A stretch of 45,005 nucleotides of DNA from assembly GCA_016873515.1 (NCBI GenBank), contig VGXB01000015.1:1-45005 (forward strand), read 5' to 3'. Shown here piece after piece: positions 1-45,005 of the stretch; positions within the stretch are counted from its first letter, which is position 1, and the number at the start of each line of letters is the position of its first letter. Origin of the DNA: Nitrospira sp. (GTDB lineage Bacteria; Nitrospirota; Nitrospiria; Nitrospirales; Nitrospiraceae). The notes beneath the pieces were generated by a model. That model was given only the letters and a program-made list of their open reading frames with translations, did no database searches and had not been told where the DNA came from. Position numbers and translations under genes: made by a program.

Positions 1-305
1 GCTGGACGTTACTTGACCTGGAATATGAGGGAACTGATTTCAAATCAGCCCCACAGTAAATCGCTCTCTAACCCGCCCCCATACTCATTATTGACGCAGA
101 TCGTTGTAAGTTAACCGGCCACTACTGGCCCTCCATATCTCATCAAACGACGAGAGTTAACCATCATGCGTCAACTGTCAGTCGTCAATTGGGAGAAAGC
201 CCTATTTTGCCAGATAAACCAAGATCAATAGAAAAGAAGGTTCCTTCTTGCTCTTCACGAATGACGTTTGACGGGCACTGATTGACGAATAATGGGCTGT
301 GTGGC
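1..305. other. Intergenic region without a gene
   Basis: No convincing coding region is seen. The stretch carries short, loosely repeated words such as CGTCAACTGT (169-178) and ACGAATGACG (257-266). Both words recur in the same order at 11767-11826. A small palindrome, AAGAAGG-TT-CCTTCTT, lies at 234-249. Read on the minus strand it is followed by a T-rich stretch and could be a weak terminator for the minus-strand gene ending at 306, but the stem is short and A/T-rich. Confidence 0.5.
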
Positions 306-704
306 TCAAGCGATGGGAACGCCGGCCGGCCCTTGAATCAGCTCAATCTCGTACCCGTCGGGGGCATCGATGAAGATAAAACGGTTGCCCGATGACGTCT
401 GAGTTGGGCCATCCGTGATGGCGATCCCTTTGTCAGTGAGCGCCATGATTGTCTGTTCCAGATTCTCTACTTGAAAGGCTAGGTGCACAAGATCCTCCTG
501 CACCTTTACCGGCCCGCTGGGGGGGAAGCTGGTGAGCTCAATCAGTTCGTCACTGTTGGGCACTTTTAAAAAGGCAAGATGCGATCCGCGAGGAGAGGTC
601 TTGTGCTCGATCACCTCAAGGCCTAGGACTGATGTGTAAAACTTGATCGTCTCGTCCAAATCACTGACCCGCATGCGAGTATGGAGGAGTTTTGTAACTT
701 TCAT
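306..704 (-). CDS. VOC-family protein, glyoxalase I-like
   Basis: A 132-residue single-domain protein of the vicinal oxygen chelate superfamily, close in length and layout to bacterial lactoylglutathione lyase, which isomerises the methylglyoxal-glutathione hemithioacetal in the cytoplasm. The four expected metal ligands can be aligned with E. coli GloA: His8 (LLHTRMRV), Glu56 (ELIELT), His74 (LVHLAF) and Glu121 (DGYEIELI). Two beta-alpha-beta-beta-beta modules are visible, about residues 4-60 and 70-125. There is no clear ribosome binding site before the ATG. It is a single gene, with the plus-strand DNA glycosylase divergent upstream. The fold is secure. The substrate is less so, because many VOC proteins keep these ligands but act as epimerases or resistance proteins. 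Confidence 0.8.
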   Translation of the reverse strand: MKVTKLLHTRMRVSDLDETIKFYTSVLGLEVIEHKTSPRGSHLAFLKVPNSDELIELTSFPPSGPVKVQEDLVHLAFQVENLEQTIMALTDKGIAITDGPTQTSSGNRFIFIDAPDGYEIELIQGPAGVPIA

Positions 705-800
705 GAAAAGAGCTTATAGCAGATGGTGTATGGCTGATGGCAAGACCGATCCGGAACCTTTTTTCTCTTATGCCTTGTGTCATAAGTTATTATATGAGCT

Positions 801-1343
801 ATGGCCATGCATAAGCCCATCCCGCGCGCGTTTTTCAACCGGCCCACTCTCACCGTGGCGCGAGCCCTGGTTGGAAAGTATCTTGTGCGGGAACACGGGA
901 AGGGGATTGTGGTCTGCAAGATCATCGAAGTTGAGGCCTACATTGGTGAGAAAGACAAAGCGTGCCATGCTTCGAAAGGGAGAACGGCTCGAACGGATGT
1001 CATGTTCGGCCCGGCCGGCTTCGCGTACGTGTATCTCATTTATGGGATGTATCATTGTCTTAATGTCGTGACGGAGCGGGAAGGATTTCCTGCAGCCATC
1101 CTGATTCGAACGGTGGAGATTGACGGTGAATTGATCGATGGGCCGGGCTGCTTGTGCCGTGCGTTGGATGTTGACCGATCGTTCCATCGGCTCGACCTCA
1201 CTATGGGCAGAAGTCTGTGGTTCGAAGATCGTGGTATCGATGTGCCGCGTGGTCGAATTGGACGGTTGCCGCGTATCGGTGTGGAGTATGCCGAGGAATG
1301 GGCCAAGAAGCTCTGGCGGTTTCGGTTGCGGCTCTCGAAGTAG
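801..1343 (+). CDS. DNA-3-methyladenine glycosylase (AAG/MPG family)
   Basis: A 180-residue base-excision repair enzyme that removes alkylated purines from DNA by cleaving the N-glycosidic bond. Hallmarks of the AAG fold are visible: the catalytic glutamate in EVEAYIG (Glu45, matching human Glu125), the substrate tyrosine Tyr47, the strand GFAYVYLIYGMYHCLNVV (73-90), and GPGCLCRAL (114-122), which matches GPGKLCRAL of relatives. The length fits bacterial members, which run about 180-210 residues. ATG at 801 is followed by a second ATG two codons later, and neither has a strong ribosome binding site. It converges on the gene ending at 1419, with a hairpin terminator between them. Confidence 0.9.
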   Translation: MAMHKPIPRAFFNRPTLTVARALVGKYLVREHGKGIVVCKIIEVEAYIGEKDKACHASKGRTARTDVMFGPAGFAYVYLIYGMYHCLNVVTEREGFPAAILIRTVEIDGELIDGPGCLCRALDVDRSFHRLDLTMGRSLWFEDRGIDVPRGRIGRLPRIGVEYAEEWAKKLWRFRLRLSK

Positions 1344-1351
1344 GACTAGTA

Positions 1352-1401
1352 GGATAGAAAACACAACGGGAGTCCCACTATCTGACGGAACCCCCATTGT
1401 G
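1352..1401 (-). terminator. Intrinsic terminator between convergent genes
   Basis: On the minus strand, arms at 1401-1387 and 1376-1362 form a 15-bp stem that is fully paired if three G-U pairs are allowed. The loop is 10 nt, followed at once by TTTTCTAT (1361-1354). This is a textbook intrinsic terminator for the minus-strand exported-protein gene. On the plus strand the three wobbles become C-A mismatches, so its effect on the DNA glycosylase transcript should be weaker. Confidence 0.75.
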
Positions 1402-1418
1402 CTTCAGCGGAGTACTGT

Positions 1419-1787
1419 TTACGGAATCTTTCGCTTATCGGTGATTTTTGTGGCGGATGTCACCGGTGGCGCAATCTTAATCTGCGGGCCTTGCACCTTG
1501 GGTAACCGGCCTGCGCCCTGTCCTTCCGTGATCCTGGCATTGTTGGTCTTCGTCAGGTCTTGCTTGCTGTGTGTATCGTCGAACCCAGCTGATTTCAGCA
1601 GAGAGGATTCTCCTCGGGCGTCCGATTGGCCCGGATCGTTGGCGGTCGGCTGGCCGGTCACGGGGCTCCCAGAGTTTTTCATGGGATAGCCCTCGTGCTT
1701 AGGAAGCAGCGCCGGATTGGCGAAGGCCATCGAGAGGGTGCAGAGAACAGCGAAGGTGGTAACAACCGCGGCGATGACAAGTTTCAT
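1419..1787 (-). CDS. Small exported protein of unknown function
   Basis: A predicted 122-residue protein. The ATG at 1787 is chosen because AAGGAG sits at the right distance upstream and a signal peptide starts there: MKLVIAAVVTTFAVLCTLSM, then a likely cleavage after AFA. An in-frame start 27 codons further upstream would put a Cys/His-rich stretch before the signal and is unlikely. The mature part is hydrophilic and low in predicted structure, rich in Pro, Gly, Ser and Thr, with no cysteine and no recognised domain. It probably lies in the periplasm or is secreted. The gene stands alone and ends in a good hairpin terminator. The family is not recognised. Confidence 0.7.
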   Translation of the reverse strand: MKLVIAAVVTTFAVLCTLSMAFANPALLPKHEGYPMKNSGSPVTGQPTANDPGQSDARGESSLLKSAGFDDTHSKQDLTKTNNARITEGQGAGRLPKVQGPQIKIAPPVTSATKITDKRKIP

Positions 1788-1978
1788 ACTCTTACTCCTT
1801 TGAAGAAAGACATGGTGACCGGACACGTCCTGGTCACGAGGCGTGATGCAGAAGCACGTCGGAGACACACGGGATCATATCCACGCTGCGCATGCCCTGT
1901 CAAACCGAGCTGCATGATTTCCGTAGCGTGTGAGTTCCTGCTCAAAATTCAACGCTCACCACTCTACACTCTCTGGGG

Positions 1979-3796
1979 TTAACTCGGCCGGCGGGGAGGA
2001 CGATGCCTGCGCCCACGATGCCGGAAGGCCGGTCCACGGCTCACGCCGGGCAGGCGGATTGTAACAGTGGTGCCTTCACCGGGTGCGCTGCCGATGGCAA
2101 TGGAGCCTCCGTGTTCTTCGATGATCTTTTTCACACTGGGAAGCCCCAATCCAATGCCGGAGCGTTTTGTGGTGAAAAAGGGCTCGAAGACTTTGTCAAC
2201 GAGGTCGGCCGGAATGGGAACGCCGTTATTTCTGATAATGATCTGTACCTCTAGGCCTTTTCCTGCTCGGTGTTGCGTCACCTGAATATGCAGATGGCCG
2301 CCGGGTGTCATGGCTTCACAGGCGTTCTTGAAAATGCTCAGAAACACCTGTTGGAGTTTCGCTTCATCGGCGCGCACCGGTGCAATAACGTTGGGGTACT
2401 CCTTGGTGACCTGAATGCGAGTTGCCTCCAAGTCCGTGGCCAGGACAACCAAGGAACTGTCCAAGGCTTCCGGGATTCTGCAGAGGTGGCGATTCAGCTC
2501 CAACGGCTTGGCGAAGTCCAGAATCTCATTCAGGATGGCCTCGATCCGAATCAGGTCGCGCATGGCGTTCTCCACGCGCGTCTGGGGATCGAAATCCAGG
2601 ATGCCTTCGCCGGTCACCTCTTCAAGTTGTGAGCGAATCGAGGCCAAGGGTTCTCGAATTTCCATAGCCAAAAATCCGCTAAACTCTCCGATAGCGGCTT
2701 GACGATCCTGCTTGCCAATGATGAGCTCAGACGGCAGGGTGGCTGCCAGTTGCGGTACGGGGTTGCTTGAACCGCCGACGGGGGCAGAGCTCGGCTGAGG
2801 GGTCGGTGACTGCATGAGCTCTGCAAGTTTGAGAATGATGGGCTCCAGTGTGCGGGCATCAGTGCTCTGGTACCGTTGCGGTTCCTTCGATCCCAGCGTG
2901 AAGGTGCCGCCGACTTGGCCACGCACGAAGAATGGGACGACCAGCGACGATTGGAATCGGTCTTTGAAGAGGTGCTTATGGTCTAGGAAACGCCCTTGCG
3001 TGGAGGCGAGGTCATGATCTACACGAGGCTTGCGATGACGGACGGCCCACCCTGCCGCAGAACTGTCGAGTGTCAGGCGTTGGCCAGGTTTGAGATCTTT
3101 CCTCGCGTCTTTTAGCTCGCCTTTCGCGTCCCCTGCGATACCCAGGACCTCGACGTTTCCCGCGAGGGGGTCGTAATAGCATACCCACGCGCGATCGTAT
3201 GAAACGAGGGGGAGGGCTTCCATCAAAGCCGCTTCAACTTTCGTTTGGAGTTCCGGAGAGAAGTGTGTAGTGAGTGCGGGAAATATGTCCGTTCCGGCCG
3301 GTGGCGGAGCCGGCTCTTGCGACACGTACGAATGGCCCATCACAGTATTGGTATGAAAGAGCCCGTCACGTTCCAGCGCTTTCGTGATTCCATCGCTTGT
3401 TTGCTCCAACATCACCTTGTCCTTCTTCGCGAAGGTTGTCCCCTCCTTTCGGCCGATGACCAGATAGCCGTAGGTCCGATTCACGTGGCGAAGCGGGATG
3501 CTCAACAGCGATTTCTTGCTGGGCGTGACCATCTTGAGCCCTATGCTGCGACTAGCTTCAGTATCGTGACCTGCGGATGGTGCGGATCCGGTGTCATGAA
3601 CCGACAACGCACGGACAATGGCTTGTATGTCCCTCGGCGTAAAGTTCCTCGCGGCGTGTTCGAGCAGCGGTCCGTTCTCCTGGTGGAAGATTGCCGCCAA
3701 TGCCGAGTCTGCCCCGATATCGTTCAGCGCGGTGTTCAGCGTTCGTTGAAGATGGGTTTCTGGTGCCGGTTTTGTTCGCGTAATCGGAGATGTCAT
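1979..3796 (-). CDS. GAF-domain sensor histidine kinase, probably a pseudokinase
   Basis: A 605-residue soluble signalling protein with no membrane segments. An N-terminal GAF-like region (about 15-145) is followed by a clearer GAF domain (about 180-330), a dimerisation helix region (365-435) and a C-terminal HATPase domain (470-585). The N box NACEAM (491-496), FEPFFTTK (537-544) and GIGLGLPSVKKIIEEHGG (547-564) are well kept. Two key residues are not. The H box reads LAMEIREPLASI, so Met378 replaces the phospho-accepting His. The G1 box reads RNNGVPIP, with Asn523 where Asp contacts adenine. No response regulator lies nearby. The C-terminus ends in an Arg/Pro-rich tail. It may act as a non-phosphorylating sensor or partner of another kinase. 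Confidence 0.85.
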   Translation of the reverse strand: MTSPITRTKPAPETHLQRTLNTALNDIGADSALAAIFHQENGPLLEHAARNFTPRDIQAIVRALSVHDTGSAPSAGHDTEASRSIGLKMVTPSKKSLLSIPLRHVNRTYGYLVIGRKEGTTFAKKDKVMLEQTSDGITKALERDGLFHTNTVMGHSYVSQEPAPPPAGTDIFPALTTHFSPELQTKVEAALMEALPLVSYDRAWVCYYDPLAGNVEVLGIAGDAKGELKDARKDLKPGQRLTLDSSAAGWAVRHRKPRVDHDLASTQGRFLDHKHLFKDRFQSSLVVPFFVRGQVGGTFTLGSKEPQRYQSTDARTLEPIILKLAELMQSPTPQPSSAPVGGSSNPVPQLAATLPSELIIGKQDRQAAIGEFSGFLAMEIREPLASIRSQLEEVTGEGILDFDPQTRVENAMRDLIRIEAILNEILDFAKPLELNRHLCRIPEALDSSLVVLATDLEATRIQVTKEYPNVIAPVRADEAKLQQVFLSIFKNACEAMTPGGHLHIQVTQHRAGKGLEVQIIIRNNGVPIPADLVDKVFEPFFTTKRSGIGLGLPSVKKIIEEHGGSIAIGSAPGEGTTVTIRLPGVSRGPAFRHRGRRHRPPRRPS

Positions 3797-3874
3797 AGGT
3801 TTGTCAGTAGGTTGAATGTGGTATTGTAGCCGGAACGTGAATGAATATCCACTCGTTGACTGAAAGAAAGCCGG

Positions 3875-4339
3875 CTACTCTGGATTGATGATTTTGAGAG
3901 GCCGACGGGGTTCATCGGACGGGTTAGAGGTGGCGATGGACAGGCGGTCGACGGTCCAACTACTGAGGATTGTCGAGACGAGGCTGATAACCAGTGCGCC
4001 GCCGACGGCGGACCAGAATCCCGATACGCTGAAACCTTTCACGAGATAGGCCGTCAGTTCCAGCAGGAAGGCATTCAGCACCACCAGAAAGAGCCCCAAG
4101 GTAAACACGATGAGCGGCAGGGCTAGTACGAAGAGGATGGGACGAAGGATCAGGTTGAGAAAGGTCAGTACGAGGACTACGGCGATACCCGATGCGAAAC
4201 TGTCCGCTTCCAGGCCGGGAACGGTCGTGACGGCCAGAAAGACCGACACGCCGGCAATCAGGATTCGCATCAGTGCGTGACGGAGTCCTCCGTGGAACGG
4301 CAACTCTCGAATCGCACGAGTAAAATGGACCGTGGGCAT
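3875..4339 (-). CDS. YvlD/phage holin 4 superfamily membrane protein
   Basis: A small inner-membrane protein of about 154 residues with four predicted hydrophobic segments. The run LTFLNLILRPILFVLALPL followed by FTLGLFLVVLNAFLLEL is typical of the YvlD/'phage holin family 4' group, widespread bacterial membrane proteins of unclear role that are not true phage holins. The ATG at 4339 is preferred because AGGTGG lies five bases upstream. A GTG at 4348, directly after the stop codon of the upstream gene, is an alternative. The near-zero gap from the gene ending at 4349 suggests co-transcription and translational coupling with that exported protein. Confidence 0.75.
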   Translation of the reverse strand: MPTVHFTRAIRELPFHGGLRHALMRILIAGVSVFLAVTTVPGLEADSFASGIAVVLVLTFLNLILRPILFVLALPLIVFTLGLFLVVLNAFLLELTAYLVKGFSVSGFWSAVGGALVISLVSTILSSWTVDRLSIATSNPSDEPRRPLKIINPE

Positions 4340-4348
4340 TGGTCCCAC

Positions 4349-4669
4349 CTATCGAGGGGTGCTTGGTACCTGCCTAGATGTTGAGTGGTATACGATTCTG
4401 GCGACCAACTTCTTGTTGTCCTTTGTTGCCTCGATAATGACGCGGTCTCCTATGTTCGGCGGGTTGGTCGAGGCCGGGTTGTTCTTGTTCTTGAACTGCA
4501 CGGTCTTTGTGAGCGTCACGGAGACCGGGACGGTCCGATTCGGCACCTTCACTGCAATGCGCTTCTGGTCGATCGCGGTCACGATCCCCACGACGTGTTG
4601 CACGCCTTTCTCCGCTGACACCGGCATGGCGAGCAAGAGCATTCCCAGAAACATCATGCCGAAGATCAT
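4349..4669 (-). CDS. Small exported protein, OB/DUF5666-like
   Basis: A 106-residue protein with an N-terminal signal sequence (MIFGMMFLGMLLLAMPVSA, likely cleaved after VSA). The mature part is a compact all-beta domain: GIVTAIDQKRIAVKV, then VSVTLTKTVQFKN, then IGDRVIIEATKDNKKLVARIV. This strand pattern resembles exported OB-like DUF5666 proteins, which is only a resemblance by eye. There are no cysteines or catalytic motifs. It is followed immediately by the YvlD-like membrane protein, so the two probably form a small envelope operon. About 190 bp separate it from the carotenoid gene upstream, and nothing recognisable is seen in that gap. Confidence 0.65.
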   Translation of the reverse strand: MIFGMMFLGMLLLAMPVSAEKGVQHVVGIVTAIDQKRIAVKVPNRTVPVSVTLTKTVQFKNKNNPASTNPPNIGDRVIIEATKDNKKLVARIVYHSTSRQVPSTPR

Positions 4670-4857
4670 GGTCCATTCTACTCCAAATTGTCGTGACGCT
4701 GGTTACCTGAATAGGCGCCGTCAGCCGAGGCACTCTATGCCCTCTGCATCGCATGATTTGGATGCCGAGTCAATGCCTTCTTCGCAGATTGATCCGGGAA
4801 ATCGGCTTCCCGATGCTTCGGTAAGGAAGCGCTCGGAACGAGGAGGAGTTGATGCCG

Positions 4858-5703
4858 TCAACGGTCTCCCGCGTGAACGCTCTTAGGAGAATACGAGGCA
4901 GAGGGCATCGCCTGTGGATTGACTAGGCGGAATAGCAGTAGCACGAGGACCGGCAGATGCATCAGGAGTCCGCTTAGCCCCATGAACGATTCCCCGATCC
5001 AGAAGGTCACGCTAAGATTGAAAGCCAGGACCCCATAATACAGTCCGACTCCCAACAGCATGCACGGGGTGATCGATGCGGGGAGGTTCAGCACCGGCAA
5101 CCGGCGTTCAATTGGGAAATAGAACATGAGCGACAGGATGCCGACGACGGCCCATCCGACGTAATTGGTGAAGGGGACGCCGAAGTGCATGCCGGGGTCC
5201 GGGTAGTAATAGATCTTGCCGAGGAACCAGCGGTCACCGCGCAAGGCGACCGGGTCGATCACCATATCGATGAAGGCGAACAGACACGCGGTTAACAGAA
5301 GGACAGGCATGCTGGTGCGCGCGGTTAGGTCAAACCGTAGGCGGTTCAATCGGAATGTTATGAACGGCGTGACACCGTCGATCGGCAGAAGCAGGCACAG
5401 GGCCACGCAGTAGGCAGCATAGAGGAGGAAGCTGAAGGAGATCGAATCCATGAACGGGACGTTGGAGATGTATAGTTCTTGCCCGGTGGTGGAGCCGTTG
5501 TAGAAATACCATCCAAAGGGAATGCCTGTGCGCGTTGAGGCGTACTCGCACACGAAGGCCGTTCCCCAACTGATCAGCCAGAAACGCCAAGTGCGTTGCC
5601 AGCCAATCGTCTTCACTGCAGCGAATAAAAAGGCGGCGAGGAAGATGAAGACGTATGGACGGAACGCGATGGTGTTGAAGGATAGAACGAGATACTCCAT
5701 CAT
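4858..5703 (-). CDS. Carotenoid biosynthesis membrane protein, CruF family
   Basis: A 281-residue polytopic membrane protein with about seven to eight hydrophobic segments. It matches the Caroten_synth (DUF422) family, which includes CruF carotenoid 1',2'-hydratase and haloarchaeal bisanhydrobacterioruberin hydratase. Seen features are the conserved acidic/Tyr-rich patches FVCEYASTRTGIPFGWYFY and VPFMDSISFSFLLYA, the FIDMVIDPVALRGDRWF segment and FGVPFTNYVGWAVVG. These fit the family's conserved Glu/Asp residues facing the membrane. It lies downstream of hpnA and ispA on the same strand with small gaps, so the three may be co-expressed. The exact carotenoid substrate cannot be read from sequence. 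Confidence 0.8.
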   Translation of the reverse strand: MMEYLVLSFNTIAFRPYVFIFLAAFLFAAVKTIGWQRTWRFWLISWGTAFVCEYASTRTGIPFGWYFYNGSTTGQELYISNVPFMDSISFSFLLYAAYCVALCLLLPIDGVTPFITFRLNRLRFDLTARTSMPVLLLTACLFAFIDMVIDPVALRGDRWFLGKIYYYPDPGMHFGVPFTNYVGWAVVGILSLMFYFPIERRLPVLNLPASITPCMLLGVGLYYGVLAFNLSVTFWIGESFMGLSGLLMHLPVLVLLLFRLVNPQAMPSASYSPKSVHAGDR

Positions 5704-5765
5704 AGATTACTGTTGAACGACGAATGTTGAGGGAGTGGTCTGTACGTTAACATTGAACATGATCG

Positions 5766-6749
5766 TCACGTGTAGCCGTGCGATCGAAACCAGCGCACGG
5801 CTTTGTTGAGAGCGACGTCCGGTGGAGTTTGCGGGAGGCCCAGTTCGCGGATCGCTTTGCTGCAATCGTAGTGCATTTTGTACTTAGCCATCTTCACCCC
5901 TTCGAGCGGAATGCGCGGTGGTTGACCGGTCAGATTCGCGAGCCAGTAATTGGCATAGGCGAGGGGCAGTACCGCTAGGCGAGGCAGTTTGAGCGCGGGC
6001 GCCTTAATTCCTGTCAGGGCACTCAAGATGTCGAACACCTCGCGCAAAAGCAGATTTTTACAGCCGAGGATGTAGCGTTCGCCGATGCGGCCTTTCTGCA
6101 TGGCCAAGAGATGGCCTTCGGCCACATCATCGACATCCACGATATTCATGCCGGTTTCGATGTAGGCCGGCATCCGGCCTTTCATGAAGTCCACGATGAC
6201 TTGGCCCGTCGGCGTGGGCTTCACATCTCGTTCGCCGACCGGGGCACTGGGATTGACGATGACAACCGGCAGCCCTTCTTTCGCCAGCCTCAGCACCTCC
6301 TGCTCGGCTAAGAACTTCGACCGTTTGTAGTGTCCGGCCATCTGCGTGATGGATACCGGTGTGTCCTCGGTCCCCACTCCTCCACCCTCCGGCAGCCCAA
6401 TCGCACCGATTGTGCTGCAATACACGATGCGCTCTATACCGACCTCGCGGGCTGCTTTCAGGAGATTCTTCGTGCCATCGACGTTCACATTGTAAAAAAT
6501 GGCGGGATCTTTAGCCCACAAGGCATAATGTGCGGCGACATGATAGAGATGGTGACATCCCGTCAACGCCGTCTTCAGTGACACCGGATCACGCAGATCT
6601 CCGGCGACCCGTTCGACCATCAGCCCCTCAAGATTTCGGAGATCGGCGTCGGATCGAGCCAACACGCGGACGTCGGTCCCTGCGCGCAAGAGGGCACGGG
6701 CGACCGCGCCTCCGACGAAGCCTGTGGCGCCTGTGACAAGAGCTTTCAT
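5766..6749 (-). CDS. hpnA: Hopanoid-associated NAD-dependent epimerase HpnA
   Basis: A 327-residue extended short-chain dehydrogenase/epimerase. The Rossmann dinucleotide motif is GATGFVG (7-13), and the active-site Tyr and Lys appear in HYKRSK (the YxxxK motif), preceded by a serine-containing CSTIGAIG strand. Length and sequence match the HpnA group, which usually lies in hopanoid or squalene loci and is thought to modify the sugar-derived hopanoid side chain. Its neighbours ispA (upstream, same strand) and the CruF-like gene (downstream) support an isoprenoid lipid role. No squalene-hopene cyclase is in this window, so the hopanoid assignment depends on family resemblance. Confidence 0.8.
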   Translation of the reverse strand: MKALVTGATGFVGGAVARALLRAGTDVRVLARSDADLRNLEGLMVERVAGDLRDPVSLKTALTGCHHLYHVAAHYALWAKDPAIFYNVNVDGTKNLLKAAREVGIERIVYCSTIGAIGLPEGGGVGTEDTPVSITQMAGHYKRSKFLAEQEVLRLAKEGLPVVIVNPSAPVGERDVKPTPTGQVIVDFMKGRMPAYIETGMNIVDVDDVAEGHLLAMQKGRIGERYILGCKNLLLREVFDILSALTGIKAPALKLPRLAVLPLAYANYWLANLTGQPPRIPLEGVKMAKYKMHYDCSKAIRELGLPQTPPDVALNKAVRWFRSHGYT

Positions 6750-6836
6750 GGCAAGGAGCGTGTGGTGTATAGCGTATAGCTCATGGTAGAAAATTCGAAT
6801 CAGAAGCTTATGCCATAAGGCATAGGCTATCAGCTC

Positions 6837-7727
6837 TTAGTTTTTGCGGGCGGTGATATACCGTGCAATCTCACGCAGGGGGTCAGCAGCAGGGCCAAAT
6901 GATGAGAGGCGATTGATGGCCTGCGCCACGCACTTATCCGCCAACTTTTTTGTGCTATCCACACCGTAGAACGTTGGATATGTCTTTTTCCCACGTTCGG
7001 CGTCGGTGTTCGGGTTCTTGCCCAACTCCTCGCGTGTGCCTGTTACGTTCAGGACATCGTCGGTGATTTGAAACGCCAGGCCGATGTCCTCGGCATAATC
7101 GGTCATGTCGTCGAGCTGGCGGTCGTTCACCCCGGCGGCGATTGCACCCATCCGAACGGCCGCGCGCATCAGCATGCCGGTCTTGTGTCTGTGGATGTTC
7201 TGCAGCGTGGACAGGTCAATGTCTATATTTTTAGCCTGGATGTCAAACACTTGGCCGCCGACCATTCCGAAGTTGCCTGAGCCATAGGCCAATTCCTGAA
7301 TGATCCGAACTTGCCGTACGGGGTCGCAGCCCTTCATGAGGTCGGGACGGCTGATGAGATCGAAGGCCATCGTCAGCAATGCGTCACCGGCCAGAATCGC
7401 CATAGCCTCGCCGTAGATTTTATGGTTCGTCGGTTTGCCGCGTCGAAAATCGTCGTTATCCATCGACGGCAGATCGTCATGAATCAGCGAGTAGGTGTGG
7501 ATGAATTCCAGCGAGCAGGCCACAGCCATCAGGCCGGGCGGTTCGGCTTCGACTGCCTCTGCCGCCGCGATTGTAAGAATAGGCCGGATGCGCTTTCCAC
7601 CTGCCATGAGGCTGTAACGCATACTCTCATGGAGCGTGGTCGGCGGTGTGATAGTAGGTGGCATCATCTGATCGAGATATCGATCGACCGCGACCCGTTT
7701 CTGTTCGAGGTAATCCTTGATATTCAT
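6837..7727 (-). CDS. ispA: Polyprenyl (farnesyl/geranylgeranyl) diphosphate synthase
   Basis: A 296-residue cytosolic prenyltransferase that condenses isopentenyl diphosphate with allylic diphosphates. The first Asp-rich motif is HDDLPSMDNDDFRRG, with the bacterial DDx4D spacing, followed by the usual GEAMAILAGDALL. The second motif is QITDDVLNVTG, where the third Asp is replaced by Asn, and the GKKTYP lysine is present. Length and the four-residue insertion in the first motif fit bacterial IspA-type farnesyl diphosphate synthases. Product chain length (C15 or C20) cannot be settled by eye. It is the first gene of a probable ispA-hpnA-cruF-like unit. Confidence 0.88.
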   Translation of the reverse strand: MNIKDYLEQKRVAVDRYLDQMMPPTITPPTTLHESMRYSLMAGGKRIRPILTIAAAEAVEAEPPGLMAVACSLEFIHTYSLIHDDLPSMDNDDFRRGKPTNHKIYGEAMAILAGDALLTMAFDLISRPDLMKGCDPVRQVRIIQELAYGSGNFGMVGGQVFDIQAKNIDIDLSTLQNIHRHKTGMLMRAAVRMGAIAAGVNDRQLDDMTDYAEDIGLAFQITDDVLNVTGTREELGKNPNTDAERGKKTYPTFYGVDSTKKLADKCVAQAINRLSSFGPAADPLREIARYITARKN

Positions 7728-8228
7728 GGGGAAACAGCTTTACTGGGCGGTATTTTCCAGCCCACGCGGAGAGTAACAAACGGGGGGAGGGGAGTCAAAC
7801 GAGGTGGTGATGACGTCACCAGCGATTACCTCTTGGCTCCCTGGGCGCGCACCGGGAGTTATCAGAAGCCGCAATCACGATCGGTGTTCGCTCAATGGGC
7901 ACGGTGTGAAGCAATCGCAGGCGCCGTCCTGTGAATAAGAAGGAGGAGGTAAAGAGCGTAGAGAATCACCAAGCCCCCGCTCCTAAAAGGAAGGAGAAGC
8001 AAAATTGAAGAGAGCCCTCTGAAAAGGGAAATGGTTTGCCCTACTCTTTCGACGAAGTCGCTCCGCGTCTCTGCTGATCGCTTGTAGGGGAATACAGGGA
8101 AACAGGGCTCGGTGATCTTCTGTGCTCGCGCGAGAAACACGGTCATAAACATGCCTGATAGAAGTCTCAGCTAGGGCCCTGGGTCATCTCATCTACTGCC
8201 ATTACTTGATGAATAACGGGCAACGTTC
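7728..8228. other. Intergenic region, no convincing gene
   Basis: About 500 bp between the divergent ispA and the zinc-finger gene. A short minus-strand open frame at 7892-8152 encodes 86 residues, but it lacks a ribosome binding site and family features and is not accepted. A small palindrome GGTGA-TGACG-TCACC lies at 7804-7818. Purine-rich patches are present, and no RNA gene or mobile element is recognised. Confidence 0.4.
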
Positions 8229-8258
8229 TTGTTTTTCCGCCGGACGCCTCGCTATACT
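8229..8258 (+). promoter_or_regulatory. Sigma70-like promoter for the zinc-finger gene
   Basis: TTGTTT (8229-8234), an 18-bp spacer, then TATACT (8253-8258). The predicted transcription start, six to eight bases downstream, falls at or next to the ATG at 8267. With no purine-rich ribosome binding site before that ATG, this promoter predicts a leaderless mRNA. Confidence 0.55.
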
Positions 8259-8266
8259 GCCTTTTC

Positions 8267-8560
8267 ATGAGTATCAGAAAAGCGGGCGGTGAATGGGAGC
8301 CGATGCTCCTTGGGATTGAGCCGCGACAATGCAGAGTGTGTAAGCAAGGCCTCTATCGGGATACGACGCTGTTCCGCGGTGGGTGGTCCCGCTGCACGGT
8401 GTGCGATGAATTTGTCCACTACAGCTGTCTCGCGAACGGAAAAGTCTCCTTTTTGAAAGCGCGGCCTCGGATTTGTAAAGCGTGCCGAGAGGGGCAAGAC
8501 GGCGCTACTTCCCTTTCTTCTACTGACAAACGCGGGGCTCCGACCGCCGTCGGGTCATGA
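8267..8560 (+). CDS. Small C4HC3 (PHD-like) zinc-finger protein
   Basis: A 97-residue soluble protein with eight potential zinc ligands: Cys22, Cys25, Cys43, Cys46, His51, Cys54, Cys70 and Cys73. The spacing is C-x2-C-x17-C-x2-C-x4-H-x2-C-x15-C-x2-C, which fits the cross-brace C4HC3 pattern of PHD and RING-CH fingers, rare in bacteria. The segment FVHYSC resembles the usual aromatic-x-H-x2-C element. The tail after residue 75 is Ser/Gly-rich. There is no leader before the start codon (see the promoter at 8229-8258). The function is unknown, and a zinc ribbon plus an unrelated Cys pair is an alternative. A small protein at 13525-13713 shares FVHY[S/T]C. Confidence 0.65.
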   Translation: MSIRKAGGEWEPMLLGIEPRQCRVCKQGLYRDTTLFRGGWSRCTVCDEFVHYSCLANGKVSFLKARPRICKACREGQDGATSLSSTDKRGAPTAVGS

Positions 8561-8615
8561 TCGCTGGCTTACTCCAGCGTGATGTAAGCGAGTGTTCCCA
8601 TGGCGATGCGAGGTG

Positions 8616-8981
8616 ATGGTGAACATTGTCCGCAGTGGAGCGTTTCTTCAGCAATGTTGGTCGGTCCATCCCCTTTGTTTGGCAGTCAAGCGGTTGGGGG
8701 ACGATCGAACGGTTGTATTAGCCTGCAGTTCATGCCGGTCGGGGCATTATCTTGCGATTGACCGGGTCGTTTCTAAGGATCCGGCAGGTCAGAGAACGGC
8801 CACAGCGGGCGAGGATGTATCGGCGGAGATGTTGCTCGGTGCATGCATCATGACCCATCGCGTATCCTTAACACTGTGTGAGATGGACGTGTTTCAGGAC
8901 GTCGTGACCCTACGCTGTTCGGACTGTCGACGCTACTACGCGCTTCATGTGTCGACGTTCGAAACGCACCACAAGAATTGA
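8616..8981 (+). CDS. Small double-CSxC zinc-ribbon-like protein
   Basis: A predicted protein of about 121 residues without a signal peptide or membrane segment. It has two similar beta-knuckle segments, VVLACSSCRSGHYLAI and VTLRCSDCRRYYALHV, spaced about 60 residues apart. They look like the two halves of a four-cysteine zinc site. The start is uncertain: ATG 8616, GTG 8619 and GTG 8592 are all possible, and GAGGTG lies just before 8616. It follows the C4HC3 gene by about 55 bp on the same strand and could share its transcript. The family is not recognised. Repeated zinc-knuckle proteins of this size are frequent among uncharacterised genes. Confidence 0.55.
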   Translation: MVNIVRSGAFLQQCWSVHPLCLAVKRLGDDRTVVLACSSCRSGHYLAIDRVVSKDPAGQRTATAGEDVSAEMLLGACIMTHRVSLTLCEMDVFQDVVTLRCSDCRRYYALHVSTFETHHKN

Positions 8982-9008
8982 TAGCCGACAGCCGGCAGGT
9001 GATCCCCT

Positions 9009-9629
9009 ATGTCCCGCGCGAGTTTGTTCACCGACGATCAATGTGCCTTACTGGCTGACGCACAATTATTCCGCAAAAAAGCTGCAATCACGGCGAAGAT
9101 TCGCGCGCAGTTAGAGGCCACGCTCAGTGCATTGAAGTCGGAGCTGATCGGAATACGGTTGGTCACGCCACCCGGGTTTAATCCGGGCATTCATCAACTG
9201 GTGAAGGGTGAGCATCTGGAAGACTTCCCTTTTCAGTATCTGGATTATCCCAAGCACTTTGACGGGGTGAACAAGTTCACGATTCGCACCTTAGTGTGGT
9301 GGGGGCACCATGTGTCCTGTGCGCTGATTCTCGAAGGGACGGAGATGCGGCGATATAAGAAGCATTTTGTTGATCGATTTCACCAACTGGCTGGACAAGA
9401 GTTGGAGCTGTCACTCGCACCGACTCTCTGGGAATGGAAACGGGGCGAGGGGTATACGCTGCCTATCACGCACGATCGGAAAGCCCGGCTTGCTGCCGTA
9501 ATGGCGGAGCGGTCGTTCCTCAAAATTATCCGGTGTGTGCCACTGCCCGACGATCGGGTTCGGATGGGTCAGTTGCCGCAGTTCAGTTGCGAGAGCGTCC
9601 GAGCCATGCTCCCTTTAGTCGTTTCTTGA
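9009..9629 (+). CDS. Conserved-looking soluble protein of unknown function
   Basis: A 206-residue protein with a good ribosome binding site (AGGTGAT before the ATG). It has no signal peptide and no predicted membrane segment. The N-terminus (1-45) is an amphipathic helix rich in Ala, Lys and Glu (KKAAITAKIRAQLEATLSAL). The middle contains a Pro/Tyr/Phe-rich stretch (FPFQYLDYPKHF) and the Trp pair VWWGHHV, and the C-terminal half is alpha/beta in character. No catalytic motif is evident. It lies 27 bp after the double-CSxC gene on the same strand, so the three genes from 8267 may form one transcription unit. The function is unknown. Confidence 0.6.
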   Translation: MSRASLFTDDQCALLADAQLFRKKAAITAKIRAQLEATLSALKSELIGIRLVTPPGFNPGIHQLVKGEHLEDFPFQYLDYPKHFDGVNKFTIRTLVWWGHHVSCALILEGTEMRRYKKHFVDRFHQLAGQELELSLAPTLWEWKRGEGYTLPITHDRKARLAAVMAERSFLKIIRCVPLPDDRVRMGQLPQFSCESVRAMLPLVVS

Positions 9630-9678
9630 GTTGCCCTTCCCATCCGATTGTGTCCGTTCGGTAACTTGGATAGACTAA

Positions 9679-9887
9679 CCCACAGTATTCATGAATGCTT
9701 TCACTGCAAGTGGCGAGACGCCGCTACGACAAGCCTGGCCGTTAGCTTTGCACGACCAGGCTTGCAGGCTCGCCCCTTGTGATCTCGATATACTGCTTCA
9801 AGTGTACCTCGGTCGCTCGGGACTCCACGTGCCCGTCTCGCCTGGCGTCTCGTCGGTTTCGTCACGAACCATCATGAATACTGTGGG
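9679..9887. mobile_element. MITE-like element with 16-bp terminal inverted repeats
   Basis: The 209-bp stretch is bounded by perfect 16-bp inverted repeats, CCCACAGTATTCATGA at 9679-9694 and its reverse complement at 9872-9887. Further inverted repeats are nested inside: GGCGAGACGCC (from 9712) against GGCGTCTCG (from 9844), and CAAGCCTGG (9730-9738) against CCAGGCTTG (9756-9764). It contains no credible coding region. No target-site duplication is obvious in the flanks. This is the expected form of a non-autonomous transposon remnant or a large structured palindromic repeat. Other copies in the genome would be needed to call it mobile. Confidence 0.55.
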
Positions 9888-9932
9888 CTGCTCATCGCCA
9901 TGTGTGCAGTGATCTATTGGAAGGAGGATCTT

Positions 9933-10580
9933 ATGAAGCCATCTCTTGTCAGAATATCGCTAATTATGGGTGCGATGTTGACTGTTATAGTTGCGGCTGG
10001 GTGCGCAGGGAAAGGTGAGACCCATGTACTCAGCTTTGAGGCAAAGCCGCCAGCAGCGCAGCCATCCGGTGTGGAGCCGGTGAAGATTGTGATTAAGCCG
10101 TTTGAGGATCGACGCACTGATAAGGTGCATATCGGAGTGCGGACCCATCTTTGGGGCGGCGTGACCCATTTCGACGTTACGGGCGGGCAGCCGACCGATG
10201 TCGTGACCCAGGCGTTGGTCACTCGGTTGAAATCGCGTGGTTGGGGGGAGCGGCCGTGGAATGTGCGTCTGGACCGGGACGGTTCAGAGACCGATGCCGA
10301 TATTGTGATCAGCGGCCAGATCCAAGACTTCTCCGCTAACGCCAGAAGCCGGGTGTTTTCCACCGTGGTTGAGACCACAAACCGAATGACGATTCAGGCC
10401 AAGAATCTTGGCGATAAGAGCACGACTACGCGCAGTATCGAGGAAGCACAGACCCGGACGGTCTTTTGGTTCAATGAAGTAGATGTGCAGGAGTTGCTGG
10501 CGGCGACGATGATGGATGGAATCGACCGGCTGATCGCCGATACAAAAATCGCAGGGAAGGCATTGCGCCCGGTCCGATAA
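9933..10580 (+). CDS. Outer-membrane-type lipoprotein of unknown function
   Basis: A predicted 215-residue lipoprotein. The ATG at 9933 has a strong ribosome binding site (GGAAGGAGG, with good spacing) and begins a lipoprotein signal ending in the lipobox VAAGC, with lipidated Cys24. Residue 25 is Ala and no Asp follows at +2, so export to the outer membrane is expected. The mature domain, with VKIVIKPFEDRRTD, TDVVTQALVTRLKSRGW and ADIVISGQIQDFSANA, has the alternating beta/alpha look of YajG-like or LptE/LpoB-like lipoproteins that assemble on envelope machinery. That resemblance is by eye only. The MITE-like element ends 45 bp upstream. Confidence 0.7.
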   Translation: MKPSLVRISLIMGAMLTVIVAAGCAGKGETHVLSFEAKPPAAQPSGVEPVKIVIKPFEDRRTDKVHIGVRTHLWGGVTHFDVTGGQPTDVVTQALVTRLKSRGWGERPWNVRLDRDGSETDADIVISGQIQDFSANARSRVFSTVVETTNRMTIQAKNLGDKSTTTRSIEEAQTRTVFWFNEVDVQELLAATMMDGIDRLIADTKIAGKALRPVR

Positions 10581-10605
10581 TTTAAGCTGGTAACTAAAGA
10601 AAGTT

Positions 10606-10676
10606 GAGGTGTAGGTTAAGGCTGAGTGAGTGTGAGGGATCTTAACCTGAACCTTGACTTTAACCTAAGGAATATC
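10606..10676. repeat. Intergenic repeated-word segment
   Basis: The gap between the lipoprotein gene and the next gene is built from variants of the words GGTTAAG and CCTTGAC on alternating strands: AGGTTAAG near 10612 pairs with CTTAACCT near 10640, and TTTAACCTAAGG ends the block. Similar 'GGTTAAGG' text occurs at 17972-17980. It looks like a degenerate palindromic repeat family rather than a coding or promoter element. Confidence 0.4.
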
Positions 10677-10681
10677 CCACG

Positions 10682-11743
10682 GTGCGTGAACGACGTTGGG
10701 AAACGACGGCTCCGCTGACGTTCAGCCAAGCGCTTGCCGTCGGTGACCGGTTGCTGGCGCTCGGTTTGAAACCGACGGCGCCAGCCAACGATGTCATCTG
10801 TTACGTCGAAGAGTGGACGGTTGAGGCTCTCGACGATTTTGACCGGCTCGATCCGTGGGCCACGGAAGACGTGACGCTGGTTCATGTACGGGAGAAGTGG
10901 CAAGGGGACTTCTTCCTACTCGCCGGGGCGTACCACACTGCATACCAACGGTATCAAGACGTTGGTACCTACTGTTCCATAAGCCATCCATGGCGCATCC
11001 GGGAGCGGCTGGCTCTGCACGAACAGAAGGCCATGCTCTGGCTTGGATTTCGGCACACTCATTCGTTTATTCGCATCCGTCTTCAGACCGGTGAAGTCAT
11101 CACGCCGTGTGAAACGCGAGGGGATAGCCGGCGAATCCAATGGCTGGATGAACGGCGCGCCGCGTTTCTTGATGCGATCACGGCCTTGGAGCTGCCAGTC
11201 AACACAGGGATCGATAAGGAAGCGGTAACGCTCATACCGCATGATTCGTCGAATCCGTTCTTCTGCTCGTGGCCGGACGCTTTTGGCCCATGCCAATTCG
11301 AATATAACACATCGGACGCCTACGAATTTCTCGTTCCTGCCAGCCGGCTTGCCGCGACCTATGTGCCGGAGCCGGCGGGAGTGCGTGCCTATTTGACTGG
11401 ATTTCCCGAAGAGGCGTTGGCGGAGTTTCAGGTGGTCGAACCTTCGGCTCGTTTGGCCTATCGCTGCTCGGTTCACTGTCCCCTCGATGAGTTACCGGAA
11501 ATCCTCGATGCCATTCGACCGGACGGACGCCTTTATGCTACGCTCTGTGAATTCCACACGCAGGATCTTCTGCCAGAAGGCGAAGAGGCATCGGCGATCA
11601 TTGGCCTCGTGGGTTCCCACGCCGGCTTTGGCATAGAGGCTCGTTTGAATAAAGCGCCGCTGAATGATGAAGCCATGGCAGATTGGTTGGAACGGCTAGT
11701 AGGCCATCCCGTCGCCTATGCTCCGCTGCCGGCCTTCGTTTGA
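10682..11743 (+). CDS. Soluble protein of unknown function, 353 residues
   Basis: A 353-residue protein starting at GTG 10682, with AAGGA about ten bases upstream. No signal peptide and no transmembrane segment are seen. The composition is acidic and aromatic-rich, with scattered Trp, Tyr and Cys residues (CYVEEW, FFCSWPDAFGPCQFEY). The middle includes the histidine-bearing stretch WLGFRHTHSFIRIRL, and the C-terminal third has LYATLCEFHTQDLLPEGEE. No nucleotide-binding loop, metal-binding cluster or other named motif is recognised. It lies about 100 bp after the lipoprotein gene on the same strand, with a repeated-word segment between them. The coding call rests on length and consistent codon use. 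Confidence 0.6.
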   Translation: MRERRWETTAPLTFSQALAVGDRLLALGLKPTAPANDVICYVEEWTVEALDDFDRLDPWATEDVTLVHVREKWQGDFFLLAGAYHTAYQRYQDVGTYCSISHPWRIRERLALHEQKAMLWLGFRHTHSFIRIRLQTGEVITPCETRGDSRRIQWLDERRAAFLDAITALELPVNTGIDKEAVTLIPHDSSNPFFCSWPDAFGPCQFEYNTSDAYEFLVPASRLAATYVPEPAGVRAYLTGFPEEALAEFQVVEPSARLAYRCSVHCPLDELPEILDAIRPDGRLYATLCEFHTQDLLPEGEEASAIIGLVGSHAGFGIEARLNKAPLNDEAMADWLERLVGHPVAYAPLPAFV

Positions 11744-11860
11744 GAAGATTTTCGTCAAGCATCAATCGTCAACTGTACAAGATTCCTGATGACATGTTCT
11801 GGAGTGTTCACGCTTAACGAATGACGAGTGACGATGTGCGATTCGAATTGCCATTTTTGT
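11744..11860. repeat. Intergenic repeated-word segment (second copy)
   Basis: The words CGTCAACTGT (11767-11776) and ACGAATGACG (11817-11826) recur here in the same order as at 169-178 and 257-266, separated by unrelated sequence. The surrounding text (CACGCTTAACGAATGACGAG) belongs to the same loose family. This supports an interspersed repeat of variable spacing. No gene is seen in this stretch. Confidence 0.4.
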
Positions 11861-11936
11861 TGATCTATTCCTGCCGATTTCGCACAGCAGGGGCATAAGT
11901 CTGCCGGCAAAGATCCAATCGACGTTCAGCAGGCCT

Positions 11937-13004
11937 GTGCTTCCAGCAGCGTGTTTCCTTTCCGGCGTCACCTACGACACGCTGACCCTCACCCGCATCG
12001 ATCGGTTTTTCGACAACCTCGCTTTGCTGATCTATGTGCTGCTCCCGAGTGTGCTCATCGTGCTGACCGGCCGACTGAGAATCGAGCCGCCGCCAGAACG
12101 CGAGGTGGCGGCAGGATTCTTCCCTGCTGTCCGCTGGGTATTGCGAATGGGGCCCTATTACCCCATGGCCATACAATTCTTGCTGGGCAGTCTCTTTAGC
12201 GCCTATGCGATCTTCTATTCGCAGAGTGCCACGCTCACCAGCACCGCCGTGTTTTTTGCACTGCTGGTCGTGCTGTTGATCGTCAACAAGCACCTGCGCA
12301 ACTGGCTGTCTAGTCTCTGCCTACTCGTGAGCCTCTATGCATTGGCGTGTTTTACCTTTTTCACGTTTTTTCTGCCGGTGATGATCGGCTTCATGAGCGT
12401 GTCGGGTTTGTACTCGGTGCCGTCCGGAGCGTCGCCGTGACCTTCCGCGTTGTGCAACTGGTCTACTGCAATAATCCGGATCGTTCAAGGCTCGAAGCGG
12501 TCGGCGTGATGGCGTCTGCCTGCGCACTCATTGGCTTGCAGATCAGCGTTTACTTTCTGAACTGGATTTCGTCCGTACCGCTTTCGCTCAAGCATGGAGG
12601 CATCTATCATGAAGTGAAGAAAGCCAGGGGACCGGTTCGAACTGTCGTTTGACAAACGGTGGTATCCGTTCTGGAAGTGCTCGGATACCATGTTCCCGGA
12701 CGATGAGCCGATCTATTGCTTCAGTGCGGTGTTCGCGCCGGTCGATCCGAATATGACCATCTACCATGATTGGTACGTTCGGTCCAGCAGGAGCCCGCCC
12801 CTCACCCATACCGATCGGACTCCACTCAAGATCTCAGGAGACCGCATAGGCGGCTATCGGGCCTATAGCTTCAAGTAGCGCCTCGATCCGGCCGATTGGC
12901 GGGTAGACGTGGAAACCGCAGATGGGTGCATTATCGGACGGATCGTCGTGACGGTTGAAGCTCTGCACGAGGCTCGTCCCACATTGACCACGGTGTCGTA
13001 TTGA
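11937..13004 (+). pseudogene. Decayed DUF2914-type membrane protein gene
   Basis: Three reading frames in sequence encode one recognisable protein. 11937-12440 gives an N-terminal membrane part (FLSGVTYDTLTLTRIDRF, then several hydrophobic helices). Near 12400-12437 the frame shifts to one ending at 12652 (GLQISVYFLNWISSVPLSL). Near 12618-12652 it shifts again to a frame with ELSFDKRWYPFWKC, MTIYHDWYVRS and GGYRAYSFK. A TAG at 12876-12878 then interrupts before RLDPADWRVDVETADGCIIG and a final stop at 13002-13004. This order, a polytopic N-terminus followed by a soluble DUF2914 domain ending in W-x-V-x-V-x-T-x-x-G, fits DUF2914 proteins. The in-frame coding sense can be followed back to about 11850, so the true start may be earlier. 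Confidence 0.75.
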
Positions 13005-13128
13005 CCTCCGTAGAACGTCCAGATCAGCCCCCATTTGGCCTGCCGAACCGGCTACGATAAGATTCGAGGGGCTCTGATGGTTGTGTTGTAGTTGCAGCCG
13101 ATTGTCCAGAGGCGTACAGTTCAGCCTG

Positions 13129-13491
13129 ATGAGGCTGCGCACCCTCCCTCCCTGTCCTTTCAGTCCAAACTGTGTGTCCACGCAAGCCACCGACGATGGC
13201 CACGCCATTGCCCCCATTCGCTATCGGAAGGCGAGGGCTGAGGCAAAAGAGGCTCTGAAGCAAGCGATTCGTTTGCTGCCCCGCGTCACCCTCGTTGAAG
13301 AAGACGAATCCTACCTGCATTACGAGTTCACCAGTTTCTTGATCCGCTTCGTGGACGATGTGGAGTTTGTCTTCGACGACGCGACGAAGATGCTGCACTT
13401 CCGTTCGGCGTCCCGGACCGGATATGGCGACTTTGGCGTCAATCGCAAACGGATGGAAGAGATCCGGCGTCTGGTAGGCAAGACGCTCTAA
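13129..13491 (+). CDS. DUF1499 family protein
   Basis: A predicted protein of about 120 residues from ATG 13129. The family signature is clear: PPCPFSPNCVSTQA near the N-terminus, AIAPIRY, then RFVDDVEFVFD, HFRSASRTGYGDFGVNRKRMEEIR in the C-terminal half. DUF1499 proteins are small, widespread in bacteria and plant plastids, and of unknown role. The conserved SPNC cysteine and the RSxSRxGxxDxGxNRxR block are both present, so the core is intact. An in-frame TTG at 13081 would add 16 Cys/Ser-rich residues and is less likely. It directly follows the decayed DUF2914 gene, and many relatives carry an extra N-terminal signal that may have been lost here. Confidence 0.75.
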   Translation: MRLRTLPPCPFSPNCVSTQATDDGHAIAPIRYRKARAEAKEALKQAIRLLPRVTLVEEDESYLHYEFTSFLIRFVDDVEFVFDDATKMLHFRSASRTGYGDFGVNRKRMEEIRRLVGKTL

Positions 13492-13524
13492 GCCTTTTCG
13501 AGAGTACCGGAGACAGGTAAGCGG

Positions 13525-13713
13525 TCAGTGCTTCGGTGTGACCGGTTTGAGGCCGAGTCTGGTCGTGTGCTGAAAAATGCATTTCGGACAGGTGTAATGA
13601 ACAAACTGATTGCCGCCGACCAGGCGCTTATTCATCGGCACACGGCACCAGGTGCAAAGCCGGTCGGGGAGGTCGGTCGGGGAGGCGTTGTGAGGCGCGG
13701 TCATGGTTGGCAT
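13525..13713 (-). CDS. Very small zinc-ribbon protein
   Basis: A predicted protein of 62 residues. The start at ATG 13713 is chosen because GGAG lies a few bases upstream, and an ATG six codons earlier is possible. Ligands are CTWC near the N-terminus and HYTCPKC about 18 residues later, so Cys4 or Cys4/His zinc binding in a ribbon is expected. The element FVHYTCPKC resembles FVHYSC in the C4HC3 protein at 8267-8560. There is no signal peptide. It is convergent with the DUF1499 gene (33 bp gap) and divergent from the SpeD-like gene. The function is unknown. Confidence 0.55.
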   Translation of the reverse strand: MPTMTAPHNASPTDLPDRLCTWCRVPMNKRLVGGNQFVHYTCPKCIFQHTTRLGLKPVTPKH

Positions 13714-13892
13714 TGTCTCCGAGCGCTGCAAACCGTGTCAACCGAAAGTGTGCACGCAAGGCAACGAATTCAGGATGAAAATATTCTTGCCGCCGATCGT
13801 GCATCTTTTTGAACTTGTGGTATAGTGCGGCTAGTCAGCAATGTCGCCCGATATTCTAAGACCTCTTATTTTACAGAAGGAGAGTAATCTCG

Positions 13893-14333
13893 ATGAGTGT
13901 TTCGACTAGTTCCGACTCCGCGATCTTTCCAGCCTGCGTCCCCGTGGCTGCTTCGCTCCCTGCCAAGGCGATGGTGGAAGAAGGCAAGGCATGGGGACTC
14001 TGTTCCGCCGTCGACCTTCAGAACTGCAATTCCAATTTGATTCGTGATGTCGATTACATCAAGCGATATGTTGTCGAGCTCTGCGAGCTAATCGGTATGA
14101 AGCGTTTCGGCGAATGCCAGGTCGTCGATTTCGGTGAAGGCCGCGTCGCCGGGTATTCCATGGTACAGTTGATCTCGACATCGCTGATCAGCGGCCATTT
14201 CGCTAACGATACCAACAGCGCCTATCTCGACATCTTCAGTTGCAAAGGATATGACCCGGCAGTCGTCAGATCCTTCTCGGAGGAATTTTTCGGCGCCCGT
14301 CAAAGCACAGTTACGGTGACACTTCGGTATTGA
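13893..14333 (+). CDS. Divergent S-adenosylmethionine decarboxylase (SpeD)-like protein
   Basis: A 146-residue protein whose C-terminal 110 residues align without gaps to class 1B SpeD across the active site. The T. maritima residues Ser55, Ser63, His68 and Cys83 correspond to Ser89, Ser97, His102 and Cys117. However, the cleavage site ESH reads TSL here (Thr96-Ser97-Leu98), and WPE reads AND. True AdoMet decarboxylases self-cleave at Glu-Ser to make a pyruvoyl group from the serine. Thr-Ser could still serinolyse, but the substrate pocket is altered. About 35 extra N-terminal residues (Ser/Ala-rich) are present. AAGGAG lies upstream of the ATG. No spermidine synthase gene is near. It may be a decarboxylase with another substrate, or inactive. 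Confidence 0.75.
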   Translation: MSVSTSSDSAIFPACVPVAASLPAKAMVEEGKAWGLCSAVDLQNCNSNLIRDVDYIKRYVVELCELIGMKRFGECQVVDFGEGRVAGYSMVQLISTSLISGHFANDTNSAYLDIFSCKGYDPAVVRSFSEEFFGARQSTVTVTLRY

Positions 14334-14417
14334 AGTAATTGCCCGCATGTGAACCGGTGAGGGCCGTGATCCCGCGGTCACTGCTGCTTTGGCTGTGCCG
14401 TACCAGCGTATCCCCAC

Positions 14418-14753
14418 ATGAAACCGACAACCCCCAAAGAGTGGCTGGCATCCCTTTCGTCCATGCTCGACAAGGACGCGGCCGATGGTCTCGACGCGGC
14501 CTATCAATTCAATTTACGAGGAGCGCGCGGAGGACAGTATCATCTACTTGTCCACAATGGAGCCTGCGAGATGAAAGAGGGCATCCATGCCGATCCGCAT
14601 GTGACGCTTTCGATGGACGGAGATGATTGCATCAGGTTGCTCAACGGCCAGATCAGCGGAATGGCGATGGCCATGTCCGGGCGTGTGCAGATCGACGGCG
14701 ATATCAGCTTGGCCATGCGGCTGAAGTCGTTGTTTCCTGGCATCGGCCGGTAG
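14418..14753 (+). CDS. SCP2 sterol-binding domain protein
   Basis: A 111-residue single-domain protein with the SCP2-type lipid-binding fold: YQFNLRGARGGQYHLLVHNG, then DPHVTLSMDGDDCIRLLNGQISGMAMAMSGRVQIDGDISLAMRLKSLF. The second half matches the family's typical 'D-hx-hxxxG-x-xxAFMSGKLKIxGD-hxLAxKLxxLF' region. Such proteins bind hydrophobic ligands (sterols, fatty acyl groups) in the cytoplasm and often act as accessory carriers. It is on the same strand as the SpeD-like gene, 84 bp downstream, so co-transcription is possible. It converges on the RND pump gene with a 12-bp gap. Confidence 0.85.
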   Translation: MKPTTPKEWLASLSSMLDKDAADGLDAAYQFNLRGARGGQYHLLVHNGACEMKEGIHADPHVTLSMDGDDCIRLLNGQISGMAMAMSGRVQIDGDISLAMRLKSLFPGIGR

Positions 14754-14765
14754 ACAAGAAACCTG

Positions 14766-17700
14766 CTAGTTTGTCCCACTCGCTGTCTGAGCGAGTGGAA
14801 CCCCTTCATCCTCAAGCCCGTCTTCCAGCTTTCGTCGAATCCGTTCTTCCATGATGACGTACATCGTCGGAATCAAAAACAGCGTCAAAAGCGTGGAGAC
14901 GCTCAGCCCGCCCACCACCGCCCGCGCCAGGGGAGCGTTAGTCTCCCCTCCGGTTCCCAAGCCGATGGCCATGGGGATCAAGCCGAAGACCGTCGCCAAC
15001 GAGGTCATGAGGATCGGTCTGAGGCGGGTCCGTGAGGCGGTGACCACGGCGTCCAGCAGCAGCCGACCCTTTCTGCGCAGTACGTTCGTGTAGTCGACTA
15101 GCAAGACGCCGTTCGACACGACGATGCCGAACATCATAATGATGCCCATCATGGAGCTTGTGGAAAGGGTTGTGTCGGTAAGGAACAGGATGAGAATGAC
15201 ACCGGGAAATCCCATTGGGACGGCGAACATGATGATGAAGGGATCAACGAGCGATTTGAATTGGGCGGCCATCACCATGTACACGAGCATCAGCGCCAGA
15301 CCGGTGGCGAACAACAGGCTTTGGAATGTCTCTCGCTGTTGTTGAATCTGGCCGGCCAGTTTGATGCTGAAACCCGTCGGCAGTTGGAGCGTTGCGAAGG
15401 CCGTTTCCAGGTCATTGGCAATGTCGCCCAGCGGACGGGTCGTCGGATTGGCCGTGATGTGGATGACGCGCTGAAAATACTTCCGATCAATCTTCACCGG
15501 CCCGGCGTTCAATTTGAGCGAGGCGACGCTCTTTAGCAGTACCGGCTCTCCGGATTTGGCGGTCAACAGAATGTTTTCCAGGTCGGTGAGATCATTCCGG
15601 TGTTTTTCGTCCAGCCAGGCGCTGATGAAGTATTCATTGCCGTTCTGTGGGTCGGTATAGATGATGGGATCGGTTTGACCGTTGCCGTTGAGGGAATACA
15701 GGACCGTATTTGCAACGTCCGCTTCGCTGATTCCAAGCAACGCCGCCTTCTCCCGATCAACCGTGACGTTCACTTCGGGATAATTTTCCTCCCGGCTCGG
15801 TTCGACATCGGTCAAGCCGGGGATTTGTTCCATGATGTCCTTCACCTGGGCAATCACACCCCGCGCCGTTTCAAAGTCGTATCCGTAAATCTCCACATCA
15901 ACGGCTTTCTGTGAGCCGAAACTGGTGACCCGTTTCACGAGCCCGCCTGGATCGAAGAACATCGCGACGCCAGGGAACAGTTTAATGATCTTCGGCCTCA
16001 CCTCGTTCATGACCTGTACTTGGGTTCTGTTTCGTTTGTCGGGCGGCACCAGATAGACCTGGATCGACGAGGTATGGGGACCGGTGTTGGGGTTGAACAG
16101 GGACGCCCGGCCTTGGGACAGCACGCCTGTACTTGACACGATGGTCTCCAACTCGTTGGGAGAGATCTGTTCACGAAGGACACGCTCGACCTCGGCAACC
16201 TGTTGCTCGGTTTTCTCGACCCGCTGGCCGACCGGCGCGCGCAGGACAATACGAAATTGACTCTCGTCCGACACTGGCAGAAATTCCGTCCCAAGTAAGG
16301 GTATCAGCATGAGTGAGCCGCAGAAGATCAGCAGAATGACCGTGATACAGATCCAACGATGTCCCAACACCCAACGCAACGAGTCCTCATACCCCTTATC
16401 GAGCGCGTCATAGTGCGCACGGCTCCAATCCATCATTCGAACAAACCAGCGAGGCATGGCACGATGGGCATCCTGCTCGGGTTTCAAAAACTTATAACAG
16501 AGGGCCGGTGTGACCGTGCGTGAAATAAAGAATGACGTGAATAGTGCGATGGCGATCGTGATGGTCAGGGGAATCAGCAGGAGACGGGTAATGCCGACGA
16601 TGAAGAACATCGGGAGAAAGACTACGACGGTCGTCACTGTCGAGGCAAAAATCGGCATGGCCACCTCGCGGGCGGCATCCAAAATCGCATCCCAGCGCCG
16701 CGCGCCGGTGTTTAGGTGGCGCTGGATGTTCTCCAACTCCACGATGGAATCGTCGACGAGGCGGCCGATTCCGAGTGCGAGCCCTCCCAGCGTGAACACG
16801 TTGAGGGTCTGGCCGCTCAGATAGAGGACGATGAAGGTCACCAGGATGGACAGAGGAATGGAGACAGAGATGATCATCGTACTCGTGAGATTACGCAGAA
16901 AGATGAGAATGACGGCAGCGGCCAGGAGCGAGCCGTGCAGTGCCTGTTCAAACAGATTGCGGATGGACTGGCGAATGTACACGGATTGATCGAACGAAAT
17001 GCCAAGGGTGACACCTGGTGGAATGCCGATCATTTTGGGAAGCGTGGCCCGCAGCGCGTCGACGACTTCGACCGTGTTGGCGGCAGGTTGTTTGTTCACG
17101 CGCAAGAGGACGGCCCTGGCTCCGTCGGTGCGGACGATGTTTGTCTGAATGTCGGAGGAATCGGCAACCGTTCCGACGTCGCGAACTCGGATGGGCTTGT
17201 CTTGGCGGTCGAGCTTGATGATCACGTCGTGGATCGGCTCAACGGTCTTGAACTGGTTGTTGGTGAACACGTTGTAGTCGAGATTGCCGGCCTTGATGTT
17301 GCCGGAGGGTAGAATGACGTTGGCGGTCTTGACGGCGTTCACTACGTCGAGGATCGAAAGGCCGCGGGCGCTGAGGAGCGCCGGATCGAGGCTGACATTG
17401 ATTTGCCGGATTTTTCCACCCTCTACGGTGGCAGCGGCGACGTTGGCGATCTGTTCAATTTGAGGGGCGATTGTGTTGTAGGCCAGATCGTAGAGTGCGC
17501 GTTCGTCCAGATCCTCACTCGACACGGTGACAAAAGAGACTGGAATGTTAGAGACGTCGAACTTCACGATGAAGGGCTGCAAGATACCGGGCGGGAGGCT
17601 GTTCAGAATCTGCGTGATGCGCTGCATGACCTCCATTTGTCCGACGTTGATGTCGGCCCCCCAGTTGAACCAAATTTGAACCGCGCCGAGCCCCTGCTTC

Positions 17701-17969
17701 GAGAACGATTCAACGTGTTCCACGTTCGAGGCCGAGCTGACAGCCTTCTCGATCGGATAGACGACACTTTGCTCGATATCGAGGGGAGGGGCGCCCTTAT
17801 AGATGACGCCGACGAAGGCGACCGGTATTTGGATTTGTGGAAACAGATCGATCGGCAGCCGCTGGAGTGATGTGATGCCGAGCACCACCATCGCGAGCGA
17901 CAGCATCAAAATACCGATCCGATTGCGTAATGCGAGCAGGGTTAGCCACATAACGGGGCTGTAAGGCAT
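14766..17969 (-). CDS. RND multidrug efflux permease, HAE-1/AcrB-like
   Basis: A 1067-residue inner-membrane proton antiporter subunit of a tripartite efflux pump. Length and two-fold internal layout (helix, large periplasmic loop, helix bundle, repeated) fit the RND family. The N-terminus MWLTLLALRNRIGILMLSL, LPIDLFPQIQIP after the first helix, and the proton-relay aspartates in GIGRLVDDSIVELENI are visible. GTEFLPVSDESQF marks the start of the second half. Start is at ATG 17969 or 17951, neither with a ribosome binding site. It is third in the operon tetR-adaptor-permease, 48 bp after the adaptor. No outer-membrane TolC-like gene follows. The substrate is unknown, and absence of strong metal-binding Met clusters argues against a heavy-metal exporter. 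Confidence 0.9.
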   Translation of the reverse strand: MPYSPVMWLTLLALRNRIGILMLSLAMVVLGITSLQRLPIDLFPQIQIPVAFVGVIYKGAPPLDIEQSVVYPIEKAVSSASNVEHVESFSKQGLGAVQIWFNWGADINVGQMEVMQRITQILNSLPPGILQPFIVKFDVSNIPVSFVTVSSEDLDERALYDLAYNTIAPQIEQIANVAAATVEGGKIRQINVSLDPALLSARGLSILDVVNAVKTANVILPSGNIKAGNLDYNVFTNNQFKTVEPIHDVIIKLDRQDKPIRVRDVGTVADSSDIQTNIVRTDGARAVLLRVNKQPAANTVEVVDALRATLPKMIGIPPGVTLGISFDQSVYIRQSIRNLFEQALHGSLLAAAVILIFLRNLTSTMIISVSIPLSILVTFIVLYLSGQTLNVFTLGGLALGIGRLVDDSIVELENIQRHLNTGARRWDAILDAAREVAMPIFASTVTTVVVFLPMFFIVGITRLLLIPLTITIAIALFTSFFISRTVTPALCYKFLKPEQDAHRAMPRWFVRMMDWSRAHYDALDKGYEDSLRWVLGHRWICITVILLIFCGSLMLIPLLGTEFLPVSDESQFRIVLRAPVGQRVEKTEQQVAEVERVLREQISPNELETIVSSTGVLSQGRASLFNPNTGPHTSSIQVYLVPPDKRNRTQVQVMNEVRPKIIKLFPGVAMFFDPGGLVKRVTSFGSQKAVDVEIYGYDFETARGVIAQVKDIMEQIPGLTDVEPSREENYPEVNVTVDREKAALLGISEADVANTVLYSLNGNGQTDPIIYTDPQNGNEYFISAWLDEKHRNDLTDLENILLTAKSGEPVLLKSVASLKLNAGPVKIDRKYFQRVIHITANPTTRPLGDIANDLETAFATLQLPTGFSIKLAGQIQQQRETFQSLLFATGLALMLVYMVMAAQFKSLVDPFIIMFAVPMGFPGVILILFLTDTTLSTSSMMGIIMMFGIVVSNGVLLVDYTNVLRRKGRLLLDAVVTASRTRLRPILMTSLATVFGLIPMAIGLGTGGETNAPLARAVVGGLSVSTLLTLFLIPTMYVIMEERIRRKLEDGLEDEGVPLAQTASGTN
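14776..14798. terminator. Hairpin at the convergent gene ends
   Basis: A perfect 9-bp stem, CCACTCGCT and AGCGAGTGG, with a 5-nt loop. It overlaps the last codons of the RND gene and lies just past the SCP2 stop. There is no T-tract on either strand, so it could be a transcript-stabilising or weak bidirectional termination hairpin. Confidence 0.35.
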
Positions 17970-18017
17970 GAAAGGTTAAGGGTGAAACGCGTGAGAGGAG
18001 TGATCACGTTACACCTT

Positions 18018-19205
18018 TTACGTTTCGCGTTTCACGGCATTCATCGGTTGCGTCTGTACCGGAGTGCCGTCGCGCACGAGGTCTTTACCGGACACAATGA
18101 CTACTTCGTCGCCGGACAGACCAGTGACAATTTCAACATGGTTCTCTTTGCGGGTACCGATCTCGACGTTCACCCGCTGAGCTTTCCCATCACGAACGAC
18201 GAAGACGTACTGGGCCTCCTCCAGCCGGCTTACGGCATCGATGGGAATCTGCACGGCGTCGCGATGAATCCCCACCAGTACTTCAACACGGGCGAACATG
18301 CCTCCTTTTAATCGACGATCCTTGTTCGGTAAGTCGATTTCCACCGTCATCGTACGGGTCGCACGATTCAGCGCTTGAACGACACGCGTCACGGTTCCTT
18401 CGAACACCTGGTCAGGATAGGCTTCGGCCCGTAATTCGGCTTTTTGCCCGATCGTGATCAACGGGATGTCTTTCTCAACCACTTCGATCAAGACCCGAAC
18501 GGTGTTGATGTCATGCACGCTCAATATCCCGCGCGACATCGTGGAGGTACTGGCGGTGGTGCCGGTGACATAGGCCCCGGTGTCCAGATTCCGTTCGGCG
18601 ACATACCCGGCAAAGGGAGCGCGAATGTACGAGTAGGCAAGATTAGTTTCCGCCTGCGCAAGGGCAACCTCCATCTGGGTGACCTGCGCGCGCAGTGATT
18701 CCAGCACGGCCACGGCAGCGTCGAATGTGACCTGCGCGTTGTCCAGATCCTGCTGCGAGACAAACTGGTTTTTGATCAGGGCCTTCATGCGATCGAGTGT
18801 GAGTGTCGCGTGGCGGAGGGCCGCCTGCTGCTGGGTTACTTTGGCATGAGCCGCGGCGAGGTTAGCCTTCGCCTGATCGACGGCATGCTGATAGTCTGTA
18901 TGGTCGATCTCAATTAGGAGCTGACCGCGTTTCACGAAGTCACCTTTATCCGCGTGCAGCTTAGCAATATAACCGTCGACGCGTGAGAACAGGTTGACGA
19001 CTTGGTTGGGGGTCACATCCGCCGTAAAACTGAGGCGAATCTCAAGATCCTCCTTGATGGGCGAGACGGTCCCCACTGTAATGAGATGGGCTTTGCGTTG
19101 GTCAGTCCTGTCACCGGTGGTGAGGCGGAAGGCCACCAAGGCGGCAATCACGATTGCGAGTAAGATGCCCAGGGTCAGGAGTGGATGGCGTAGGACGCAG
19201 TTCAT
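18018..19205 (-). CDS. RND efflux periplasmic adaptor (membrane fusion protein)
   Basis: A 395-residue adaptor linking the RND permease to an outer-membrane channel. An N-terminal membrane anchor (about 8-27, LLTLGILLAIVIAALVAF) is followed by the first lipoyl half-motif (VDGYIAKLHADKGDFVKRGQLL), a long alpha-helical hairpin with Ala/Gln heptads (about 105-200), the second lipoyl half (YSYIRAPFAGYVAERNLDTGAYV), a beta-barrel domain and a membrane-proximal domain ending near residue 385. There is no lipobox Cys. Its start codon overlaps the tetR stop by four bases (ATGA), which shows translational coupling. The length is typical for the family. Confidence 0.9.
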   Translation of the reverse strand: MNCVLRHPLLTLGILLAIVIAALVAFRLTTGDRTDQRKAHLITVGTVSPIKEDLEIRLSFTADVTPNQVVNLFSRVDGYIAKLHADKGDFVKRGQLLIEIDHTDYQHAVDQAKANLAAAHAKVTQQQAALRHATLTLDRMKALIKNQFVSQQDLDNAQVTFDAAVAVLESLRAQVTQMEVALAQAETNLAYSYIRAPFAGYVAERNLDTGAYVTGTTASTSTMSRGILSVHDINTVRVLIEVVEKDIPLITIGQKAELRAEAYPDQVFEGTVTRVVQALNRATRTMTVEIDLPNKDRRLKGGMFARVEVLVGIHRDAVQIPIDAVSRLEEAQYVFVVRDGKAQRVNVEIGTRKENHVEIVTGLSGDEVVIVSGKDLVRDGTPVQTQPMNAVKRET

Positions 19206-19852
19206 GGGTACAACCGTCCAGTAGGAGTCGTAGGTTGAACGAGGCCGTTGAGAAACAGCGACACATATTCATTCACGGTCTCCTCGTGGGTCCGATGCAT
19301 GGGCAGCCCGAAGATGTCGTGCAGAAGCCGGTGGTGGACAATGATTCCGAAGAACGCTCTGGCAGCCAACCGCGGATCGACCAGGCGAAAGGCGCCGTCC
19401 TCGATTCGTCGGCCGATGTAGTGTGCAAGCAAGTCGTAGAATATGCTGTATTGCCGCCGGAAAAACATATCGGACAACTCATGGCCCTCCAAGGCGCTGA
19501 AGAGCAGCAGCCGGAGCAGTGTTGGGTCCGCGCCCTTTCTGATGCGAGAACTGGCCAGCAATGTGAATAACCTGGCATCGTCATTGTTTCTCGCAGCTTC
19601 CTCCGCAGCTTCCCGCAGCCCCGCATAGTGCGCTTTGTCCTCAAGAATGGCGGCATACAGTGCGCGCTTGGTAGGAAAATGTTTGAAGAGCAGCGCTTCA
19701 CTCACCCCGGCAGCTTTCGCGATTGCTTTTGTCGTTGTCCCCTCGAAACCGTTGGAGGCGAACAGGGAGGCCGCAGTTCCGATCAGGTTGGCCTGACGCT
19801 CCAGACCTGAGACTCGCGATGAGCGAGGTGAGGTGGTGCGAGATCGCTTCAT
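19202..19852 (-). CDS. TetR-family repressor of the efflux operon
   Basis: A 216-residue transcription factor. The DNA-binding helix-turn-helix spans about residues 18-62: LIGTAASLFASNGFEGTTTK, then IAKAAGVSEALLFKHFPTK, matching the TetR_N pattern. The C-terminal ligand-binding region is all-helical. ATG 19852 is preferred over ATG 19876 because the likely promoter (TTGCCT at 19907-19902, TAATTT at 19883-19878) puts transcription start near 19871, downstream of 19876. The 28-bp palindrome at 19850-19877 covers the predicted start of transcription and the start codon, so self-repression of the whole tetR-adaptor-permease operon is expected. The inducer is unknown. Confidence 0.88.
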   Translation of the reverse strand: MKRSRTTSPRSSRVSGLERQANLIGTAASLFASNGFEGTTTKAIAKAAGVSEALLFKHFPTKRALYAAILEDKAHYAGLREAAEEAARNNDDARLFTLLASSRIRKGADPTLLRLLLFSALEGHELSDMFFRRQYSIFYDLLAHYIGRRIEDGAFRLVDPRLAARAFFGIIVHHRLLHDIFGLPMHRTHEETVNEYVSLFLNGLVQPTTPTGRLYP

Positions 19853-19877
19853 GGTAAGTAACTGGTTACTAACCATG
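19850..19877. promoter_or_regulatory. TetR operator palindrome
   Basis: A 28-bp inverted repeat with 13-bp arms, CATGGTAAGTAAC and GTTACTAACCATG, around a central TG. Only one base pair of the 13 is mismatched. It overlaps the predicted transcription start and the start codon of tetR, the usual place for a self-regulating TetR repressor. No second copy was noticed in the window. Confidence 0.75.
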
Positions 19878-19907
19878 AAATTAGCACGCACATGTTCCTG
19901 AAGGCAA
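19878..19907 (-). promoter_or_regulatory. Putative promoter of the tetR-efflux operon
   Basis: On the minus strand TTGCCT (19907-19902), an 18-bp spacer and TAATTT (19883-19878) form a plausible sigma70 promoter. The operator palindrome starts directly downstream. Both hexamers are imperfect, so this is a moderate call. Confidence 0.45.
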
Positions 19908-19976
19908 ACATCCCCAGGGATTCCGGTGAACAGCGGCGATTCGAAAGATGGAGAAACAATGAGAGGGAGGTGAGGG

Positions 19977-21653
19977 CTACTGCCGGATGTTGGCCCAGGC
20001 TTTCTGGTATTCCTCAAAGGAATCGACTTCCATCCAGCCTTTGAAGATCGGCACGGCATCGACCCGGTGGCCCCGGTCGATGAGTTCCTGGATCATGTCG
20101 GTGAATGAGGCTTTGATGAAGCTGCCGGCTTCGTGGAAGCCGGCCGTTTTGTACTTTTCCTGTGCCGCACGGTAGGAATCTCGGAGGGCCTGTGTGCCCT
20201 TTTCGGAAAACATGGCCATACCAATAAATTCTGCATGGGCCTGTTCTCGCGGAATCTGCTGGCCAATTTTGACAATTCGATGCTCGCCCTCCGGGATGAC
20301 GAAGCGCGATACATGAGCCTTGCTGGGTGGATTTGCCAGTGCGACTAGGTCCGGGTTCAGATGGGTCGGCAGGTTCCGCTGCTCCTGATCGAGCCATGCG
20401 AGATCGACGACGAGCGCGATGTCGGCTGGGCTTTTCAGCAATTTTTCAAGGACAGCCTGGTCGAAAATGATGTCGCCGTACAGAATGATGGTCCGGCCCT
20501 TCAGTTCGTTCTCGGCGCAGAAGAGGGAGAACGCCTCGCCGGTGGTTTCGTATCGGTCGTTGTCATAATAGCGGATATTGGGCAGGGAGATGGCCTCTTT
20601 CTTGTAACCCCGCACCAGGGCAATCTCTTTAATGTTGCATTCGTTGAGCGCAGTCACCTGGCGGTCCAGAATGGTTTTCCCTTTGATGTCGAGCAGGCAT
20701 TTCGGCTTGTCTTCGATCAGCGGCAGCAACTGCTTTTCAAATCCGGCAGCGGCAATGACGGCGGTGATCTTTTCTCCGCCGACCGGGAGAAAGTCCCGTT
20801 CATCCTGTTCCATTTGAGGGACGCCGACGATGTCGTAGACCTCCGGGAGCGAAACGATGATGCTGTTGGCGGCACCGGGCCGTGTATCGTTCTTAATGAG
20901 TGCGAGTGTGTCTTGCATGGAACGGATCGCCGCACGCACCGGCTGATTGGCGTAAATGATGATCTTGGCTCCTGCTTCTTCCAGCTCCGCGGCGGTGGTT
21001 TGGTCGAAAATCGTCGGAACTACAACCAGCGGCACACGGCCGGACCAGGCCCTGTAGACTGTTCGAAGCTCATCGAACTTCTTCGATTTCGAATGGATCA
21101 AGACCGCGTCGGCTCCCGCCTCGGCGTAGGCTGAGGCCCGCTTTAGGGCTTCCTCTTGGCCCCAGCCTGCGATGAGCGCTTCCGTCCTGGCGATGATCAC
21201 GAACTCCGGAAAAAGCTGCGCGGCCTTGGCTGCTTTGATCTTGCTGCAATGTTCTTCAATCGGGATCAATTCACGGCGGACGCCCGCATAGAAGCTGCAC
21301 CGTTTGGGGTAGACGTTGTCTTCGATGCAAATACCGGCCACACCGGCCCGCTCCCGGTCGTTGACGGTGCGCATGACATTCAGCGCGTTGCCGTAGCCGG
21401 TATCGCAATCGGCGATGACGGGGATGCTTACGGCCTCGACGATATTGCGCTCGATGGCAAGTTGTTCGCTGGAGTCGATGAAACTGGCGTCGGGGATGCA
21501 TTTCATCGAGGCTGAAATGGCAAAGCCGCTGGCCCAGATGCCGTCGAACCCTGCGCGTTCGATCAGGCGCGCGCTCAAGGCGTCATGGGCACCGACAATT
21601 TTTATGGCACCCGGCTTCTTCAGAGCGGTCCGGAGCTTCACGGCATTGGTCAT
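19977..21653 (-). CDS. PEP mutase-nucleotidyltransferase fusion (phosphonate synthesis)
   Basis: A 558-residue two-domain protein. Residues 1-285 are a TIM-barrel PEP mutase/isocitrate lyase domain: metal-binding ADCDTGYG (Asp82, Asp84), Glu111-Asp112, Arg156 (IARTEALIAGWG) and His187 are kept, and GW-G-x-E-EALKRA and GADA-hLIHSK match phosphonate enzymes. The gating loop, however, is EDNVYPKRCS instead of EDK-x5-NS, so Asn122 of mussel mutase is Cys119, as in isocitrate lyases. Residues 295-558 form a nucleotidyltransferase domain with a weak AAAG start but a good PKCLLDIKGKTILDRQ block. The ATG at 21653 is chosen for GAGG five bases upstream. Known members convert PEP to phosphonopyruvate. 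The neighbouring decarboxylase and transaminase support that role. Confidence 0.85.
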   Translation of the reverse strand: MTNAVKLRTALKKPGAIKIVGAHDALSARLIERAGFDGIWASGFAISASMKCIPDASFIDSSEQLAIERNIVEAVSIPVIADCDTGYGNALNVMRTVNDRERAGVAGICIEDNVYPKRCSFYAGVRRELIPIEEHCSKIKAAKAAQLFPEFVIIARTEALIAGWGQEEALKRASAYAEAGADAVLIHSKSKKFDELRTVYRAWSGRVPLVVVPTIFDQTTAAELEEAGAKIIIYANQPVRAAIRSMQDTLALIKNDTRPGAANSIIVSLPEVYDIVGVPQMEQDERDFLPVGGEKITAVIAAAGFEKQLLPLIEDKPKCLLDIKGKTILDRQVTALNECNIKEIALVRGYKKEAISLPNIRYYDNDRYETTGEAFSLFCAENELKGRTIILYGDIIFDQAVLEKLLKSPADIALVVDLAWLDQEQRNLPTHLNPDLVALANPPSKAHVSRFVIPEGEHRIVKIGQQIPREQAHAEFIGMAMFSEKGTQALRDSYRAAQEKYKTAGFHEAGSFIKASFTDMIQELIDRGHRVDAVPIFKGWMEVDSFEEYQKAWANIRQ

Positions 21654-21726
21654 GGCGGCCTCATCATGCGAAAGCGGCGGACCGTTGTCAATGGAAAGTT
21701 TGCGGAAGACGGGCCGAGAGAGCCAA

Positions 21727-22290
21727 TCAGAATACCGTTGAGGGAACGTCTTCGCTCCAGCGCTCGCGCAGGGTTGCGCTCTCAATGAAGATAATGCCGC
21801 GGACCAGACTTGATTCGAAGCGCAGGGTCACCTCCGTCTGGAACCCGTGCCAGGCGTAGACTTTGATCGGGCCGACCGCGATTTGTCCTGGCGTTCGGTC
21901 GAGTGGGCCGTAGTGGGATTGCAGATACGCCAGGATCGCGTCATGAGTATCTCTTCCGCTGTAACGGATAGTCACCCGACCGAACTTGTGCCGAAAGGTG
22001 GTGAAGCGCGTGGAATCGACTGGCGTCGTGCCAAGCATCGGTGCGTGGTCCTTGCGCTCATAGGTCTGAAACCGTCCGGTATCTTCGACACTGACGAAGC
22101 GGGTATTGTCCGAAAGCGTTGCCCCCCAGAGGATACCATCGAATCCATTGGGATCGTTGAGAATGGGAACGGCTGGTGCAGGGGATCCCTGCAGCAACAG
22201 GAGGCCTGCGAATCCCGCCACAACAAGCTTCGCCCATCCTCGAAACAGGCTGAGGGACGAATCAATCCGCCGAATCAGTGATGTCATCAT
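21727..22290 (-). CDS. Exported protein, tandem paralogue 2, unknown function
   Basis: A predicted protein of about 187 residues with an N-terminal signal sequence (hydrophobic core LVVAGFAGLLLLQG, then a processing region near APAVP). It is a paralogue of the gene just upstream: both have a mature start of the type NDPxGFxxIxWG, then a central RVTIxYxG strand and an R-x-PGQ motif, and both end with a GxIFIxSxTL strand. Starts at ATG 22290 or 22287 overlap the end of the upstream gene by about 26-29 bp, which suggests translational coupling. It precedes the PEP mutase gene on the same strand with a 73-bp gap. The pair is therefore a candidate periplasmic part of the phosphonate system. The family is not recognised. 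Confidence 0.7.
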   Translation of the reverse strand: MMTSLIRRIDSSLSLFRGWAKLVVAGFAGLLLLQGSPAPAVPILNDPNGFDGILWGATLSDNTRFVSVEDTGRFQTYERKDHAPMLGTTPVDSTRFTTFRHKFGRVTIRYSGRDTHDAILAYLQSHYGPLDRTPGQIAVGPIKVYAWHGFQTEVTLRFESSLVRGIIFIESATLRERWSEDVPSTVF

Positions 22291-22810
22291 TGAATCGCGG
22301 CGCCAGTGTTCGGCTGTCGATGAAGATATACCCACGCTGCGTGCCAGCTTGATAGGTCAGATTGATTTCCGTGTCCGATCCGCGCCAGTTGTATTGCTGG
22401 TTGAGTCCCCGCGTCATTTGTCCGGGTACACGCTGCAACGATCCAAACTGCGCCTCGAGGAAGGTAAGCACCTCCTTGTGAACGTGCTCACCGTGGTAGT
22501 GGATCGTCACTCGCGCAAATTGATCGTTGATGGCGACGTAGAGAATACTCGCCATCTCGACGCCAGCGAAGGTCATCGGGTCAGTCTTCCGCCGGTATTC
22601 CGCAACATGGGCCGCTGACCGCGTGGTTTCCAAATCCTGGCGCGCCGTGAGTGGTGTGCCCCAGGCGATGTTCTGAAATCCCTTGGGATCGTTCACCATC
22701 GAGACGGCCCAGAGGGATGTCGTCGGATCCACGGTTCCGAGCATGAACAAACAGAGCCCGACGAATGTCGGTGGCGGGATGAAGTGTCTCATAATGTGTG
22801 CGAGCGACAT
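22262..22810 (-). CDS. Exported protein, tandem paralogue 1, unknown function
   Basis: A predicted protein of about 182 residues. The N-terminus is a signal-like segment (FVGLCLFMLGTVDPTTSLWA), so export is likely. The mature part starts with NDPKGFQNIAWGTPL and has RVTIHYHG, VPGQMTRGL and GYIFIDSRTL, all shared in order with the downstream paralogue (roughly a third identity by eye). Start ATG 22810 or 22792; neither has a good ribosome binding site. It is first in a minus-strand unit leading to the PEP mutase fusion and diverges from the decarboxylase operon. The duplication and the position suggest an envelope role linked to phosphonate products, but no enzymatic motif is seen. Confidence 0.68.
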   Translation of the reverse strand: MSLAHIMRHFIPPPTFVGLCLFMLGTVDPTTSLWAVSMVNDPKGFQNIAWGTPLTARQDLETTRSAAHVAEYRRKTDPMTFAGVEMASILYVAINDQFARVTIHYHGEHVHKEVLTFLEAQFGSLQRVPGQMTRGLNQQYNWRGSDTEINLTYQAGTQRGYIFIDSRTLAPRFNDDITDSAD

Positions 22811-22872
22811 GGCACGGTGATGTGCGCAAACGCTACCATGTGAATGCGGTGAACGCAACACGCCGTGCTTTC

Positions 22873-22902
22873 TTGCTGAAGTACAAGGCCCTAGCATATA
22901 AT
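22873..22902 (+). promoter_or_regulatory. Promoter of the phosphonopyruvate decarboxylase operon
   Basis: TTGCTG (22873-22878), an 18-bp spacer and a perfect TATAAT (22897-22902). The predicted transcription start is about 22909, giving a leader of roughly 65 nt before the ATG at 22974. Confidence 0.6.
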
Positions 22903-22904
22903 GC

Positions 22905-22946
22905 GCGGTCTTTTTACCGCCTGAGGCGCATTCATGTGAAAGCGCC
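22905..22946 (+). promoter_or_regulatory. Two small hairpins in the operon leader
   Basis: Just after the TATAAT box, GCGGT-CTTTTT-ACCGC (22905-22920) and GGCGC-N12-GCGCC (22925-22946) form two adjacent 5-bp stems. The first overlaps the predicted transcription start and might bind a regulator as DNA. The second lies 27 bases upstream of the ATG. They may affect initiation or mRNA stability, and no known riboswitch is recognised. Confidence 0.35.
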
Positions 22947-22973
22947 GAGATACGAGCAGCAAGGAATATCAGT

Positions 22974-23471
22974 ATGATGGACAGCGATGTGTTCGTGCAG
23001 TCGCTCCAAGATCTGGGCGTGGATTTTTTTACCGGCGTGCCTGATTCGATCCTCGGCGGCATTATCGCCGAGCTGATGAACCGCCGGCTGTATACGCCTG
23101 CGGTTCGCGAGGATGAAGCAGTGGGCATGGCGGCCGGCGCCTACATGGCTGGGAAAATGCCAGTGGTGTTGATGCAGAATTCAGGATTGGGGACGTCGCT
23201 CAATACACTGATTTCGCTGAACATGATTTATCGGCAGCCCTGCATCCTCATCGTGTCGTGGCGGGGGCAGGGCGGGAAGGATGCGCCGGAGCATCTCGTG
23301 ATGGGCGAAGTCATGCCGCAATTTCTTGATACGATGAAAATTCCGCATCGAACCCTGACGGAGAAAACAGCGACCGACGATTTCAGATGGATAGCGGAGA
23401 TATACAAGAAACAACAGATTCCGGTCGCGCTCCTTATCACCAAGGGCGTGGTGAAGGGGCTGCACCCATGA
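22974..23471 (+). CDS. Phosphonopyruvate decarboxylase, alpha (N-terminal) subunit
   Basis: A 165-residue protein equivalent to the N-terminal pyrimidine-binding domain of thiamine diphosphate decarboxylases. DFFTGVPDSILGGII, the cofactor-activating glutamate region AVREDEAVGMAAGAYMAGK (41-59) and the GQGGKDAPEH loop match Ppd enzymes, which convert phosphonopyruvate to phosphonoacetaldehyde and CO2 and pull the unfavourable mutase reaction forward. Typical Ppd is one chain of about 380 residues. Here it is split in two, as in sulfopyruvate decarboxylase ComD/ComE. Stop and next start overlap as ATGA. AAGGA lies upstream of the ATG. The neighbouring PEP mutase and transaminase favour phosphonopyruvate over sulfopyruvate as substrate. 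Confidence 0.85.
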   Translation: MMDSDVFVQSLQDLGVDFFTGVPDSILGGIIAELMNRRLYTPAVREDEAVGMAAGAYMAGKMPVVLMQNSGLGTSLNTLISLNMIYRQPCILIVSWRGQGGKDAPEHLVMGEVMPQFLDTMKIPHRTLTEKTATDDFRWIAEIYKKQQIPVALLITKGVVKGLHP

Positions 23472-24055
23472 CGATGAGGCCAGAACAAGGTACGTTAATC
23501 AGCCGGGCCCAAGCGATGGCGGCGCTGCTGGAGTTATTGACCGACCAGCCGGTCATCGTATGCAACGGGTTTCCCTCGCGCGAGGCCCAGAAGATCGCCG
23601 ACCGGCCCACGCACTTTTATATGATCGGCTCGATGGGCAACGCGGCGGCCATTGCGCTGGGCGTGGCGCTGGCCAAGCCGGACAAACAGGTCGTCACATT
23701 CGATGGCGACGGCAATGTCTTGATGGGCATGGGCACGCTGGCGACGGTCGGTGCCCTGAAGCCCAAGAATTTCATCCATGTTGTATTCGATAACGAAGTA
23801 TATGGGACGACCGGGAACCAGCCGACAATTTCCAACGTCGTGTCCCTGGAAAAAGTGGCGAAGGCCGCCGGCTACGTGAACACGGTCCGTGTGCTCGATC
23901 GCGATGATCTCGTGTACGAGTTCAAAGACCTGCTGAAAAAAGATGGGCCCAGTATGCTACTGATCAAGGTCAATGAGTTCCAGGAAGAGGCGGACCGGAT
24001 TTTGCTCGATCCGCCGGATCTGACGAAACGGTTCATGAACGCGATTAAGGGATGA
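23468..24055 (+). CDS. Phosphonopyruvate decarboxylase, beta (C-terminal) subunit
   Basis: A 195-residue protein equivalent to the C-terminal diphosphate-binding domain of thiamine diphosphate decarboxylases. The cofactor motif is visible: FDGDGNVLMGMGTLATVG followed by HVVFDNEVYGTTG, the GDG-x(~25)-N pattern that binds Mg2+ and the diphosphate. FYMIGSMGNAAAIALGVALAKP precedes it as in Ppd. The ATG at 23468 overlaps the alpha stop codon (ATGA), so the two subunits should be made in equal amounts and form a mixed complex. Domain length and order, when joined to alpha, reproduce a complete Ppd chain. An imperfect long hairpin follows the stop codon. Confidence 0.87.
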   Translation: MTMRPEQGTLISRAQAMAALLELLTDQPVIVCNGFPSREAQKIADRPTHFYMIGSMGNAAAIALGVALAKPDKQVVTFDGDGNVLMGMGTLATVGALKPKNFIHVVFDNEVYGTTGNQPTISNVVSLEKVAKAAGYVNTVRVLDRDDLVYEFKDLLKKDGPSMLLIKVNEFQEEADRILLDPPDLTKRFMNAIKG

Positions 24056-24057
24056 GG

Positions 24058-24146
24058 GGCGCGACAAGCTTCCCTTATGCTCGCTGCCTGCGCACAATCG
24101 GAATGTGCCTGGTCAATGCGCGCAGTGAAGGGAAGCCTGTCACGCC
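24058..24146. repeat. Long intergenic hairpin repeat, copy A
   Basis: 19-nt arms (24058-24076 and 24128-24146) match at 17 of 19 positions. On the minus strand the two differences become G-U pairs, so a minus-strand RNA or single-stranded DNA would be fully paired. The loop contains TGCTCGC at the left and GCAGTGAAG at the right border, like copy B at 30496-30566. A smaller GCACA/TGTGC hairpin sits inside. There is no T-tract, so a simple terminator is unlikely. Confidence 0.5.
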
Positions 24147-24170
24147 ACTCTGGAGAGGAAGGAGGGAAGA

Positions 24171-25253
24171 GTGATTCTCCTTAACCCTGGGCCGGTCAAT
24201 GTCACTGAGCGTGTGCGGCAGGCACTGCTCCGTCCCGACATTTGCCATCGTGAGTCGGAATTTACGGAGCTACTGTATCGTATCCAATCGAAGCTGCTGA
24301 AGGCGTTTGTGCCAGGGGCTGAATCAGACTATGTGGCCGTGGTTATCACCGGCTCCGGAACCTCCGCCGTCGAAGCCGCCCTGTTGTCGTCCTTGCCCCA
24401 TGGCCGGCGCATGCTTATCCTCAATAACGGTGTGTATGGTGAGCGGATGTCCCAGATCATCGGCTTGCATCGTCTTGGAGTGAGTGAGCTGAAGTACGAC
24501 TGGATATCGCGGCCCGATCCGGACAAGCTCCTGCTAGCGCTCCGGCAGCATCAGGAAGTGCATGTAGTCGGCATGGTCCATCATGAAACGACGACCGGGT
24601 TGCTCAATCCCGTCCATGAGATCGCTGAGATCGTCGACAATCAGAATCGTGTCTTTGTGCTCGATTCGGTCAGCGCTCTGGCGGGTGAAATGCTCAATAT
24701 CGCGAAGTCGCACATCTATATGGTGACGGGTACGGCGGGAAAGTGCATCCAGGGATTTCCCGGTGTCTCCTTCGTCCTGGTACGCAAGGGGTTTGTCGAA
24801 AAGATGCGGGGGTACCCCAAGCGATCCTGGTATCTCCATCTCATGCACTACATCGACAGCGAAGGCCGAGGTACGATTCCGTTCACCCCGGCGGTTCAGG
24901 TGTACTACGCGTTCGACGAAGCGCTGAGCGAACTGCTCGAAGAAGGTGTGGCCAATCGTGTGCAGCGGTACAAGAAGATGGCGTCGCTCATCCGAGACCG
25001 TATGGCTCAGCTAGGTGTGAGAGCACTCCTGCCGCCGGATCGTCAGTCGAATACCATCACAGCCTATTATCTGCCGGAGGGCGTGTCGTACCAGACGTTG
25101 CACGACCGGCTGAAAGCCTCAGGCTACGTGATCTATTCTGGCCAGGGCAATCTGGAAAACAAGATTTTCCGCGTCGCTAACATGGGGGCGTTGACCGAAG
25201 CGCAGGTTCACGGATTTCTCGATGCCTTCGAGCAGGCGAGTAAATCCGCATGA
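24171..25253 (+). CDS. 2-aminoethylphosphonate transaminase-like enzyme (PhnW family)
   Basis: A 360-residue class V PLP-dependent aminotransferase. The start LLNPGPVNVT, the phosphate-binding GSGTSAVEAA (61-70), Asp165 in FVLDSVSAL, and the Schiff-base lysine Lys191 in GTAGKCIQGFPGVSF match PhnW (SANKCIQG) well. In this setting it would run towards synthesis, aminating phosphonoacetaldehyde to 2-aminoethylphosphonate. GTG 24171 has a strong GGAGG site. Downstream, its stop overlaps the ATG of the nucleotidyltransferase gene by four bases. Phosphonate degradation is an alternative for the family, but no phosphonatase or C-P lyase gene is present and a mutase and decarboxylase are, so synthesis is favoured. 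Confidence 0.85.
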   Translation: MILLNPGPVNVTERVRQALLRPDICHRESEFTELLYRIQSKLLKAFVPGAESDYVAVVITGSGTSAVEAALLSSLPHGRRMLILNNGVYGERMSQIIGLHRLGVSELKYDWISRPDPDKLLLALRQHQEVHVVGMVHHETTTGLLNPVHEIAEIVDNQNRVFVLDSVSALAGEMLNIAKSHIYMVTGTAGKCIQGFPGVSFVLVRKGFVEKMRGYPKRSWYLHLMHYIDSEGRGTIPFTPAVQVYYAFDEALSELLEEGVANRVQRYKKMASLIRDRMAQLGVRALLPPDRQSNTITAYYLPEGVSYQTLHDRLKASGYVIYSGQGNLENKIFRVANMGALTEAQVHGFLDAFEQASKSA

Positions 25254-25969
25254 AAGCCGTGATTCTTGCAGCGGGCGTTGGCAGGCGGCTCTGGGAGGTT
25301 ACCCAACATCGGCCCAAGTGCTTGATCGAGATCGGCGGCCGGTCGTTGCTGCATCGCTACCTGGTGGGGTTGGCCGGGTTGGGCATCACGCGTGCGACCA
25401 TCGTGGTCGGCTACCGGCAGGAAATGATCCGCGACGCAGTTGCAGGTGAGGACTGCGGCGTCAAAGTAGACTTTCTGGTCAACGATCAGTTCCACCGTGG
25501 CAGCATCTCTTCGCTCTGGATCGCCCGTACGGCCCTCGACGACGATGCGATTGTGATGGATGCCGATGTGCTGTTTCACCACCATGTTCTCCAGCGGCTG
25601 GTGGAGTCGCGACATGAGAATGCGCTGCTGATGGACGAAACCGTCACGCAGACTGGTGAGGAATGCATGGTCGTGGTGGCGGGAGGACGGGTCATCGCCC
25701 TCTCGAAGAAGATGCCGGAGCAGTACGATTACGCCGGTGAGGGCGTGGGATTCTTACGGGTGCGGCACGCCGATACGCCTCATCTGGTGGCGTCGCTTCA
25801 GTCCCATGTCGATCAGGGTTCGTGGAATATGGAGTACGAGGACGCGCTGCTAGAATTTTTCCACACTGTCAAGGTTGGCCATGAAAAGATCGGCGGCCTG
25901 CCCTGGACGGAGATCGATTTCGTCGAGGATGTAAAGAAGGCGGAATTGGACGTTTTACCGAAATTATGA
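25250..25969 (+). CDS. Nucleotidyltransferase, LicC/PntC-like cytidylyltransferase
   Basis: A 239-residue GT-A fold nucleotidyltransferase. The N-terminus MKAVILAAGVGRRLWEVTQ and RPKCLIEIGGRSLLHRYL give the complete LAAGxGxRL signature and the substrate-contacting lysine, and MDADVLFHH gives a metal-binding aspartate. The family includes phosphocholine cytidylyltransferase LicC and the 2-aminoethylphosphonate cytidylyltransferase PntC. Between the transaminase (ATGA overlap) and the CDP-alcohol transferase, the natural reading is CTP + aminoethylphosphonate to CMP-aminoethylphosphonate. The substrate is inferred from context only, and a sugar- or inositol-phosphate nucleotidyltransferase cannot be excluded. 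Confidence 0.78.
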   Translation: MKAVILAAGVGRRLWEVTQHRPKCLIEIGGRSLLHRYLVGLAGLGITRATIVVGYRQEMIRDAVAGEDCGVKVDFLVNDQFHRGSISSLWIARTALDDDAIVMDADVLFHHHVLQRLVESRHENALLMDETVTQTGEECMVVVAGGRVIALSKKMPEQYDYAGEGVGFLRVRHADTPHLVASLQSHVDQGSWNMEYEDALLEFFHTVKVGHEKIGGLPWTEIDFVEDVKKAELDVLPKL

Positions 25970-26020
25970 GAGATTCTTGAACAAGGTTGTGAGTCGAAGA
26001 TTGAGGCAGAGATTTCTGCG

Positions 26021-27457
26021 ATGAATGAGAGCGTCTTACAGAAGCGAGTCGAGATCCCCGGATTGACCACGGCTGTCCTGCTGCCTTCGGTCGGGATGTT
26101 CGCCGAGTCAAGCGAGCACCGAGTGAGTGCGATCGGGCCCTTGACCAGTGTCGTCGGGATCGGGCTGTTTCAACGAACCGTCCTCACATTACAACGGGCG
26201 GGCATTCGCCAATTGATCGTGCTGGCCGGTCCGGAAGAGGATCAGCTCAAGCAGGCGTTGGGACATGGGCCGCGCCTGACGATTTCGGTGCGTTGGATGC
26301 CCCTCCGGGAGTTTCCGCTAGACGATCCGAGGACGTGGGAATTTTTGGCGGCAGAAGTCCGCGGCTTCGCACTGGTGACGGGGGTGAGCGCGATCTTCTC
26401 GCGAAGCTTGGTCGAACGGTTGCGGCACGAAGTGCGGGACGGTGAAGCCATCATGGTTGCGCAGACGGCGCCGCGGCAATTTAACGATCTGTTGGCAGGG
26501 GGGCTTCGGTTGAAAGTCGAGTCGGATCGGTTCACGTCGTTCGTTCCATCGCACTTTGACGATTCGGCACTACGTGCAGCAGAATTGGTGGTCTTGCCGG
26601 CCAGTCTCATGAATGCGGCAGGCCAGGGTACGTCTGAGCAAGATCGGCCGCCGATCCGCCGTTGGCTGGAACAGGCAGCGGTAGATGGCCGCGTGCGGGT
26701 GATCGCGGCGGAGGACAAGCATGGGGCCTGGTATCAGGACGTCAGCACGCTAGCTGATGTGTCTGTGGCTGAAAAGAAGCTGTTCAATTCACTCAAGGGC
26801 GACTCCGAAGGCTTTGTCGATCGGTATTTCAATCGCAAACTCTCGCGCTGGTTCACACGCCTGTTCCTCGCTGTCGGGTTCTCGCCCAATTCCGTGACGA
26901 TCGTGGCCTCGTTGATCGGGTTTGTGTCGGCTGCAGGATTCGGCATGGGAACGTATGCAGCGGGTGTGGCGGCGGCGCTGTTGTTTCAATTGGCGGCGGT
27001 CATCGATTGTTGCGATGGCGAGGTGGCGCGTCTGACGTTCACTGAGTCGCCGTTTGGCGCGTGGTTCGACCTTGCCATGGACAACGTCGTGCACATGGCC
27101 ATCTTCGCTGGCATCGCCGCCGGACTCTACACGGCTCAGGTTGGAGAGCCGGGGGCCTGGAAGCCATTGGCCTGCGGAGCGGTGGCCGTGCTGGGGAATG
27201 GGTTGTCGTTTCTGTTGGTCGAGCGAGCGCGGAAAATTAAGTTGGCCAGTGGATGGCGCACGCCGGAACATGCGGCTTGGGGGGATTTCATGTTGAAGAA
27301 TGTCGCCAGCCGTGATTTCTCGGTGTCTCTGGTGCTCTTTGCGCTGTTAGCCGTACTCGACTGGTTCCTCATGTTTGCGGCCGCCGGCTCGCTGATCTTC
27401 GCCTGTGTCATGCTGTGGGTGATTCGCCCCTCTGCCGTAGCTGTGACCAAATCATGA
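26021..27457 (+). CDS. CDP-alcohol phosphotransferase with degenerate nucleotidyltransferase domain
   Basis: A 478-residue fusion. Residues 260-478 carry the membrane-embedded CDP-alcohol phosphatidyltransferase domain with a complete catalytic motif D-x2-DG-x2-AR-x8-G-x3-D-x3-D (Asp329, Asp332, Gly333, Ala336, Arg337, Gly346, Asp350, Asp354) and about five to six helices. Residues 15-250 look like a nucleotidyltransferase (RAGIRQLIVLAG, LVTGVSAIFSRSLVERL), but the GGxGxR loop is lost (LPSVGMFAESSEHRV), so it is probably not catalytic. This order recalls the archaeal IPCT-DIPP synthase fusion. The transferase would move an alcohol phosphate or phosphonate from a CMP/CDP donor to a membrane lipid. 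51 bp separate it from the cytidylyltransferase gene. Confidence 0.82.
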   Translation: MNESVLQKRVEIPGLTTAVLLPSVGMFAESSEHRVSAIGPLTSVVGIGLFQRTVLTLQRAGIRQLIVLAGPEEDQLKQALGHGPRLTISVRWMPLREFPLDDPRTWEFLAAEVRGFALVTGVSAIFSRSLVERLRHEVRDGEAIMVAQTAPRQFNDLLAGGLRLKVESDRFTSFVPSHFDDSALRAAELVVLPASLMNAAGQGTSEQDRPPIRRWLEQAAVDGRVRVIAAEDKHGAWYQDVSTLADVSVAEKKLFNSLKGDSEGFVDRYFNRKLSRWFTRLFLAVGFSPNSVTIVASLIGFVSAAGFGMGTYAAGVAAALLFQLAAVIDCCDGEVARLTFTESPFGAWFDLAMDNVVHMAIFAGIAAGLYTAQVGEPGAWKPLACGAVAVLGNGLSFLLVERARKIKLASGWRTPEHAAWGDFMLKNVASRDFSVSLVLFALLAVLDWFLMFAAAGSLIFACVMLWVIRPSAVAVTKS

Positions 27458-27471
27458 GTCGCTGAACCCGC

Positions 27472-28464
27472 GTGCTTCGCTATTTCCTACTCGCGCTAGG
27501 TCTGACCGTCCTCGGTCTCCTTGTTTGGCATATCGGCCCCGACAAGATCTATGAGGCGGCGTTTCGGCTCGGTCCGCTGGCGTTGCTGGCCGTCTTGATT
27601 CCGTCCTTCTTGATGTATGCCATCGAGGCCTATGGCTGGAAGGTCGTTCTGGGCTCGTCTGCCCAAGCCATTCCCTTTTGGCGGCTGATGGCCATTCGCA
27701 CCGCCGGCGAAGTTGTGAACATGACGACGCCGACGGCCTACTTGGGTGGCGAACCGCTCAAAGCGTATCTCCTCAAGAAATACAACGTCCCGATTGCGGA
27801 GGGAGCTGCGTCCGTCGTCATTGCGAAGACCACCATGACTCTTGCCGAGGTATTCTATATTCTCGTTGGGATCGCTCTAGGGTTTGTGCTTCTGGGGATG
27901 GGAACCTCGGCAGGACAAACGGTGACGGCCGCGTTATTGAGTGTAGGGGTACTGGTGTGCTCAATCGCGGGATTTGTATTTATCCAGCGGCGTGGACTAT
28001 TCATCTCAATCCTGAGTCTGGTGAGGAAACTGAGGCTGCGAATTGGGTTTTTGGAATCGAAAAAAGCGCATCTGCTTTCGATCGACCGGACAATTCAGGA
28101 TTATTACACCCACCACCAGCAGGCTTTTTATGCCTCGATCGGCTTGTATTTTTTGGGCTGGATGGCCGAATCCATCGAGGTCTTCATCATTCTGCATTTT
28201 CTTGGTGAACCGACCAGCATCTTGTCGGCTTTCTCCATCGGCGCCCTCGCCGTATTTATCAAGGGAGGAAGCTTCTTCATTCCCGGGAGTTTGGGGGCCC
28301 AAGACGGAGGCAATGTCTTACTCCTCCAGGCCTTCGGCTACAGCGATGTCACAGGGCTGACGTTCGCTCTGTTAAGGCGCTTTCGGGAATTGGTCTGGAT
28401 CGGAATCGGTTTGCTCTGTTTGGCGATGGTGGGAAAAGGCGCAACACATCAGGAGGTAGAATAA
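27472..28464 (+). CDS. Flippase-like lysylphosphatidylglycerol synthase-type membrane protein
   Basis: A 330-residue polytopic membrane protein with about eight hydrophobic segments. The segments RTAGEVVNMTTPTAYLGGEPLKAYLLKKYN and GGSFFIPGSLGAQDGGNVLLLQAFGY match the UPF0104/LPG_synthase_TM family (TIGR00374), which includes the MprF flippase domain and many uncharacterised lipid or polyprenol translocase candidates. GTG 27472 lies 15 bp after the CDP-alcohol gene stop, with only a weak ribosome binding site. Such proteins often sit beside CDP-alcohol transferases or glycosyltransferases. Here it is a candidate for moving the phosphonolipid across the inner membrane, inferred from position. 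Confidence 0.75.
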   Translation: MLRYFLLALGLTVLGLLVWHIGPDKIYEAAFRLGPLALLAVLIPSFLMYAIEAYGWKVVLGSSAQAIPFWRLMAIRTAGEVVNMTTPTAYLGGEPLKAYLLKKYNVPIAEGAASVVIAKTTMTLAEVFYILVGIALGFVLLGMGTSAGQTVTAALLSVGVLVCSIAGFVFIQRRGLFISILSLVRKLRLRIGFLESKKAHLLSIDRTIQDYYTHHQQAFYASIGLYFLGWMAESIEVFIILHFLGEPTSILSAFSIGALAVFIKGGSFFIPGSLGAQDGGNVLLLQAFGYSDVTGLTFALLRRFRELVWIGIGLLCLAMVGKGATHQEVE

Positions 28465-28465
28465 G

Positions 28466-30481
28466 ATGCGCCACATGTCAGTGTTCAAGCATATCTTCTG
28501 GATCTTTCTCGCCCTTCTCGCCGCCATTGCGTTCGCCTTCGTCGCCGGTGTCGTCAATCCCCATGAAAAAGTGAACGGGCTCTGGTTGGTCGTGGCAGCG
28601 GGGTGTATTTACACCTTAGCCCATCGGTTTTACGGACGCTGGATCGCTAGGCAGGTCGTTGAGCTGAACAACCAGCGCGTGACTCCAGCAGTGCGGTTGA
28701 ACGACGGGGTCAATTTTCACCCGACCAACAAGGTGGTACTCTTCGGCCATCACTTCGCGGCGATTGCCGGAGCAGGGCCGTTGCTGGGTCCGGTGCTGGC
28801 GGCGCAGTTTGGCTTCATGCCCGGGTTTCTTTGGTTAGTGATCGGCGCGGTGCTGGCAGGAGCGGTACAGGATTTCATCATCCTCGTAGCTTCAATGCGG
28901 CGCAACGGGCGCTCGTTACCTGAAATTGCGCATGATGAACTTGGATCGATCACAGGGACAGCCACGGCTGTTGCCGTCCTGTTTGTTGTGGTGGTGGCGT
29001 TGGCCGGGCTCGGCTTCGCGGTGGTGAACGCGCTCTATCATAATGCTTGGGGGACGTTCACGATTGCGATGACAATCCCCATCGGCTTGATCATGGGTTT
29101 TTATCTCCAGAAGCTTCGCCCTGGCGCGGTGGCGGAGGTGTCGGTGTTGGGCGTGGTGCTGCTGATCGCGACGGTGTTGTTCGGTCGAGTGGTTGCACAG
29201 TCGTCCTATGCCTGGCTGTTTGAATTCGACCGACCGGCGTTGGTGTGGTTGCTCGCCGGCTATGGCTTTCTCGTGTCGGTGCTACCTGGCTGGATGCTGC
29301 TGGTGCCGCGCGGGTATTTGAGTACGTTTATGAAACTGGGCGTGGTGTTTCTGCTCAGCTTTGGGGTGATCCTCATGGCGCCGACGATTGAGATGCCGCG
29401 GGTGACGGCCTTCGCGGACGGTGGGGGGCCGATTATTCCTGGTACGCTCTTCCCGTTTCTCTTCATCACGATCGCCTGTGGGGCCGTGTCGGGCTTTCAT
29501 TCGCTGGTATCATCCGGGACGACGCCGAAGATGATCGAGCAGGAGTCGCAGGCGGTGGTGGGCTATACGGCGATGTTGTTGGAAAGCTTTGTCGGGGTGA
29601 TGGCGCTGATCGCAGCCTCAGTGTTGATTCCCGGCGACTATCTGGCGATCAATACGACGTTGAGTACCGAAGCGCTGGCGGCCATGGGCTTTGCGCCGTC
29701 GCGCATCGCAGAACTGTCACAAATGGTTGAGGTAGATGTAGCTGGACGCCCTGGCGGTGCCGTGTCCTTGGCGGTCGGCATGGCTTCGATCTTCGCGGCG
29801 CTGCCCGGCATGTCGGGGTTGATGGCCTATTGGTATCAATTTGCGCTGGTCTTCGAGGCGCTGTTCATTCTGACGACAATCGATACGGGGACACGTGTGG
29901 CGCGCTATCTCATTCAGGAGATGGCGGGGCGGATCTATGCGCCGTTTCGCCGAATCAATTGGCTGCCTGGTGTATTGCTCAGCAGTGGGTTGGTGGTAGG
30001 GGCCTGGAGTTATTTGATTGGGACAGGGAATATCTCGACGATCTGGCCAATGTTTGGCGTGGCGAATCAGCTGCTCGGGACATTGGCACTCTGCATCGGG
30101 ACGACGGTGCTGATCAAGATGTGGAAGTCACCCTATCTGTGGGTGACGGCAGCGCCGATGTTATTCGTGGGTGTGATTACGCTGACCGGCTCGTATGAGA
30201 TGTTCTGGATGTTTTTGAGAAAAGCTGGGGCATCGGCGACGGGGCAGGCCTTTGCGTTGTATCTCGACGCGGTACTGGTGGCGGTGGTGGCAGTGCTGGG
30301 TTTGATTGTCTTGAGCGACGGAATGAGACAGTGGTATGGCTATGTGATTTTGAAGCACCCGTTTACGTCGAGTGAGGTGGTGGTGATGGCAGGAGGAGGA
30401 TCGGCGGGGCGGGCACAGACGGCGATTTGCTGTGATGATGACAGGCGGTTCAAGTTGCCGCATGGGACAGGGTGTTGTTGA
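28466..30481 (+). CDS. cstA: Carbon starvation protein CstA
   Basis: A 671-residue inner-membrane transporter of the CstA family, with many hydrophobic segments (about 16). The N-terminal family block is clear: LNDGVNFHPTNKVVLFGHHF, then FAAIAGAGPLLGPVLAAQFG and GAVQDFIILVASMRRNGRSL. E. coli CstA and BtsT-type relatives import peptides or pyruvate. ATG 28466 has a strong AGGAGGT site that overlaps the 3' end of the flippase gene, so it is probably the last gene of the same operon, although its own function (peptide or pyruvate uptake) has no obvious tie to phosphonates beyond pyruvate chemistry. The length is close to the family's usual 650-700. Confidence 0.9.
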   Translation: MRHMSVFKHIFWIFLALLAAIAFAFVAGVVNPHEKVNGLWLVVAAGCIYTLAHRFYGRWIARQVVELNNQRVTPAVRLNDGVNFHPTNKVVLFGHHFAAIAGAGPLLGPVLAAQFGFMPGFLWLVIGAVLAGAVQDFIILVASMRRNGRSLPEIAHDELGSITGTATAVAVLFVVVVALAGLGFAVVNALYHNAWGTFTIAMTIPIGLIMGFYLQKLRPGAVAEVSVLGVVLLIATVLFGRVVAQSSYAWLFEFDRPALVWLLAGYGFLVSVLPGWMLLVPRGYLSTFMKLGVVFLLSFGVILMAPTIEMPRVTAFADGGGPIIPGTLFPFLFITIACGAVSGFHSLVSSGTTPKMIEQESQAVVGYTAMLLESFVGVMALIAASVLIPGDYLAINTTLSTEALAAMGFAPSRIAELSQMVEVDVAGRPGGAVSLAVGMASIFAALPGMSGLMAYWYQFALVFEALFILTTIDTGTRVARYLIQEMAGRIYAPFRRINWLPGVLLSSGLVVGAWSYLIGTGNISTIWPMFGVANQLLGTLALCIGTTVLIKMWKSPYLWVTAAPMLFVGVITLTGSYEMFWMFLRKAGASATGQAFALYLDAVLVAVVAVLGLIVLSDGMRQWYGYVILKHPFTSSEVVVMAGGGSAGRAQTAICCDDDRRFKLPHGTGCC

Positions 30482-30495
30482 GGGAGCGTGGAAAT

Positions 30496-30566
30496 GGAAT
30501 GGTGCCCGGATTGGTTTCTTGCTCACCGAGTGCACACGCAGTGAAACCAATCACAGGTGCTATTCC
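30496..30566 (+). repeat. Long intergenic hairpin repeat, copy B
   Basis: Arms 30496-30518 and 30543-30566 form a stem of about 23 pairs on the plus strand: a perfect 10-bp inner helix (GATTGGTTTC), one bulged A, one C-A mismatch and several G-U pairs. The 24-nt loop reads TGCTCAC at the left and GCAGTG at the right, like copy A. There is no T-tract. It lies just after cstA and about 75 bp before yajQ. Confidence 0.55.
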
Positions 30567-30641
30567 AGTGAGGGGAAGATTGCACATTGGGAGATCGACT
30601 AAGCGTGCCTTGATAGAGACGGGATAAACAAGGGGGAGAAT

Positions 30642-31139
30642 GTGGCTGATCTGTTTTCGTTCGATGTGGTGTCGGAAGTGAATATGCAAGAGTTGAAGAA
30701 CGCGCTGGATCAGGCGAGGAAGGAGATCAAGCAGCGGTTCGACTTCAAGGATTCGAAGACGGAGATTACATTGAAGGAGAAAGAGAAGGAATTAGTGGTG
30801 GTGTCGGACGATGAGTACAAGCTGAATGCGGTGCAGGAGATCATCAAGCTCAAGTGCGTGAAGCGCGGGGTGTCGCTGAAGGCATTCACGCAAGGCACAA
30901 TCGAGCTGGCGTTGAGCGGTACAGTGCGGCAGATCGCCAATATTCAGAGCGGGATCTCGTCGGAGAAAGCCAAGGAGATTACGAAGACGATCAAGGATTC
31001 AAAGTTGAAAGCCCAGGCGCAGATTCAGGGTGAGCAGGTGCGGGTACTCAGTAAAAGTAAAGACGAACTGCAGTCGGCGATCGTATTCTTGAAAGGAAAA
31101 GACTTTGGGATTGACTTGCAGTTTACGAATTACAGGTAA
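30642..31139 (+). CDS. yajQ: YajQ-family nucleotide-binding protein
   Basis: A 165-residue cytosolic protein of the DUF520/YajQ family, with the typical start FSFDVVSEVNMQELKNALDQ, repeated F-KDSKTEITL and the second ferredoxin-like half VKRGVSLKAFTQGTIELAL. Members bind nucleic acid or cyclic di-GMP and can act with transcription factors. Length (about 160) and both halves are complete. GTG 30642 has a GGGGGAG site. Its codon choice is ordinary. It stands between the hairpin after cstA and the beta-propeller lipoprotein, on the same strand, with gaps of 160 and about 140 bp, so it is probably a single gene. Confidence 0.9.
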   Translation: MADLFSFDVVSEVNMQELKNALDQARKEIKQRFDFKDSKTEITLKEKEKELVVVSDDEYKLNAVQEIIKLKCVKRGVSLKAFTQGTIELALSGTVRQIANIQSGISSEKAKEITKTIKDSKLKAQAQIQGEQVRVLSKSKDELQSAIVFLKGKDFGIDLQFTNYR

Positions 31140-31279
31140 CAGAGTGGTGTGATGGGGGCGAGGCGGCGGGGATTATTCCTGTACTCGCCACCGCGCACGT
31201 AGCATCAATCTATCGTTCAATCGTGGGCTGTGCTTGGTGGATGTGCGTACATGGAATGATTCCTGCTGCCCCTCTTAAG

Positions 31280-32305
31280 ATGCACACGATGGCAAAGGTC
31301 CTCCTCCTGCCGTTTCTACTTCTCGTCTCTCTCTTCGGCTGCAATCGCAGCGACCCGATGGTTGTCATTCAGCTCCATCCCAAGAACCCCGACATCATCT
31401 ACGTTGCCACGAACGACTACATTTATAAGACACGGGACGGCGGTCGGACTTGGACGAATCTGTCACGCGGCATGAGCCATTCGCGCGTCATTTCAATGGC
31501 GATCGATCCGGTATATCCGGCGACGGTCTATGCCGGGACAAAAGGCGACGCGGTCTTTAAGAGTCACGACGGCGGGCAGCGGTGGATCTCGATGCGCACG
31601 GGGTTGGATGATGCGACAATTACTTCGGTCGTCAACCAGTTTCTCTTCGATCCAACCGACAATCAGCATCTGTATCTTGCGACGACGATGGGTGTGTATG
31701 AAACAAAGAACGGTGGAGAGAATTGGTCTAAGCGGATGGACGGCATGAAGGAAGTACTCATGGTCGTGACGCTTGGTATGGATCCAACGAGGAGACAGAT
31801 TCTGTATGCAGGCACAAGTGGTGGCGTGTATAAGTCGGTTGATCAAGCCGGTCATTGGGAGAAAGTGAATAACGGATTGGTGCCGCCGGGGATGCTGAAA
31901 ACGTCACGTGCGCTGAATGTGACGTCGATCCTGGTCGATCCCTTCGAGCCGAACACGGTGTATGCCGCAACGCTGCGCGGGCTCTATAAGACCCTCGACG
32001 GCGGCCAGGCATGGCAGCGGATCGGTGCATCACTGTCTGATCAAATGATCATCGGGATGGTGTTGGATCGCGCTAGGAGAAACGTGATTTATCTCGCCGG
32101 ACGCGATGGTGTGCATTGCAGTGATGATGGCGGGATGACATGGAAGACGCTAAATAACGGACTTGCGACGACCAATATCCGATCGATCGCACAGAGCGAG
32201 ACGGATCCGAACCTGTTTTATGTTGGCACTAACGGCAGTGGTTTGTATCGCAGTATCAATTCAGGTGAAATGTGGGAGCCGATATCGACTGTGTTGGAGG
32301 GGTGA
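31280..32305 (+). CDS. Seven-repeat BNR/YCF48-like beta-propeller lipoprotein
   Basis: A predicted protein of about 341 residues. The N-terminus, from ATG 31280 or 31289, is a lipoprotein signal ending at LFGC (lipid-modified Cys). Seven Asp-box/BNR-type repeats follow, each ending in a version of Y-K-S-x-DGG-x-x-W: TRDGGRTW, SHDGGQRW, TKNGGENW, SVDQAGHW, TLDGGQAW, SDDGGMTW and SINSGEMW. Seven repeats suggest one seven-bladed propeller. Blades four and seven have lost the exact DGG. Such proteins (YCF48/sortilin-like) are usually assembly factors or binding proteins on the outer face of membranes. No ribosome binding site is obvious. The longer start at 31223 would bury the signal and is less likely. 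Confidence 0.75.
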   Translation: MHTMAKVLLLPFLLLVSLFGCNRSDPMVVIQLHPKNPDIIYVATNDYIYKTRDGGRTWTNLSRGMSHSRVISMAIDPVYPATVYAGTKGDAVFKSHDGGQRWISMRTGLDDATITSVVNQFLFDPTDNQHLYLATTMGVYETKNGGENWSKRMDGMKEVLMVVTLGMDPTRRQILYAGTSGGVYKSVDQAGHWEKVNNGLVPPGMLKTSRALNVTSILVDPFEPNTVYAATLRGLYKTLDGGQAWQRIGASLSDQMIIGMVLDRARRNVIYLAGRDGVHCSDDGGMTWKTLNNGLATTNIRSIAQSETDPNLFYVGTNGSGLYRSINSGEMWEPISTVLEG

Positions 32306-32383
32306 CCCCGGCGGCGCTTCGTGTTGAAGTCTGAATCTCGGCTGAAGGGACCAACTTCTCGGTGTTGAATGGTCGAAGCGCCC

Positions 32384-33466
32384 TCATGGTTTTGCGCGTT
32401 GTCGATTTCGAAACCGGTACTGCTGGGCATGGGGTGCCTTGAAGATCTGTTTCGGGCCGATGGGACAATTGGCTGTCGTGAATGTCATCTCCTCGGCGAG
32501 GACGGAGCGATTCTCCGACATTGCTATAAGGGGACATGAAGGCGCCGATATCCGCACTGAAGTTGGCATTGAATTTTGTGTCTTCGATGTCTCCGCCGAT
32601 GCGGAAGCGCAACATGATGTTTTGAGTTTCCATACCTGTGGGCGCGGCTGACGGAGGCTTTTGGGAGGAAAGCTCTTTTCTGATCGCCTCTTCTTCGTCG
32701 TGCAGCTGTTGTTTTACCCGGCCGTTTCGCTCGTAGTCCACACGCTCAAGTTCTTGGTGCGTGTCCTTCAATTTATTTAGACGATTCCTGAACGAAAATA
32801 ACTCATTTCTTGCGCGAGCCACCGCGCGGACAATCTTGCTGAGCGTATATTGGCGAGCAAAGGTTTTGAGCTTCGGCGCGGCGCTGGCTCTTTCACCGAG
32901 TCCCCCGCTTCCCGACCTCAAAACCGGCCGAATTGAAGACGCTCTTTTTCTGGACGGACTGTAAGATGTGATTGGCTTCGTTGATCAGATCGACGATCGC
33001 TTCCAGTGCGTCGTCAGGGGGGACGCAGCAGGACAGGAAGTTCCGATAGCGCTCCGAGAACTTTGACGCGTCAGTCTGTAGATCTACAATTTTGATTGGG
33101 TCACGATCCGGAGCGTCATAGCCCTGTTTCCTGGCGCTCTCTCAAAACAGTTCACTCGCGTGCTGGTCGTACAGCGGTTTGCAGACGGCCCGTTTTTTCG
33201 TCGAGAGTTGCTAATCCTGATTCTTCCCGGGACACCAATAGATTGAAGTCGGTACATTCAGTGGATTGTCAGGGTTGAATTCTTTTGCCTGCGCTGTCCT
33301 CGGGATCACGCCAAACCCAGAGAGAGCCTATGACCAGTGCGATCGAGAGAACTCTCGATGTGAGTGGGCGTGGTGTGCGTATGCCGTCATTCTCTTGCTC
33401 TTGCCCAAGCCTAAAGAAGTCAATGAAAGCTAATAATTGGGCGAAGGGAAAACCCTCCATAAACAC
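32384..33466 (-). pseudogene. Decayed gene of unknown function before the dcw cluster
   Basis: Minus-strand frames join into what looks like one broken protein. 33466-33269 encodes a membrane-anchor-like segment (VLSIALVIGSLWVWRDPEDS). One frameshift near 33290 leads to EFNPDNPLNVPTSIYWCPGK, then in-frame stops TAG at 33211-33213 and TGA at 33142-33144. Reading through gives KFSERYRNFLSCCVPPDDAL and INEANHILQSVQKKSVFNSA, ending at 32893. A second shift near 32900 opens a long frame with NELFSFRNRLNKLKDTHQEL (coiled-coil-like) to about 32560. A third gives FTTANCPIGPKQIF and a stop at 32384. The product is not recognised. The join is inferred from amino-acid-like composition across frames, so boundaries are approximate. 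Confidence 0.5.
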
Positions 33467-33501
33467 CAGTCAAATAAAAGAAATTCTCCGAAAAATTCCC
33501 A

Positions 33502-33529
33502 TTGACAACAAGATTTACGAGAGTATACT
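33502..33529 (+). promoter_or_regulatory. Strong sigma70-like promoter of the dcw cluster
   Basis: A perfect TTGACA (33502-33507), a 16-bp spacer, and TATACT (33524-33529), in a locally A/T-rich stretch. The transcription start would be near 33536, about 40 bases before the rsmH ATG at 33575. The -10 box lies in the palindrome GAGTATACTC (33521-33530). Confidence 0.7.
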
Positions 33530-33574
33530 CCCGTCTATGTGGGGGGAAGTGGAGTTAAGTGGGTAATAAAGAAA

Positions 33575-34489
33575 ATGGGACTGAGCCATCAGCAAGTACT
33601 AAACAAAGAAATATTACAATGGCTTATATATGAAAAACCCGGGATGATCTTGGATTGTACGGTGGGATATGGTGGGCATGCTGAAACGATTTTGGATAGT
33701 TTTGGTCCGGCTACAAAGCTGATTGGATTGGATCAAGATTCTCGGGCAATCGCATTTTCACAAGAGCGGCTGAAGAGATTTGGCGAGCGAGTGGTGCTGA
33801 TAAGGGGAAATTTTGAGCACGTGAAACACCATCTTGAGAAAATCGGGGTATCGAAAGTGTCAGGTGTACTTTTCGATCTTGGTGTGTCATCGCCTCAGTT
33901 GGATGATCCTGCCCGCGGGTTCAGTTTCACGCAAGACGGACCGCTCGATATGCGCATGGACCAAACAGCCGAGATGGCGGCGGCGGATTTCGTGAATCGC
34001 TGCGCGGAGCAAGAACTGGCCGACATCATTTTCCAATATGGAGAGGAGCGCTATTCACGGCGTATCGCGCGCGCAATCGTGCGTGAGCGGGAACATCGGC
34101 CGATCGACACGACGGGTGCGCTTGCGTCTCTTGTTACTGGAGCCGTGCCATTTGCGTATCGGCATGGACGGATTCACTGTGCGACTAAGACATTTCAAGC
34201 GCTTCGAATTGCCGTGAATCGGGAGCTTGAACGGCTGGAGCCGTCCCTTCGGGATGCCGTCGAGCTCCTGGCGCCAATGGGGAGGATTTGTGTGATCTCG
34301 TTTCACTCTCTTGAAGATCGTATTGTGAAGCACACCTTTCGATCGTTGGCGCAAGGGCTTGCCGCGTACCTGTCGGTACTCACGAAGAAACCAATTCTTC
34401 CATCTGAGCAGGAGTGCCGGGAGAATCCTCGGGCTCGGAGCGCGAAGCTGCGGGTGGCCGAACGGTTGTCGGAAAGGATGGCTGCATGA
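33575..34489 (+). CDS. rsmH: 16S rRNA m4C1402 methyltransferase RsmH (MraW)
   Basis: A 304-residue S-adenosylmethionine-dependent methyltransferase that modifies C1402 of 16S rRNA. The start MGLSHQQVLNKEILQWL fits the family's H-x-PV-L opening. YGGHAETIL, IGLDQDSRAI, GVLFDLGVSSPQLD and FSFTQDGPLDMRMD are diagnostic, and the C-terminus ends ARSAKLRVAERL. An upstream GTG (33539) would add 12 unlikely residues. It is the first gene of the dcw cluster. The usual mraZ before it is absent. Its first 100 codons are more A/T-rich than the rest of the cluster. Its last bases overlap ftsL (ATGA). Confidence 0.95.
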   Translation: MGLSHQQVLNKEILQWLIYEKPGMILDCTVGYGGHAETILDSFGPATKLIGLDQDSRAIAFSQERLKRFGERVVLIRGNFEHVKHHLEKIGVSKVSGVLFDLGVSSPQLDDPARGFSFTQDGPLDMRMDQTAEMAAADFVNRCAEQELADIIFQYGEERYSRRIARAIVREREHRPIDTTGALASLVTGAVPFAYRHGRIHCATKTFQALRIAVNRELERLEPSLRDAVELLAPMGRICVISFHSLEDRIVKHTFRSLAQGLAAYLSVLTKKPILPSEQECRENPRARSAKLRVAERLSERMAA

Positions 34490-34818
34490 GACTGCTGGCG
34501 ATGTGCACGGGGCTGTGTCTGGTATTTCTGTTCGTGTGGGAACGGGTGGATATGGTGCGAGTGGGGTATCAGGTCGAGCGGCTCAAGCAGGAAAAGACGG
34601 TCCTTGAGCGCGAGCGCAACCAGCTGCACATCAAGGTCTCCTCGCTTAGTGCTCCCGATCGGGTTGCCAAGATCGCGACGGAACGCCTTGGCATGGCACC
34701 ATCTCAGAGGGGGCAGGTGATTGTGGTGCGAGTCGGGCCTTTGATGGCGCCGTCCATGCAAAGTGCTCCAGTGGAACTTCGGGTCGCCAAGCAAGAACCA
34801 GTTGATGTGAGGAGATAG
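34486..34818 (+). CDS. ftsL: Cell division protein FtsL-like
   Basis: A predicted 110-residue bitopic membrane protein. A short N-terminal helix (LLAMCTGLCLVFLFVW, residues 3-18) is followed by a leucine/glutamate-rich coiled coil (VERLKQEKTVLERERNQLHI) and then the conserved APDRVAKIATERLGM motif of FtsL and DivIC. FtsL joins FtsB and FtsQ to bridge the divisome and activate FtsWI. The ATG at 34486 overlaps the rsmH stop codon (ATGA). The gene order rsmH-ftsL-ftsI is standard. The C-terminal 30 residues are Pro/Val-rich and not well conserved. Confidence 0.85.
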   Translation: MRLLAMCTGLCLVFLFVWERVDMVRVGYQVERLKQEKTVLERERNQLHIKVSSLSAPDRVAKIATERLGMAPSQRGQVIVVRVGPLMAPSMQSAPVELRVAKQEPVDVRR

Positions 34819-36539
34819 TGGCTGGATCTCTTCAGCATTATCGTCGCTATGTGATGCTGCTGGTGTTTCTCGGCGGGTTTGGCATTGTCCTGTTCCGCTT
34901 AGTGACGCTTCAAGTTTTGCAGGCCGCTGAGTTGACGGTGAAAGCGGACCGTCAGCATCAAAAAACCATGCTGTTGGAAGGAGCTCGGGGCGCCATCGTC
35001 GATCGCAATGGAAAGGTGCTGGCGATGAATCTGGAAGTGCCGTCCGTTTTCGGCGTGCCAACCGATGTGGACAGCCCGGCCCAAACGGCGCGTCTGCTCT
35101 CACCGGTGCTCGATGTTCGGGTGAGTGAGTTGGAGCAGAGGCTGCGCCAAAATCGCCACTTTGTGTGGTTGGCGAGAAAGCTGGACCCTGAGCAGGGACG
35201 GTGGTTCGATCGCACGCGAGTCGAGGGGATCGGTGTGGTCATGGAAGGGCGTCGGTTTTATCCCAAGGGCCCCCTTCTTTCCCATCTCTTGGGCTTTGCG
35301 GGAATGGACGGTCAGGGGTTGGAGGGTATCGAACGCCGATATGACTCAGACTTGCAGGGAGAGAAGCAGATCATAGTCGCACAGCGTGATGCAAAAGGTC
35401 GCACGGTGTTTTTGAAGGGGCAGCAAGCTGAACAGGTCCCTGCATCTGGCCATCGACTCGTACTCACGATTGACGAAGTGATTCAGTACATTGTGGAAAA
35501 AGAATTGGACAATGCGGTTGCCCGCGTACAGGCAAAGTCCGGGACGATGATCGTGATGGAGCCAAATAGTGGTGCTCTATTGGCGTTGGCGAGCAGCCCT
35601 CGTTTTGATCCCAACGTCCTCTCCAATTTGAGCCCGGACCGTTGGCGAAATCGCGCATTGACCGACGCCTATGAGCCTGGCTCCACCATGAAAGCAATCC
35701 TGGCCGCCGCGGCCATTGAAGAACGGGTGATGGAACCCGAGACCCTGGTATTCGGGGAGCAAGGGAGCATGGCCATTGCAAGTACGGTCATTCACGATCA
35801 TGAAAAACACGACTGGTTGACGTTTGCGCAGGTCATTCAAAAGTCCAGCAATATCGGGGCGGCCAAGGCCGGCATGGCACTGGGGGATCAGCGCTTGCAC
35901 CAGTATCTCCAGACCTTCGGATTTGGGGCGCAAACGGAGATTGATCTTCCAGGGGAGGCGACAGGGTTGCTGAAAAACTTCAAAACATGGGGCCGGCGAA
36001 CCGTGGCTTCCATCTCGATGGGGCAAGAGATTGGTGTCACGTCGATGCAAATGGTCACGGCAATTGCGGCGATCGCCAATGGGGGAAAGCTGATGAAGCC
36101 CTACATCGTGTCGGAAATCCGTGACGCCCAGAACCAACTGAAGCGCCAGATCCTTCCTCAAGTCAGACGGCGAGTAATTTCGCAGGAGACGGCGCGTGCT
36201 GTAACCACGATTCTTGAAGGAGTCGTCACTGAAGGAACGGGGGGAAGGGCTGCGATTAACGGATTTCGTGTTGCCGGAAAGACCGGCACTGCGCAGAAGA
36301 TCGATCCACGCACCAGAGCCTATTCGGATTCCAAGTTCGTTAGTTCCTTCGTGGGGTATGTACCGGCGGACAATCCACAATTGGCCATGATTGTGGTGAT
36401 TGATGAACCACAGGGAGAGGCATGGGGTGGGGCTGTGGCAGCCCCCGTCTTCAATCGCGTTGGTCAGCAGGCGTTAAGTTACCTGGGTGTTTCATCCTCG
36501 GAGCCGGTCAAGCTGGCGATGGCGGCGGGCGGGCCATAG
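34818..36539 (+). CDS. ftsI: Peptidoglycan transpeptidase FtsI (PBP3)
   Basis: A 573-residue class B penicillin-binding protein for septal cross-linking. A single N-terminal membrane helix (11-31) is followed by the dimerisation domain (RGAIVDRNGKVLAMN, about 57-71) and the transpeptidase domain with all three active-site motifs: S289-T-M-K292, S343-S-N345 and K488-T-G490. The GTG start overlaps the last base of the ftsL stop codon. The length is typical for FtsI and shorter than Spo-type PBP2. There is no PASTA repeat. Beta-lactam binding is expected through Ser289. Confidence 0.95.
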   Translation: MAGSLQHYRRYVMLLVFLGGFGIVLFRLVTLQVLQAAELTVKADRQHQKTMLLEGARGAIVDRNGKVLAMNLEVPSVFGVPTDVDSPAQTARLLSPVLDVRVSELEQRLRQNRHFVWLARKLDPEQGRWFDRTRVEGIGVVMEGRRFYPKGPLLSHLLGFAGMDGQGLEGIERRYDSDLQGEKQIIVAQRDAKGRTVFLKGQQAEQVPASGHRLVLTIDEVIQYIVEKELDNAVARVQAKSGTMIVMEPNSGALLALASSPRFDPNVLSNLSPDRWRNRALTDAYEPGSTMKAILAAAAIEERVMEPETLVFGEQGSMAIASTVIHDHEKHDWLTFAQVIQKSSNIGAAKAGMALGDQRLHQYLQTFGFGAQTEIDLPGEATGLLKNFKTWGRRTVASISMGQEIGVTSMQMVTAIAAIANGGKLMKPYIVSEIRDAQNQLKRQILPQVRRRVISQETARAVTTILEGVVTEGTGGRAAINGFRVAGKTGTAQKIDPRTRAYSDSKFVSSFVGYVPADNPQLAMIVVIDEPQGEAWGGAVAAPVFNRVGQQALSYLGVSSSEPVKLAMAAGGP

Positions 36540-36560
36540 TCGACGCGTAATGGGATCGTC

Positions 36561-38063
36561 ATGACGTTTGCATCGATGCTTCAGGCGCTTCAAGGACAGG
36601 TGGCGATCATCGAAGGCGCAGGCGATCACACCATTTCGGTGTATGCCGTCACAGACGATTCACGCTCAATCCAGCCTGGGAGTGTGTTCATCGCGGTACA
36701 GGGTGAGCGAGTGGATGGGCATCGTTTCATTCCAGCGGCAGTGCAAGCTGGGATGGCAGGTCTGGTTTCGCAGCAACCGGTGGAGAAGCTCTCGGTTCCA
36801 TTTGTCCGTGTGGTGGACTCCCGCAAGGCACTAGGTTTGCTGGGGAGCCGTTTCTACGGAGAGCCGTCGTCCCAGATGCGCATGATCGGCGTGACAGGGA
36901 CGAATGGAAAGACGACGACCACGTATGTGTGCAAGGCCTTATTGGAAGCATTGGGCCAGCGGGTCGGGCTGATCGGGACGATAGGGTATCAGATTAGCGA
37001 GAAGACTATTCCAGCCTCGCATACGACGCCGGGCGCGCTCGAGTTGCAACAACTCCTCACTCAAATGGTGGCAGACAACTGTACCGTGGTTGTCATGGAG
37101 GTCTCTTCCCATGCCCTCGCCCAGGAACGCGTCGCCGGCTGCGAATACGACGTCGCGGTTTTTTCCAATTTGACGCAGGATCATCTCGATTTTCATAAGA
37201 CCATGGACGAGTACTTCCAGGCGAAGTTGCGGCTCTTCACCGGATTGAGCCAAACGCGCAAGTCCAACAAGCGGGCCATTCTGAACGTGGACGACCCGAT
37301 GGGGCAACGCATCAAAGAATTATGCCCAGCCCCGGTCTGGACATACGCGCTGAAAACTCAAGCGGATCTTCGGGCGGAGCATGTGCGGCTATCGTTGGGG
37401 GGAACTACCTTTACGGCGGCGACCCCAGCAGGGTCCTTCCCGGTCGAGAGCCATCTGGTGGGTGAGCACAACGTCTACAATTTGTTGTCCGCGATTGGCG
37501 TTGCGCTTCACGAAGGGGCGACGCCGGATCAGGTACGAGCAGCGGTGGGGCAAGTGAATAATGTGCCGGGGCGATTCGAGCGTGTAATGGCGGGGCAGCC
37601 GTTCACCGTCGTGGTCGATTACGCCCATACAGAAGACGCGCTGGTCCGGCTGCTGACAGCCGCGAAGGTCTTGAAAACCGGACGCCTCATCACCGTCTTC
37701 GGCTGCGGCGGAGACCGTGACCGTGGCAAGCGGCCCCAAATGGGAAAGGCGGCCGTGCGGTATAGCGATGTCGTTGTCTTGACGTCGGACAATCCCAGAA
37801 CGGAGGACCCGCTTTCCATTTTGCAAGAAGTGGAAACCGGCGTGGCTGAGGCGCTGAAAGAGCATCCGCACGTCGAGTATCGAAAAGTGACTGACCGGCG
37901 GGAGGCGATACAAGCGGCAGTAGAAGAGGCTCGCGCTGGCGACATGGTGTTAATTGCGGGCAAGGGTCATGAAGATTATCAGATCATCGGGACGCAGAAG
38001 ATCCATTGGGACGATCGTGAGGTGGCGCGTGAAGCCATCGAACGGTGCAGGGCCCGTGCGTAG
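36561..38063 (+). CDS. murE: UDP-MurNAc-tripeptide synthetase MurE (meso-DAP type)
   Basis: A 500-residue Mur ligase that adds the third amino acid to the peptidoglycan precursor in the cytoplasm. The ATP-binding loop GTNGKTTT is at 113-120, the lysine that is normally carbamylated is Lys222 (YFQAKLRLF), and the specificity motif D410-N-P-R413 is the meso-diaminopimelate signature, so this organism should have DAP-type peptidoglycan. The three Mur ligase domains are complete. It lies 21 bp after ftsI in the same direction. Confidence 0.95.
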   Translation: MTFASMLQALQGQVAIIEGAGDHTISVYAVTDDSRSIQPGSVFIAVQGERVDGHRFIPAAVQAGMAGLVSQQPVEKLSVPFVRVVDSRKALGLLGSRFYGEPSSQMRMIGVTGTNGKTTTTYVCKALLEALGQRVGLIGTIGYQISEKTIPASHTTPGALELQQLLTQMVADNCTVVVMEVSSHALAQERVAGCEYDVAVFSNLTQDHLDFHKTMDEYFQAKLRLFTGLSQTRKSNKRAILNVDDPMGQRIKELCPAPVWTYALKTQADLRAEHVRLSLGGTTFTAATPAGSFPVESHLVGEHNVYNLLSAIGVALHEGATPDQVRAAVGQVNNVPGRFERVMAGQPFTVVVDYAHTEDALVRLLTAAKVLKTGRLITVFGCGGDRDRGKRPQMGKAAVRYSDVVVLTSDNPRTEDPLSILQEVETGVAEALKEHPHVEYRKVTDRREAIQAAVEEARAGDMVLIAGKGHEDYQIIGTQKIHWDDREVAREAIERCRARA

Positions 38064-38091
38064 TGTGGCCGGAGTGTCATAGGGAATTCGC

Positions 38092-39540
38092 ATGCCGCTA
38101 TTTACCATCGAAGAATTACGAGAAGTGATCAGCACCAAAGTTTTGGCCGGCAAGACGTTTGAGTGGATGAAGCAGCCCATCCGATGGATCGGCTTGGACA
38201 GCCGGTTAATTCGCCCAGGGGATCTCTTTTTAGCAATGAAGGGGGATCGCTTCGATGGACATGACTTTGTCGGGGCGGCGTTGTCGCGAGGAGCTGTGGG
38301 AGCGATTGTTCACGATGCGTACCCTGTGGGAGCGCTCGCCGTCAAACCAGTGGCGAAGCAAACCGTGCCGTTTATTTTGGGTGTCCGAGATCCGTTATTC
38401 GCGTACCAACAGCTTGCGACTCACCATCGGAGTCGGTTTGCTATACCTGTTGTGGCTGTGACAGGAAGCAATGGCAAGACGACCACGAAAGAAATGGTCG
38501 CGAGCGTGATGGCCCATCGATGGAAGATTCTCAAGACGGAGGGGAATCTCAATAATCGTATCGGAGTTCCGCAGACCCTCTTTCGCCTCAATGGGCGTCA
38601 TGAAGGGGCAGTCATCGAGATGGGGGTCGATCGGGTTGGCCAGACGATCAGACTCTGCGAAATGGTCAGGCCCACCATTGGCGTCATTACCAACATCGGT
38701 CCAGATCATTTGGAATTCTTCGGAAGCATGGAGGGATCGGCGCAGTCGAAAGCGGAGTTGCTCGACTGTATTCCAGTCGGAGGTACGGCGGTCTTGAACG
38801 CGGATGATCCCTACTACGATTACTTGGCGTCGAGGGCTCGATGTCACGTGCTGTCCTTTGGCCTGTCCTCGAAAGCTGATGTCCGCGCTATAGATGTGAA
38901 ATCCGATGGACGCAACGGCTCGATCTTTCGTTTGCTATTTTTGGGGAAGGTGCGGCACACCATCGTCCGCATTCACGTGCAAGGAACTCATAACATCAGC
39001 AACGCGCTGGCTGCAGCGGCGGTCGGGGTTGTGCTCGGTCTTCCGGCTGCAGTCATTGCGCAGGGGCTTTCCCGGTTTCGTCCTGCGGCGATGCGGTCGC
39101 AGATCTTTGTCAGCCACGGGATTACGGTCATCAACGATTGCTACAACGCGAATCCGGCCTCGATGAAGGCGGCCGTCCAGCTCCTGGTGCAGCGGGGAGA
39201 AGGTCGGAAGAAGATCGCCGTGCTGGGCGACATGCTGGAGTTGGGGGCTAATGCCGTCTCGTTGCATCAGGAAGTCGGCGTCTTCGTGGCGCAGCAGGGC
39301 ATCGATCAGCTCATTGCCTGTGGCACGTTGGGTAGGAGTTTGGCAGAAGGTGCAACCCGAGCAGGGTTCGATCGGGAGCACATTATCCTGGCGCCAGAGG
39401 CCTCATCGGCGGCGGCCGCCGTGAAAGCAGTCGTGAAGCCCGGAGATGTCGTCTTGGCGAAGGCATCGCGCGAGATGAAGCTGGAGCAAGTGGTTCACGC
39501 ATTGCACGAGACAAAGCGCGTGGCGAAGAAGGTATCGTAA
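38092..39540 (+). CDS. murF: UDP-MurNAc-pentapeptide synthetase MurF
   Basis: A 482-residue Mur ligase that joins D-Ala-D-Ala to the UDP-MurNAc-tripeptide. The P-loop GSNGKTTT is at 125-132, followed by EGNLNNRIGVPQTLF, which is characteristic of MurF, and INDCYNANPASMKAAVQLL, the C-terminal MurF signature. AGGGA lies upstream of the ATG, and the gap to murE is 28 bp. All three domains are complete. It is part of the normal dcw order. Confidence 0.95.
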   Translation: MPLFTIEELREVISTKVLAGKTFEWMKQPIRWIGLDSRLIRPGDLFLAMKGDRFDGHDFVGAALSRGAVGAIVHDAYPVGALAVKPVAKQTVPFILGVRDPLFAYQQLATHHRSRFAIPVVAVTGSNGKTTTKEMVASVMAHRWKILKTEGNLNNRIGVPQTLFRLNGRHEGAVIEMGVDRVGQTIRLCEMVRPTIGVITNIGPDHLEFFGSMEGSAQSKAELLDCIPVGGTAVLNADDPYYDYLASRARCHVLSFGLSSKADVRAIDVKSDGRNGSIFRLLFLGKVRHTIVRIHVQGTHNISNALAAAAVGVVLGLPAAVIAQGLSRFRPAAMRSQIFVSHGITVINDCYNANPASMKAAVQLLVQRGEGRKKIAVLGDMLELGANAVSLHQEVGVFVAQQGIDQLIACGTLGRSLAEGATRAGFDREHIILAPEASSAAAAVKAVVKPGDVVLAKASREMKLEQVVHALHETKRVAKKVS

Positions 39541-39597
39541 TCGGCAGTGTGTGTGGTCCTGGTCCAGAGGCGCCGGACACGGGAATCGTCACAGACT

Positions 39598-40674
39598 ATG
39601 CTCTACAACTGGCTCTATCCCCTGCATACGGAGTTTTCGTTCCTGAACGTCTTCAGGTATCAGAGCTTCCGCATTATTTACGCCGCCGTGACCGCATTCT
39701 TGATCGCATTCGTCCTGGCGCCGTCCATGATCCGGAAGCTCCAAGAGATTAAGTTGGGGCAGCAGATTCGCGATGACGGGCCGAAGCAGCATCTGGCTAA
39801 AAGCGGCACGCCGACAATGGGCGGAATCCTAATCATCTTCGCGGTCACCCTATCCACTCTGCTATGGGCCGACATCTCGCAGCCGATTATTTGGCTGGTG
39901 CTCGGCGCCACACTGGGATTTTTCGCCATCGGATTCGCGGACGACTATCTCAAATTCGTGAAAGCCCAATCAAAGGGGTTGACGCCACGGCAGAAATTTA
40001 CGGCTCAAATGTGTGTCGCGTTGACTATCGCGCTCGTTCTGTATTTTTTGCCTGGATACAGCACGAAGCTCAGCGTACCTTTCCTTAAATCGTTTACGCC
40101 GGATCTCGGCTGGTTCTACGTCGTCTTCGCGGTACTCGTCATCGTTGGCAGTTCGAATGCCGTGAACCTCACGGATGGTCTCGATGGGCTCGTGGTCGGT
40201 CCAATTATGATCGCCGCCTTCGCGTACACCGTGGTGACGTATGTGACGGGTCACCGATTGATGTCGGAGTATCTCTTGATTCCTCATATCGATGGAGCGG
40301 GAGAGCTGGCGGTGTTTACCGCCGCGATCCTGGGATCAAGCCTGGGATTCCTGTGGTTCAACACTTATCCGGCATCTGTGTTCATGGGAGACGTAGGATC
40401 GCTTCCCCTTGGCGCGGCGCTTGGAACGGTGGCGGTCATCAGCAAGCACGAGCTGCTGCTGCTCTTGGTCGGCGGGGTCTTTGTGATTGAGGCGGTGTCG
40501 GTCATCTTTCAAGTCCTCTCGTTCAAGTCGAGGGGGAAACGCATCTTTTTGATGGCGCCGCTTCATCACCATTTCGAAATGAAGGGCTGGGAAGAGCCCA
40601 AAGTCGTGGTGCGTTTATGGATCATCGCGATTCTGTTGGCGCTGCTGAGCCTCAGTACACTTAAGTTGCGGTGA
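39598..40674 (+). CDS. mraY: Phospho-MurNAc-pentapeptide translocase MraY
   Basis: A 358-residue inner-membrane enzyme (ten hydrophobic segments expected) that makes lipid I from UDP-MurNAc-pentapeptide and undecaprenyl phosphate. Catalytic elements are visible: FADDYLKF (the Asp-Asp pair), [23 protein letters not shown] and the histidine triplet in [11 protein letters not shown]. The ATG at 39598 is preferred, with the N-terminus MLYNWLYPL typical of the family. An in-frame earlier start at 39547 would add 17 charged residues and is unlikely. It is followed by murD with a 4-bp gap. Confidence 0.95.
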
Positions 40675-40678
40675 TGCC

Positions 40679-42085
40679 ATGGTGAGTATGGAGAGGATGA
40701 AGCTGGCGGGAAGTAGGGTTACAGTAGTGGGGCTCGCGCGAAGCGGTGTGGCGTCAGCTCGTCTGTTGCAGGCGGTGGGTGCGTTGGTCACTGTGGCCGA
40801 CAAGAAGGAACCATCGCAATTGGAGCGGATGCTTGAGCAGCTGGACCGGTCCCATGTAACGATGAATCTGGGCGATAGTTATGAGTCAGCGTTGGAGACC
40901 GCCGATCTCGTGATCATCAGCCCAGGGGTTCCGTATCGCATGGACGCGTTGGAGCGTGTTCGCCGTCGAGGGGTGAAGGTATTGAGCGAGCTGGAGCTCG
41001 CGTCGCGATTTCTCTCGGCGCCAATCCTGGCCGTGACCGGCACCAACGGGAAGAGCACCACAGTGACGTTGATCGGCAAGATGTTGCAGCGCAGCGGCAA
41101 GCGTGTGTTCGTGGGTGGGAATCTGGGGACGGCGCTTAGCGAAGCGGCCGGAGAGGTTCTGCATGCGTTCCAAATGGGACGCCCCGATCCGTTCGATCTG
41201 CTGGTCGTCGAAGTGTCCAGCTTTCAGCTCGAGACGGTGGAGCAGTTTCACCCGTGGATCGCCGCGATTCTCAATGTCACCGTGGACCATCAGGACCGGT
41301 ATGACTCGATCGAAGAATATGTCGCGGCCAAACATCGGATCTTCGAGAATCAAACCGCATCCGATTATGCCCTTTTCAATCTGGACAATGCACGAGTAGC
41401 GGCGCTTAGGCACCATGTGAAGGCTAGAGTCCTCGGGTTTACGAAAACGCCATCCTTGCCGCCTGATGTGGCTGGCGGAACCTATCTTAATGGTGATCGG
41501 ATCATGACGACCGTTACCGGCGGGTGTCAGGAAGTGTGCCGGCGTGGCGAGATCAAGATCAGCGGCCACCACAATGTCGAGAATGTAATGGCGGCAACGA
41601 CATACGCGTTGTTGAGCGGATGTCCGCTGGACGCGATTCGATCGGTGCTCGGTGAGTTTCCAGGATTGGAACATGCGCTGGAAGTCGTCCGGGATCGGCG
41701 CGGGGTGCGCTTCGTCAATGACTCAAAGGGGACCAATGTGGATGCTACCCTGAAGGCACTGGAGAGTATCGAGCAGCCGATTTGGCTCATCGCCGGAGGA
41801 CGAGACAAGGGGGGCGATTTTTCACGGCTTGCTCCAGCCATTCGTCGACGAGTTAAGCGGCTGGTATTGATCGGCGAAGCCGCGCCGCTGATCGCCGAGG
41901 CCGTGCCGGACTATTCGGCTATCGACCGGGCGGGGACGTTGCGCGAGGCGGTTGAGCTGGCTGCTGCCGGAGCGGAAGCAGGTGAGGTGGTGCTCATGTC
42001 GCCGGGGTGCGCGAGCTTCGACATGTTCGCCGATTATCAAGACCGGGGACGCCAGTTCAAGGCGCTCGTCAACGGCTTGCCATGA
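40679..42085 (+). CDS. murD: UDP-MurNAc-L-alanine:D-glutamate ligase MurD
   Basis: A 468-residue Mur ligase that adds D-glutamate. The N-terminal Rossmann-like part binds UDP-MurNAc-L-Ala ([17 protein letters not shown]). The P-loop GTNGKSTT is at 121-128, and the C-terminal [19 protein letters not shown] is a MurD hallmark. Three in-frame ATG codons open the gene (40679, 40688, 40697), and the true start could be the third, giving MKLAGSR. The first is used here. It is slightly longer than the usual 440-450 residues. Confidence 0.95.
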
Positions 42086-42163
42086 CGATGCGTCCCGTCG
42101 ATGCGGGCATCGACTTGATGTGAGGGTCGATGACGGATGGATTCAACGAATTGAGGATGGAAA

Positions 42164-43366
42164 ATGTCACGGAGATCGGAAGAAACGCTGACGCTGCCCT
42201 GGATGCCGGCCAGCCCGCGTCCTCCGAAACGGGCGGTGATGGATCATACTCTGCTGGGAATTACAGTCATTCTGGCACTGATCGGCTTGGTCATGGTGTT
42301 CAGCGCAAGCGCCGTTGTCGCAGACAATCGATTCCACGATTCGGGATTTTTTCTCAAACGCCAGCTCATTTGGTTTACGTGTGGGCTTGTACTGCTGCAT
42401 CTGGTGGCGCGCATCGACTACATTTGGTGGAAACGTCTGGCGATTCCCCTTCTCGGCCTGATGGGTCTGTTGCTCGTGCTGGTTCTGGTCCCGTCGCTTG
42501 GAGTTGTGGCGAACGGGGCCAGACGCTGGCTTCGATTGGGACCAATTTCGATTCAGCCGGCCGAACTGGCGAAGCTGATCGCCGTGATCTATTTGGCAGC
42601 CTACTTGGCAAAGAAGGAGGACCAGATCACGAACTTCGTCAGCGGATTGGTTCCGCCATTGCTTGTGATCGGAGTGCTCGGCGGTCTGGTGTTATTAGAA
42701 CGAGATCTGGGAACCGTGGTGGTGATGGGCTTGGTCGCGATCAGTCTCTTGTTCCTGGGGGGGGCGCGTCTTTCTCACCTGGTGTCCCTCGGGCTCTGTG
42801 CCGTGCCGGTTGTATTGGTGCTTGTCCTCGGATCAAAGTATCGGCGCGACCGGCTGATGACATTCCTGGACCCGTGGAAGGATGCCTCGGACACGGGGTT
42901 TCAAATCACGCAATCGTTTCTGGCGTTCGGCAGCGGCGGCCCGTTTGGAGTGGGATTGGGCGAGGGCAAGCAAAAACTCTTCTTTTTGCCGGAGGCACAT
43001 ACCGATTTTGTGTTGGCGCTGGTGGGTGAAGAACTGGGACTCGTCGGGACAGGAGCCATTATTCTGCTCTTTGCTGTGTTCGTCGTTCGAGGGTTTCAGA
43101 TTGCCGCGCGAGCACGGATGCCGTTCGGGCGGTACCTCGGTATGGGGATTACCCTGCTTATCGGCGGACAGGCGCTGATCAACACATCCGTGGTGACAGG
43201 GCTTGTGCCGAACAAAGGGTTGACCTTACCCTTCGTCAGTTACGGCGGGTCGTCGCTGATTACCTGTATGGTGGGGATTGGGATCTTGCTGAACATCTCG
43301 CGAGACCGGCAGATGGGACGAGAAGATTTCTGGCGGAGCAGCCAGGGTGGGTCGAGTTACCGATGA
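42164..43366 (+). CDS. ftsW: Septal peptidoglycan polymerase FtsW
   Basis: A 400-residue SEDS-family glycosyltransferase that polymerises lipid II at the division site with FtsI. About ten membrane segments are visible, with VMVFSASAVVA early, the signature GPISIQPAELAKL and ERDLGTVVVMG, and GEELGLVG and PNKGLTLPFVSYGGSSL near the end. The ATG at 42164 is preceded by GAGGATGG. The N-terminal 20 residues are cytoplasmic. It overlaps murG by four bases. Confidence 0.95.
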   Translation: MSRRSEETLTLPWMPASPRPPKRAVMDHTLLGITVILALIGLVMVFSASAVVADNRFHDSGFFLKRQLIWFTCGLVLLHLVARIDYIWWKRLAIPLLGLMGLLLVLVLVPSLGVVANGARRWLRLGPISIQPAELAKLIAVIYLAAYLAKKEDQITNFVSGLVPPLLVIGVLGGLVLLERDLGTVVVMGLVAISLLFLGGARLSHLVSLGLCAVPVVLVLVLGSKYRRDRLMTFLDPWKDASDTGFQITQSFLAFGSGGPFGVGLGEGKQKLFFLPEAHTDFVLALVGEELGLVGTGAIILLFAVFVVRGFQIAARARMPFGRYLGMGITLLIGGQALINTSVVTGLVPNKGLTLPFVSYGGSSLITCMVGIGILLNISRDRQMGREDFWRSSQGGSSYR

Positions 43367-44490
43367 CGATCGTGATCGCCGCTGGGGGAACCGGAGGCCA
43401 TCTCTATCCGGCTGTGGCGCTGGCGCGAGAATTTCAGCGCAGAAATTCCTCCAGCCAGATCCTCTTCGTTGGAACCGAACGTGGAATTGAATCGAAGGTG
43501 CTCGCTCATGAAGGATTTGAATTGCTGCGCATCACGGCGAAGCCGGTGATGGGGAGGGGCGTTGTGTCTGTGATGCAAGGGGTGCTCTCCATGCCGGTGG
43601 GGCTCTGGCAGTCGCTCTACATTCTCCGCAAGCACCGGGTGGATCTGGTGATTGGAGTGGGAGGCTATACGAGTCCGACCATGCTGGTTGCTGCAGCACT
43701 ACGAGGGATTCGGCGAGTGATTCTTGAACCCAACGCCTACCCTGGCATGGCGAATAAAGCGGTTGCGCCATTTGCGCAAAGGATTTTTCTGGCATTCGAC
43801 TCGGCGGCGGATTTATTCGACCGAAGCAAGGTTCGGGTGGTTGGCACGCCAGTTCGGCAGGAGTTTTTGGCGCCATCCGAGCCGAACGAGGCGGCGACGT
43901 CTGGCGGATCATGCGTGCATCTCTTGATTTTCGGAGGCAGCCAAGGGGCAAAGGCAATTAACAGTGCGGTGCTGGATGCACTGGTCACATTGACAGCCCG
44001 GATGCCCCACCTGGCAATCACCCATCAAACGGGAGAAGCGGATTATCGGCGAGTGCAGGAGATCTACGAGAAGTTGGGTGTACGAGCCAAGGTCACGCCG
44101 TTCCTATATGACATGCCGACCGTTCTGCGCTCGGCCGACCTCGTGGTCTCGCGCGCTGGCGCCATGACGATCGCGGAGCTGGCGGCCTGTGGAAAGCCGG
44201 CGATCCTGATTCCGCTTCCGACGGCGATTTATGATCACCAGATGAAAAATGCACGGGCCATGGAAGCAGCGGGCGGCGCGATCGTTTTGCCTCAAGCCGA
44301 CCTGACTGGCTCGACGCTGAGCGACTCGATCAATGCGATAGTGCAGGATCCCTCACGGCTTCAAAAAATGAGCGCCAACAGCCGGGCGATGCGGCGCATC
44401 GATGCCGGTAGGGCGATTGTCTGCGAATGTTACGCACTAATGGGGGTGACACATGACGGCGACAGGTCTGTTGGGGAGGCTGGCGCCTAA
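43363..44490 (+). CDS. murG: UDP-GlcNAc:lipid I transferase MurG
   Basis: A 375-residue peripheral membrane glycosyltransferase (GT-B fold) that turns lipid I into lipid II. The N-terminal [14 protein letters not shown] loop, the central [26 protein letters not shown], and the donor-binding [24 protein letters not shown] are all present. The ATG overlaps the ftsW stop codon (ATGA). A possible tiny frame of 18 codons lies between its stop and murC, and is not considered a gene. Confidence 0.95.
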
Positions 44491-44551
44491 TGCGGTTCCG
44501 GAGCAACGAGACGGGCGTCGTGCCTTATATGGACGACAAGGAGTAACGCGC

Positions 44552-45005
44552 ATGGGGATGTTTCGCAAGACCCAGCACATTCATCTGGTTGGCATTGGCG
44601 GCGCCGGCATGAGCGGGATTGCCGAGGTTCTTTTGACGATGGGATATAAGGTGACCGGCTCGGATTTGCAGGCGTCGGAAACCACCAGGCGGTTGGAAGA
44701 ACTCGGTGGAAACATTTTCTTCGGTCACCAGGAGTCGAACGTCGGCGAGGCGCAGGTGGTCGTGATCTCTTCCGCTGTGGCATCGACGAACCCTGAGGTG
44801 GCAGCGGCGAAGGCCAGGCAAATCCCGGTGATTCTGCGGGCCGAGATGCTCGCGGAATTGATGCGGCTCAAATTCGGCGTGGCGATCGCAGGGGCGCATG
44901 GCAAGACGACGACCACCTCGATGGTGGCGAACGTGCTGGCGCAGGGTGGACTCGACCCCACGATGGTGATCGGAGGAAAAGTACACGCGCTAGGTAGTCA
45001 CGCGC
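44552..45005 (+). CDS. murC: UDP-MurNAc:L-alanine ligase MurC (partial, window end)
   Basis: The first 151 residues of the cytoplasmic ligase that adds L-alanine to UDP-MurNAc. The window cuts the gene. [19 protein letters not shown] gives the N-terminal nucleotide-binding loop, VTGSDLQAS follows, and [13 protein letters not shown] is the ATP-binding loop. The ATG at 44552 has AAGGAG eight bases upstream. The gap after murG is about 60 bp. Position in the cluster (murG-murC) is standard. Confidence 0.93.

Follow-up and report, generated by a model that had tools for sequence, protein, structure and literature searches.

A probable PEP mutase with a lyase-like catalytic loop in a phosphonate locus of Nitrospira

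Introduction

In the lyases of the PEP-mutase/isocitrate-lyase superfamily, the cysteine of the catalytic loop serves as the acid/base, and phosphonopyruvate hydrolase, another relative of PEP mutase, has a degradative role. In the PEP mutase of the mussel, Arg159 and His190 stabilise a metaphosphate-like intermediate, and further contacts have been proposed for Asn122 and Ser123; the difference between mutase and hydrolase is usually credited to Asn122Thr, although the same review doubts this (PMC7916636). Published phosphonate surveys accept EDK-x5-NS proteins only (PMC8931226, PMC6697681, PMC12723261). PEP mutases are typically fused to PF12804: of 905 fused PF13714 proteins, 883 have the PepM motif, and just 22 were discarded by the motif filter of Rice et al. 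(PMC6697681).

Here, we consider a gene in a 45,005-nucleotide stretch of a Nitrospira genome (the window; contig VGXB01000015.1 of assembly GCA_016873515.1). With PEP mutase (PepM/Ppm, TIGR02320; 5unc from Streptomyces, 1pym and 1m1b from the mussel), its product shares the fold, the metal site, Arg156, His187, Lys117, Ser120, a fused PF12804 nucleotidyltransferase and adjoining genes for phosphonopyruvate decarboxylase (Ppd) and an aminotransferase, but it has Asn for the Lys after ED, Arg-Cys-Ser for x-Asn-Ser and Arg127 for Gln130. Phosphonopyruvate hydrolase (Variovorax, 2dua) has the same fold and is likewise without Asn at mussel position 122, where it has Thr; however, it keeps EDK and sits inside the canonical mutase clade, whereas the window gene lies among biosynthetic genes. 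The lyases, here 2-methylisocitrate lyase, petal death protein and the CPEP-mutase-like 4iqd, share the Arg/Lys-Cys of the loop and the Thr after Arg156. Their loop (EDQ..K[KR]CGH) differs in having Gln after ED and Gly-His after Cys, they have Asp at mussel position 161, Glu at 190 and Met at 216, and they form a separate clade (100/100). Finally, the Pnt pathway with its PntC cytidylyltransferases (PMC6697681) combines in one locus, as the window does, a mutase-nucleotidyltransferase fusion, Ppd, an aminotransferase and a further nucleotidyltransferase. The window differs in that its first enzyme has a Cys loop, CDP-alcohol transferase and flippase-like genes follow, and the fused domain is no more than a remote relative of LicC (1jyk, the nearest structure, E 1.5e-9) and of PntC (6pd1, E 0.003).

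Results

The gene (positions 19977..21653, minus strand) is an open reading frame with an ATG start and encodes 558 amino acids. Residues 1-290 (20784..21653, minus strand) belong to the superfamily (PF13714, 202 bits), and residues from about 296 to 558 (19980..20768, minus strand) form a MobA/LicC-type nucleotidyltransferase, a feature absent from a first-pass annotation of this DNA. The catalytic (gating) loop, residues 111-120 (21294..21323, minus strand), is EDNVYPKRCS. In our alignment, its Asn113 and Cys119 (codon 21297..21299, minus strand) fall opposite mussel Lys116 and Asn122, and the metal-site acids Asp55, Asp82, Asp84 and Glu111 are retained, as are Arg156 and His187, all of which agrees with the first-pass annotation. 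All 26 sampled members of what we call the KRCS family, drawn from several phyla, share Asn113, Cys119 and Ser120. The loop is neither a sequence error nor a one-off. The fused domain has its own oddity, reading AAGFEKQL in place of the GxGxR signature of the LicC/RmlA fold; that signature is likewise absent from the nucleotidyltransferase domains of canonical fused mutases, and the acidic motif YGDI(I/L)F is kept in both.

The top profile for the window protein is that of PEP mutase (TIGR02320), at 269.8 bits against a curated cut-off of 319.55. The hydrolase profile TIGR02321 comes second (253.5 bits, cut-off 374.4), and prpB reaches 195 bits against a cut-off of 354.4. An EDK..NS protein at locus L125 also scores below the TIGR02320 cut-off (306.3 bits). 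Among sequences of known structure, the best match is PEP mutase 5unc (268 bits), followed by hydrolase 2dua at 232, mussel mutase 1m1b at 209 and the lyases, none of them above 131. The AlphaFold2 model (mean pLDDT 91.4) matches 5unc best (Z 42.3, rmsd 1.0 over 289 residues), then 1pym (Z 40.5), the hydrolase (about 39) and the lyases (about 35 or less); because block means in the loop region fall to about 73, the model is unfit for judging Cys119 geometry. The protein lacks EDK-x5-NS, and it has neither the EDK..DTS loop of phosphonopyruvate hydrolases nor a hydrolase score above cut-off. As for the lyases, its loop is KRCSF and not K[KR]CGH, its prpB score is below cut-off, and it falls outside the lyase clade.

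We compared 26 KRCS proteins, residue by residue, with 49 canonical mutases and 11 lyases. Positions that separate mutases from lyases are mutase-type in the KRCS proteins: Trp40 (mussel 44), Ser120 (123), Glu158 (161), His187 (190), Pro213 (216) and Asn236 (239). The full set of mutase-specific residues (in mussel numbers Trp44, Asp58, Asp85, Asp87, Glu114, Lys120, Ser123, Arg159, Glu161 and His190) is present in all sampled members. The KRCS proteins depart from the canonical residue, always or almost always, at Asn113 (Lys116 in canonical mutases, Gln in lyases), Cys119 (Asn122 in canonical mutases, Cys in lyases), Arg118, Arg127 (canonical Gln130) and Thr157. The protein thus has the pocket of a mutase and the loop tip of a lyase. 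The description given in the first-pass annotation, a hybrid with the lyase KRC in a mutase scaffold, stands, with one refinement: the loop resembles that of the lyases at Arg118 and Cys119 only, Pro116-Lys117 and Ser120 agree with the mutases, and Asn113 matches neither group.

A tree of 89 domains, from which the loop columns had been removed, splits the lyases from all else (100/100) and places the KRCS proteins on the mutase side. A position inside the isocitrate/methylisocitrate lyases had been named beforehand as the result that would speak against a mutase, and the tree gives the opposite. Canonical mutases and the hydrolase form one clade (100/99) that excludes all proteins with EDN loops. 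These fall on the lyase side of the canonical branch, as either a stem grade or a sister clade (monophyly is not rejected, with AU p 0.48 for the EDN group and 0.27 for KRCS alone), with long branches (L126, L137, L148) that call for caution in reading the tree. Since the KRCS family is not nested in characterised mutases, its function is not bracketed by phylogeny. On this evidence, the family is perhaps an early-diverging PEP mutase lineage; the suggestion of a separate mutase subclass, made in the first-pass annotation, gains support from tree, residues and genome context alike.

The genes on the other side of the locus run divergently from the mutase gene, all on the plus strand. First are the two subunits of phosphonopyruvate decarboxylase, alpha (22974..23471; TPP N-terminal domain; TIGR03297, 134.9 bits over positions 1-156 of 360) and beta (23468..24055; TPP C-terminal domain; TIGR03297, 172.7 bits). 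They are followed by a 2-aminoethylphosphonate (AEP) aminotransferase (24171..25253; TIGR03301, 346.3 bits, cut-off 360.8), a stand-alone nucleotidyltransferase that is a candidate AEP cytidylyltransferase (25250..25969; PF00483/PF12804), a CDP-alcohol phosphatidyltransferase with an N-terminal nucleotidyltransferase-like part (26021..27457; PF01066, NF041135) and an HpnL/flippase-like membrane protein (27472..28464; TIGR00374, 67.6 bits, cut-off 43.2; TIGR03476, 159.7 bits). The beta subunit in fact scores slightly higher with sulfopyruvate decarboxylase beta (186.8 bits) than with Ppd, as it might if the locus made a sulfonate, from sulfopyruvate through sulfoacetaldehyde to taurine. We find this barely conceivable. 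The alpha subunit prefers Ppd (134.9 against 113.3 bits), the aminotransferase is of the AEP type, taurine synthesis is not known to involve a nucleotidyltransferase or a CDP-alcohol transferase, and the mutase gene is exchanged with a canonical PEP mutase in other Nitrospira (see below). With the locus read as phosphonate genes, the product of the CDP-alcohol phosphatidyltransferase may, judging from its family, be a phosphonolipid head group; the layout of this protein is like that of the bifunctional inositol-phosphate cytidylyltransferase/DIPP synthase. Between the mutase and decarboxylase genes lie two tandem small genes (21727-22290 and 22262-22900, both minus strand) whose products are mutually alike, share NDPxGF..I.WG and FARVTI-type stretches and have no Pfam match; the pair is conserved at this place across Nitrospira.

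A scan of species genomes, taking the best 80 loci, found the EDN..[RK]CS loop in Nitrospira, in other Nitrospirota and in MAGs assigned to Nitrospinota, Binatia/Binatota, Rokubacteria, Acidobacteria, Planctomycetota, Phycisphaerales, Myxococcota, Pseudomonadota/Proteobacteria and Deltaproteobacteria; given that limit of 80, the family is possibly wider. The Cys-loop proteins nearly always carry the same nucleotidyltransferase fusion. Two unfused relatives, from a KSB1 bacterium (L137:8001-8828) and a DPANN archaeon (L148:895-1731, followed by Ppd genes), have an EDNxFPKRNS loop, which stands between the Cys loop and the canonical one.

Outside the order, Ppd subunit genes lie directly 3′ of the KRCS gene at six loci from six lineages (L117, L119 and L121-L124). 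As a control, the fetched stretches hold a Ppd subunit at 48 of 56 canonical mutase loci and at 0 of 16 lyase loci. Split Ppd genes occur somewhere in 12 of 14 distant genomes with a KRCS or KRNS gene, and in all 14 that gene is the only candidate PEP mutase: none of their proteins scores above the TIGR02320 cut-off, the top match in each is the KRCS/KRNS gene, and the next reaches 139 bits at most. The KRCS gene is also the sole candidate in the window genome, where the only other PF13714 match (contig C29) is a ketopantoate hydroxymethyltransferase. Extra PF13714 matches in sister genomes, among those read, are EDQ..KKCGH lyases.

The control bears on the notion that the window protein is a C-C lyase of the methylisocitrate or dimethylmalate type that has come to lie near phosphonate genes by chance. 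The Arg/Lys-Cys of the loop and the Thr after Arg156 are what such a lyase would have. However, the repeated Ppd operons have no counterpart at lyase loci, the 100/100 split places the family elsewhere, Ser120, Glu158, His187, Pro213 and Asn236 are mutase-type in all sampled members, and the prpB score is far from its cut-off. Together with the replacement described next, we consider that tree, residues and profiles practically rule out a lyase.

Nitrospira itself provides a natural experiment. Some genomes carry a different fused mutase (form B), about 36% identical to the KRCS form (form A), with the canonical loop EDKLFPKTNS and a TIGR02320 score of 381.5 bits. Among 79 Nitrospira genomes, 30 have A (one cut at a contig end; the single-contig genomes G041 and G080 are among the carriers), 45 have B (one partial) and none has both (Fisher test, 8e-18, with kinship ignored). 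Across the order, A is found in 62 of 236 genomes and a canonical mutase in about 144, a number inferred among the matches listed; again, no genome has both. Apparent co-occurrence in genomes with two matches was rejected, the second matches being of the lyase kind (at most 110 bits with the canonical query). The AEP aminotransferase is present in 76 of the 79 genomes and in 49 of 49 of good quality. Form B is encoded away from the phosphonate locus, but B genomes still keep the Ppd-aminotransferase-nucleotidyltransferase locus. Where the slot of A can be read, the order is HpnL, CDPOH, NTP, AEPT, PpdB, PpdA, two small genes, the slot, TetR, MFP and RND, some genomes being without a detectable TetR. 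No intact A was found in the readable slots of B genomes; decayed A, with frameshifts, stops or as fragments, is seen in six (G007, G019, G049, G050, G051 and G094). The A/B counts alone give no direction, but these remnants show that A was lost there. In G019, B lies among ispD-, ispF-, cysE- and truA-type genes with no phosphonate gene adjoining; hence, what it makes can be of use to no other genes than those of the distant locus. A further Ppd adjoins B in some genomes.

On a tree of the four shared pathway proteins, itself the result of a quick search, well-supported branches require six or more switches of the A/B state, one of them separating the window genome from its nearest relative, G058. 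In all six independent pairs A and B go in opposite directions, which for so few pairs amounts to a p of just 0.031. This is most simply explained if either form supplies phosphonopyruvate and makes the second dispensable. A few genomes stand outside the pattern. G047 (locus L190; 90% complete) has the whole Ppd-aminotransferase locus with neither mutase form detected, and in G020 and G077 the sequence stops close to the slot. An apparent second, 51%-identical copy in G157 (L241:8915-9763, contig C9) probably reflects a chimeric assembly, since about 100 N-terminal residues of the KRCS mutase are joined there to a different member of the superfamily, next to a string of N, and the rest of the mutase starts contig C115. 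The protein in G109 (49% identity) is of the canonical form (EDKLFPKVNS).

The exclusion concerns the entire fusion protein, so that, in principle, what A and B have in common could be the work of the nucleotidyltransferase domain. It is therefore conceivable that the mutase domain is dead or redundant and that selection acts on the fused domain, which the replacing canonical form also has, so that replacement alone cannot separate the two. We think it decidedly improbable. Within Nitrospira, dN/dS of the mutase domain is about 0.02-0.055 (in pairs that include the window gene, whose C-terminal half has one residue fewer, the value is valid for the mutase domain alone); these genomes have no other PEP mutase to feed Ppd; and relatives without the fused domain exist, of which L148 (EDN..KRNS) adjoins Ppd. 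Another possibility is that the mutase domain works but has drifted to some other reaction of phosphonopyruvate or PEP, be it hydrolysis or the formation of a different C-P compound, in which Cys119 serves as an acid or positions water. The credit usually given to Asn122Thr (PMC7916636) and the second rank of the hydrolase profile are in keeping with such drift. Nevertheless, a hydrolase beside Ppd and the aminotransferase would destroy the substrate of the pathway, the characterised hydrolase lies inside the canonical clade, apart from the KRCS family, and a canonical mutase repeatedly replaces the KRCS gene; we judge drift very unlikely. A different C-P or C-C product had been offered as an alternative in the first-pass annotation, but genome context and reciprocal replacement make the PEP mutase reaction far likelier.

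Discussion

From sequence comparison, the window protein is very probably a functional PEP mutase whose catalytic loop is non-canonical, even though it departs from the mutases at two of the three residues taken as diagnostic. We propose that the KRCS protein would isomerise PEP to phosphonopyruvate, a reaction that the adjacent decarboxylase would pull on by forming phosphonoacetaldehyde, and that the aminotransferase would convert the latter to 2-aminoethylphosphonate. One or both nucleotidyltransferases and the CDP-alcohol transferase might then attach this to a lipid or surface molecule, presumably through CMP-AEP. For the steps beyond phosphonopyruvate we rely on gene families and on the model of the Pnt pathway (PMC6697681). 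Catalysis would proceed, as in known mutases, through Mg(II)-bound pyruvate enolate and a metaphosphate-like intermediate, held by Arg156, His187, Lys117 and Ser120. Cys119 would stand in for Asn122 as the loop contact of the phosphoryl group and not be an acid/base as in the lyases, and Arg118 and Arg127 may compensate for the missing Lys116. The family would provide a mutase in which nature has exchanged Asn122 for Cys, precisely where the mutase/hydrolase split is usually said to arise.

Branching outside the canonical clade, towards the lyases, the family may keep a loop ancestral to the asparagine loop. It is plausible from the sequences that the Cys loop is the older of the two, with the EDN..KRNS proteins between them. 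A bolder reading, which we hold tentatively and at somewhat less than even weight, is that KRCS is a living lyase-to-mutase transition, from EDQ..KRCGH through EDN..KRCS and EDN..KRNS to EDK..NS, and makes its C-P bonds with a Cys in the loop. If so, Asn122 is not required for the mutase outcome. The intermediate loops provide a set for a direct test of the change from lyase to mutase.

A practical lesson concerns genome surveys. The KRCS gene is PEP-mutase-like by strong comparative evidence, yet it fails both the recognition motif and the score. As the first-pass annotation foresaw, surveys that require EDK-x5-NS would miss it. Nitrite-oxidising Nitrospira with the KRCS form, along with members of some ten further bacterial lineages, are thereby counted as non-producers of phosphonates, and the family may be among the 22 proteins discarded by Rice et al. 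Our literature search, with subscription literature mostly outside it, returned no paper linking Nitrospira to PEP mutase and no description of a Cys-loop mutase, of which a prior mention is possible. As for the source genome, its 1.98 Mb, at an estimated completeness of 99.84%, compares with 2.5-5 Mb for most congeners, and it is either an unusually small Nitrospira genome or a shortened assembly.
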